Assembly (NCBI GenBank): GCA_016204465.1
Contig: JACQKQ010000023.1
Coordinates: 1-38,153, forward strand
Direction: 5' to 3'
DNA from: Candidatus Levyibacteriota bacterium
GTDB taxonomy: Bacteria > Patescibacteriota > Microgenomatia > Levybacterales > UBA12049
Length of the DNA: 38,153 nucleotides
In this document: positions 1 to 38,153 of the stretch, piece by piece
Layout of the letters: the number at the start of each line of letters is the position of its first letter
Numbering within the stretch: position 1 is the first letter of the stretch
Notes under the pieces: model-generated
Databases searched by the model: none
What the model saw: only the letters and a program-made list of their open reading frames with translations
Told to the model about the DNA's origin: nothing
Position numbers and translations under genes: made by a program

Positions 1-129
1 ACAATCCAAAAAATGCTTGTCAAAGTCGCAGAAGATGTTCTCGGCAAAGCAATTCCCATGGAAAAGCACGAAAAGCTAATTCTCGAAGCACTCGAAAAGG
101 CAAAACAGCAAGGAGCCTTCGACACATAG
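1..129 (+). CDS. atpF: ATP synthase F0 subunit b, C-terminal end (partial)
   Basis: The open frame enters from the left edge and stops at a TAG at 127-129, giving 42 residues. They contain the alternating hydrophobic/charged helix typical of the subunit b end (VAEDVLGKAIPMEKHEKLI, then a Lys/Gln/Ala-rich tail). Subunit b is the peripheral stalk that ties the membrane ring to the F1 head. Identification rests mostly on position: it directly precedes atpH in the standard order F-H-A-G-D-C on the same strand. The start lies outside the window, so length and membrane anchor cannot be judged. Confidence 0.75.
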   Translation, partial: TIQKMLVKVAEDVLGKAIPMEKHEKLILEALEKAKQQGAFDT

Positions 130-140
130 TCTGTCGAAAC

Positions 141-252
141 CCGAAACAATGTATCTCTATGAATCTCGATGAATATCTCTGAGTATCAGATATTCAATAG
201 AAATTTGCTGACGCGAAATACATAGAGATTAATTGTGTTTCGATATTCGAAT
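141..252. repeat. Imperfect palindromic spacer, copy 1 (atpF-atpH)
   Basis: The two ends are inverted: gaaacaatgtatctctatg on the left against catagagattaattgtgtttc on the right. A second hairpin (gaatatct / agatattc) lies inside. A related copy occurs at 4820-4914, between atpD and atpC, with the same order of blocks, including gctgacgcga near the right side. This points to a mobile or convergently maintained palindromic element rather than random spacer. Confidence 0.7.
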
Positions 253-260
253 TTAAGTAT

Positions 261-779
261 ATGTTTACTCAAGAAGAATGTCGTATGCTTGCAACAACCG
301 TTGAACAGGCAAAAGAGCTTAGTCAATCACTTAGAGAGATTGACGTCTTAGTTTTTAATACAAAGCAATCACTTGAAGAAAAGCTTAATACGGTATTTTC
401 CCCTCATCAAAAAACTGTTTTTGTAAAGCTTGCAAAAAGACACAACCTATCGCTAAAGGTTAATGAACTGAAAACATTGAGTACAATCATACAGGATACT
501 ATACACAACATGCCAAGGCTTGGCATGACAATTGCCTTTGACCCAACAGTTGAGCAAGTCGAAAATATTGCTGACTGGCTCTTTATCAACTGCAAAAAAG
601 CCTTCCTTTTAGATATTACCGTTAATCCGCATATAATAGGTGGAGCAATTATTGGCGCAAATGGAAAGTATCAAGATTACTCGCTACGCAAGAAGCTCGA
701 GATACTTCAAGCTTCTAAATTCGAAATCCTAAATTCGAAATCCGAAACAAATCTAAATGTTCAAAATTCAAATGTTTGA
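261..779 (+). CDS. atpH: ATP synthase F1 subunit delta
   Basis: 172 residues. Subunit delta caps the F1 head and joins it to the b stalk. The family signature is at the C-terminal domain: the beta strand and helix IIGGAIIGANGKYQDYSLRK (around residues 124-143) match the usual GG.VI..G....D.S.R.KL pattern. The N-terminal helical bundle is divergent. The last ~22 residues (after LEILQ) are encoded by the left arm of a word-repeat palindrome at 718-827, so the reading frame was probably lengthened by that element; the family normally ends near LRKKLEIL. The gene lies between atpF and atpA in operon order. No clear Shine-Dalgarno precedes the ATG. Confidence 0.88.
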   Translation: MFTQEECRMLATTVEQAKELSQSLREIDVLVFNTKQSLEEKLNTVFSPHQKTVFVKLAKRHNLSLKVNELKTLSTIIQDTIHNMPRLGMTIAFDPTVEQVENIADWLFINCKKAFLLDITVNPHIIGGAIIGANGKYQDYSLRKKLEILQASKFEILNSKSETNLNVQNSNV

Positions 780-827
780 AGCATTTTATATTTGACATTG
801 TTTCGATATTCAATATTCGAATTTCGG
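718..827. repeat. Word-repeat palindrome overlapping the atpH 3' end
   Basis: Left arm: two copies of the word aattcgaaatcc(t), then gaaacaa. Right arm: ttgtttcgatattc and attcgaatttcgg, the inverse complement of the same words. The left arm is translated as the tail of AtpH, and the right arm ends just before the atpA start. It is one of several spacers here built of tandem words followed by their inverse complements. Confidence 0.65.
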
Positions 828-839
828 ATTTTCTGTTCT

Positions 840-2318
840 ATGAACGATTTCAACCATTATCTAGAAACAATCGGCGAGTTTGGCATTGTAGAGCGTGTCA
901 ATTACCCGATAGTTGGCGTAAATGGATTGCCTTTAGCCAAACCCCATGAGATTGTCCTGTTTGAGACAGGACAATTCGGTGAAGTATTTACCATTAACCA
1001 CGATGGCGTTGAGATTTTAGTGTTTTCCAAAGAGCCGGTTAGGGTTCGGACAAAAGTGACACGGACAAACAAGCTGCTCTCAATCCCTGTTGGAAAACAC
1101 CTCTTAGGCGCAACGGTTGATCCGCTTGGAGAACCGATTGTTGCCAAACAAAAAGCGCCGGTTGAAAACATAGAAGAGCGACCAATTGACGAGCGTCCCC
1201 TTGGCATTGCCGCAAGGCGGCGCGTGAGCAGGCCTTTAACCACCGGCGTTACTGTCGTTGATCTTTTGATACCTATTGGCAAGGGGCAAAAAGAATTGGT
1301 AATTGGCGATCGAAAAACAGGCAAGAGCGCGTTTTTACAAGCAGCAACAGCCTACCAAATACAACAGGGTTCTGTTGCCGTGTACGCTGCCATTGCTCGA
1401 AAAACAAGCGATATTAAGCGCATTGAGGAGTTTTTCCAAAAGCAAGGCATTGCAAACCGCGTTGTCCTTATTGCAACAAGCAGTTTTGACTCCCCAAGCC
1501 TTATTTACCTTACCCCTTACACTGCAATGACGGTTGCGGAGTACTTCCGCGACCAGGGTGAAGATGTCATTGTCGTTTTAGACGATCTCTCAACGCACGC
1601 AAAATTTTATAGGGAAATTTCCCTTTTGGCACGGCGCTTCCCCGGCCGCGATTCGTACCCAGGTGATATTTTCTACACGCACGCGAGGCTTCTTGAGCGA
1701 GCAGGTAACTTTGTTCATAAAGAAAAAGGCGAAGTATCCATTACATGTCTTCCTGTTGCTGAAACGGTTGAAGGCGATTTTACAGGCTACATCGTAACAA
1801 ATCTTATGGGTATTACCGACGGCCACATCTACTTTGACTCAAACGTCTACTACCAAGGTAGAAGGCCTGCCATTAACGCGGCGCTTTCTGTAACAAGAGT
1901 TGGCAAGCAGACGCAGAGCAAGATGAAGCGCGATATCAACCGCGAGCTAACGTCTTTTTTGGCGCTGTATGAAAAGATGCAAAACTTTTCTCACTTTGGC
2001 GCAGAACTTACAGCCTCTGTAAAAGACATCTTAAAAACCGGTGACAGCATTTACAAGTTTTTTGACCAGTCAAGAGAACTAATTGTTGAGGAAGAAATCC
2101 AACTTATGCTATTTGCGCTGTTGTGGGCAAAAATTATAGACGAGCCAAACGAGGAAGGCTACAGTAAACTTAAAAACAGCCTGGCAAAAGCATACCAAAA
2201 AGAAGAAGTAAAAACGCTCTTTAAGCTAGTTTTGGAGCAGCCGTCATTCAATTCAGTGCTGGCAAAAGTCATTCAAAATAGAGATCAACTCGTCGCAATA
2301 TGCAATCTCACAAACTAA
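840..2318 (+). CDS. atpA: ATP synthase F1 subunit alpha
   Basis: 492 residues from the ATG at 840. An upstream in-frame ATG at 792 would add 16 residues encoded by the repeat spacer and is unlikely. The protein is the non-catalytic nucleotide-binding subunit of the F1 hexamer. Visible: N-terminal beta barrel (residues 1-75), Walker A GDRKTGKS at about 156-163 (family usual GDRQTGKT), Walker B region VIVVLDDLSTHAKFYREISLL, and the alpha signature PGRDSYPGDIFYTHARLLERA. The length is near the usual ~500. The 3' end overlaps atpG by 19 nt, suggesting translational coupling. Confidence 0.97.
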   Translation: MNDFNHYLETIGEFGIVERVNYPIVGVNGLPLAKPHEIVLFETGQFGEVFTINHDGVEILVFSKEPVRVRTKVTRTNKLLSIPVGKHLLGATVDPLGEPIVAKQKAPVENIEERPIDERPLGIAARRRVSRPLTTGVTVVDLLIPIGKGQKELVIGDRKTGKSAFLQAATAYQIQQGSVAVYAAIARKTSDIKRIEEFFQKQGIANRVVLIATSSFDSPSLIYLTPYTAMTVAEYFRDQGEDVIVVLDDLSTHAKFYREISLLARRFPGRDSYPGDIFYTHARLLERAGNFVHKEKGEVSITCLPVAETVEGDFTGYIVTNLMGITDGHIYFDSNVYYQGRRPAINAALSVTRVGKQTQSKMKRDINRELTSFLALYEKMQNFSHFGAELTASVKDILKTGDSIYKFFDQSRELIVEEEIQLMLFALLWAKIIDEPNEEGYSKLKNSLAKAYQKEEVKTLFKLVLEQPSFNSVLAKVIQNRDQLVAICNLTN

Positions 2319-3175
2319 AACAGGAAATTGAAACGGTGGAAAGCTTTAGGTTTCTAGCGCAAGCATACGAAGAAATATCGGTGATTAAAATGCAGGGTGT
2401 TAGAAGCCTCGTGTTAAAAACACGGGATTTTTTGGAGGGCATCTCGGACGTTTTTTACGATGTAAAAAGCTCCTATAAACAGCAAATTGCCCTGCTTATG
2501 AAAAAAAAGCAATCAAGCGAAGCGGGGTTGGGCTTTGCCAGAAAGAACGGAAAATCAATCGCTGTACTCCTTTCTGCAAACACAAAGCTCTACGGCGACA
2601 TCGTGCCGCGCACATTCTCGCTTTTTATAGAAACTATTGCAAAAGGAGAAAGCGATATATGTATTGTTGGCAAGCTAGGCCGCGAGCTCTATAAAGAAAC
2701 AGAAACTAAAAGGCCTTATACGTACTTTGAAATTCCAGATACTAAAATTATCTTTGACGATTTAAAGCCGGTTGTTGCGCAAATCTTTCCCTATGAAGAG
2801 GTGACAGTATTTTACGGCAAATTTGTCAATGTCATCAACCAAACACCAACCGCGGCTTCTATCTCTGGCGAAAAGACTTTTGCAACACAGGAGGAAGGAC
2901 AGCCGCAGGTAGAAACGAGGTTTCTTTTTGAACCAACGCTTGAGAAGGTACTGCAGTTTTTCGAATCGCAGATCTTCAGTGCCCTTTTTAAGCAGTCTGT
3001 CCACGAATCGCAGCTTGCCCGCCACGCCTCAAGAATCAGGGCAATGGAAAGCGCGCTTGAAAACATCCACGATCATCTCCAAGGCTTGCAAGCCCAAGAA
3101 AAAAAGCTGAAGCGTCTTCTTTTAGGCAAAAAGCAAAACGACGCACTGGCAGGGATTAGTTTATGGGGAGGGTGA
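2300..3175 (+). CDS. atpG: ATP synthase F1 subunit gamma
   Basis: 291 residues. Gamma is the central rotor shaft inside the alpha/beta hexamer. Only the family outline is conserved: an N-terminal helix with KLKQEIETVES, a Rossmann-like middle starting AVLLSANTKLYGDIV (in place of the usual ITSDRGLCGGFN), and a C-terminal helix with ASRIRAMESALENIHDHLQGL matching the usual ASRM.AM..A..NA. The start overlaps the atpA stop by 19 nt. Sequence divergence is high, as is common for this subunit in CPR genomes. Position between atpA and atpD makes the assignment firm. Confidence 0.92.
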   Translation: MQSHKLKQEIETVESFRFLAQAYEEISVIKMQGVRSLVLKTRDFLEGISDVFYDVKSSYKQQIALLMKKKQSSEAGLGFARKNGKSIAVLLSANTKLYGDIVPRTFSLFIETIAKGESDICIVGKLGRELYKETETKRPYTYFEIPDTKIIFDDLKPVVAQIFPYEEVTVFYGKFVNVINQTPTAASISGEKTFATQEEGQPQVETRFLFEPTLEKVLQFFESQIFSALFKQSVHESQLARHASRIRAMESALENIHDHLQGLQAQEKKLKRLLLGKKQNDALAGISLWGG

Positions 3176-3184
3176 CCAGTTTGT

Positions 3185-4816
<1,632 letters not shown>

Positions 4817-4819
4817 ATC

Positions 4820-4914
4820 AGAAACAATGTATTTCAATGAATTTCTATGCATATCAGATATTTGATGGATATTCGCTGACGCGAGATATATAGAAAGTAA
4901 TTGTTATTTCGATT
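4820..4914. repeat. Imperfect palindromic spacer, copy 2 (atpD-atpC)
   Basis: Related to the element at 141-252: it shares gaaacaatgtat, the central tatcagatatt, gctgacgcga, and the inverse arm (a)tagaaagtaattgt..tttcga. Two copies of one palindrome inside a single operon suggest spread of the element rather than a gene-specific regulatory structure. Confidence 0.65.
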
Positions 4915-4915
4915 T

Positions 4916-5215
4916 ATGGCAGCAAATACAATCTACAAGGTACTTATCGTCAACATTAAAAGTCCGGAGGAAATTTTTTTCCAAGGAGAAGCTGACGCAA
5001 TCTCATCAGTAAACGAAGCGGGTAATTTTGACGTTTTGCCCTTGCACACGAATTTTATCTCCCTTATCCAAAAAACGCTTGTCATTTACCAACAAGGCCA
5101 AAAACTTAAAGAGATGCAAATAGAAGCAGGCATTATTAAAGTAACAAACAATAATGTCAACATCTTTTTGGGAATAGAGTCGTTTAGCCAACCGACACCG
5201 TCACCAAAAACATAG
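4916..5215 (+). CDS. atpC: ATP synthase F1 subunit epsilon, short form
   Basis: 99 residues from the ATG at 4916; a TTG at 4901 lies in the repeat spacer and is less likely. The sequence fits the N-terminal ten-stranded beta domain of epsilon: VNIKSPEEIFFQGEADAISSVNEAGNFDVLPLHTNFISLI matches the usual V.SPE..L..G.A..V..P..EG..GILP.H....... . The C-terminal two-helix domain that inhibits ATP hydrolysis (roughly residues 90-135 in most bacteria) is absent and replaced by a short SQPTPSPKT tail. It is the last gene of the operon. Confidence 0.9.
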   Translation: MAANTIYKVLIVNIKSPEEIFFQGEADAISSVNEAGNFDVLPLHTNFISLIQKTLVIYQQGQKLKEMQIEAGIIKVTNNNVNIFLGIESFSQPTPSPKT

Positions 5216-5278
5216 CATTCTACTAATAAGATTGCTAAGTTGTGCAACCTACCCAAACTTTCCCAAACCTACCCAAAC

Positions 5279-5350
5279 TTATGCACGCGGCTTTGCAATC
5301 ACAATGAGCCGTTTCCATGTAGTACCGGGCGGCCCGCCAGAGGCGAGGCT
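5279..5350 (-). pseudogene. 3' remnant of a second sortase gene
   Basis: On the minus strand the segment 5288-5332 encodes PPGTTWKRLIVIAKP, then RA and a stop at 5279-5281. The same 15 residues end the intact sortase just upstream (5371-6102). At the DNA level many synonymous positions differ (for example cgg against aga for Arg, ctc against tta for Leu), so this is not a fresh copy but what is left of a diverged tandem paralogue. The catalytic Cys is gone; instead of QTCW the frame reads QASLASGG, ending in a GC-rich palindrome (ggcgaggctcgcc) at the break point. No start codon, so not functional. Confidence 0.75.
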
Positions 5351-5370
5351 CGCCTGAAAAATTTTTGAGC

Positions 5371-6102
5371 TCAAAGAGAAGTCTTTTGCGGTTTTGCAAT
5401 GACGATTAATCTCTTCCAGGTTGTCCCAGGCGGCCAACAGGTTTGCAGTACCAACCGCTCCTCCTCTTTTCTTTGACTTTCAATAAGGTATGAGACATCT
5501 TCTGCGTCAACGATTTTTGTCTCCTCAACTGTGTAATTGTGGCGAACGTTTTCGAAAAACACAACAACATCGTCTCCAACAGCAATATCTTTAAGAAGGT
5601 AGAAAACAGCATTATACCGCCCGACGTTCCAGAAATTATCCGTTGAGTGTGCAAACAAGTAAATATTACCAATCTGGCCTGGAAAAACCGTCCCTTTTGC
5701 GTGCGCTACACCTTGGGAAAGTATGGGAAGAAACCCGCTTTCGTTATTTGAATCAATGTTTGGGAAAACTTTTGCCGACGCGCCGATTTTGGGGATTATA
5801 ATGCTAAATGTTGTATCGGGAGGTGTGAGGATTTGCTCTTTTGGCCCGGCGAGCACGGCTGCAAGGCCTGATGGAGTTTGCCCTTGCCGCTTTTGTACGA
5901 TTTCCCCAAGTGGTGTCCTTTTGCTTTCCTTAACGGTTTCTACAACCGTGTAGCGCACGCCTCGTACTTGAGCGATGCGGAAACGCGCTTCATAGTAAAG
6001 GGACGGGCCAAACGTCGCAAACACGCCAAAAAGGGCAAACAGAAGCAAAAAATTGCCAATGGTGCGAAGAATTAAAAAGCGGATGACATCGGGCTTGGTC
6101 AT
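5371..6102 (-). CDS. Sortase family transpeptidase, membrane-anchored
   Basis: 243 residues. An N-terminal transmembrane helix (around 12-34, IGNFLLLFALFGVFATFG) is followed by a sortase barrel. Catalytic residues are visible: His152 in YLFAHSTDNF, Cys222 in LQTCWPPGTTW and Arg231 in WKRLIVIA. Sortases cut a C-terminal sorting signal of exported proteins and join the product to the cell envelope or to another protein; the order His-Cys-Arg and the TxTC-type strand fit the class D/E-like group, though class is uncertain. The ATG lies 8 nt after the 3' end of tRNA-Arg on the same strand, so it may be co-transcribed and freed by tRNA processing. No substrate with a clear sorting signal is seen here. 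Confidence 0.9.
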   Translation of the reverse strand: MTKPDVIRFLILRTIGNFLLLFALFGVFATFGPSLYYEARFRIAQVRGVRYTVVETVKESKRTPLGEIVQKRQGQTPSGLAAVLAGPKEQILTPPDTTFSIIIPKIGASAKVFPNIDSNNESGFLPILSQGVAHAKGTVFPGQIGNIYLFAHSTDNFWNVGRYNAVFYLLKDIAVGDDVVVFFENVRHNYTVEETKIVDAEDVSYLIESQRKEEERLVLQTCWPPGTTWKRLIVIAKPQKTSL

Positions 6103-6110
6103 AAAAAAGC

Positions 6111-6183
6111 GTCCCTACCCAGACTCGAACTGGGAATCTCCCCGTTAGGAGTGGGGTGCTCTATCCAATTGAGCTATAGGGAC
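6111..6183 (-). tRNA. tRNA-Arg(CCT)
   Basis: 73-nt cloverleaf on the minus strand: acceptor gtcccta / tagggac, D arm gctcaattggatagagc, anticodon loop ctcctaa (anticodon CCT, reads AGG), T loop ttcgagt. CCA is not encoded; gctttttt follows. The 5' part (6145-6183) is also the end of the upstream reading frame. Confidence 0.95.
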
Positions 6184-6807
6184 AAAGAGCTTTGCTACAA
6201 TTGTATTCGTTCCAGCAATCTTTTTCAAGAGATCGCCTCCTTTTGCTACTCTCACCCGACACATTCCATACTTTAACTTTCCTTTTTTCTTTCCCTGTAA
6301 AATATTCACATTAATAAACTTCTCTTTCGGTATACCAACTACCTCTGACCAAAATAACAAACACTCCTCTTTATCTAAATCTTCATAAATCCGTACACTT
6401 ATTCTAAAATCGTCGTCAGGAACTTCAAAAACCTGTCTTAATCCGTTGATAAATACACGGATAAGTTCGGGATCTGTATTAGAAAGGCCAAAATCCCGCT
6501 TACTTCCTTCTGCCCAATAGAGAGCACACAAAAAAAGTGCCTTCTCTTTATTGGAAAGCTCCTGAAATGCTGCTTGTGCTTCTTCGATTGCTTTTGCTTC
6601 TTTTAGTGCTTTTCTTTTTCTGCTTCCTCCTCTTTTACCAAACCACAGTTTTACAAATTCTGGTAATATTTCTACACCTTCAACGTATCGGAAAACCGTT
6701 GACTTGGCAATGCCTAATTCCTTTGCAATTTCGGGCACACTATAGCCTTGGTTTCTTAGCGTCTTAATCTTTTTTATTCTTTCCTTCGTTAGTCTGGGTT
6801 TTTTCAT
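6145..6807 (-). CDS. HTH plus LAGLIDADG-like protein, running into tRNA-Arg
   Basis: 220 residues. Residues 1-45 hold a helix-turn-helix (ERIKKIKTLRNQGYSVPEIA, then KELGIAKSTVFRYV). From about residue 88 (ALFLCALYWAEGSKRDFGLS, then NTDPELIRVFINGL) the pattern resembles a single LAGLIDADG-type endonuclease/maturase-like domain as found in many small CPR proteins. This suggests DNA or RNA binding; nuclease activity is unproven. The last 13 codons (VPIAQLDRAPHS) are the 5' part of tRNA-Arg, so the native stop is missing or was replaced when gene and tRNA were joined. A homologous but frameshifted gene lies between two tRNA-Ala genes at 36797-37491. A good promoter lies at 6817-6845; aaggaag precedes the ATG. 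Confidence 0.75.
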   Translation of the reverse strand: MKKPRLTKERIKKIKTLRNQGYSVPEIAKELGIAKSTVFRYVEGVEILPEFVKLWFGKRGGSRKRKALKEAKAIEEAQAAFQELSNKEKALFLCALYWAEGSKRDFGLSNTDPELIRVFINGLRQVFEVPDDDFRISVRIYEDLDKEECLLFWSEVVGIPKEKFINVNILQGKKKGKLKYGMCRVRVAKGGDLLKKIAGTNTIVAKLFVPIAQLDRAPHS

Positions 6808-6816
6808 TACTTCCTT

Positions 6817-6845
6817 AGCATATTAAATAGAACTCTAATTGTCAA
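6817..6845 (-). promoter_or_regulatory. Promoter of the HTH/LAGLIDADG-like gene
   Basis: On the minus strand TTGACA (6840-6845), a 17-bp spacer and TATGCT (6817-6822). Only 9 nt separate the -10 box from the ATG, so the message would be nearly leaderless. The same transcript would carry tRNA-Arg and possibly the sortase. Confidence 0.75.
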
Positions 6846-6994
6846 CTAGAACGATTTTGCTCTATCCGATTATTGGTTGTATTTTTTTTTTTTACGAGGT
6901 AGAATGGAAAACGCGGGGTGTAGTGAACCGGCCCCGAAATTCTACTTAGCAGAAAACGGGGTAAATATTACGAGAAGCCTGTCCCGTAAATTTT
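6846..6994. other. Spacer with hairpin before tRNA-Pro
   Basis: No gene. It holds a 13-T run (near 6880-6893) and an imperfect hairpin at 6899-6945 with arms gtagaat / attctac and inner arms cgggg / ccccg. A second cgggg...cccg pair follows (about 6955-6985). This looks like another GC-rich palindromic element; no function can be assigned. Confidence 0.5.
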
Positions 6995-7068
6995 CGGAGT
7001 GTAGCGTAGCTCGGTAGCGCGCAGCGTTCGGGACGCTGAGGTCGACGGTTCGAATCCGTCCACTCCGA
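6995..7068 (+). tRNA. tRNA-Pro(CGG)
   Basis: 74-nt cloverleaf: acceptor cggagtg / cactccg with discriminator A, D arm gcgtagctcggtagcgc, anticodon stem cagcg / cgctg with loop ttcggga (anticodon CGG), T loop ttcgaat. CCA is not encoded. The CGG anticodon implies further tRNA-Pro species elsewhere. Confidence 0.93.
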
Positions 7069-7076
7069 CAAGTCAT

Positions 7077-7126
7077 TTCGGGCAGGGACCGTGAGGTCGG
7101 CAGTTCAAATCTGCCATCCCCGACCA
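7077..7126 (+). pseudogene. tRNA-like 3' half (remnant)
   Basis: The stretch begins with ttcggg, like the anticodon loop of the tRNA-Pro just upstream, and continues gtgaggtc, T arm ggcag/ttcaaat/ctgcc and an acceptor 3' strand atccccga. No matching 5' half (acceptor, D arm) precedes it; nearby gcggggtg at 6913 pairs only in part. It is best read as a broken tRNA left next to an intact one. Confidence 0.6.
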
Positions 7127-7150
7127 AAAGGAAATACGCGTGCCGTCGGC

Positions 7151-7183
7151 ATAGCCTTGAAAGGCGTCCCCTTTTGAGGCTAG
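7151..7183 (-). repeat. REP hairpin copy R1
   Basis: Arms atagccttgaaagg (7151-7164) and ccttttgaggctag (7170-7183) around loop cgtcc. Same loop (inverse of ggacg) and arms as the hairpins that bracket the RAYT transposase at 11637 and 12372; it lies in the duplicated arm of the inverted repeat. Confidence 0.85.
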
Positions 7184-7306
7184 AATTAGCGTATCGTGGT
7201 GGCAAGGAATTGTCAAGACTTAACAAGCCTTAACAAGGCTTAAAAAGACTTAAATGATTGTTTGTTTTCGTTCGTAGGACTCCGGTTATGATAGAATATA
7301 TTTGCA

Positions 7307-7361
7307 ATGGAAGTAAAACAGCAAATAAAAACGGCAATTACAAACGCGCTTAAAGAATTAG
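7307..7361 (+). pseudogene. Duplicated 5' fragment of argS
   Basis: An ATG at 7307 starts MEVKQQIKTAITNALKEL, identical to residues 1-18 of the real ArgS (start 11533, minus strand). The frame then leaves argS homology at 7361, just where the real gene has a GC-rich palindrome insert, and ends ~30 codons later in non-homologous sequence. The copied promoter may still be active and would transcribe rightward toward the 3' end of ndk. Confidence 0.85.
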
Positions 7362-7487
7362 AAGCTACTTCAAAACTACCGAATCTAACAACGAAAATCG
7401 ATTCTGGACAAGCTCGCCTCGCTGGGCGAAGCGGGCAGAATGACAGGGAGTGCGAAACTCGTATATAGTTGAGGGAAAAGCCGCCTG

Positions 7488-7952
7488 CTATTTTATTTCT
7501 TCGTCCAAGTAGACGTGGGGAAAGTCGGTCTTTTTCCAGGGGAAAATTTCAGACGGAGTAAACATAAGCTGCTCTTCTCGCTTGGCAATCTCGGTGTTCT
7601 CCGAGGCATGAACAAGATTATACTGCTGGCTCATGGCAAAATCGCCTCTAATAGTACCTGCCTCGGCTTCTCGTGCGAGTGTAATTCCTACCATTTTTCG
7701 AATCGTTGCGACTACCTGTGCCCCTTCCCAGAGCATAGCAACAACAGGATATGATTTCATATAGGCCTTTAGTTTGGCAAAGAACGGCTTATCCTTGTGG
7801 TGCGCGTACCACTCGTCCAAAAGCGCGTCATCGAGGGAAAGCATTTTAAGCCCTACCAGCTGCAAGCCCTTTCGCTCGAAGCGGTGGATTATTTCCCCGA
7901 TCACCCCCCGCTGAACGCCATCTGGCTTGACTAATATTACGCTTCTTTCCAT
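7488..7952 (-). CDS. ndk: Nucleoside diphosphate kinase
   Basis: 154 residues from the ATG at 7952; the 17 extra codons of the longer frame come from a repeat spacer. The enzyme moves the gamma phosphate between nucleoside triphosphates and diphosphates through a phospho-His. Visible: substrate Lys9 in VKPDGV, catalytic His115 in NLVHASENTE (family NxxHGSD), and the C-terminal FTPSEIFPW in place of the usual F..EE...W. It lies downstream of the M16 protease on the same strand, with a palindrome in between. Length fits the family (about 140-155). Confidence 0.96.
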   Translation of the reverse strand: MERSVILVKPDGVQRGVIGEIIHRFERKGLQLVGLKMLSLDDALLDEWYAHHKDKPFFAKLKAYMKSYPVVAMLWEGAQVVATIRKMVGITLAREAEAGTIRGDFAMSQQYNLVHASENTEIAKREEQLMFTPSEIFPWKKTDFPHVYLDEEIK

Positions 7953-7956
7953 ATTT

Positions 7957-8033
7957 CGTAACAGGTAACACGGCACACGTGACACGAATTTTTCCTTCGA
8001 CAACGTGTTACTTGTTACGTGTCTCGTGTTACG
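7957..8033. repeat. Word-repeat palindrome between M16 gene and ndk
   Basis: Left arm words cgtaacaggtaacacg and cacgtgacacg; right arm words cgtgttacttgttacgtg and tctcgtgttacg, the inverse complement. A related word set (gtcacgtgtcacatgttacg) occurs at 15191-15226 after the histidine kinase gene. It fills the whole spacer. Confidence 0.65.
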
Positions 8034-8036
8034 TAT

Positions 8037-9317
8037 TTACTGTAGCAGTTTCTCAAACCGTTGTCCATCCTCAAAATTCCCGATAATTGCCAGATTAAGG
8101 TTCTTGCGAGTTAAGTACTTCTTTGAGACCCGTTCTATGTCTTCCTTCGTCACCGATTCTACCTTGCGTAGCGAATCATCGGGATTATCAATCTGTTTTT
8201 CCGAAAGCTCTTGGCTAGCGTAGAATACCGCAACGGCCCGACTGTCCTCAAGCTCTAAAACTAAGTGTCCCTTAATGTATTCTTTCGCTTTTTTTAATTC
8301 GTCATTTGAAATTTGATCCGCCAAATGGCTGGATGAAATTCCATCATACTGTTCTAATATGACGGTAATTGCCTCATCTACCCTCTTTGGGTCTACACCG
8401 GACATCGAAACAAGGCTCCCGCAGTCTTGATAGTGATCTGAAATCGTACGGACATAGTAAGCCAAACCTCGCTTTTCTCTAACTTCATGGAAAAGTCTGC
8501 TGCTCATTCCCCCGCCCAAGATCGCCGCAAGCACTGCCAGCGCAAACCTGTCGGGAGAATCAAGCGCAACCGTGCGTACGCCTATGGCAACGTGAACTTG
8601 TTCGGTTTTTTTGGTCTTTAGGGAAACTTTGGGGTTTTCCTGAACTTCAACAATTGGATCAAAACGCCCAATACCAAAAGGCACCATGCCACCAAAATAT
8701 TTTGCAACTAACTGCTCTGCAGGTCGAGGTTCAATTCCGCCTCCAACAACTACTGTAATGTTTTGTGGACTGTACAGACGACTCATGTAGTTTCTGAAGT
8801 CATCCTGCGTAATCTTTTTAATAATCTCCTTTTCCCCGGCTATGTCCCAGCCAAGCGGCGTGTCGCCGTAGAGCAGCCGTTCGTACTCGTCGGCAATCTT
8901 GCGCATCGGCGTATCTTCGTAGAGATTGATCTCCTCAAGTATCACGCCTCGCTCCTTGTCTATTTCCTCTGGCTTAAATAGTGAGTTCCGGAGCATGTCG
9001 GAAAGAATATCAAGAGATAGTTCTATATGGCTAGAAGATGATTTGATATAGTATCCCGTGGTCTCTTTACCGGTAAAAGCATTAGATTCACCGCCGATAC
9101 CGTCTATAAGACTTGAGATAGCCATGGCAGAGGGACGTTTTTTTGTTCCTTTAAACGCCATGTGCTCTAAAAAGTGGGAAATGCCATTATTTTCTTTTGT
9201 TTCGTACCTGCTCCCCGCGCCTACCATAACAAGAACAGTAACGCTTTCGAATGAAGGCATTGGAATAGTTAAAACGCGAAGGCCATTTTGGAGAATTTTC
9301 TTATGAAACTGCATCAT
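8037..9317 (-). CDS. M16 family zinc peptidase (processing-peptidase-like)
   Basis: 426 residues. The inverted zinc motif HFLEH (His48, Glu51, His52) and the third ligand Glu128 in RGVILEEI are present with the usual ~76-residue spacing, and the second domain has the REKRGLAYYV (R/Y) motif. This is a complete two-domain M16B-type unit. M16B enzymes cut short peptides from unfolded or signal-bearing proteins, in the cytoplasm or with a similar partner. No signal peptide is seen. A strong promoter lies at 9343-9371. It lies upstream of ndk. Confidence 0.93.
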   Translation of the reverse strand: MMQFHKKILQNGLRVLTIPMPSFESVTVLVMVGAGSRYETKENNGISHFLEHMAFKGTKKRPSAMAISSLIDGIGGESNAFTGKETTGYYIKSSSSHIELSLDILSDMLRNSLFKPEEIDKERGVILEEINLYEDTPMRKIADEYERLLYGDTPLGWDIAGEKEIIKKITQDDFRNYMSRLYSPQNITVVVGGGIEPRPAEQLVAKYFGGMVPFGIGRFDPIVEVQENPKVSLKTKKTEQVHVAIGVRTVALDSPDRFALAVLAAILGGGMSSRLFHEVREKRGLAYYVRTISDHYQDCGSLVSMSGVDPKRVDEAITVILEQYDGISSSHLADQISNDELKKAKEYIKGHLVLELEDSRAVAVFYASQELSEKQIDNPDDSLRKVESVTKEDIERVSKKYLTRKNLNLAIIGNFEDGQRFEKLLQ

Positions 9318-9342
9318 AATATATCTTTATAGGTTATTATCC

Positions 9343-9371
9343 AGTATAGCATTTCCCGCGTCTCTTGCCAA
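9343..9371 (-). promoter_or_regulatory. Promoter of the M16 peptidase gene
   Basis: Minus strand TTGGCA (9366-9371), 17-bp spacer, TATACT (9343-9348), 25 nt before the start codon. No clear Shine-Dalgarno follows. Confidence 0.8.
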
Positions 9372-9754
9372 TAACCAAATAGACTGCAGTTCAACCGGTT
9401 AGCCAAAGCAGCAGATATTAACTCCATCTGTTAGTTAGTGAGTCAAATTCACGGCATCCCGGGCGTCGAGAGAACGCTTACCTGTCCGGTCGTTGCCCCG
9501 ACGGAAGCTGAATAACCAAGACGTCAAAGAGAAGGAGAGTTTTTCTCTACCCCACCGCTGCCTTTTCTTATGGAGCCCCACGGGTAAACCCGTAGTACAT
9601 AACAAACGCCCGTTGGGGCGAACATCCCGCCAAAGCAGAGCATAAATTTATCGCATTCACCCACAGCAAAGCCGTGGTGCTCTGCGAAGGAGGATGTAAA
9701 ATAATACGAAAAAAAGCCGTATAAATGATATTCTTTGTAGTTAGTTTGATATAT
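9372..9754. other. Structured non-coding region between argS and the M16 gene
   Basis: 383 nt without a plausible reading frame but richer in GC and stems than other spacers. On the plus strand: tcc-g-gtcg/cgac-gga (9484-9504), agagaa/ttctct (9528-9547), gccccacggg (9574-9583) with cccgttggggc (9609-9619), which competes with the local hairpin acgggtaaacccgt, and gcagagca (9634-9641) with tgctctgc (9678-9685), which encloses ccac/gtgg. A weak stem atacg/cgtat flanks an A7 run near 9705-9722. The density of compatible stems suggests a non-coding RNA. I could not match it to tmRNA, RNase P RNA, SRP RNA or 6S RNA. Strand is not certain. Confidence 0.4.
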
Positions 9755-11533
9755 CTACATGCGCTCGGGGGCTTTTATGCCTAAGAGATTGAGGCTATTT
9801 TTAATCGTTTGGCCTACAGCCGCGGTCAAAGCCACTCTAAAACCACTATTAGCACTCTCAAGGATGGGGTGCTTTTGGTAAAAAAGGTTAAAGGCTTGCG
9901 AAAGATCAAAAAGATAGATGCACAAAAGGCTGGGTGAGAAGCTTTTGGCCGCTTCTTGCACGACTTCGGGGAATTTAGTAAGCAGTCTTAAGAGCTGCAG
10001 TTCTTCGTTTTCTAATATATTTACGTTTTGATTTATGGTTTTGATCTTTGAACTTTGAACTTTAATCTTGGCAAGAACGCTTTGTGTGCGTGCAAAAGTG
10101 TACTGTACATACGGACCGCTATCGCCGTCTAAAGAGACCGATTTATCAATATCAAACGCCACATCCTGCCCGGTTCCCACCCTAAGCACTGAATACTTGA
10201 TTGCACCTATTGCAATAGCATGAGTAACCGCCTCCCGTTCTTGCGTTTTGATTCTCCCCTCTTCCATTAACTTTGCAACGCTTGATTTGACTGTATCGAC
10301 AAGCCAATCAACTGTTAGCACCTCGCCGGTTCTCGAGCTCATTTTTCTACCTACAAGGTGTACCATGCCCATTGAAAGGTGGTGCTCTTTGCCTTTAAAC
10401 TTCTCCGGATCCAAAAGCTCAAGCGCTTTAAGCACAACACGAAAGTACCCTGTCTGCTCGCTTGCCACGACGTGAATATTTCTGTCAAAAGGAAATGCCT
10501 TGTACTGCTCAAATCCAAGACATATGTCTTTTCCCTCGTAGGTTGGGTAGCCTGCAGCTGTCACAAACACCCGGTTGTGCAGACCATACTTTTTCCCAGG
10601 AAAGATAACCGCGCCTTCGCTCTCCTCAAAGACTTTCCCCACATTCTTTAAGACAATCGCCTTACCGCAGTCTGAAACTTCGCTCTCAAAGAAGAGTCGG
10701 TCAAACGTTGTGTCAAACTTCTTGTATAGATCGTCAAAGTAATCCAAACTCCATTGACGTGTCGTTTTGTAGATTTCCTCTATATCGGCTACCTTACTGT
10801 AAAGCTTTGCATTTAACCCGTCGATTTTGCTCTTGTGTGCGTCGTACTCCTTATTCCCAATCACGTAAGCCTCGCCTAAGAAACGCGCTTTCTCGCGGTT
10901 GCTCTTTTTACTTATATCTTCAAGTGTTACTCCGCGGTCGGAAAGCAGTTTTTGCACGCCAAAGATTGCCTTGGCAACGTGCGGACCTATGTCGCCTTGA
11001 TAATTTGCCCGAAAAACGTGAGCTCTACCGTACGAGAAGATTCGAGCCAGCGCCTCGCCGGTGATGAGCGTTCGCATATGGCCGATATGCATCTCCTTGT
11101 GGGTATTGGGATGGGCATACTCCACCATTATCCGCTCGCCCTTAAGAGAATCAGATTTGCCGTACCCATCTTTCTCTGTCAAAACATTTCGTAATGTATC
11201 AATTAATTGCTGCTCTGAAAGCCAGAAGTTAATAAAACCGGGAGTGATCGCTTCTGCGCGATCGAGGAAGTTGAGAGTTGAGACTTGAGAGTTGAAAATG
11301 CTTGCAATCTTTTGCCCGAGTTCTAAGGGGCTCTTAAAACCTTTATTCCTAATTCCTAATTCCTTATTCCCAAATATTGCCATGGCAATATTCGAACTGT
11401 AGTCTCCATGGCTTGAAAGCTTCGGATGCTCGATATACGGCTCAATACCTTCAATTCCTTGCCTGCCGGCAGGCAGACCTAATTCTTTAAGCGCGTTTGT
11501 AATTGCCGTTTTTATTTGCTGTTTTACTTCCAT
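9755..11533 (-). CDS. argS: Arginyl-tRNA synthetase
   Basis: 592 residues. Charges tRNA-Arg. Visible: class I HIGH motif in MHIGHMR (149-152) after VEYAHPNTHKE, KMSKS-like MSSRTGEV, and the C-terminal GIKAPERM typical of ArgRS. Four low-complexity inserts stand out: GLPAGRQG (residues 19-26) from a GC-rich palindrome at 11461-11476; GNKELGIRNKG (55-65) from attccta words at 11337-11372; NSQVSTLNF (81-89) from ttgagag words at 11270-11297; and KVQSSKIKTINQ near the C-terminus from tttgaac words at 10038-10071. All keep the frame. The first 18 codons plus promoter are duplicated at 7307-7361. A weak promoter (TAGAAT or TATGAT near 11543-11553) lies about 10 nt before the ATG. Confidence 0.96.
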   Translation of the reverse strand: MEVKQQIKTAITNALKELGLPAGRQGIEGIEPYIEHPKLSSHGDYSSNIAMAIFGNKELGIRNKGFKSPLELGQKIASIFNSQVSTLNFLDRAEAITPGFINFWLSEQQLIDTLRNVLTEKDGYGKSDSLKGERIMVEYAHPNTHKEMHIGHMRTLITGEALARIFSYGRAHVFRANYQGDIGPHVAKAIFGVQKLLSDRGVTLEDISKKSNREKARFLGEAYVIGNKEYDAHKSKIDGLNAKLYSKVADIEEIYKTTRQWSLDYFDDLYKKFDTTFDRLFFESEVSDCGKAIVLKNVGKVFEESEGAVIFPGKKYGLHNRVFVTAAGYPTYEGKDICLGFEQYKAFPFDRNIHVVASEQTGYFRVVLKALELLDPEKFKGKEHHLSMGMVHLVGRKMSSRTGEVLTVDWLVDTVKSSVAKLMEEGRIKTQEREAVTHAIAIGAIKYSVLRVGTGQDVAFDIDKSVSLDGDSGPYVQYTFARTQSVLAKIKVQSSKIKTINQNVNILENEELQLLRLLTKFPEVVQEAAKSFSPSLLCIYLFDLSQAFNLFYQKHPILESANSGFRVALTAAVGQTIKNSLNLLGIKAPERM

Positions 11534-11676
11534 TGCAAATATATTCTATCATAACCGGAGTCCTACGAACGAAAACAAACAATCATTTAAGTCTTGTTAA
11601 GTCTTGACAATTCCTTGCCACCACGATACACTAATTCTAGCCTCAAAAGGGGACGCCTTTCAAAGCTATGCCGACG
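11479..11676 (-). repeat. Inverted repeat arm 2 (argS 5' end and upstream region)
   Basis: Partner of 7144-7361 in inverse orientation. It covers the first 18 argS codons, the argS promoter, the REP hairpin at 11637-11669 and the first three codons of the RAYT gene. With arm 1 it encloses ndk, the M16 gene, the structured region and most of argS. Confidence 0.92.
11637..11669 (+). repeat. REP hairpin copy R2 (left of RAYT)
   Basis: Arms ctagcctcaaaagg (11637-11650) and cctttcaaagctat (11656-11669) around loop ggacg. It ends in the ATG of the transposase gene, so element boundary and gene start coincide. Confidence 0.85.
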
Positions 11677-12375
11677 AAAAACTCTATTAAATCTTACGTT
11701 GAGGACGGTTATTATCATATTTATAATCGCGGCGTCGAGAAACGAAAAATCTTTCAAAGCCAACAAGACTACGCAGTTTTTCTCTCCTATCTCATAGAAT
11801 ACTTAATGCCCAAAAATGAAAAAGAACTATACAAACGGCTTGCCGACCCCGCCATCTCTTACAAAGAGAAAGCAAACATTATAAGAGCGTTGCGCATGAA
11901 TAACTTTGCTGAAGAAATTATATTACTTACTTATTGTCTTATGCCAAATCACTTTCACTTTCTCCTTAAACAAAAACACGCAGGATCAATTGATACATTC
12001 ATGAACTCGCTTGCAACACGGTACACAATGTACTTTAACAAAAAATATAAGCGGGTTGGCCCTCTCTATCAAGATGTTTATAAGGCCGTTCTCGTGGGGA
12101 GCGAAGAGCAATTTCTTCACCTTTCTCGCTATATTCACCGCAACCCCCTCAACGTGAACGCGCTAAGAAATAGAACCAAAGAAGCAGTGCTTATGAGTCA
12201 ACCATCCTCGTATGGAGAATATCTTGGGTTAAGAAATACTGCGTGGATACACCCGCAAGAAATCCTTAGTTACTTCTCGAAGATAAATCCTGCACTTTCA
12301 TACCCCTCGTTTGTAGAACAGCAAGACGATATCGAGCGCATAGAAAAGGTAAGCATAGACCTCGATGACCACTAG
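11668..12375 (+). CDS. REP-associated HUH transposase (RAYT, Y1 family)
   Basis: 235 residues. The Y1 fold is marked by YYHIYNRG near the N-terminus, the HUH metal motif His95-Phe-His97 in CLMPNHFHFLL, and the catalytic Tyr155 in RYIHRNPL. These enzymes nick single-stranded DNA at REP hairpins. The gene is bracketed by REP copies: R2 ends at its ATG, and its TAG stop lies inside R3 (12372-12404). Two more copies (7151, 16417) lie away from the gene. The close linkage of enzyme and hairpins marks a REPtron. The upstream region is shared with argS and is part of the inverted repeat. All catalytic residues are intact, so activity is plausible. Confidence 0.93.
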   Translation: MPTKNSIKSYVEDGYYHIYNRGVEKRKIFQSQQDYAVFLSYLIEYLMPKNEKELYKRLADPAISYKEKANIIRALRMNNFAEEIILLTYCLMPNHFHFLLKQKHAGSIDTFMNSLATRYTMYFNKKYKRVGPLYQDVYKAVLVGSEEQFLHLSRYIHRNPLNVNALRNRTKEAVLMSQPSSYGEYLGLRNTAWIHPQEILSYFSKINPALSYPSFVEQQDDIERIEKVSIDLDDH

Positions 12376-12404
12376 CCTCAAAAGGGGACGCCTTTTGAGG
12401 CTAG
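12372..12404 (+). repeat. REP hairpin copy R3 (right of RAYT), perfect palindrome
   Basis: Perfect 14-bp arms ctagcctcaaaagg (12372-12385) and ccttttgaggctag (12391-12404) around loop ggacg. This is the most regular copy and contains the stop codon of the transposase. Confidence 0.92.
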
Positions 12405-12642
12405 TTTTCGGTGAGCGAGTCAGTGTACCGAGTTGAGTTAGATGGCAAAAGCGGTTTTATAAAAGCAGTATCTATTCTATATTCTCTTACGATCTTGACT
12501 TCTTCCAAAATGAATATTCTGAACACTATTTATATTTAAGATTTCATTATATTTGAAGTCTAAACTATATTTACTGGCAAAAATAATTAACTTTGTAATT
12601 TTGGTAATTTTGCGAAAAGATTCTGCAACAAATCTTTTCCCC
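12405..12642. other. AT-rich spacer before the two-component operon
   Basis: No gene. Mostly low-complexity AT-rich sequence; a hairpin with arms aaaagatt / aatctttt (about 12615-12638) ends just before the -35 box of the next promoter and could be an operator. The start (12410-12440, gagcgagtcagtg) shows nothing recognisable. Confidence 0.4.
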
Positions 12643-12671
12643 TTGACAACCCAATACGCAGGTGGTAGCCT
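12643..12671 (+). promoter_or_regulatory. Promoter of the response regulator operon
   Basis: TTGACA (12643-12648), 17-bp spacer, TAGCCT (12666-12671). The ATG follows the -10 box after only 6 nt, so the transcript should be leaderless. Confidence 0.65.
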
Positions 12672-12677
12672 AAATCT

Positions 12678-13049
12678 ATGTCCAAAGTCTTAATGATTGA
12701 TGACGACGAAGCGCTCATCAGCGTTTTCTCCGCAGCTTTAAGCCAAGCAGGGTTTGAAACGATTCTTGCCAACGGCGGAAAACCCGGCTTACAAAAAGCA
12801 AAATCCGAAAAACCAGACCTTATTCTTTTAGACCAAATTATGCCTGACATTGCCGGCAATGATGTTCTAAAACTTCTAAAAGAGGATTCGGAAACGAAAA
12901 ATATTCCCGTTGCCATGCTTACAAATTTTGGCCAAACCGAAATGGTACAGAATGCCTTAAGCCAAAACGCGGTTGATTATATCCTCAAATATAAAGTCGA
13001 ACCGCAAGACCTTGTTAACAAAGTAAAGGAGCTTTTGAAAGCAAAATAA
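12678..13049 (+). CDS. Single-domain response regulator
   Basis: 123 residues, a receiver domain only. Visible: acidic pair DDD at 8-10, phospho-acceptor Asp52 in LLLDQIMP, Thr in MLTNF and Lys in LKYKVEP. With no output domain it must act by protein-protein contact or as part of a phosphorelay. It is first in an operon with a small membrane protein (16 nt gap) and a histidine kinase (4 nt further), so the kinase is its likely partner. Confidence 0.93.
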   Translation: MSKVLMIDDDEALISVFSAALSQAGFETILANGGKPGLQKAKSEKPDLILLDQIMPDIAGNDVLKLLKEDSETKNIPVAMLTNFGQTEMVQNALSQNAVDYILKYKVEPQDLVNKVKELLKAK

Positions 13050-13065
13050 GCCCCTCCTCAAACGT

Positions 13066-13386
13066 ATGGTAGACGCCGCCAAACTATCGTTACTTATCCT
13101 CCAGTCTGGGTCTTTTATTGCAGCATTTGCCGCAATTGCCGCAGCGTTTATTATGTTTGCTATTAGAAAAAAAATTGGGTCAGGCATCTTAGCATCCGGG
13201 TTCACAACGATTGCCGTTGGCGTCCTTTCTATCGCTGTTGCGATTATTATTGATGCTGCAATAGTCTACATGCAGCAGCTTATGTTCCTGCTCTTTATAA
13301 AAAATCTCCTTTTCATAGCCGGTACCTATACTATTATCATAGGAAGCAAAAAAATTCGGGATAACTTGGAGTTTCTGGCCAAGTGA
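13066..13386 (+). CDS. Small membrane protein in two-component operon
   Basis: 106 residues with about three hydrophobic helices (roughly 8-32, 42-68, 70-96) and short charged loops (RKK at 33-35, KKIRDN near the end). No family recognised. Placement between response regulator and histidine kinase with very short gaps suggests a membrane sensor or a modulator of the kinase, which itself has only one short N-terminal membrane segment. Confidence 0.7.
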   Translation: MVDAAKLSLLILQSGSFIAAFAAIAAAFIMFAIRKKIGSGILASGFTTIAVGVLSIAVAIIIDAAIVYMQQLMFLLFIKNLLFIAGTYTIIIGSKKIRDNLEFLAK

Positions 13387-13390
13387 TACT

Positions 13391-15097
13391 ATGCTCGTCT
13401 TTGCCATCCTGTCCACCCTCTTTTTTGGTCTACTTGCAGTACTGTACTCATACAGAGAAGCACGCGCACACAAACTCCTTTTGGAAAAAGACCATATCCA
13501 CAACCAGCAGCTCTACCAAATCTCGCTTCTGACACAAATTCAAGACAGGATCGGCTACGAACTCCATAAAGAAAAAGTTATTGATGTTATCTTAGATAAT
13601 CTAAACAAGTTTTTTACCTATACGACTGCATCAGCCATTCTTGTCAAAGAAGGCGCGCTGCGTTTTAAAAGTCAAATCGCAACACCCGTGAGTCGTTCTT
13701 ACCTTATAGACGAACGAAGAAATATGGTTTCAAACCTTACCGCGCTGACTAAAAGAAATCTTCCCCTCAGTACAGACGAAGAAATACACGGCTCACCGCT
13801 TGACGACACACAAAACGATAGAGTTCTATCTTCCTTTCAGGTGCCGTTTGTTGTCAATAACGCAACCGTTGGCCTTATCAGTCTTTCCTCAACCACTCCC
13901 AATCACTTTACTAAAGAGGACGAAGCGCTTTTGGAGAAACTCGTGTATCAGGCATCGCACGCACTCACAAAACTTCAGGAAGTTTTAGCAACCGAGGAAG
14001 GCAGGCTTAAAGCTTTAATTCGAAGTCTAACAGACGGCATTTTTATGGTAGATACACAAAGCCAAATTCTTCTTATAAACGATGCGGCCAAAAACATTCT
14101 TGTAATTGGAAAAGATCGTATTGAAATGCTTGATGTGCTTCGCGCTCTGCCAAAAGACTACGACTTAATGGAAAAAATCCATGAGTCAATCTCACAAAAG
14201 AAAACGGTTGAAGACCGAGGCATTAAAATTGGCAACAAGACAGTGCAGGTTTTTATAACGCCTGTGATTGAGACTCGAACGCTTACTGTTTTAGGACTTT
14301 CTATACTTCTCCATGACAGCACGCTTGAAGAGAACATTTCGCAGATGAAGCGAGATTTTGTCAACATGATGGTCCACGAGCTTCGCGCGCCGATTGTGGC
14401 AATGAAAGACGCGGCAAAACTGGTCTTAGGGATGATTGAGACAATGCCAAACAAAAATCCGCAAATAGTTTCGCTTATTGAGATTATCCATTCCCAAGCC
14501 GGCGATTTGGTCGAGCAAGTTTCATCGCTTCTTGATGCTGCCAAAATGGAAGAGCACCGTTTTATCCTTGAGAAAAAGCTTACCGACATTGAGTCAATCA
14601 TCCAAAATCGAATCGAGCTCTTCTCGCCTCAATCTGCAAAGAAAGGGATTACACTCTCCGTTAATCTGGATCGCAACCTGCCGCTGGTTCTTGTTGATCC
14701 CATACGTATGGAACAGACGATCAATAATCTCCTTTCCAATAGTCTTAAGTTCACTGGCGAGGGAGGAAAGATTGCGGTAAAGGCAGAACTAATTAGAGAT
14801 GCGATAAAAATTTCCATCTCTGATACCGGTATTGGCATTCCGAAAGAGAAGCTCTCAAGCCTTTTCCAGAAGTTCTCCCAGATTGGTTCCTCATCAAGCG
14901 TCAGCCTGCAAGGAAGGTTGAGCACGGGTTTAGGCCTCTACATTGTGAAAGGAATTGTTGAGGCTCACGGCGGAACGATTTCGGTAGACTCCGAAGTAGA
15001 CAAGGGTACAACGATTTCATTCACTCTTCCGCTTAATACAAAGCAGCAGCCAGAACAGCTCCTACGCTCGCAGGTCTTCAAAACCGCGGTAAACTAA
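13391..15097 (+). CDS. Sensor histidine kinase (TM-GAF-PAS-HisKA-HATPase)
   Basis: 568 residues. Order: one transmembrane helix (about 2-20), GAF-like domain (about 45-205), PAS domain (about 207-310, RSLTDGIFMVDTQSQILLIN), HisKA with His329 in FVNMMVHELRAP, and HATPase_c with N-box EQTINNLLSNSLKF, G1 DTGIGIP and G2 STGLGLYIVKGIVEAHGG. This is a complete kinase anchored to the membrane but sensing mostly in the cytoplasm through GAF and PAS. It likely phosphorylates the receiver encoded at 12678-13049. The signal is unknown. Confidence 0.95.
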   Translation: MLVFAILSTLFFGLLAVLYSYREARAHKLLLEKDHIHNQQLYQISLLTQIQDRIGYELHKEKVIDVILDNLNKFFTYTTASAILVKEGALRFKSQIATPVSRSYLIDERRNMVSNLTALTKRNLPLSTDEEIHGSPLDDTQNDRVLSSFQVPFVVNNATVGLISLSSTTPNHFTKEDEALLEKLVYQASHALTKLQEVLATEEGRLKALIRSLTDGIFMVDTQSQILLINDAAKNILVIGKDRIEMLDVLRALPKDYDLMEKIHESISQKKTVEDRGIKIGNKTVQVFITPVIETRTLTVLGLSILLHDSTLEENISQMKRDFVNMMVHELRAPIVAMKDAAKLVLGMIETMPNKNPQIVSLIEIIHSQAGDLVEQVSSLLDAAKMEEHRFILEKKLTDIESIIQNRIELFSPQSAKKGITLSVNLDRNLPLVLVDPIRMEQTINNLLSNSLKFTGEGGKIAVKAELIRDAIKISISDTGIGIPKEKLSSLFQKFSQIGSSSSVSLQGRLSTGLGLYIVKGIVEAHGGTISVDSEVDKGTTISFTLPLNTKQQPEQLLRSQVFKTAVN

Positions 15098-15435
15098 TCT
15101 CATAGTTTTGACTTCTCCTTCGCATTTTGCTAGGATTGACAAACGTTTCAAAAGCATAGATACGTTTTTGCATACGTGTTGCGTGTTTTTGTCACTTGTC
15201 ACGTGTCACATGTTACGTGTCACGTTTTATAGCTCTTTGATAATGCGGTAGTTGGTTTATACTGCTTCGCCTAAGAGTCTGCTCAAAAGAGATCGCGGAG
15301 AGGAAGCAAGAAAGTGTTTTCTTCTTTCCTTTCCGTGATCTTTGCTAGTTCTTCAGCATTTGTTGGAGAGCATCTTCCAGACGATTCTGGAATGAGGGCG
15401 GAGCATAGGTCGTTGCAACTCAAAGGTAGAATCAA
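15098..15435 (+). promoter_or_regulatory. Intergenic region with promoter and long leader hairpin
   Basis: Holds, in order: word repeats of the gtcacgtg type (15191-15226); a promoter TTGATA (15237-15242), 15-bp spacer, TATACT (15258-15263); and in the presumed leader a 23-nt hairpin with arms 15290-15312 and 15319-15341 around loop agtgtt. Most mismatches in the arms are G-U compatible on the plus strand, which supports an RNA hairpin read rightward. No T-run follows. The leader to the next ATG is about 165 nt, long for this genome. Confidence 0.6.
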
Positions 15436-15807
15436 ATGAGTACCCGACCGATATCGGCAGTATCATACATGTTGATACCTTCTATCGGCATGTTTCTCAC
15501 GGACTTCTATCACGTGCCGATATTCTTGGTGTCAATAGTTGTTCTCTTTATGTCCCTGGGCGTGGATGTGTTCGGGGGCTTGGCTCGTAAAAACCATCGG
15601 GCGAGTCGAGAAGTTCTTGATCTTCGACTTAGATCGTTTATAATCTATGCAGCGGTTCTACTCATTGGGATGATAAGCTACATCCCTGTAGGATTGCTCC
15701 TTGGGCAATTGCCGGCTGCGTGGATTGTTTTCGGCCTAGTCTGGGTAGCGGGATTTATAGCTGATTTTCTGCTCCCAGTGTCTAAAGGAGCGCAGATACG
15801 ACTGTAA
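15436..15807 (+). CDS. Small integral membrane protein, unknown
   Basis: 123 residues with about four hydrophobic segments (roughly 8-22, 26-44, 68-84, 90-115) and a basic middle loop (RKNHRASREVLDLRLR). No recognised family. Codon use is GC-richer than that of its neighbours. The gene has its own promoter with a long hairpin leader and is followed at once by a strong hairpin (15808-15844), so it is an independent unit. With the next small gene it forms a cassette that differs in composition from the flanks. Confidence 0.7.
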   Translation: MSTRPISAVSYMLIPSIGMFLTDFYHVPIFLVSIVVLFMSLGVDVFGGLARKNHRASREVLDLRLRSFIIYAAVLLIGMISYIPVGLLLGQLPAAWIVFGLVWVAGFIADFLLPVSKGAQIRL

Positions 15808-15844
15808 AGTCTTAGGTGGAGATCGCCCTCTCCTGTCTAAGACT
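15808..15844 (+). terminator. Hairpin directly after the 15436 gene
   Basis: Arms agtcttag (15808-15815) and ctaagact (15837-15844) enclose an inner stem ggaga/tctcc. The following tract cgttctttcc is only partly T-rich, so it may be a weak terminator or an mRNA 3' end stabiliser. Confidence 0.55.
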
Positions 15845-16017
15845 CGTTCTTTCCGTAATGCAACTCTTCAGGAATTCAGCTCGGTTGGGACGTTGTCAAC
15901 ACCGTCCTTGCACCGTCTGAAGACTAACACCAACCGTTGCGTGGCACAAGGAGCAAAACGCGACCGCCACAGCGACCGGGGCACGCCCTGCCTCCCTTTC
16001 TGCTTTCGGAGGAAGCG
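15845..16017 (+). promoter_or_regulatory. Structured leader of the 79-residue gene
   Basis: A pair cggttgg (15882-15888) and ccaaccg (15929-15935) encloses further short stems. GC content rises toward the 3' end. It ends in a strong Shine-Dalgarno ggaggaag six nt or less before the ATG at 16018. No convincing promoter; transcription may come from the upstream unit. Confidence 0.45.
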
Positions 16018-16257
16018 ATGGCTAAGTGCGTAAACTTCTGCGTACTGCTCGGAGGCTGGGCCAACGAGTGCGATCTGGCAAGGGCTATTGCCGAGGCAAC
16101 CGGACGGGAGCGTATCACCTTCTGGAATGAGTCTAATACTACCGTCCGCACCTTCGCCGTCCACGGCGCAGATGAAAAAACTCTGCAGCGCGCTCGAGAT
16201 ACGATCGTGAACCACGGATCGTTCCTCCGAGAGGAAACGATCGAGCACGAGGACTAA
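16018..16257 (+). CDS. Small cytosolic protein, unknown (79 residues)
   Basis: The start ATG at 16018 is chosen because ggaggaag precedes it; a longer frame from 15937 would translate the leader. The protein is mixed alpha/beta and acidic at the end (FLREETIEHED). Cysteines occur at residues 4, 8 and 18. The pattern CVNFCVLLGGWANECDLARA, then IAEATGRERITFWNES, has no match I can name. Good codon use, a strong ribosome site and a large terminator just downstream argue for real, perhaps high expression. Confidence 0.65.
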   Translation: MAKCVNFCVLLGGWANECDLARAIAEATGRERITFWNESNTTVRTFAVHGADEKTLQRARDTIVNHGSFLREETIEHED

Positions 16258-16281
16258 CGTTCCGCAAGTCAGAGAGCAAGG

Positions 16282-16392
16282 GCCGGGTGGGCAGGAGGCA
16301 TGTGTAGAATGCATCAAGTGCGTCGCACTCATGCAATGCGACATTCTCGCATCTCTTCACTACTTCTCCCCACCCGGCTCCTTCTCTTTTTT
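16282..16392 (+). terminator. Large Rho-independent terminator
   Basis: Outer stem gccgggtggg (16282-16291) / cccacccggc (16369-16378), then a T-rich run to 16392. Inside lie further pairs (agaatg/cattct; gtcgca/tgcgac), so the whole ~100 nt can fold as one long rod. Much larger than a usual terminator; it may also be a stable small RNA. Confidence 0.75.
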
Positions 16393-16416
16393 AACAACCG
16401 AACAAACCCCAAACGT

Positions 16417-16450
16417 CTTAGCCTCAAAAGGCGTCCCCTTTCAAGGCTAA
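16417..16450 (-). repeat. REP hairpin copy R4 (solo)
   Basis: Arms ttagcctcaaaagg (16418-16431) and cctttcaaggctaa (16437-16450) around loop cgtcc. A dispersed copy 4 kb from the RAYT gene with no transposase beside it, which shows that REP copies occur apart from the enzyme. The rest of 16451-16578 shows no gene. Confidence 0.85.
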
Positions 16451-16578
16451 TTTTGGCAATTATGTACTGAAAGAGGAGAGATAAAAACGCTATATTTGCC
16501 AAAAATTTCCGGATTCAAATCTCTTCGTTTTTCAACCAAATCGATTAAGATATTAGTGTCTAGACAGCTGAATTTTGG

Positions 16579-17517
16579 TCACTTCCCAACCGCAAATGTC
16601 TTCCCGTCAGAAGTAATCTGTATCGATCTATTTTGATCTGTTCTTAATATCTTAATATCTAAATCTCCTAATATCTTCAGCGCCTGCGCCGACGGGTGGC
16701 CGTATTTGTTTTTGCCCACTGATATAATCGCCAGTTTAGGATTGATTTTTGTTACAAGCGAGCTTGTGAGCCCGGTTTTTGAGCCGTGGTGCGGTACTTG
16801 AAGCACGTCAACTGCTTGAGTTAAACTCGTCGTCGCCTCGTCAATCCCTTCTGCTTGGCTGTCGCCGGTGAGTAACGCATCAAACGATCCGTAGGAAACC
16901 AAAAGCACCAGCGAAGCAAACTCTCCCTTCTCGCCGATTATTCCGCCCGGACTGGTTTGATCTAAATATGATTGACTTGGCCCAAGCGCTTTTATCGTGA
17001 CGCCGTCTTTTGTTTTTATCGAGTCGCCGGCGAGCAGGTATTGTGTTTTGAGTGGTTCTTTTGAAACCGCGTCTTGCAATGCCGCAAAGCCGGCAGTTTT
17101 ATTCCATAACTTTTCTGTTGCAAACGCTTTCACACTATATCGCTCTATTACAGAAATAAGCCCCGCCAAGTGGTCTTCGTGCGGATGTGACAAAAACATT
17201 AGCTCTATGTCGCGATCCCAAAACGGCATGTGGCTTGCAAGACAATCAAGAACCGAATCGTTTGGCCCGCCTAGACTCCCGTCTCGACTCGGTCGAGCCG
17301 AGGTGGACGGCGAGGCTGGCCCGCCGTCAACCAAAATATCCTTGCCCATTGGTGTTCTTATAAAAATCGCATCGCCTTGCCCAACGTCGCAAAAGACAAC
17401 GTGCAGTTTGCCGTCAGAAAAAGCCGCTTGCTGGTAGAAAAACATGCCGCCGAGCACAAAAAGAAGCACTGCGGCAACAGCAACAATGAGTTTAGGCGGG
17501 TAGTTTTCGTGTTCCAT
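16579..17517 (-). CDS. ComEC-type metallo-beta-lactamase-fold hydrolase (separate gene)
   Basis: 312 residues from the ATG at 17517. One N-terminal transmembrane helix, then the MBL domain found at the C-terminus of ComEC: FCDVGQGDAIFI, metal motif LSHPHEDHLAGL, LLTGDS, QVPHHGSKTG and KYGHPS. In natural competence this domain is thought to degrade or handle the non-transported DNA strand. It overlaps the ComEC channel gene by 26 nt in another frame, so the usual fusion is split here. Right after DGGP lies an 18-residue insert (ASPSTSARPSRDGSLGGP) made by a 54-nt element with 8-bp direct repeats at 17264-17271 and 17318-17325. The metal ligands are intact. Confidence 0.92.
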   Translation of the reverse strand: MEHENYPPKLIVAVAAVLLFVLGGMFFYQQAAFSDGKLHVVFCDVGQGDAIFIRTPMGKDILVDGGPASPSTSARPSRDGSLGGPNDSVLDCLASHMPFWDRDIELMFLSHPHEDHLAGLISVIERYSVKAFATEKLWNKTAGFAALQDAVSKEPLKTQYLLAGDSIKTKDGVTIKALGPSQSYLDQTSPGGIIGEKGEFASLVLLVSYGSFDALLTGDSQAEGIDEATTSLTQAVDVLQVPHHGSKTGLTSSLVTKINPKLAIISVGKNKYGHPSAQALKILGDLDIKILRTDQNRSIQITSDGKTFAVGK

Positions 17518-18742
17518 AACTTTTGTTTTTAACAAAAAGCACCAAAGAGGCAAGCAGCAGGTAAAACCCAATGGTGAGTGATGTTGGTATATTTTCAAAC
17601 GATGTCGGTGTACCTATGTTGTTGGCAAAAAACTGCACCACAAAAGTAAAATAGGTTAAAAGCGGCAGTGTAAGGTACAAAAAAAGGCCCCCCACAGTTG
17701 GAATGACAAGGCCGACAATAGCTCCCATGCCGCCAAATATCATTAAAAACGGAATTGTCCAAAGTACAAGGCCGTTAACAACAACCGACCAAAGCGAATA
17801 CGTACCAAACGTGCTAATAAGAATAGGCAAGGTGGCCAGTTGGGCAGAAATTGTTGTTGCAAAGTCTTTTCCAATCATATTGTTTTTGAAAAATGGGTAA
17901 CGGTCAAACAGCGGTCGAATGGTAATAAGCCCAAGCGTTGCAGCAAAGGAGAGCTGAAAACCAACGTCAAAAAGCAAATACGGCGCAACAAAAAGCATGC
18001 CAAACGACGCAAGAAACAATCCGTACACAGCTAAGTACTGCCTGCCCGAAAGTTGTGCGCTAAATGCGACAATGCCCATAATCGAAGCGCGAACAATCGA
18101 AGGCTCAAGTCCGGCAAGCACCGCATACAAGCAAATTCCAGCAATACTTGCCAAAACCGCATACTGGCGCCGCAGAAAAGCGCCAAAAAGGCCTGTTAGA
18201 AAACTGCCAACCATACTCACGTTCATCCCCGACGCCGCGGTGATGTGTAAAATGCCAGTTTTTTTGAAATCATCAAGCATCGCTTGCGGGATTCCTTCTT
18301 TTACGCCAAAAACAATGCCGAGCAAAACGTTTGCGTGCGGAGCTGGCAGTGTGTTGAGAAAAAACTCAGTCAATGATTGGCGAAGTCTAGTAACGAGTGC
18401 TAACCCCACTTCATCTTTTTTTACAATCTGGATTTTGGGAAAGGACATTGCCAGCAATATCTTTTTATTGTCTAGCACTCGCTCCTTGAGATCGCCAGAG
18501 ATTTGAATTGTGTCGCCATAAGAAAGCTGCGGATAGATTGTAGTAGTAATAAAAACAAGCGTTCCGTCTTGTAGGTGAACCGAGAACTGCTGCGATTTTC
18601 CCTTAATTCTCGGTTCAGAAAGCAACGTCGTTTCAATTGTTAGCTCCTGGCCATCCTTATATTCAGGCTGATTCAAATAGAAAGTCAACAAACGAGTAGT
18701 AAGAGCTATCGCTAATAACACTAAAAGGGCCAGCAGTTTCAT
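17492..18742 (-). CDS. comEC: ComEC/Rec2 DNA channel (membrane part)
   Basis: 416 residues. After one N-terminal helix comes a soluble DUF4131/OB-like region (about 25-105), then the Competence domain with about ten membrane helices, including GILHITAASGMNVSMV and DVGFQLSFAATLGLI, typical of ComEC. The channel carries single-stranded DNA into the cell. The MBL domain is encoded by the next, overlapping gene. comEA lies just upstream on the same strand. The spacer to comEA (18743-18799) is a word-repeat palindrome made of attgctct / gaacaat words. Confidence 0.95.
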   Translation of the reverse strand: MKLLALLVLLAIALTTRLLTFYLNQPEYKDGQELTIETTLLSEPRIKGKSQQFSVHLQDGTLVFITTTIYPQLSYGDTIQISGDLKERVLDNKKILLAMSFPKIQIVKKDEVGLALVTRLRQSLTEFFLNTLPAPHANVLLGIVFGVKEGIPQAMLDDFKKTGILHITAASGMNVSMVGSFLTGLFGAFLRRQYAVLASIAGICLYAVLAGLEPSIVRASIMGIVAFSAQLSGRQYLAVYGLFLASFGMLFVAPYLLFDVGFQLSFAATLGLITIRPLFDRYPFFKNNMIGKDFATTISAQLATLPILISTFGTYSLWSVVVNGLVLWTIPFLMIFGGMGAIVGLVIPTVGGLFLYLTLPLLTYFTFVVQFFANNIGTPTSFENIPTSLTIGFYLLLASLVLFVKNKSYGTRKLPA

Positions 18743-18799
18743 TGTTACATTGCTCTATTGCTCTATTGTCAACAATTGAACAATGAAGCAATCGAACAA

Positions 18800-19435
18800 T
18801 TAGTAGATCGTAACCTTGTCCTTTATCTTCTCAAACGTTGCTTTATTTACTGCTTTCTTACTGACGAGCTCGTCTACCGAAGCGTACGGCCGGTTATCAA
18901 TGATTTTTTGCGAAGTTGCGGGCCCTACTCCTGGCAACGTGTCAAGCGTTGTAGCGCTTGCAGTGTTGATATTGATGAGAGAGTCGTATTGGGTACCAAG
19001 GACGCTTTCTTGACTTCCCTGCGCTGCTACCGACACATTCTGTTGGTCGTTGATGGACGGAACGTACACCTTTGCGCCGTCTGAAAGTTTTACAGCGAGG
19101 TTAATGTTTTTTGCAACCCACTCCCGATTGGCATCATTTGCAAGCCCGCCGGCAGCAATAAGCGCGTCCTGCATTCGGGCATTTTCGGAAAGTGTATAGA
19201 CGCCGGGCGACACAACTGATCCGCTTACATCAACAATAATTTTCACAGCACTGCCTGTTGCTACCCTATTTTCTTCTCCAGCCTCAAAGGTAATTTCTTC
19301 ATCCTTTTGCGCTGTGCCTAAAAATGCTATCAAACCATATACAAAGAACATCAAACCAATGCTGCCGATTATAATGGCAATTTTATGCTCTTTGGCAAGT
19401 GGAAGGAAGAGCTCTCCGAGGCTGTGAAAATTCAT
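18800..19435 (-). CDS. comEA: ComEA-type DNA receptor
   Basis: 211 residues. One transmembrane helix (about 18-40), an SLBB domain (about 62-125, IIVDVSGSVVSPGVYTLSEN), a linker, and a C-terminal helix-hairpin-helix DNA-binding domain (ININTASATTLDTLPGVGPA). ComEA binds incoming double-stranded DNA at the outer face of the membrane and hands it to ComEC, encoded next. This order, comEA-comEC, is the usual late competence arrangement. Confidence 0.95.
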   Translation of the reverse strand: MNFHSLGELFLPLAKEHKIAIIIGSIGLMFFVYGLIAFLGTAQKDEEITFEAGEENRVATGSAVKIIVDVSGSVVSPGVYTLSENARMQDALIAAGGLANDANREWVAKNINLAVKLSDGAKVYVPSINDQQNVSVAAQGSQESVLGTQYDSLININTASATTLDTLPGVGPATSQKIIDNRPYASVDELVSKKAVNKATFEKIKDKVTIY

Positions 19436-19439
19436 AACT

Positions 19440-19535
19440 AAAGAATTTCAAATAATTACCAATTTCAAATTTCCAATATCCAATGACTCCTTACGTGATT
19501 TGAAATTTGATATTTGAAATTATACATTGGAAATT
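19440..19535. repeat. Word-repeat palindrome between leuS and comEA
   Basis: Left arm: aatttcaaat, caatttcaaatttccaat; right arm: gatttgaaatttgatatttg and cattggaaattt, the inverse complement of the same words. It fills the whole spacer. Confidence 0.65.
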
Positions 19536-19539
19536 TTCG

Positions 19540-22218
19540 TCACACTGTGACGAAGTTAATAAGCTTTCCCTCAACGTACACCACTTTTTTAATTTTCTTT
19601 CCTTCTAGATATTTTTGCACCTTAGCACTCTCTTTTGCCAACTGCTCAATGGTTTTCTGACCTCTGACCTCTGACCTCTGACCTCTGAACACGTCGCGCA
19701 CCTTTCCATTCACTTGCACGACAATAGTTACTTCTTTCTCTACCAATAATGAAGCATCAAACTCCGGCCACTTCTGATCGTGAACAGAATTATGGTGCGC
19801 CGGCTGGCGCCACGTCAAACGTGGCTGGCGGATTTTCTCCTTGATTCCTAATTCCTGATTCCTTATTCTTTGAAAAAGCTCTTCTGCCGCGTGTGGAGCA
19901 AATGGTGCAAGAATAAGGAAGAACTGCTTTGCGTCTTGTACCGATAATCCCTCCTTATCATCCTGCCAGTCGTTTACAAACTCCATCATGGCCGAAACAG
20001 CAGTGTTAAACTTCATCCATTCTATATCTTCGCCAACCTTTTTTATAGTTTTTTGAAGCTTTTGCAATAATCCTGCTGAAGTTTTTTCTGCAGACGCCTT
20101 AATTATCCCTAAGTGCCAAACTCTCTTTAGAAACCGAAAACAGCCCTCAACCGACGCCTCGTTCCAGGCAATTGTCTGGTCAAACGGCCCCATAAACATT
20201 TCGTATATCCTAAGGGTATCTGCGCCAAACTTCTTGACAATTTCGTCGGGATTAATGACATTACCAAAAGACTTGCTCATTTTTCTTCCGTCGGGTCCAA
20301 GGACGATACCGTGCGAACGGCGCTTGGCGTATGGTTCGGGTGCTGGCGCAACACCAATATCAAATAAAAACTTGTAGACAAAGCGTGAATACAATAAATG
20401 CAAGGTAGTGTGTTCAAAGCCGCCTTGATAGATGTCAACCGGTATCCAATAGCTAATAACCTCCTGATTTTCTTTGAAGATATTTTCTTCCCTGGTTGAC
20501 TTTGAACTTTGAACTCCAAGCTTATTTGCGAACAAATAAGCAAGGTAATACCAATTCGATCCAGCCCAATTTGGCATAGTGTCTGTTTCCCGCCGAGCTT
20601 TTCCGCCGCAGTTTGGACAAGCAACGTTTACCCAATCCGAAACAGTTGCAAGTGGCGATTCGCCTGTTGTTGCCGGCTCGTACTGCTCAAGATACGGCAA
20701 CTCAACAGGTAACTGCTCTTCTGGAACAGGAACGATTGCGTAATCCTTTCCCTTAATATTTGAAATTTGAAATTTGAAATTTGAAATTTTGTTTGTTGCG
20801 CAGTTTGCGCAATAAACAACTGGGATAGGTTCTCCCCAATAGTGTTGCCTACTAAACACCCAATCACGAAGGTGGTAACTGACAACTTTTTCTCCCCAGC
20901 CTTTCGAAACGATATGATCCATTATTTTCTCTTTGGCCGCCATAATGTCAAGGCCATCTAAAAATTCTGAATTCACCATTGTCCCAGCTGCTTCCTGAAC
21001 CTGTTCAGGCTTTGTAATTTCTGAAGTGTCACCGTCCGGCCCGACAACAACACGGACAATTGGGATATCCATGGCCTTGGCAAACTCAAAATCTCTAATA
21101 TCGTGGCCGGGAACACCGATAACAGCACCAGTGCCAACGTGGCCGAGCACGAAGTCGCCAATGTAGATTGGCAGCTTTTTACCATTGAGATCGTTGACTG
21201 CATAGAAACCTGTAAATACCCCAGTTTTTTTTCTCCCCTCTGCGATCCGCTCTATCTCGCTTTTGTTCTTTGCCTTCTCAACGTATGTGCGTATCTCTTC
21301 TAATTTTGCACTTTGCACTCTTGCCCTGAGTTTTGTCGAAGGGTTGAATTTTGAACTTAGGAGCGAAGCGACGAATGGGTGCTCTGGCCCCAAAACTATA
21401 AACGTCGCCCCAAAATTCGTATCCGGCCGTGTCGTGAAACATTCTACTTGATACTTAATACCTAATACTTGATACGTAATGTTGATTCCCTCTTTTCTTC
21501 CAATCCAATTAACCTGCTGCTGGGCTACCATTTCTGGGTAATCAACGGTTTTTAAATCCTCTAAAAGCCTGTCTGCGTACTTTGTAATTGCCAAAAGCCA
21601 CTGCTTGCGCATGCGCTTTTCTGTCTTTGCGCCGCAGCGCTCGTGCGTGCCGTTTGGCAAAACTTCCTCGTCTGCTAATGTTGTTTTACACGATGGGCAC
21701 CAGTTGACTGGCACGTCAGCTTGGTAGGCCAAGCCTTTCTTTAGAAACTGCAAGAAAATCCACTGCGTCCATTTGTAATACTTTGGATCAGTTGTATTTA
21801 CTTCTCTATTCCAATCAAACGACAATCCAAGGCTTTTGATCTGGCGTTTGAAGCTAGCAATATTCTCCGAAACTGCCACGGATGGGTGAATTTTATTTTT
21901 AATCGCGTAGTTTTCAGCCGGCAAACCAAACGCATCCCAGCCAATTGGATACAAAACGTTAAAACCCTCCATGCGCTTTTTGCGAGCGTACGCGTCCATG
22001 GCCGACCACGAACGAACGTGCCCCACGTGCAAACCCGCGCCCGAAGGATAGGGAAATTCAATAAGGACATAAAACTTCTCTGCCTTATCTCCGCCAGCTG
22101 GCGGATCTTTTGCTTGATAAAACCCCTCTTTTTCCCAGGCCTTCTGCCACTTTTCTTCTATTGAGCCTGGATCGTAGTTTTGCTCGCCCCGCGAAGCCTC
22201 GCCTGTCTTTTTTACCAT
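19540..22218 (-). CDS. leuS: Leucyl-tRNA synthetase
   Basis: 892 residues. Visible: HIGH motif in LHVGHVRSW, FGLPAENYA, zinc-ribbon cysteines (WCPSC...RCG; CANC; CPNCGG), editing domain (TRPDTNFGATF) and KMSKS in GRKMSKSFGN. The gene carries many in-frame low-complexity inserts not seen in usual LeuRS: EASRGEQ near the start (22183-22207), PPAGG (22087-22107), TYQVLGIKYQV (21446-21480), FNPSTKLRARVQ (21324-21343), SNFKFQISN (20755-20792), VQSSKST (20496-20517), RNQELGIKEK (19841-19868), RLTWRQPAH (19799-19832) and GQRSEVRGQK (19658-19690). Each comes from a different tandem word or palindrome. The catalytic motifs are intact, so the inserts must be tolerated in surface loops. Confidence 0.96.
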   Translation of the reverse strand: MVKKTGEASRGEQNYDPGSIEEKWQKAWEKEGFYQAKDPPAGGDKAEKFYVLIEFPYPSGAGLHVGHVRSWSAMDAYARKKRMEGFNVLYPIGWDAFGLPAENYAIKNKIHPSVAVSENIASFKRQIKSLGLSFDWNREVNTTDPKYYKWTQWIFLQFLKKGLAYQADVPVNWCPSCKTTLADEEVLPNGTHERCGAKTEKRMRKQWLLAITKYADRLLEDLKTVDYPEMVAQQQVNWIGRKEGINITYQVLGIKYQVECFTTRPDTNFGATFIVLGPEHPFVASLLSSKFNPSTKLRARVQSAKLEEIRTYVEKAKNKSEIERIAEGRKKTGVFTGFYAVNDLNGKKLPIYIGDFVLGHVGTGAVIGVPGHDIRDFEFAKAMDIPIVRVVVGPDGDTSEITKPEQVQEAAGTMVNSEFLDGLDIMAAKEKIMDHIVSKGWGEKVVSYHLRDWVFSRQHYWGEPIPVVYCANCATNKISNFKFQISNIKGKDYAIVPVPEEQLPVELPYLEQYEPATTGESPLATVSDWVNVACPNCGGKARRETDTMPNWAGSNWYYLAYLFANKLGVQSSKSTREENIFKENQEVISYWIPVDIYQGGFEHTTLHLLYSRFVYKFLFDIGVAPAPEPYAKRRSHGIVLGPDGRKMSKSFGNVINPDEIVKKFGADTLRIYEMFMGPFDQTIAWNEASVEGCFRFLKRVWHLGIIKASAEKTSAGLLQKLQKTIKKVGEDIEWMKFNTAVSAMMEFVNDWQDDKEGLSVQDAKQFFLILAPFAPHAAEELFQRIRNQELGIKEKIRQPRLTWRQPAHHNSVHDQKWPEFDASLLVEKEVTIVVQVNGKVRDVFRGQRSEVRGQKTIEQLAKESAKVQKYLEGKKIKKVVYVEGKLINFVTV

Positions 22219-22295
22219 ATCTGAACTTGATTATACACAAAAGGATGCACTTTAGAAAGAGCGCCAAAATTGACAGACTCAATAACTATAGCAAA

Positions 22296-22808
22296 CTATG
22301 GCAGAAAGGTGCAGCCACCAACAATACACCAGAGTGAACCAACACAAACTACCCCAATTTTCCCTCGTCCAAAATCCCATATGTAATAAGGGGACTCATC
22401 AGCAGAACATCTGCTTTTTTCTTTTTGCGATTCTAAGTGAACCATGGTGTATGCGTTGGCGCCATCGTTGTAATAGCAGAAATTATTTTGCGAGTATACT
22501 CCACCCAAACAGGCTGTTGTATTTGAGATCATGGGTAATACAGTTCTAAGGTCGCCATCGGCAACCAGAGCATTCATAAAAGTGTAGCTGTTGGGAGGAA
22601 AAGGGTTACTTGTCGCTGCGTGATTTATATAATAACTTTGTAGTGCTCTGGCCAGTTGACTAATTGCTGTTTTTCGCTGGGCGTCCCGAGCTAAAGCCAG
22701 GCGTTCAAGCGGATTAATTGCAACAAGAACACCTGTGGCAAGTACTCCAAGCATAGCAATTGCCACCAAAAGCTCTATGAGTGTAAAACCCTTACCAATT
22801 CCCTTCAT
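22296..22808 (-). CDS. Type IV pilin-like protein
   Basis: 170 residues from the ATG at 22808, chosen because it gives a short basic leader MKGIGKG followed by FTLIELLVAIAMLGVLATGV, the classic prepilin cleavage site and hydrophobic helix with Glu5. The globular part has several cysteines (TTACLGG, NFCYY, CSADES, VVCVGSLWCIVGGC), likely in disulfides. It would be a pilin or minor pseudopilin, matured by a prepilin peptidase not in this window. With ComEA and ComEC nearby it may serve DNA uptake, though adhesion or motility are also possible. Confidence 0.9.
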   Translation of the reverse strand: MKGIGKGFTLIELLVAIAMLGVLATGVLVAINPLERLALARDAQRKTAISQLARALQSYYINHAATSNPFPPNSYTFMNALVADGDLRTVLPMISNTTACLGGVYSQNNFCYYNDGANAYTMVHLESQKEKSRCSADESPYYIWDFGRGKIGVVCVGSLWCIVGGCTFLP

Positions 22809-22932
22809 AAATCGAGTATACATAGTTGTTGTTAAAATTTGCAATGTTTGCAATAAGGGCTGGCGAAAAAATGATAGCAAACCGCTGCGAGCCATTGCCA
22901 GGTTTGCCTTTTTAGAGTACCATGGAGATATT

Positions 22933-23595
22933 ATGAAAAAAATATGGGATGTTATACTGCTTTTGAGTTCGTTTCTTCTTGTCTTTGTCTGGCAGAAAAC
23001 AGCGTTGGCGCTTTATACTCTTCAGGCGCTTGGTGCGCTGATGGTACTGTTAATCATCCTTTCTATAAAGCGAAAGCACATCTTTCCCCAAGACCATAGC
23101 ATTAACCCGTTTGCCGCATTTGGCGAAGATAGTCCATTGACAATTTTTCTTTTTAATACGATTGTCTTACTTTTTGTCTTTGCAACCGGCGGCTTTACAT
23201 CTCCTTTTTTCTTTCTCCTTTTTTTTCTAGTTTTTGGCGTCGCGTTTTTTTTAGAACCAAGCATAGTTTTTGTCTTTACGATTGGCACTATTGCTATTTT
23301 TTTTCCCGACGCGCTCAAAGATGATGTGTGGGGCAATATGTTTAAGCTTGGCTCAATTGCGCTTATCGCTCCTCTCTCCTACTTTTTTGGTAAAGGGTCC
23401 AAAGATCAAATGAAAAAAGAGCAACAAATAGAAAAAGTAAAAGAAAAAACAACCACGGCGGCCAAAACAGTTACCGAGGATATCTCTGCTGTACTGAATG
23501 ATCCAAAAACATCGCTTACCGATGAAGACAAAAACAAACTCACCAATGCGCGCAACCAATCGGAGAAAATAACAGATACTGTGAATCATTTATAG
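22933..23595 (+). CDS. Multi-pass membrane protein with charged C-terminal tail, unknown
   Basis: 220 residues from the ATG at 22933 (a longer frame from 22735 would overlap the divergent pilin gene and is unlikely). About six hydrophobic segments in residues 5-155, very rich in Phe. They are followed by a charged Lys/Glu/Thr-rich tail (about 160-220, QMKKEQQIEKVKEKTTTAAK) that may be a short coiled coil. Family not recognised. It is first of three plus-strand genes with short gaps; the other two encode exported proteins. Confidence 0.7.
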   Translation: MKKIWDVILLLSSFLLVFVWQKTALALYTLQALGALMVLLIILSIKRKHIFPQDHSINPFAAFGEDSPLTIFLFNTIVLLFVFATGGFTSPFFFLLFFLVFGVAFFLEPSIVFVFTIGTIAIFFPDALKDDVWGNMFKLGSIALIAPLSYFFGKGSKDQMKKEQQIEKVKEKTTTAAKTVTEDISAVLNDPKTSLTDEDKNKLTNARNQSEKITDTVNHL

Positions 23596-23600
23596 ATTTT

Positions 23601-24317
23601 ATGATATACATTGTTATATTTTTTCTTACTATTTTATTTGCCATGCTCCCCTCCTTAGCGCATGCAACAATTATGGCAAACAAGTTTTACAAACTTGATT
23701 TAGGCAATGCTAACACAACAGCAGGACTTACCCAAGATAAAAATTACAAGCTTGGCACTATGGTTGGTGAAAGTCCGGTTGGTATATTTAATGAAGCGCA
23801 GTATAAAGTTACCGCAGGTTTCTTCTTTGGCAGCAAAAAGAAAAATCCCTTCACCTTTACCCTTTCGCCGCTTTTGATAAGTTATGGACCGCTTTCTTCG
23901 ACAACGCCCGTTGTAAGAACGGCCAAAATTGCAGTCACCAATGAGTCCGCAAGCGGATTTTCCGTGCTTGGCTTTACAGATCACGTTTTACAAACAAAGG
24001 AGGGTGCAAGCATTCCTCATGTATCGTGCGACGATGGCCGGTGCACAAGTAAAAAGGCATCCTACTGGCAAAGCACGCTTACATACGGTTTTGGCTTCCG
24101 GTGTGACGGTAAGCTATGTCAATCGGATTTTCAGAATAAAAATAGCTTTCTCCCCTTTGCAGACGAATCTAGGACTGAATCACCTCAAACAATATTTAGC
24201 GCAAAACGTGGAAAAGATCAAAACGTAACAATAACGCTCAAAGTGAATACAAGCAGAGAACAGTCGCCTGGGCCATACCTAAACACAATCACCTTTATTG
24301 CTATTCCAACCCTATGA
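23601..24317 (+). CDS. Exported WxL-like surface protein (tentative)
   Basis: 238 residues with a signal peptide (about 1-22, cleavage near SLAHA). The rest is beta-rich. A segment from about residue 90 (FTFTLSPLLISYGPLSSTTP) to the end (GPYLNTITFIAIPTL) is laid out like the WxL cell-surface domain, although the WxL tryptophans are not conserved. One cysteine pair CDDGRC and another CDGKLC could form disulfides. The next gene encodes a DUF916-like protein, the usual partner of WxL proteins, which supports the guess. No sortase signal or membrane anchor. Confidence 0.5.
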   Translation: MIYIVIFFLTILFAMLPSLAHATIMANKFYKLDLGNANTTAGLTQDKNYKLGTMVGESPVGIFNEAQYKVTAGFFFGSKKKNPFTFTLSPLLISYGPLSSTTPVVRTAKIAVTNESASGFSVLGFTDHVLQTKEGASIPHVSCDDGRCTSKKASYWQSTLTYGFGFRCDGKLCQSDFQNKNSFLPFADESRTESPQTIFSAKRGKDQNVTITLKVNTSREQSPGPYLNTITFIAIPTL

Positions 24318-24320
24318 ACT

Positions 24321-24402
24321 AGTATTAAGTATTACGTAGTATGTATATAAATTGTATTAAATTAATTGCCGTTTTTTTGCTTACTACTTACTACTTAATA
24401 CT
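24321..24402 (+). repeat. Inverted word repeat around the start of the DUF916-like gene
   Basis: Left arm 24321-24342 (agtattaagtattacgtag, then tat) and right arm 24381-24402 (ttactacttactacttaata, then ct) are near inverse complements. The ATG at 24341 lies at the end of the left arm, and the right arm encodes LTTYYLIL of the signal peptide. In mRNA the hairpin would cover the start codon. Confidence 0.6.
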
Positions 24403-25321
24403 TCCTACTGATATACAAGCTGCATCGGTTTCGTTGGGGATCTATCCGCCGCTCACCGAGTTTGAAGTAACCCCGCCGGCAACAATCGACGAACCTATTA
24501 CTCTTCAAAATCTTAATAATATACCTATTACTCTCTCCGTTTCTCTACGGCCTTTCGTTGCGTCTACAAAAGCAAACGGCGAGGTGACTTTTCCTGCCGA
24601 TAATAGGGGCGTAGGCGTAAACCCGAACTTTCTTGACTACGTTTCGCTTTGGGAAAACACTAATCGCGTTAAAGAAGTAACACTTGCTCCAGGACAAGAG
24701 AAAATAGTTACTCTCCATATAGAAATTCCTGATAATGAATTCGCATCGGACTATTACTTTTCAATAATCTTTAGTAACAAAGTGGATCAACTATTAGAAA
24801 ACGATACTCTTACAAAAGATAATTTAACCATTATAAAAGGAGGAGTAGGAATAAACGTATTGCTTACTATTGGCCCAAAAAGCCGACCAAAAGGAGAGAT
24901 AGAAGAATTTAGCTCGCCTGCCTTTGTGCAGCAAGGGCCTGTGCCTTTTATCGTACGAGTAAAAAATACTGGCGAGCATCGAACGAAGGTAAAAGGAACA
25001 ATTCTTATTAAGAATATATTTAACCAATACATTGGAAAAATTGAAATTAAAGACACAAATATACTTACAAATGCAATAAGGCAACTTCAGATAGACAATG
25101 AGGATAGCATTCTCTGGAAAGAATCGTTTCTTATCGGCCGGTATACGGCTGTACTTACGCTTATGTTTTCCGAGCAAGGCCCTATTTTTACCCGCAGCAT
25201 TGTGTTTTATGCGTTCCCGCTCTATTTTTCCTTAGGCGTGTTTATTGCAATTATTCTTTTAGTTGTAATTAAGAAGCGTATCTACAAAAGGTTTCATATG
25301 TATAATCGACATAAAGCTTGA
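24341..25321 (+). CDS. DUF916-like envelope protein, signal peptide and C-terminal membrane helix
   Basis: 326 residues. Signal peptide (1-28, ending DIQAA), two beta-sandwich regions (about 30-150 and 155-270; LGIYPPLTEFEVTPPATI, VTLHIEIPDNEFASDYYFSI), one transmembrane helix (about 292-313) and a basic cytoplasmic tail KKRIYKRFHMYNRHK. The layout matches DUF916/WxL-interacting proteins of Gram-positive bacteria, which bind cell wall or WxL proteins. The signal peptide core is partly encoded by a word repeat. It follows the WxL-like gene by 23 nt. Confidence 0.65.
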   Translation: MYINCIKLIAVFLLTTYYLILPTDIQAASVSLGIYPPLTEFEVTPPATIDEPITLQNLNNIPITLSVSLRPFVASTKANGEVTFPADNRGVGVNPNFLDYVSLWENTNRVKEVTLAPGQEKIVTLHIEIPDNEFASDYYFSIIFSNKVDQLLENDTLTKDNLTIIKGGVGINVLLTIGPKSRPKGEIEEFSSPAFVQQGPVPFIVRVKNTGEHRTKVKGTILIKNIFNQYIGKIEIKDTNILTNAIRQLQIDNEDSILWKESFLIGRYTAVLTLMFSEQGPIFTRSIVFYAFPLYFSLGVFIAIILLVVIKKRIYKRFHMYNRHKA

Positions 25322-25999
25322 TAAGACAAGCTGTTCATTTTTAATTACCGATTTTTTCCCGATAATAAAAATCGAAAAAGAGGCTTTTCAGTCTAAATAT
25401 AACTATAACAATTTCTTCTCAAAACGAGTTTAGCACTTTGGTCTTTTGAAGCGAAATCAAACTGATTAGGGTTTGCTAGGCTGAAGTATGTAATTGAACC
25501 TCAAATCTTAATTAGATGTGCTTATAATTGCATTTTTTTGCCTTATCAATCTAAATACTAAGTAAAACATCTATAGCATTTACCTAGACTGTCTGCTAAT
25601 TTGGTTTTTTTGCAATTTTTTACTCTTATGTATCGTTTTTCAAAAACACAGAAAATAACGAAAAAAAATCAAATATTCCATTATAATGTATTTTCATACT
25701 TAAGCTCTTTAATAACCAGTTAGATTGCTATGAAAATATATTGTGAAAAGAAAATAGAATAAACGTAATCCGTGAAAAATCACTACAGCATTTTACGTTC
25801 ATTTTTCACATTATTTCATAGATAACTTTATCAGTATATAAAAATATCAAAATATATCAATAATCTGACTCTAGGCTCTTGACATTCTTCGATAATCCGC
25901 CTACGCTGATAGTGTATATATTCTATTGGTAAATGAATAATATGTATAATATGTATAATTCGAGGCTAAATTAAAATTTTCACGGATAGTCGCTCGGGA
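25322..25999. other. Long AT-rich spacer with interleaved inverted repeats and promoter
   Basis: 678 nt with no plausible gene, much more AT-rich than its surroundings. At 25728-25821 lie three pairs of arms: outer ctatgaaa / tttcatag (25728-25735 / 25814-25821), and inside aacgtaa / ttacgtt (25762-25768 / 25793-25799) interleaved with gtgaaaaat / atttttcac (25772-25780 / 25801-25809). The latter two cannot form at once except as a pseudoknot. Downstream are a TTGACA near 25879 and tandem tatgtataat words near 25940-25965 with TATAAT -10 matches, likely the promoter of the 26000 gene. Confidence 0.55.
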
Positions 26000-28900
26000 A
26001 TGACCGATTTAATACAAGCCTTTATTACACATTTAAAGAATCTTCCACAACCTGCCTCGAGCGCAACGGTGAAAAACTACGTTGCAGATATTAGGCAGTT
26101 TGTATATTGGTTTGAACAACAAAATCAAAGATCTTTTCTTCCCCAACTTGTAACCCCGCAAATATTTGACCAATACATAGCCTATCGGCGTGATCAAGAC
26201 GGACTTTCTTTACCAAGCATAAAACGCCACAAAGCATCTATTAGAAAATTCTTTGTGTTCTTACAAGATACGGGCACCATCGAGCATAGTCTTATTGCAC
26301 AAGAAGCAAAAATCTCTAAAACAAGCACGGATTTATGGCATTTGAGGTCATTTAAAGATTATCTTTACGAAAATCGGCTTAAGAGGAATACTATAACAAA
26401 CTATATCGCAGATATTCAACAATTTCTTGAGTGGCTCGAAGCTGTTACCGGTGCGCAAGACGCCTTTCTTGTGAGCGAAAAAGATCCGCTGCAAAAGATC
26501 TCTTCGTTTATTGTTGAGGAGTACAAAACAAGACTCCTTGGGGCAGGAATCTCGCCTGCATCGGTAAACCGAAAACTCTCCTCCATCCGCAAGTATACAG
26601 CTTGGCTCTATCAGCAAGGGATTATTGGCAAGTATGTAACGTTTTCCGACGTCGTTGTCGCTTCGCCACCGAACCTTTCGCCTTTGCCATCTGGCGGCCC
26701 CACACACGAAATCAACACCTTACCTGCTCTTCCCCCAGTGCGGCTTGTGCAGAAAGCAGTGCAAGCCGCCGATTCAGTATTTGAATGGCTCATCGTTGCA
26801 CCTGCAGCACGGGTTGTCGACCAGGCAATCTACGCGCTCTGGTACCTCAAAGGAAAACCAATCGCAACAACACCCAAATCCACGCTTCGGCCGCCTCTGT
26901 ACGACTTCACTATCGGAAACATCAAAAAAAGCCTGTACGCCCCGCATGCTATTTCCATAAAAGATGCTCCTTTGCATAAAAAATTGTTCTTTCATATACA
27001 TCAAAGTAGGCCAAAATGGTATAAAAAATATCATGAGTACGCCGTTGTTCATTATTTTCACTTTGCTATCTTAATTATTTCTATGGCTATTATAGGTGTA
27101 AGCCTAGGCAAAATTCTTTTCCCTACACCCAAGCAGGTTGTTATGGCAAATGCAGAGCCTGTCTCCCCGCCGCGTGTTCTTTCTTTTCAAGGAAGACTTA
27201 CCGATCCATCTGACAATCCAATTACACAGACTAAGTCAATTCGCTTCCGACTTTACAATTCCCAAACAGCTTCTGGCTCAGCCATGCTTTGGGAAGAAAT
27301 GCAAGATATCAAACCCGATCTAAATGGTATATTTGCCGTGCAGCTTGGCAAAAAAACAGCGATTGATCAGGCTGTTTTTGGCAACAACGACAGCGTTTAT
27401 CTTGGCATTGCAGTAGGATCCGATGAGGAGTTGCGGCCACGACACCAGCTTGCTACTGTTGCATATGCCACAAATGCCGAACTTTTACAAGGTCTGTTGC
27501 CAATCACGCAAGCTGGAGCCGGTAGCAAAAACGTTGTGCTTGCTTTAGATTCAACCGGAAATCTTTCAATCGGCGGCAGCGCAAACCCAATCTTTCAGGC
27601 AACAGGGGGAGAGTTTAAGCTCTCCGGTAAGTCGCTTGTGCTTGCAACAAATGTAGGTTCTAACGGTAACGTTTCTCTGTCTCCCGACGGTAAAGGTTTC
27701 ATCGACGCCCTTGCACCCATTCAGAATAGTTCAAATAATAACAACCTTGCAGCGGTACCGGGAGCAGTCGAAATCGATGATATATTAGCAATTTACGCAA
27801 CATCAAGTGCACATTCTGCTCTTGTTGTCGAGCAAAGCGGCACAGGACCAATCATTAGCGCTTCGACAAGCGGGACTGCTAAATTCACTCTTGGTAACGA
27901 TGGATCGGGGTATTTTGCCGGAAAACTTGGGATTGGTGTATCTTCAGCGTCGGCCAAACTTACTGTTGACGGCGCAAGTATAGGCAAAGCGCTTGCTATC
28001 CTTAATGAATCAGGCGACCAAAATATTCTCGTCGGCTCTGCTTCAGGCACGCTTAAGTTTTACTTTGATAGAAGCGGTAATTTAACGACAGCAAACGGAT
28101 CATTGTGGAAACCGACGTCTGATTCAACCACAGGGTTGCGAATTGGAAACTCGTCAGGGACATCGTTTGTTACATTTGACACTAGTAACAGTAGGGTTGG
28201 AATAGGTACTACCCCAAACTTTAAGCTCGATGTCACTGACAGCCAAAGCGCTACAGTTTCGGCAATGATTACTAACAGCAGTACAGATACAGATGCCGAT
28301 GTGCTTGCCCTTAAGCTTGGTATTACAACCGACCCAGCTGTAACGAACCGATTTTTAACATTTCTCAATGGCAATGGGACAATTGTTGGCAAGGTGCAAG
28401 GCAACGGCGCAAGCGGCGTTTCATACGCAACAGCGGGCGTAGACTTTGCCGAGTATTTTAAGAAACAAGATCAAACCGAAATCTTTTCTCCTTACGACCT
28501 TGTTTGCCTTGGAAATTCTGGTGTGACGAAGTGTGCGGGTAAAACACAAGTTATTGTTGGCGTTATTTCAAACCAAGCAGGGTTTATTGGCGGCGTAGAC
28601 CACGAAGGTGACCCAAAGTTTGTCCTTGTTGGTCTTAACGGACAACTGCGGGTGCGGGTAAAGAGCGAAACAATAAACGTTGGTGATCCATTAACAACGA
28701 GTTTAATACAATCTGTTGCAGAAAAAGCAACGACTGCCGGACAAATTGTCGGATACGCTATTGAATCATTTGACCCCACTAAAGACAGTAAAGATACTAT
28801 ATTAATAAGCGTTTCTCCCTCTTGGTATGACCCTAACGTTTTCCTAACACACACCGGCGACCTTAACGTTGTAAAAGACCAATCCAAAGTTGCCAAGCCT

Positions 28901-30208
28901 TCTTACTTTAGCGTACAAACAACATTAGGACAACTGGTCACAAAAGTTGGTGCATTTAGTAAGGCTGTGATTGGCGTCCTTGAGGTTGGCGCATTGAAAG
29001 CAAGCGAAATTTCAGCGCAGGAGATTATTTCGCCGATTGCTTCGATTGATCGTGTACGAACCGATGTTATCTCTCCTCTCTCATCAGAACAGCTTACGAT
29101 TCGATTGGCGTCCTCCTCTCTCTCGGCAGTTGAAATACAGAACGCGTCAGGCGCTGCAGTTGCTCGCATTGATCAAGAGGGCAATGCTTCATTTTCAGGG
29201 CAGTTGCTAAGCAAGGAGCTTACCGTACAAAATAACGCAAGCATCAGCGGGGTGCTTTACGCGCAGAAGATTATTGCAGACGAAGTTGAATTTCCTGTTG
29301 TTGCCACAAAAGCAAACCTTGCACAAGATTTCGAAACGCCAGTAGAATCGGCAACAGCCTCTGCAACTCTTGGCGAGACAATAGAGGCTAATTTCGCAAC
29401 CTTTACACAAGGGCTTATCGCATTTGGCCCAAGTAGTTTTGGCACGACTGCTATAAACGGTCAATTGTCTGTTGGTTCACCCACAGGGGGCTTGATACTT
29501 GCTGACAACGCGATTAATGTCTTAGGTGCTTCACTTGAACTACAACCCCTTAGGCAGGGAGATGTATCATTCTTAGGCGGTTTGGTGCAAATTGATATAG
29601 AAGGAAATTTGCGTGTTGATGGAAACGCGACATTTGGAAAGGACGTAACGGTAAAAGGGGAGATTTTTGCCAACGTCATTGCCCCAATCCCAGATAAAGA
29701 TTTAGTAATAAAACTTGAAGGAAGTAGAAGTGCCACATGTGCTACGAGCACAACGGGAAATGATGCTTGTGATACCAATGATACTTCTGATACTCGTGGT
29801 ACTCAATTCATTGTCCAGGATGCCTCCGGCAGCGGTGTTTTCAGTCTTGATCAGCAAGGCAATCTGACTGCTTCGGGATCAGCCAATGTCGCTAGCCTAC
29901 TCACGCAAACACTTCAAATTGCCCGAAATGCCCAAGCTGACACATCGCTTACTGAAACCACTGCGACAAGCTCTGCAGGCACAGCAACCATCTTGCCGGG
30001 AGAAAAGGAACGCACCGTATACACACCGTTTGTGAAAGAGAGTTCGCTTATCTACATTTCCCCAACCTCAAACACCTACGGCAAAAATCCCTACATTGCC
30101 AGACAAACGCCAAGCGACAGTGAACATGGTATCCTTGGCTCGTTTACGGTTGCGGTAGAAGAACGGCTGTCAAAACCAATTTCGCTAAACTGGTGGGTCG
30201 TAAATTAA
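26000..30208 (+). CDS. Giant membrane protein: two integrase SAM-like domains, TM helix, tail-fibre-like ectodomain
   Basis: 1402 residues. Residues ~3-95 and ~113-212 are two copies of the core-binding, SAM-like N-terminal domain of tyrosine recombinases (ATVKNYVADIRQFVYWFEQQ; NTITNYIADIQQFLEWLEAV; ASVNRKLSSIRKYTAWLYQQ). No catalytic R..HxxR..Y domain follows. A proline-rich linker leads to a transmembrane helix at ~353-374. Then comes a beta-rich region with VLSFQGRLTDPSDNPI, phage-fibre-like repeats (VGIGTTPNFKLDV, LGIGVSSASAKLTVDG), a DFAEYF...GVISNQAGFIGGV domain near 815-940, and a terminal LNWWVV. Such fibre domains are common in CPR surface proteins. With the helix, the N-terminus should be cytoplasmic and able to bind DNA, the rest outside. 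The segment CDTNDTSDTRGTQ (~29760-29810) is a word-repeat insert. Confidence 0.8.
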   Translation: MTDLIQAFITHLKNLPQPASSATVKNYVADIRQFVYWFEQQNQRSFLPQLVTPQIFDQYIAYRRDQDGLSLPSIKRHKASIRKFFVFLQDTGTIEHSLIAQEAKISKTSTDLWHLRSFKDYLYENRLKRNTITNYIADIQQFLEWLEAVTGAQDAFLVSEKDPLQKISSFIVEEYKTRLLGAGISPASVNRKLSSIRKYTAWLYQQGIIGKYVTFSDVVVASPPNLSPLPSGGPTHEINTLPALPPVRLVQKAVQAADSVFEWLIVAPAARVVDQAIYALWYLKGKPIATTPKSTLRPPLYDFTIGNIKKSLYAPHAISIKDAPLHKKLFFHIHQSRPKWYKKYHEYAVVHYFHFAILIISMAIIGVSLGKILFPTPKQVVMANAEPVSPPRVLSFQGRLTDPSDNPITQTKSIRFRLYNSQTASGSAMLWEEMQDIKPDLNGIFAVQLGKKTAIDQAVFGNNDSVYLGIAVGSDEELRPRHQLATVAYATNAELLQGLLPITQAGAGSKNVVLALDSTGNLSIGGSANPIFQATGGEFKLSGKSLVLATNVGSNGNVSLSPDGKGFIDALAPIQNSSNNNNLAAVPGAVEIDDILAIYATSSAHSALVVEQSGTGPIISASTSGTAKFTLGNDGSGYFAGKLGIGVSSASAKLTVDGASIGKALAILNESGDQNILVGSASGTLKFYFDRSGNLTTANGSLWKPTSDSTTGLRIGNSSGTSFVTFDTSNSRVGIGTTPNFKLDVTDSQSATVSAMITNSSTDTDADVLALKLGITTDPAVTNRFLTFLNGNGTIVGKVQGNGASGVSYATAGVDFAEYFKKQDQTEIFSPYDLVCLGNSGVTKCAGKTQVIVGVISNQAGFIGGVDHEGDPKFVLVGLNGQLRVRVKSETINVGDPLTTSLIQSVAEKATTAGQIVGYAIESFDPTKDSKDTILISVSPSWYDPNVFLTHTGDLNVVKDQSKVAKPSYFSVQTTLGQLVTKVGAFSKAVIGVLEVGALKASEISAQEIISPIASIDRVRTDVISPLSSEQLTIRLASSSLSAVEIQNASGAAVARIDQEGNASFSGQLLSKELTVQNNASISGVLYAQKIIADEVEFPVVATKANLAQDFETPVESATASATLGETIEANFATFTQGLIAFGPSSFGTTAINGQLSVGSPTGGLILADNAINVLGASLELQPLRQGDVSFLGGLVQIDIEGNLRVDGNATFGKDVTVKGEIFANVIAPIPDKDLVIKLEGSRSATCATSTTGNDACDTNDTSDTRGTQFIVQDASGSGVFSLDQQGNLTASGSANVASLLTQTLQIARNAQADTSLTETTATSSAGTATILPGEKERTVYTPFVKESSLIYISPTSNTYGKNPYIARQTPSDSEHGILGSFTVAVEERLSKPISLNWWVVN

Positions 30209-30209
30209 G

Positions 30210-31955
30210 CTAAGGTTTAAAACTACCCAAAAACTCTGTTAGGATTATAATTTTTCTTTCCGAGGTTCTCAAAGTTTGTGGCAAGTAATAATTATCTTTC
30301 ATATACCCATTTAGATCTTTAATCCAATCACTGACTAAATTGAAAAGTACGTCATAACAATTATCCCAACCTTCAGCTTGGTTTTTTTGCTTAAGATTCT
30401 CCAGGGCATTTGCAACCATCTCTGGCTTTAGTAGTTGCTGATAAATCAGATTCTTAAACAATACAGCAAGTCTTGGTCCGCTAATCTGCGATTTATCTAA
30501 AAAATCTGGAAATAATTTGCCAGCAAAAAGCATACGTACCAAACCTTCCTCGTCTCTAATAACGTCTGTAAATACATCTTCTCTGGTTGGAGTAAGGTTT
30601 TCCATATCGGAAATCTCACCCCTATAAGAAAGACGCAAGGGGTTTTCAGGGCTGATTGGCAAATCCGAATTAAAATCCGGCTTTCTTCCCTCGCTTTCAG
30701 CCTGAGATTTGGAAACTAAAGCTAAGCTTTCTAGCATCAATCTGTTAACTAGCGCCCTTTTTCTTTTTTCCTCTTCTTTCTTAGCTAATTTCAATCTTTC
30801 AAGCTCCTCTTTCTGATTTGCTCTTTCCTCGATTTGTTTTATTCTTTGTCCTACCAGCTCACGATAATCATTAGGCATGCCAAGAAGCGCGGAGGGGTTG
30901 CTAGATGCAAGTACGATACGCACCAGATCATCTATGCTGCCAAAAGATCTTCCTGGGTGTTCAATTTGTCTCCAGGTAGGAAATGAGCCGGAGAAATTAT
31001 TCATTAGAAAAGCTACATCGGCTGCTACATCGGCCCACCGCCCATTGCTCACAGCCTGCAGGACAGGGGACAAAAGCAGCGTCATTTCACTCGCTGGTAA
31101 AGATCCCCTCCTGAAAAATGCAATCTTTTTTAAGAGATCAGGCTGTTCTTCTGTTACCACTCTCCCACCGCTTTCTGCCACTATGTGCTGGAGTTGTATA
31201 ATCCTAGCAAGATAGCCAAGATGATAGAGAGCAGGACCAACTCTTTGCATCACGTACTTTGTTGCTTTTATAGGATCTTCTGAAGGAGATATATAAAACT
31301 CATGATCTCTAGGTCTTAAACGTACTAACTGTTCTTTAATAGAACCTATGGCTTTCGCTTTTGCCAGCTGCTCAAGAAAGATTAAATTAAAAAGTCTAAC
31401 TTCCGGATCTGCAAAAGAAAGCGCAAGATTTTGCCTTATGCGTAAGTATTTCCAATTCAACCCATCATGAGCTCCTCTCGCTTTTTCAACGGCTCTTTGG
31501 GGATTATTCAATTTATCAGCCAGTTCCCACGCATATTCGAATCTGGGAAGGGTCTCGTGAATAAAAGCAGCGTCAGCAATCAGCCCAAAAAACATATTAT
31601 TGTTACGTCCGCCAATTCTTCCTACTTCTGGTGGTATCTCGATAATAATTCCTCCATTAGGTGATAATTGAAATTTCTCTACTCTATTTCTCCCAGACTC
31701 GTAAGCCTCACCACTTTTTAATAATGTATTAATGCGATCTCTTAGCTGCTGCTCGGCTCCAGAGTTAGCTAAACAGTGGCTATAAACAATAGCATCGGTA
31801 AAAAGCGCTATTCCCTCCCTACAAAATTGAGTGACGGTTGTAATTTCTTCAGGATCGCTAGGCAGCCTTTGTAAATAACCGGTAATCTCTCCCTTGACAA
31901 CCTGCAATTTATCCCTGGGCGTTAGCGTATCGAAATTAGCTGATCGAGGCTCCAT
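30210..31955 (-). CDS. Large helical cytosolic protein, unknown
   Basis: 581 residues from the ATG at 31955. The start is set by a near-perfect promoter whose -10 box is 11 nt upstream; an upstream frame start at 31976 would lie inside the promoter. Mostly alpha-helical, with a charged coiled-coil stretch about two thirds in (IKQIEERANQKEELERLKLA, then KKEEEKRKRALVN). No signal peptide, membrane segment or known motif. It converges with the giant gene, the two stop codons being one base apart. I do not recognise the family. Confidence 0.75.
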   Translation of the reverse strand: MEPRSANFDTLTPRDKLQVVKGEITGYLQRLPSDPEEITTVTQFCREGIALFTDAIVYSHCLANSGAEQQLRDRINTLLKSGEAYESGRNRVEKFQLSPNGGIIIEIPPEVGRIGGRNNNMFFGLIADAAFIHETLPRFEYAWELADKLNNPQRAVEKARGAHDGLNWKYLRIRQNLALSFADPEVRLFNLIFLEQLAKAKAIGSIKEQLVRLRPRDHEFYISPSEDPIKATKYVMQRVGPALYHLGYLARIIQLQHIVAESGGRVVTEEQPDLLKKIAFFRRGSLPASEMTLLLSPVLQAVSNGRWADVAADVAFLMNNFSGSFPTWRQIEHPGRSFGSIDDLVRIVLASSNPSALLGMPNDYRELVGQRIKQIEERANQKEELERLKLAKKEEEKRKRALVNRLMLESLALVSKSQAESEGRKPDFNSDLPISPENPLRLSYRGEISDMENLTPTREDVFTDVIRDEEGLVRMLFAGKLFPDFLDKSQISGPRLAVLFKNLIYQQLLKPEMVANALENLKQKNQAEGWDNCYDVLFNLVSDWIKDLNGYMKDNYYLPQTLRTSERKIIILTEFLGSFKP

Positions 31956-31966
31956 AATAGTCTCAT

Positions 31967-31995
31967 AGTATATCATAGTTCCCGTCGGATTTCAA
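31967..31995 (-). promoter_or_regulatory. Promoter of the 581-residue protein gene
   Basis: Minus strand TTGAAA (31990-31995), 17-bp spacer, TATACT (31967-31972). The predicted start of transcription is about 5 nt before the ATG. Confidence 0.8.
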
Positions 31996-32005
31996 GCTTG
32001 GATTA

Positions 32006-32034
32006 TTGACATCAAATGCAAACTCGTGCATACT
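32006..32034 (+). promoter_or_regulatory. Promoter of the O-antigen-ligase-like gene
   Basis: TTGACA (32006-32011), 17-bp spacer, CATACT (32029-32034), 12 nt before the ATG at 32047. Back to back with the promoter at 31967-31995; the two -35 boxes are 10 bp apart. Confidence 0.75.
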
Positions 32035-32046
32035 AAATATCTATAT

Positions 32047-34185
32047 ATGAAAGCAAAGGAGGATATAAACGTCTACATTACTAACATTCTCCTCTTCCTG
32101 CTTGGCCTTGCGCTTCTTGCTTTTCCCCTTGTCTTTACGACACTTACGTCTGATAACTATGGCATTCCCAAACAAGCAATCCTTGGCGTTGTAAGTCTTT
32201 TGGGATTGATCTTCTTTGCCGCAAATACGCTCGTTTTTGGTAAGGTAAAGATTCGAAAGACCCCTTACGACCTTGCTCTGTTTCTTTTCACTCTTGCGGT
32301 TTTTCTTTCTGCTCTTTTCTCAACTAACCGCGCTGATGCGCTCATCGCGTTTACACCGCTTTTTTTTGTTATTCTCACATCGTTTTTAATAGTCAATGCA
32401 GCAAAGGAAAAGTCGTCGCTTCTGTTTTTGTTCACGATGTTTTTAATTGGCGCATGCACCGCAGCTGTATTTGCCCTTCTTTCTGTGTTTGGCATCCATT
32501 TGCTGCCAATACCGTTGACACAAACTCCAACTTTTACGCCGCTTGGCTCGTACTTGGACTTACTCCTTTTTCTTGTTGCCGCGTTTTTTATTGCTGTTTC
32601 GCTTGCACTACCAATAGTTGCTTTTCGGCAAATAGGGATTGAGAAGAAAACCATTGCAGCCATCTTTGCCAGTATTATTCTCTTTTTGGGTATTGGCGCA
32701 AGCGTGTATCAGCTTATGGGTAGCGGCCGTGTTGATATACTGCCAATTGGCACCGGCTTCCAAACCGCGTTTGCCGCAATTTCTCAAGATGCCAGCCGGC
32801 CGCTCCAAAGTTTTCTTTTTGGCAGTGGCATTGGCACCTTTGTTACAGACTTTACCCGGTTTAAAAACGCTATTTTTAACCAAACGGACGTATGGAATCT
32901 TACCTTCTACCGTTCATCAACCTATCTTTTAGAACTTTTGGCAACAACGGGATTGTTGGGCGCGGCAGGATTTATGTTTCTTCTCTTTACAATAGCTAAA
33001 AGCTTACGCTTACTGCAAAAGCCCCTTACGCGGATAAAAGAAAACCCTGTTTTTCTTTCTCTTGCCTTTTTAGCTTTTGCAGCACTTTTCTTGCCGTTTT
33101 CGTTTGTCTCACAGGCAACATTCTTTTTTGTTCTTGGCCTTTTTGCCGCAGCTTACGGGCTTTCGGACAAAGAGCGGTTTTTTGACATTGACCTCTACCT
33201 TTTTGCAGACAGAAAAGAGCAAAAACCGCAGCCGCAGCAGACAGTACATTTTGGTTTTGATACTTTCCTTACCCCTGCACACCAAAACGCGATGACTAAG
33301 TTTTTACCTGTAAGTTTCTTTATCGTGTCCATCCTGCTTACCGGCGTTATCGGCTTTTACAGTACGTTTCTTCTCCTCTCCGATCTTGCCTTCCAGCGCT
33401 CGTTTACTGCGTACGGCGCACGGGACAGCCTAAAAACCTACAACGAGCAACGTGCCGCTATTGCCATGTTTCCCTACCGAGACGGATACTACCGTGTTTA
33501 CTCCCAGTTTACGCTTGAACTTGCAAGTTCTCTTCTTGCCTCAATCGCAAAAGAAAAGTCGCCCAATCAGCGCGTACAACGCACCATCTACGACCTCATT
33601 CAGGATTCGATCAACGCCGCAAGGTCGGCAACAACCCTTTCTCCCTTGACTGTTACCAACTGGCAAAATTTAGCTGCAATTTATAGAAATCTGATTGGAT
33701 TTGGGAAGGATGCTGAAAATTTTGCCATTGCTTCGGCAAAGCGCGCTATAAGTCTTGATCCAAATAACCCACAAGCCTACATTAACCTTGGCGGGATTTA
33801 CTACCAGCTTGGCCGCTGGGAAGACGCACAGAGACAGTTTCAGATAGCAGTGAGCCTAAAACCCGACTTTGCCAACGCTCACTACAACCTTGGCCATGCT
33901 CTTGAGCAGAAAGGGGATATTGAACTAGCCCTCCAAGAATACGAAGTTGTAAAAAGCCTCACGGCAAAAGAAAAAAGCAGCAATAAAAAGATTACGGAAG
34001 AAATTGAGGCGTTACAAACAAAGATTGGTGAGGCAAAAACTGCCTCTCCAAGCAGTCAGCTTACCGCAAAACAAGTAGAACAGCCGCCGCTTAGCATCAG
34101 CACGCCAAGCGCAACACTCCCCTCGCAAAACCCGCCGGTTGCCATCCCCGCTCCCAATGTTGCCACGCAGTCTGCAGAACAATAA
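32047..34185 (+). CDS. O-antigen ligase/Wzy-like membrane protein with TPR tail
   Basis: 712 residues from the ATG at 32047 (a GTG at 32026 would lie upstream of the -10 box). About eleven to twelve membrane helices in residues 10-455, with a large outer loop bearing SFLFGSGIGTFVTDFTRF as in the Wzy_C/O-antigen ligase family. Then comes a cytoplasmic or outer TPR region (about 545-650: ISLDPNNPQAYINLGGIYYQ; LKPDFANAHYNLGHALEQKG) and a Pro/Ser-rich tail. It probably polymerises or transfers surface glycans, or glycosylates surface proteins. It has its own promoter. Confidence 0.85.
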   Translation: MKAKEDINVYITNILLFLLGLALLAFPLVFTTLTSDNYGIPKQAILGVVSLLGLIFFAANTLVFGKVKIRKTPYDLALFLFTLAVFLSALFSTNRADALIAFTPLFFVILTSFLIVNAAKEKSSLLFLFTMFLIGACTAAVFALLSVFGIHLLPIPLTQTPTFTPLGSYLDLLLFLVAAFFIAVSLALPIVAFRQIGIEKKTIAAIFASIILFLGIGASVYQLMGSGRVDILPIGTGFQTAFAAISQDASRPLQSFLFGSGIGTFVTDFTRFKNAIFNQTDVWNLTFYRSSTYLLELLATTGLLGAAGFMFLLFTIAKSLRLLQKPLTRIKENPVFLSLAFLAFAALFLPFSFVSQATFFFVLGLFAAAYGLSDKERFFDIDLYLFADRKEQKPQPQQTVHFGFDTFLTPAHQNAMTKFLPVSFFIVSILLTGVIGFYSTFLLLSDLAFQRSFTAYGARDSLKTYNEQRAAIAMFPYRDGYYRVYSQFTLELASSLLASIAKEKSPNQRVQRTIYDLIQDSINAARSATTLSPLTVTNWQNLAAIYRNLIGFGKDAENFAIASAKRAISLDPNNPQAYINLGGIYYQLGRWEDAQRQFQIAVSLKPDFANAHYNLGHALEQKGDIELALQEYEVVKSLTAKEKSSNKKITEEIEALQTKIGEAKTASPSSQLTAKQVEQPPLSISTPSATLPSQNPPVAIPAPNVATQSAEQ

Positions 34186-34190
34186 TATTA

Positions 34191-34636
34191 AAGTACCACA
34201 GGTATCACGAGCTTATTTTAGAACGGTATCTAAAGACAAGGTATGCAGCTTCTGAACGGACTTTATCAAACATTTGATAGTCTTCCTCATTCCAATACTT
34301 AAGGATAAGACAAATTTCGCTTTGCGCTTCAAGTTCTAAAAGTGACGTTTCCGATATTTCCATGAAATGGAGTTTTTCTTTTTTGCTCCTTTTGAGGTAC
34401 CCCTCAACAAAATTTGACATTGCGGAAACAATAGCACGCCTCATTTGCGATTTGAGGCCAAATTCCTCTGAAGAGGGAAGCTTTTCCGTCAGCCTATATG
34501 TCAAAACAAGAAGATCACGAAGTTTTTGCCAGAGAATGAGGTTGTGATAGCTTTTACCGGATTTATCCATGGTTTAAGCATACCATACTTTATTCCCGTG
34601 GTACTTGTGATACTTTTGGTACTCGTGGTACTTTTC
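34191..34636. repeat. Inverted word repeats flanking the four-helix-bundle gene
   Basis: Left: aaagtaccacaggtatcacg (34191-34210). Right: gtggtacttgtgatac, ttttggtactcgtggtac (34598-34632). They are inverse complements of the same gatac/ggtac words. The 13-mer tactcgtggtact at 34620-34632 also occurs exactly in the giant gene at 29791-29803. Confidence 0.6.
34205..34570 (-). CDS. S23-type four-helix-bundle protein
   Basis: 121 residues, the size and pattern of the 23S rRNA intervening-sequence (S23) / four-helix-bundle family: NLILWQKLRDLLVLTYRLTE, LPSSEEFGLKSQMRRA, SNFVEGYLKRSKKEKLHFM, ETSLLELEAQSEICLILKY. The family is basic, pentameric where studied, and includes Avd, the helper of diversity-generating retroelements; its role in free-standing form is unknown. 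No reverse transcriptase is nearby. The gene is bracketed by inverted word repeats, as a small cassette would be. Confidence 0.9.
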   Translation of the reverse strand: MDKSGKSYHNLILWQKLRDLLVLTYRLTEKLPSSEEFGLKSQMRRAIVSAMSNFVEGYLKRSKKEKLHFMEISETSLLELEAQSEICLILKYWNEEDYQMFDKVRSEAAYLVFRYRSKISS

Positions 34637-34638
34637 TA

Positions 34639-34926
34639 TTACGCTCCTCGTTGCTGTCGAAAGCAATCGCGGCACAATACCGGTCGGTCGCCTCGCGGCT
34701 GGAACGGCACAGTGTCTTTCTTGCCACACCTTGCACAGGTTATTTCAAATGACTGGCGCGCTCCGCCTCCTTCGCCCATGCGAGCTTTTTTGGCTGAACG
34801 ACATTCAGGGCAACGCACTGGTGCGTTTTGAAAACCTTTTTGCTGATAGAATTGCTGTTCGGATGCAGTCCAGGTAAACGGTTTGCCGCAATCACGACAC
34901 GTTAGGGTTTGATCTTGAAAGTCCAT
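34639..34926 (-). CDS. Zinc-ribbon protein
   Basis: 95 residues with four CxxC knuckles (CRDC at 10-13, CPEC near 39, CARC near 64, CRDC near 85) forming two zinc sites; the first half (TCRDCGKPFTWTASEQQFY) matches the probable zinc-ribbon domain common in CPR. Likely binds nucleic acid or protein. A perfect Shine-Dalgarno aggaggtga lies 87 nt before the ATG (35013-35021) and is separated from it by word repeats, so translation may be weakened or start elsewhere. Confidence 0.85.
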   Translation of the reverse strand: MDFQDQTLTCRDCGKPFTWTASEQQFYQQKGFQNAPVRCPECRSAKKARMGEGGGARQSFEITCARCGKKDTVPFQPRGDRPVLCRDCFRQQRGA

Positions 34927-35148
34927 TTTTTTGAAGATTTCATGACTACAAGATTTGAGCGATAAGTCTTAACTTATAACTCGTAGTCTTTTAGTCCTTA
35001 AGTCCTTGGTATTCACCTCCTCTCATAAACTCCGGGGAATCAACGAGTCACTTTCACTCAACTATTGAGAGAAGGTTCCATTGTCCGCGGGTTATACTAT
35101 ACAATAGTGTAGCGCATTACTACAAAAAAAGCAAATTTTTCTTGGACC
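34927..35148 (-). promoter_or_regulatory. Leader with displaced Shine-Dalgarno and promoter
   Basis: Minus strand: promoter candidate TTGTAG / TATAGT near 35095-35125, with an actat/atagt dyad over the -10 box; a small hairpin ctcaa/ttgag; then aggaggtga (35013-35021) with no start codon within 5-12 nt. Between it and the ATG at 34926 lie words of the type aaggactt, aaggact, aaaagact and inverse forms (taagttaagactt). Confidence 0.5.
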
Positions 35149-35868
35149 TCATATCGCTCGGCGTATTTCTCTTTCCAACGTATTCTTAAAATCTCGAATA
35201 ATTAGCCAATGGGTTTTTGGGAGAAATAGCTTTAATTCATGTTCAAAGTTAAGATCACTGTTTTGGAGTACTTGCAGTACTTGATGTAAAATATCTTTTT
35301 TCTGAGGAGGCAGTAGGTTTGCTCTCATGATAAAATAGAGATCATAAAAGTCTCGAGGTTTCTTTCTGTTTAAAAGCGCCTGAATTTTTTCATCTACTAA
35401 CTGCTCTTTTGCTAAAGCAAAGATATTGTAGGCTGGTACATAATCGCTTGCGATAGCCAGTATCTCTCCCCGCTTCTCTCCAACTCTAAGAGATATTTCA
35501 AGTTGCATATGCATGACCTGTTCAAAAGCATTGAACGAGATGATTGCCAAAAATCCTCCGGATGTTGGCGTCGACTCTTTCAACGAAACTGAAATGTTTT
35601 CTCTTTCTAGTTGAGCAAGTGTACCAATGAGTAACGATTCAATTGCTTTCACATCAATCATGGAAGCTGTAAAATCTAAGTCTTCTGAGAAACGGGGGCT
35701 TTTATATAAAATTCGTAGCGCTGTGCCTCCTTTGAAATAGATGGTTGAGGCTTGCTCTTGTTGGTAAAAATATGACAAAAAGAGATGCTGAAAATATTCC
35801 CGTCTGATATTTGGTTCTATTGTTTGGTACTTCGTCGCTAATTTTTTAATTTGTTCTTCGCTAATCAT
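35149..35868 (-). CDS. AbiEii-type nucleotidyltransferase toxin
   Basis: 239 residues. Family motifs: GGTAL (FKGGTALRILY), the nucleotidyltransferase SEDLDF (PRFSEDLDF), the Lys motif LVDEKIQALLNR and KPRDFYDLYFI. AbiEii toxins of type IV toxin-antitoxin systems pyrophosphorylate or nucleotidylate tRNA acceptor ends. The start overlaps the stop of the upstream antitoxin gene by 4 nt, the usual coupling. It may defend against phage or stabilise this region. Confidence 0.92.
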   Translation of the reverse strand: MISEEQIKKLATKYQTIEPNIRREYFQHLFLSYFYQQEQASTIYFKGGTALRILYKSPRFSEDLDFTASMIDVKAIESLLIGTLAQLERENISVSLKESTPTSGGFLAIISFNAFEQVMHMQLEISLRVGEKRGEILAIASDYVPAYNIFALAKEQLVDEKIQALLNRKKPRDFYDLYFIMRANLLPPQKKDILHQVLQVLQNSDLNFEHELKLFLPKTHWLIIRDFKNTLEREIRRAI

Positions 35869-36485
35869 ACTGATCCTCTATAATCACGCCTGAAAACATC
35901 TTCTACAAGGTGACTTAGGCGTTTTCTCTCAAACAATGTTGCATAGAAAAGCGCTTTTTGCTTCTCTAAAGAGTGCACGCTTAACCTATCATTCTTCCCT
36001 CTTTTACCAAGTGAAACAAAGTAGAGGTAATCAACCAGTGCCTTCTCAGGTTCAGCTATGAAAAAATTCCTCCCCCCTTTTGTTAAGAGTTGATATCCAG
36101 TAAAAGCGTGTCTTTTTATCGCAGAGTAGGAAAACGCTCTTCCCTGCACATCAAATTCGCGAGTTGGCTTGGTGGTCGCTGAAGTGATTGAATAGACCAT
36201 CTCCGGCATAATACCATAATAAGTAAGTGCATATTCAAAAGAAAGGTACGATGGCTGATAGAGCTTATTGGCAATCTCTTGCTCGCCTGGCATGTCTGTT
36301 TGTAGCGTATATAATCCCTTTTTTAGACGTAAGAATAACCCACGCTTACTCTCCTCTTCCAAAAAGTATTTTGCTCTGTCTTTGGATAGCCCAAACAGCC
36401 TCTCAAACTCCCAAGGAGAAAAAGCGTAGATGTTTTTCTTGCGAAGCTCCTCTCTCACTAATAATGGTTTCAGTAAAGTATACAT
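35865..36485 (-). CDS. AbiEi-type antitoxin/regulator
   Basis: 206 residues from the ATG at 36485; a TTG at 36506 lies in the -10 box and is not used. N-terminal winged helix (YAFSPWEFERLFGLSKDRAKYFLEEESKRGLFLRLKKGLYTL by positions ~20-62) then an AbiEi C-terminal-like domain (LSFEYALTYYGIMPEMVYS, KALVDYLYF). Known AbiEi proteins bind their own promoter and repress it. The promoter is at 36506-36534. A toxin gene follows with 4-nt overlap. Confidence 0.88.
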   Translation of the reverse strand: MYTLLKPLLVREELRKKNIYAFSPWEFERLFGLSKDRAKYFLEEESKRGLFLRLKKGLYTLQTDMPGEQEIANKLYQPSYLSFEYALTYYGIMPEMVYSITSATTKPTREFDVQGRAFSYSAIKRHAFTGYQLLTKGGRNFFIAEPEKALVDYLYFVSLGKRGKNDRLSVHSLEKQKALFYATLFERKRLSHLVEDVFRRDYRGSV

Positions 36486-36505
36486 TTTTGCCCTTTTCTG
36501 AAACA

Positions 36506-36534
36506 ATTCTATACCATACTTCTTTGTTTGTCAA
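36506..36534 (-). promoter_or_regulatory. Promoter of the AbiE operon
   Basis: Minus strand TTGACA (36529-36534), 17-bp spacer, TAGAAT (36506-36511); ATG 20 nt further, with an aaaggg that could act as a weak ribosome site. Likely self-repressed by the antitoxin. Confidence 0.8.
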
Positions 36535-36708
36535 TACCTTCGCACATTTACATTCTTCTAAAGTGTCGTCATTTCTTTTTAATCCTTTTTGAATCCACAA
36601 TGTCAAGACTATAGGGCTTATCGTACAATTACCTTTTTGTTGCTTTTGAGTACAAAATTTTGAGGCAGGCAAGACTCCGTTGCTGTGAAATGGAAAGGAA
36701 TGAATGTG

Positions 36709-36782
36709 TGGACCTGATGGGACTCGAACCCACAACCTTCTCGATGCCATCGAGACGCGCTAGCCGATTGCGCTACAGGCCC
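36709..36782 (-). tRNA. tRNA-Ala(GGC)
   Basis: 74-nt cloverleaf on the minus strand: acceptor gggcctg / caggtcc with the G3-U70 alanine identity pair and discriminator A, anticodon stem tctcg / cgaga with loop atggcat (anticodon GGC), T loop ttcgagt. CCA is not encoded. Confidence 0.95.
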
Positions 36783-36796
36783 GTTTACCTGATTTG

Positions 36797-37491
36797 TTAA
36801 CTCATTTCATTATACACCAGTTGAGCTAGCGATTCCAACTCAAGCTGCACTTTAGTGTCAAAATAATCTATTCTCAATACCCCTTTATAGTCCTTCTTTT
36901 TTGTCGGTTTTCCTCGTGTTCTCGGATCAATTTGTGCTTTGTAAAATAACCGCCTTGGAATTTTTGTTACATCTAACCAAAACTTTTCGAGTACAATAAT
37001 ATCTTGATCGGCCCTGCACTGGACTGTACATCGAATTTTTTCCATCTTAAAATCAAAACATCTCTTAAGCAGTGCAAGAAAAAGAGTAATTATTCGTGGG
37101 TCTGAACTCCCCAAAGAAAATGAAGATCGAGTTTTGGAGTTATACTTTGATGCCTCCCCTAGGCAAAGCATTGCAAGTGCAATTTTTGCAACCTCATGGC
37201 TGTGTATCGCTTTTGCAACTGGAGAGTTTACTCTTTTAAGTCCGCGTAAGAGTTCTTCTCGCTTGATTTTGCTGATCTCAATAGCAATGAGGCGTGCCTT
37301 ATTGAGATTATTAAAGTTTAATTTAGTAATTCTTTCTACGTAGTGTGGGGTAGCTGTGTATTTTTACACCATTCTGATAATGTACTTTTTGGTAGCTGAA
37401 GCTTAATAGCCTGTCTAATCTCTCCATAGGTTTTCCCTAATTGACGCAAACTGCGGACTTCTTGAATAATCTCCAAAGAATATCTTCGCAC
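36797..37491 (-). pseudogene. Frameshifted HTH plus LAGLIDADG-like gene between tRNA-Ala genes
   Basis: From a GTG at 37491 the minus strand reads RRYSLEIIQEVRSLRQLGKT, then an HTH (EIRQAIKLQLPKSTLSEWCK), up to LPHTT and a TAG near 37339. One frame over, the protein resumes without a gap: YVERITKLNFNNLNKARLIA, to LAMLCLGEASKY, SFSLGSSDPRIITLFLALL and stops at 36797. The whole follows the layout of the intact homologue at 6145-6807. A single base lost near a CCCC run (about 37345-37350) explains the break; a programmed -1 shift or a base-call error are alternatives. It fills the space between tRNA-Ala(CGC) and tRNA-Ala(GGC). Confidence 0.75.
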
Positions 37492-37552
37492 AGAAATATT
37501 GTACCCCTGAAGAATACAATGTGCAATAAGGAAAGTTCTAATTCTGTTGCGG

Positions 37553-37625
37553 TGGACCTGAGCGGATTCGAACCGCTGATCTCCGCAATGCGAATGCGGC
37601 GCATTACCAACTGTGCTACAGGCCC
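37553..37625 (-). tRNA. tRNA-Ala(CGC)
   Basis: 73-nt cloverleaf on the minus strand: same acceptor as tRNA-Ala(GGC) with G3-U70, anticodon stem ccgca / tgcgg with loop ttcgcat (anticodon CGC), T loop ttcgaat. CCA is not encoded. Confidence 0.95.
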
Positions 37626-37667
37626 GAAAGCAAAAGCAATTGTAGCATACTTTCCTCGCTATAAGAA

Positions 37668-38153
37668 CTAGTTGAGCACCGAAAGCGGGTTGGTGGAACC
37701 ACCGCTTGTTCGAACTTCAAAGTGCACGTGCGGTCCTGTGGTTCGCCCCGTCATGCCAATCCACCCAATCGTTGTCTTTCCGCCCGTAACGGTGTCGCCA
37801 GGATTAACATTTGTTGCTGAAAGGTGTGAATAGAGCGTTGTGCTGGCGTTTGCGCCGGCAATCGTGACGTAAATGCCGTATCCTCCATTCCACCCGCCGC
37901 TGTAGACTTCAGATACCGTTCCGTTGGTTGCGGCGACAATCGGTGTGCCATAGTCTGCGGCAATATCAATGCCCGGATGATACCAAGTGTAACCCTGGCT
38001 AATGTAGCCGCTCGCCGGCCAGGCAAAACCTGATGCAAGTATTTCCGAAGGACCTGCCGCAAGTTGGCGCCGTGGCCGAACGTACGTTGGCTGCTCTTCA
38101 GGTTTTACTCCGTCGGGAACTACAACGATTTGCCCTTCAACAAGAGAAAATGT
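37668..38153 (-). CDS. LysM plus M23 peptidase, C-terminal part (partial)
   Basis: 161 residues; the start is beyond the right edge. The first ~13 residues (FSLVEGQIVVVPDG) look like the end of a LysM wall-binding repeat. Then comes an M23/LytM domain: zinc motif HPGID in YTWYHPGIDIAADYG, LYSHLSA and the HxH motif GPHVHFEVR, which ends the fold. Such enzymes cut peptidoglycan cross-bridges, or act as daughter-cell or secretion-linked wall hydrolases. The zinc residues are intact. Stop at 37668-37670. Confidence 0.93.
   Translation of the reverse strand, partial: TFSLVEGQIVVVPDGVKPEEQPTYVRPRRQLAAGPSEILASGFAWPASGYISQGYTWYHPGIDIAADYGTPIVAATNGTVSEVYSGGWNGGYGIYVTIAGANASTTLYSHLSATNVNPGDTVTGGKTTIGWIGMTGRTTGPHVHFEVRTSGGSTNPLSVLN

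Follow-up and report, generated by a model that had tools for sequence, protein, structure and literature searches.

Tandem arrays with a 7-bp period and near-constant size in the leucyl-tRNA synthetase gene of a Levyibacteriota bacterium and its relatives

The gene for leucyl-tRNA synthetase (LeuRS) analyzed here contains eight repeat-derived segments, of which five are tandem arrays that share a 7-bp period and three are palindromic; the enzyme that it encodes is intact. Arrays of the same period were found across the genome and in relatives, typically with a total size of about 32 bp. We tentatively ascribe them to self-templated copying of a local 7-mer followed by purifying selection, a reading that we hold with somewhat less than even confidence. 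The window, namely the whole stretch of 38,153 nucleotides that was analyzed, is one contig (C47) of an 881-kb assembly of 50 contigs, the size and gene content of which suggest a Patescibacteria/CPR genome.

Results

The LeuRS gene and its repeat-derived segments

The LeuRS open reading frame encodes 892 amino acids without an internal stop, and its product was matched over the whole length by the NCBIfam profile leuS_bact (TIGR00396) with 885.9 bits against a cut-off of 548.4. An AlphaFold2 model, for which the alignment of 26 sequences (this LeuRS and those of 25 relatives) was the input, had a mean pLDDT of 85.1 and a pTM of 0.79 and matched the solved LeuRS structures 2bte_A (TM 0.77) and 1h3n. 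The model indicates that the LeuRS fold is kept despite the repeat-derived segments. A search for near-identical LeuRS DNA on plasmids gave no match. The features of the region are as follows.

19540-22218, minus strand: leuS, bacterial-type leucyl-tRNA synthetase, 892 aa (profile match, fold model)
19656-19688, minus strand: exact heptamer array TCTGACC, 33 bp, aa 844-855 FRGQRSEVRGQK; length-neutral replacement in a C-terminal hairpin
19798-19834, minus strand: GC-rich palindromic segment encoding RQPRLTWRQPA; part of the insert at aa 785-807
19844-19871, minus strand: imperfect heptamer array ATTCCTA/ATTCCTG, aa 783-792 QRIRNQELGI; insert
20499-20515, minus strand: short heptamer array ACTTTGA, 17 bp, aa 568-574 GVQSSKS; within a 12-residue insert
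20753-20789, minus strand: heptamer array ATTTGAA (32 bp exact), KISNFKFQISNIK; +21 bp relative to the relative G003
21305-21358, minus strand: composite insert KFNPSTKLRARVQSA, in which heptamer-like short words flank the palindrome CCCTGAGTTTTGTCGAAGGG (21324-21343)
21445-21480, minus strand: imperfect heptamer array GTATYAR, aa 247-258, TYQVLGIKYQV; length-neutral, at the start of the editing domain
22090-22105, minus strand: palindrome TCCGCCAGCTGGCGGA encoding PPAGG; 4-aa insert
19454-19484, plus strand: intergenic imperfect heptamer array of 31 bp, downstream of leuS
19498-19521, plus strand: second intergenic array, inverted relative to that at 19454-19484 (hairpin-like pair)

When leuS was scanned at lags 4-30, arrays appeared only at lag 7 and its harmonics 14 and 21. 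With a lag-7 score of 10 or more as the threshold, 991 of 1000 codon-order shuffles contained no array and the others contained one, and 1000 synonymous, protein-preserving shuffles gave 0-2 arrays, compared with five in the real gene. Thus, chance does not explain the arrays of leuS.

Several of these sequences recur in the own genome. Three units of the ATTTGAA word were found at 8 places, the class of the CCCTGAGTTTTGTCGAAGGG palindrome at 4 places, and the 14-bp core of the PPAGG palindrome at 14 places (reversed control, 0); the 31-mer of the array at 19454-19484 recurs in inverted orientation at L062 2367-2397. The own assembly, which is 88.8% complete, contains no second TCTGACCTCTGACC site and so no exact donor for the TCTGACC array; the word class is represented by one imperfect array (L046 14538).

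Insertion and length-neutral replacement

We aligned LeuRS with the LeuRS of the 25 relatives (40-68% identical; 68-69% for the closest) and with Thermus LeuRS (1h3n). Compared with the relatives, net insertion was found at five sites, aa 39-42, 290-302, 474-493, 569-580 and about 785-807. The comparison with Thermus LeuRS gave the same five regions, and at aa 39-42 the difference was only three residues. At site 248, five of the six array-bearing genes have 23 residues, and the median of the array-free genes is also 23. At site 847, array-bearing genes have 31 residues (5/7) or 29 residues (2/7), with an array-free median of 31. Because the local length equals the array-free median, TYQVLGIKYQV (aa 248-258) and GQRSEVRGQK (aa 846-855) are not inserts. 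Since the unit is 7 bp, the reading frame stays open only when the length changes by 21 bp or, as at these two sites, when the replacement is length-neutral.

The segments with a pLDDT below 50 in the LeuRS model were 1-12, 290-294, 482-490, 569-575 and 795-808. The first is the N-terminus, and all four internal ones coincide with insert sites. Low confidence thus marks four of the five true inserts, and segments of this kind tolerate insertion. Low model confidence together with length variation suggests that the insert sites are surface loops. Both length-neutral arrays lie in or beside confidently modelled strands that form hairpins (241-251 / 257-262 and 839-847).

The first-pass annotation had described an otherwise canonical LeuRS, with its motifs intact, interrupted by about nine in-frame inserts and had named six peptides derived from repeats. 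Its observation was largely right, since all six peptides were found in place and the enzyme under the repeats is intact. The repeat-derived segments are real, but they number eight and cause net insertion at five sites. The label "insert" was partly wrong: the alignment with relatives bears out the five insert sites, whereas two of the six named peptides, TYQVLGIKYQV and GQRSEVRGQK, are replacements of ordinary local length. When the segments are mapped on a structure model, a check that it had proposed, four of the five inserts fall in probable surface loops, and the two replacements are in confidently modelled hairpins. PPAGG and RQPRLTWRQPA were not named in it, and it overlooked that the arrays have a 7-bp period and a size in common and that the same loops contain other words in relatives.

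Arrays in the LeuRS genes of relatives

The 26 LeuRS genes contain 46 arrays, with at least one in 14 of them, while six control lags gave 0-2 each and codon shuffles a mean of 0.2. The arrays cluster at about ten loops, and their words differ between genomes. On a quick LeuRS tree built without the columns concerned, sites 248, 480, 707 and 847 each showed at least five presence changes, a count in which gains and losses are pooled.

In three LeuRS events the gene was longer by 7 aa. FKFQISN represents an addition of 7 aa (21 bp) compared with G003, where a shorter, imperfect array occupies this position; at aa 290, G003 is in turn 7 aa longer than G026; and L032 has 7 aa more at aa 570, a site at which 17 of the 23 genes without an array there have exactly 25 residues. 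Judging from the sequences, the word seed was plausibly local in all three. L015 has at aa 186 a 33-bp array, the word of which does not match the local sequence; this loop is otherwise near-constant, with 19-20 residues in 24 of 24 array-free genes.

Period and placement of arrays in the genome

The scanned part of the own genome, counted with its N positions, comprises 408,755 bases or 46% of the assembly, and a score of 11 or more was taken as an array. Lag 7 gave 70 arrays, whereas eleven control lags that are not harmonics of 7 gave 0-12 each. Exact runs of at least 12 occurred at 4.6 per 100 kb at lag 7; over lags 2-22, with the harmonics 14 and 21 excepted, the other lags gave 0-0.5. 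In this excess of a 7-bp tandem unit over other periods the arrays agree with heptanucleotide SSRs. No arrays were found in 50 kb of E. coli K-12.

Forty-two of the 70 arrays are within ORFs of 90 codons or more. Ten array-bearing ORFs were profiled, and six were above the curated cut-off, namely ValRS, which carries four arrays, topoisomerase I, SufS, DnaX, PEP synthase and DprA. Two had matches below the cut-off (a MurT-like ligase, 247 bits; a sugar kinase, 115 bits), one had a weak IctB-like match (42 bits), and one had no match. The ArgRS gene of the window (9755-11533) has three heptamer arrays and a palindrome-derived peptide, LPAGRQG.

Leaving out 39 arrays that touch ORF edges, we counted 158 score-11 arrays in ORFs (about 11 per 100 kb) and 76 between them (about 39 per 100 kb). 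The arrays are thus about 3.5 times rarer per base in ORFs, which fits purifying filtering. Exact arrays (run of 18 or more) are not depleted in this way: 34 of 37 were in ORFs, which make up 88.5% of the sequence, so that a visible filtering of new arrays from genes is not supported. The 70 arrays at lag 7 support an active process, as had been proposed from leuS, and show that it is genome-wide; the strong purifying filtering proposed with it agrees with the score-11 arrays and not with the exact ones.

Array size

In 1.62 Mb from 22 genomes we found 37 exact lag-7 runs of at least 18 matches, 34 in ORFs and 3 outside. Thirty-two of them have 22-28 matches, which corresponds to 29-35 bp. Imperfect single arrays peak at 31-34 bp, both in ORFs (62/174) and in intergenic regions (37/76). 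Duplicate arrays from overlapping loci were removed from the counts of single arrays and from those of word sharing, phase and load. Intergenic single arrays are free of frame constraint and show the same peak; we therefore rejected frame filtering as its sole cause. This peak in both compartments differs from the open-ended copy-number distribution of SSRs. The TCTGACC word forms long arrays in many unrelated phyla (L139-L218, among the matches listed), and these arrays, among the matches listed and with a minimum of 21 bp, measure 22-171 bp without a clear peak.

Words, phases and inverted pairs

The arrays use dozens of different words. Of 75 arrays from other genomes, 38 share a word class with the own genome; for random genomic heptamers, 4.35 would be expected. 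Words are shared in 205 of 4273 pairs within genomes (4.8%) versus 591 of 25,862 pairs between genomes (2.3%), and the maximum after shuffling was 3.65%. Arrays of the same word also share their start and end phase, with 512 concordant pairs compared with 322 +/- 24 simulated (maximum 374 in 60 runs). An irregular 31-mer is identical in the own genome (G000) and in G026, which belong to two genera. Some intergenic arrays form inverted, hairpin-like pairs. The word sharing, the shared phases and the inverted pairs pull towards copied elements and against purely local copying.

In several genomes we also observed hairpin-like intergenic elements of about 100 bp, in which two inverted AATT-N3 arrays of about 31 bp surround an inner palindrome:

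L062 3755-3785, L009 752-783, L092, L116, L128 and L129: hairpin-like AATT-N3 elements

In intergenic AATT-word arrays, mismatches to the array consensus were 54/855 in the AATT core versus 102/584 in the 3-nt spacer, a comparison that may be biased because the core was chosen by consensus.

Candidate makers of the arrays

Direct repeats of 5 bp or more flanked 0 of 360 arrays, and a search for a flank motif found no fixed one. That is, the target-site duplication or fixed flank of REP/RAYT elements or MITEs is absent from the arrays, the only segments compared in this respect. In load tests on small samples, uncorrected for phylogeny or multiple testing, array load was unrelated to the presence of reverse transcriptase (p = 0.94), was higher with a Y1 transposase than without it (13.6 vs 3.4 per 100 kb pooled, p = 0.015), and was lower in the MutS carriers (6 of the 41 genomes sampled; 1.5 arrays per 100 kb pooled) than in the other 35 (12.6; p = 0.013). 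Eight genomes that lack MutS were array-free in 19-60 kb (G005, G019, G029, G030, G033, G035, G040 and G053).

Telomerase-like or DGR reverse transcriptases are a lead for repeats made by reverse transcription. The own genome and the array carriers G003, G026, G055 and G056 gave no match to PF00078 (RVT_1), and reverse transcriptase was rejected as the maker. The Y1 transposase (PF01797) was rejected as the sole mover of arrays because the carriers G007, G017 and G032 had no match to it; G050 had five matches to Y1, and 60 kb of its sequence contained no array. A cognate transposase thus does not accompany the arrays wherever they are.

Other features of the window

A REP-associated tyrosine transposase-like gene lies at 11668-12375 (profile match below the curated cut-off; PF01797 also matches), and palindromic repeats of the TAGCCTCAAAAGGGGACGCCTTTTGAGGCTA type are near it, at 7152-7182, 11638-11668, 12373-12403 and 16419-16449. 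Positions 7144-7361 and 11479-11676 form a long inverted repeat, about 4.1 kb apart (128 nt at 98% and 90 nt at 97%). A four-helix bundle protein (TIGR02436) with a weak Avd-like match is encoded at 34205-34570, in a genome that has no reverse transcriptase match. In the gene pair at 35149-36506, the upstream gene weakly matches an AbiEi-type antitoxin model (1.9e-6, below the cut-off), and its partner is presumably an AbiEii-type nucleotidyltransferase, as judged from a motif. The 1402-aa ORF at 26000-30208 seems to have two recombinase-like N-terminal domains followed by a large surface-type protein.

Discussion

Origin of the arrays

The results can be considered from the following proposal. 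A genome-wide process would produce tandem arrays that repeat every 7 bp and reach about 32 bp in total, or four units and a part. In this process, a DNA-synthesis complex with a preferred 7-nt realignment step would start from a short seed at the site, a single 7-mer together with a few bases that match, and copy it repeatedly in one short patch. In genes, the product would survive only if the frame stays open (+21 bp or no net change) and the loop is tolerant, and arrays would decay and then be re-made at the same loop with another word. We infer the polymerase step, and likewise that the lack of MutS would let the products persist. In favor of self-templated copying are the lag-7 spectrum, the exact runs of 29-35 bp and the intergenic size peak; the plausibly local words and the +21 bp in three LeuRS events, with no second copy of the TCTGACC array; and the absence of an excess of target duplications and of a flank motif, the unmatched reverse transcriptase and Y1 in array carriers, and the smaller number of arrays with MutS. 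Against it, the shared words and phases are not predicted by purely local copying without a strong sequence preference, the array at aa 186 of L015 has a non-local word, the length-neutral arrays at aa 248 and 847 are unexplained by simple slippage, and there are the eight array-free genomes lacking MutS and the positive correlation of load with Y1 as well.

Alternatively, the arrays of about 32 bp may be short selfish sequences with defined ends that are copied between places, by ectopic conversion, by annealing of short single strands or by DNA uptake, and that either overwrite or insert. Words and phases shared between genomes, the identical irregular 31-mer in two genera, the higher word sharing within genomes, the overwriting at two LeuRS sites, the 33-bp insertion in L015 and the inverted intergenic pairs all speak for such elements. 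We nevertheless consider them rather unlikely, with the TCTGACC array lacking an exact donor in its own assembly, dozens of words in use, neither flank motif nor target duplication, and no obligatory mobiliser found. Self-templated 7-nt copying is modestly favored over copied-in elements. It is improbable that arrays and palindromes together are MITE-like elements of the RPE or REP/RAYT kind, moved by a transposase and tolerated when in frame. The transposase-like gene of the window, palindromes such as CCGCCAGCTGGCGG at 14 places (control, 0) and the correlation of Y1 with array load would suit them, but single arrays are not palindromes, three genomes have arrays without a Y1 match, one with five Y1 matches has none in 60 kb, and target duplication is absent. 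This origin may hold for the palindromic segments only.

Even less probable, in our opinion, is that the arrays are functional DNA sites, kept because a protein binds cores every 7 bp, with genes as incidental carriers. The better conservation of the AATT core than of the spacer and the near-constant size, about three helical turns, would agree with binding sites, yet many words are without AATT, no flank motif is found, and the coding arrays lie in variable loops. The arrays might also be ordinary heptanucleotide SSRs produced by open-ended replication slippage, with nothing special here; in most prokaryote genomes, heptanucleotides are reported to be the commonest class of long SSR (PMC4679880, PMC4692102), and the TCTGACC word is present in many phyla. 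The peak at 31-34 bp where no frame constraint acts, compared with 22-171 bp for TCTGACC in other phyla (among the matches listed), and the length-neutral replacement make this reading doubtful, about as much as a transposase-moved origin or slightly more so.

We also considered, as an idea that is unlikely though less so than the last three readings, that a dedicated and hitherto undescribed DNA-synthesis activity writes the arrays with a fixed 7-nt step and a fixed product length of about 32 bp in many words, sometimes overwriting without a change of length. Through this activity, essential proteins (LeuRS, ValRS and ArgRS among them) would have their surface loops altered continually.

Relation to known repeats

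The comparisons below refer to the available parts of the cited sources. Bacterial heptanucleotide SSRs, surveyed by Mrazek in 2007, occur in many genomes, and a link to the length of DNA contacted by the polymerase has been proposed (PMC4679880, PMC4692102). The present arrays share with them the 7-bp unit and the presence in many genomes, and differ in their near-constant total size, their many words per genome and their recurrent placement in housekeeping genes. The TAACTGA repeats of Beggiatoaceae are likewise short heptamer direct repeats with few copies per set, but they have one word and lie mostly just upstream of start codons (PMC4679880), whereas here there are many words and many arrays are within ORFs. 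Rickettsia palindromic elements (RPEs; Ogata 2000) are palindromes of about 150 bp in about ten families, inserted in frame into unrelated genes (PMC10969869). In-frame insertion of repeat DNA into unrelated genes is common to both cases, but the arrays here measure about 32 bp and are tandem repeats, not palindromes, and so are not of the RPE kind. The palindromic segments of LeuRS, which are short, may be of that kind, although they resemble RPEs in principle only. In the amino-acid tandem repeats of Borgs, too, DNA repeated in tandem gives rise in frame to new disordered parts of proteins (PMC9879509), but the unit lengths of these repeats in ORFs are divisible by three, unlike the 7-bp unit here. 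In the openly accessible literature we found no description of size-defined heptamer arrays in this bacterial group. Heptamer repeats and in-frame palindromes are of known kinds, and the fixed size and the loop hotspots in housekeeping genes look new.

Significance

The arrays show how, in one bacterial group, loops of universal enzymes can be rewritten repeatedly. The repeat-derived segments are not conserved domains, and alignments and phylogenies that include them will be disturbed. Should complete genomes bear out the fixed period and size, these would be the fingerprint of a specific enzyme step, and the question of why long repeats in bacteria prefer seven bases would become testable.

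Follow-up and report, generated by a model that had tools for sequence, protein, structure and literature searches.

The question raised by this locus is why a bacterial surface fibre should carry, at its inner end, DNA-binding domains of the tyrosine recombinase type, and which DNA these domains would read. The window analyzed is a stretch of 38,153 nucleotides from a Candidatus Levyibacteriota bacterium (GCA_016204465.1, contig JACQKQ010000023.1), in which an intact, uninterrupted reading frame at 26000-30208 (+) encodes a protein of 1402 amino acids. The open reading frame call, Pfam, NCBIfam and AlphaFold gave the order of its parts as two core-binding (CB, SAM-like) domains, a membrane helix and a fibre. 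Pfam placed Phage_int_SAM_4 at residues 4-85 and Phage_int_SAM_1 at residues 117-207, each above its cut-off. The AlphaFold model, built from a 26-row alignment, contained helices at residues 2-13, 21-42, 53-65 and 71-90 in CB1 (residues 2-90; 26003..26269, +) and at residues 115-124, 129-150, 169-181 and 186-205 in CB2 (residues 115-205; 26342..26614, +), mostly with pLDDT values above 90. CB domains were also the best Foldseek matches in the PDB, namely 3nrw, the N-terminal domain of a haloarchaeal integrase (TMt 0.73), XerA 5hxy (about 88 columns at 1.4 A, probability 1.00) and the CB domains of Cre, IntI and Tn1549 Int. Since the alignments cover only about 90 of the 427 residues, Foldseek E-values were weak (best, 0.026). 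The tandem SAM-like domains described in a sequence-only reading of this DNA were thus confirmed by HMM searches and by AlphaFold and Foldseek, with XerA, Cre and IntI among the matches.

The same reading had noted that a catalytic domain was missing, and Pfam detected no Phage_integrase domain in the 1402-residue protein. Only the N-terminal ends of the NCBIfam XerC and XerD models align to it. PF00589 was found at two places in the whole genome, both on other contigs (C35 and C39, in frames of 314 and 293 amino acids), which are the two true tyrosine recombinases of the genome; given this confinement, the fibre protein does not contain a hidden catalytic domain. Hydropathy analysis revealed a single clear membrane segment at residues 356-374 (KD 2.35) and AlphaFold a helix at residues 348-373 (27041..27118, +), consistent with the one membrane helix that had been noted. 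The net charge is +15 on the N-terminal side of the segment and -28 on the C-terminal side, and the predicted orientation is therefore N-in/C-out, with the CB domains inside and the fibre outside. Alignment and charge delimited a basic, cytoplasmic juxtamembrane region (residues 226-352; 26675..27055, +), and residues 303-427 were the best-conserved stretch in several relatives (44-54% identity). The fold, architecture and topology signals are supported by the sequence or by the model.

The residues that would contact DNA are retained in both domains. They were located at T-x-K-N in helix B and S/T..R in helix D, which we take to be the equivalents of the Cre/Xer DNA contacts by correspondence with the contact positions of Cre. 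CB1 keeps T23, K25, N26, S73 and R76 and CB2 keeps T131, N134, S188, R191 and K192. Residue 133 is T in the window protein and K in 33 of the 34 aligned sequences; N26, R76, N134 and R191 are present in all 34. Mean entropy was 0.53 bits at the contact-equivalent polar positions vs. 2.33 bits at the other polar positions of the CB domains (P = 1e-6). The CB pair is apparently DNA-competent, and the earlier proposal that one polypeptide joins such a pair in the cytoplasm to a fibre outside the cell gained support from both sequence and model.

The extracellular fibre comprises residues 375-1402 (27122..30205, +) and includes a MAT-like FQGRLTD domain at residues 389-454 and a Peptidase_G2 chaperone region at residues 795-865, as detected with NCBIfam and Pfam. 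The Peptidase_G2 match (31.7 bits) was above its Pfam cut-off. Matches to the Peptidase_G2 and Peptidase_S74 chaperones are compatible with a trimer, and the fibre is probably a trimeric adhesin that binds a host or a surface. It shares a FQGRLTD-type fibre start and a chimeric fibre layout with the mosaic adhesive trimer (MAT) fibres of Bdellovibrio (PMC10769870; NCBIfam NF053851), although the match is weak. The Bdello_MAT_N-like match had a score of 30.8 bits (E = 2e-7), below the NCBIfam cut-off of 60, which places the protein outside the MAT family and indicates a distant relationship only. It differs from the MAT fibres in its anchor, an N-terminal membrane helix, and in its cytoplasmic DNA-binding head, a feature absent from the NF053851 definition. 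The description of the outer part as tail-fibre-like held for a fibre of about 1000 amino acids with these Bdello_MAT_N-like and Peptidase_G2 domains, but its phage sense received no support from PHROGs. A prophage tail fibre was rejected on the lack of a PHROG tail match, on the core neighbours leuS and comEC, and on the finding that the viral contigs searched yielded only ordinary integrases.

The identical fusion was present in dozens of independent genomes, which excludes a chance or chimeric reading frame. Within the family (Levybacteria), 51 of 73 genomes had some match at E <= 1e-3 and about 44 of the 73, counted by hand among the matches, carry the CB/fibre protein and not just an Xer; relatives in named genomes are mostly Candidatus Levybacteria or Levyibacteriota. 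Fused relatives align across the whole module (residues 1-427) at roughly 27-43% identity, with tails ranging from fewer than 1,000 to about 3,900 amino acids. The sequence-only reading had suggested a search of CPR genomes for the fusion, and beyond this family it was recovered in all four sister-family (f2) genomes found and in other families of the Microgenomatia, a class of tiny, probably host-dependent bacteria in which the CB domains remain linked to the fibre throughout. Outside the Microgenomatia, a sample of the phylum searched at E <= 1e-15 contained nothing except one Xer-sized frame of 292 amino acids.

Locus comparison showed a class-wide gene order of a secreted protein (23601..24317, +; weak match to CPR Pam pilus proteins), a WxL-interacting-type (WxLIP_PGBD) membrane protein (24341..25321, +), a promoter with a repeat, the CB/fibre gene and, often, a TPR protein (32026..34185, +). 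This conserved unit looks like a surface-structure operon. The leuS and com genes are transcribed in the direction opposite to the fibre unit. In many relatives comEC/comEA lie near the fibre gene, and this proximity, together with the cytoplasmic DNA-binding fold, would suit a general chromosome anchor or the capture of incoming DNA beside ComEA/ComEC, both of which had been suggested from the sequence alone. We regard such roles as highly improbable since the com genes lie beyond leuS in an opposite transcription unit, the CB domains are on the cytoplasmic side, and the sole candidate target is in cis, a repeat unique to the promoter region at the 5' end of the gene itself rather than bulk or incoming DNA.

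This candidate target is a tandem direct repeat, ATAATAT GTATAATAT GTATAAT T CGAGGCTA (25937..25968, +), recognized by alignment of 5' regions, a position weight matrix (PWM) and pattern searches, which we propose as the CB operator. In the window it reads ATAATnnGTATAATnnGTATAAT..CGaGGCTA and ends 31 nt 5' of the ATG; the consensus from the aligned 5' regions has a period of 9 and reads ATAA(T)nn-GTATAATnn-GTATAATYT-yGdGGCTA. Comparison of 5' regions also identified a conserved promoter, TTGACA - 17 nt - TACGCT (25879..25907, +), whose -10 element precedes the repeat by about 30 nt. Class-wide, the repeat comes after a conserved TTGACA-N17-TAnnCT promoter and before the start codon, and it is therefore in the early transcribed region, the classic position for a repressor. 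Rfam detected no family besides tRNA in the window.

The repeat and the gene occur together. Scanning 1.05 Mb of loci with the PWM yielded 58 matches, 51 of which were assigned by script to positions upstream of a CB gene. The other seven, read by hand, were likewise at CB genes: L049 has its match on the opposite strand, about 480 nt upstream; two matches precede a start that had been mis-called; and four fall within translated starts of f7-type loci. Because some of the scanned loci had served to train the PWM, pattern searches are the cleaner test. The genome of the window contains one perfect match, the next best having three mismatches, which is the level of the reversed-pattern control. 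Exactly one site, in every case at the CB gene, was found in 37 of the 73 family genomes (one control match), and none of the 29 family genomes without the fusion has the site (Fisher 4e-14). Seven family genomes have the gene without the site at that stringency; some of these are explained by contig ends or two mismatches and in others the site is apparently diverged or absent. The 233 class genomes gave 24 exact matches, 23 at CB genes (two control matches), and at a few class loci (L195, L197, and L199) no recognizable repeat was found.

Two other explanations for the repeat were considered. That the repeats are mere -10 boxes was rejected on the separate conserved promoter just upstream and on a coding location in the f7 clade, L187 and L200, where the repeat lies inside the coding sequence and is translated as YNxYNxEA or similar. 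All 34 Tyr and Asn codons of these translated repeats are TAT or AAT (P about 7e-7, the loci being non-independent), so the DNA or RNA letters themselves matter. A residual promoter function is conceivable for a motif that contains TATAAT. The repeat could also be an Xer/integrase site left, with the CB domains of a lost recombinase, from a site-specific inversion or integration system; CB domains derive from tyrosine recombinases, true Xer-type enzymes occur elsewhere in the genome, and xerS adjoins difSL in other bacteria (PMC5357621). We find this reading scarcely credible, as the repeats are direct rather than inverted, one copy per genome leaves no partner site, the CB domains are strongly constrained and linked to the fibre class-wide, and viral contigs have ordinary integrases only.

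The sequence of the repeat suggests which protein reads it. The inner arm of the E. coli dif site is CATAA/TTATG. In the XerH-difH complex, most of the base contacts come from the N-terminal domain, and specific reading is seen at the inner 5 bp of the arm (PMC5241119). With that mode of reading and the match of the ATAA(T) core to the inner dif arm, the CB domains are the likely readers of the repeat, and tandem domains fit a tandem repeat. Sequence or model provides the evidence for the architecture, the fold and the topology signals, for the linkage across the class, for the split point (see below), and for the uniqueness of the site and its co-occurrence with the gene; binding of the CB domains to the repeat, an effect of binding on transcription and an input from the state of the fibre are what we infer. 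In the mechanism that we propose, the cytoplasmic end of a surface fibre would have captured two Xer CB domains without the catalytic domain and thereby acquired a site-specific DNA-binding head. The head would recognize the tandem ATAAT / GTATAAT / GTATAAT repeat that separates the promoter from the coding sequence, and binding from the membrane would most likely adjust transcription of its own gene, with repression probable from the position of the site. The input would be the amount of fibre produced, inserted or engaged (copy number, insertion, contact), and the protein would work in the manner of ToxR or CadC with the fibre as its outer domain. Among the roles suggested earlier, the sensing of DNA state at the envelope comes closest, in that the model keeps a sensory or regulatory role there.

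We hold the balance to be slightly in favor of this membrane-tethered autoregulator, in which the inner end of the fibre binds its own operator. Several observations temper this view. Another, unlinked regulator could read the candidate site; three repeats with a 9-bp period have no simple one-to-one match to two CB domains; the seven family genomes mentioned above have the gene without the site at the stringency used, and the class loci named there show no recognizable repeat; and the motif includes TATAAT. The loss of the third repeat alongside the CB2 motifs in the f7 clade speaks for the CB domains as readers, but it is one evolutionary event and suggestive only. A single, genome-unique site in cis, a membrane-anchored DNA-binding head and very long fibre genes (up to about 3,900 amino acids in complete relatives) would also fit a tether, in which the CB domains would bind the repeat to keep the fibre gene close to the membrane and confine the synthesis and insertion of a very long fibre to a single place, rather than to control transcription. 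We consider a tether quite unlikely; it needs no site between promoter and start codon, yet the site is placed there class-wide, and the fibre protein of the window has only 1402 amino acids.

Relatives in other families of the class provide a further clue. At about 18 loci CB2 is divided over two adjacent genes, each time at the same loop; in the window protein, AlphaFold places this loop at residues 151-168 (26450..26503, +), after helix B and before helix C. The first gene (150-200 amino acids) encodes a complete CB domain and helices A-B of the second, ending ...TIKNYLSDIRQFLNWA or equivalent; the second gene starts with helices C-D (...SPxSIxRKLSSLKKF...) and continues with the membrane helix and fibre. 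The two genes are joined at TAAATG (gap 0), are separated by 3, 9, 15, or 18 nt in frame, or are overlapping or out of frame, and the junctions use all three stop codons with start codons directly after. Stop-codon readthrough or recoding is not supported by these features; the varied stops and spacing indicate two coupled genes. Fused forms are known from other families of the class (e.g., L189, L191, L192, L202, and L204), and families f18 and f22 contain fused and split forms side by side, so the change occurred more than once. Since each of the two proteins, one small and soluble and the other the fibre, supplies part of CB2, we infer that the domain could fold only when both meet.

A split CB2 also suggests docking, the CB2 of the f7 clade is without its contact motifs, and the fibre is probably trimeric by its MAT-like and Peptidase_G2 matches. 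The CB domains might then serve assembly, trimerization or partner docking and have lost DNA reading, and the repeat would be the operator at which an unlinked regulator controls the fibre operon. This reading appears unlikely to us given that few residues of the protein are as conserved as the contact-equivalent ones, that the site was never seen without the gene among the family genomes, and that the repeat resembles the inner dif arm. Under the autoregulator reading, the split suggests a more elaborate arrangement that we put forward tentatively, as a possibility with the odds against it: a surface-to-gene circuit in which the adhesive fibre is itself a DNA-binding regulator of its own gene and in which split families need the soluble partner to complete the half domain, so that DNA binding would report fibre insertion, assembly or contact.

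No known family admits the fibre protein. It shares the SAM-like CB fold, the contact-equivalent residues and an ATAA-type target core with Xer and other tyrosine recombinases (XerC, XerD, XerH, XerA, and Cre), but it lacks the R-H-R-Y catalytic domain (PF00589), its two CB domains are in tandem and fused to a membrane helix and fibre, and its candidate site is a single-copy direct repeat instead of an inverted repeat. Like the ToxR/CadC-type membrane one-component regulators (PMC5430869; PMC7496328), it has a cytoplasmic N-terminal DNA-binding head, a single transmembrane helix and a C-terminal outer domain in one chain, and its candidate operator adjoins the promoter. In contrast to ToxR and CadC, the head is of the Xer CB type instead of a winged helix (Trans_reg_C), SAM-like CB domains being the only DNA-binding fold that Pfam found; the outer part is a fibre of about 1000 amino acids; split-gene forms exist; and there is only one candidate site per genome, at the gene itself. 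Catalysis and site symmetry thus set it apart from the Xer family, the DNA-binding fold from ToxR/CadC and the score from MAT. The layout and the split are new as judged against the open-access literature, where our searches, in keeping with the earlier remark that no system of this layout was described, found nothing relevant. If the tethered-regulator model is confirmed, a far variant of the ToxR-like regulators could be an equally valid name.

The repeated division of one DNA-binding domain over adjacent genes seems to be an unusual instance of fold complementation in nature, and the fibre protein represents a non-catalytic use of Xer core-binding domains. The regulation of host attachment in Patescibacteria is poorly known, and this locus would offer a compact circuit made up of a defined protein head and a candidate operator of about 32 bp that is unique in most genomes examined. 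If the proposed mechanism is true, a structural surface fibre would be wired directly to the DNA before its own gene, without a separate sensor or regulator.

One DNA-binding domain is divided at a fixed loop, with its halves carried on adjacent genes, in many Microgenomatia families, and the loci with this arrangement include L186, L187, L188, L193, L198, L200, L205, L217 and L220, among others. In one family (f7; L207, L209, L210 and L211), a conserved open reading frame of about 50-60 aa, carrying a motif like WxDPAxEGNPY, separates gene 1 from gene 2, the two genes that hold the halves of the domain. A micro-ORF of 40-50 aa with one membrane helix lies between the repeat and the core-binding gene, directly 5' of gene 1, in L190, L198, L202, L204 and L220.

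The secreted protein encoded at 23601-24317 resembles two NCBIfam 'CPR Pam pilus' families, PamT and Pam pilin, but weakly: the matches score 25 bits, well short of the cut-offs. A search of the open-access literature yielded no publication on Pam pili. The gap separating the fibre gene from the conserved gene for the TPR protein holds, on the minus strand, a gene for a 588-aa protein (30210-31976) that had no Pfam or NCBIfam matches and was not detected at the related loci examined.

The promoter of the core-binding gene is preceded by further conserved elements, TTTTCAC/GTGAAAA in either orientation and ATATATCA-type AT repeats, which are likely sites for other regulators. Conserved upstream elements occur at 25743-25749, 25772-25778 and 25803-25809 in the window and at -100 to -230 relative to the repeat in Levybacterales loci. 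Within the repeat 5' of the core-binding gene, both GTATAAT units are changed jointly to GTCTAAT or GTCTAAC in L202, L204 and L216, as if the specificity of the protein that reads them had been altered.
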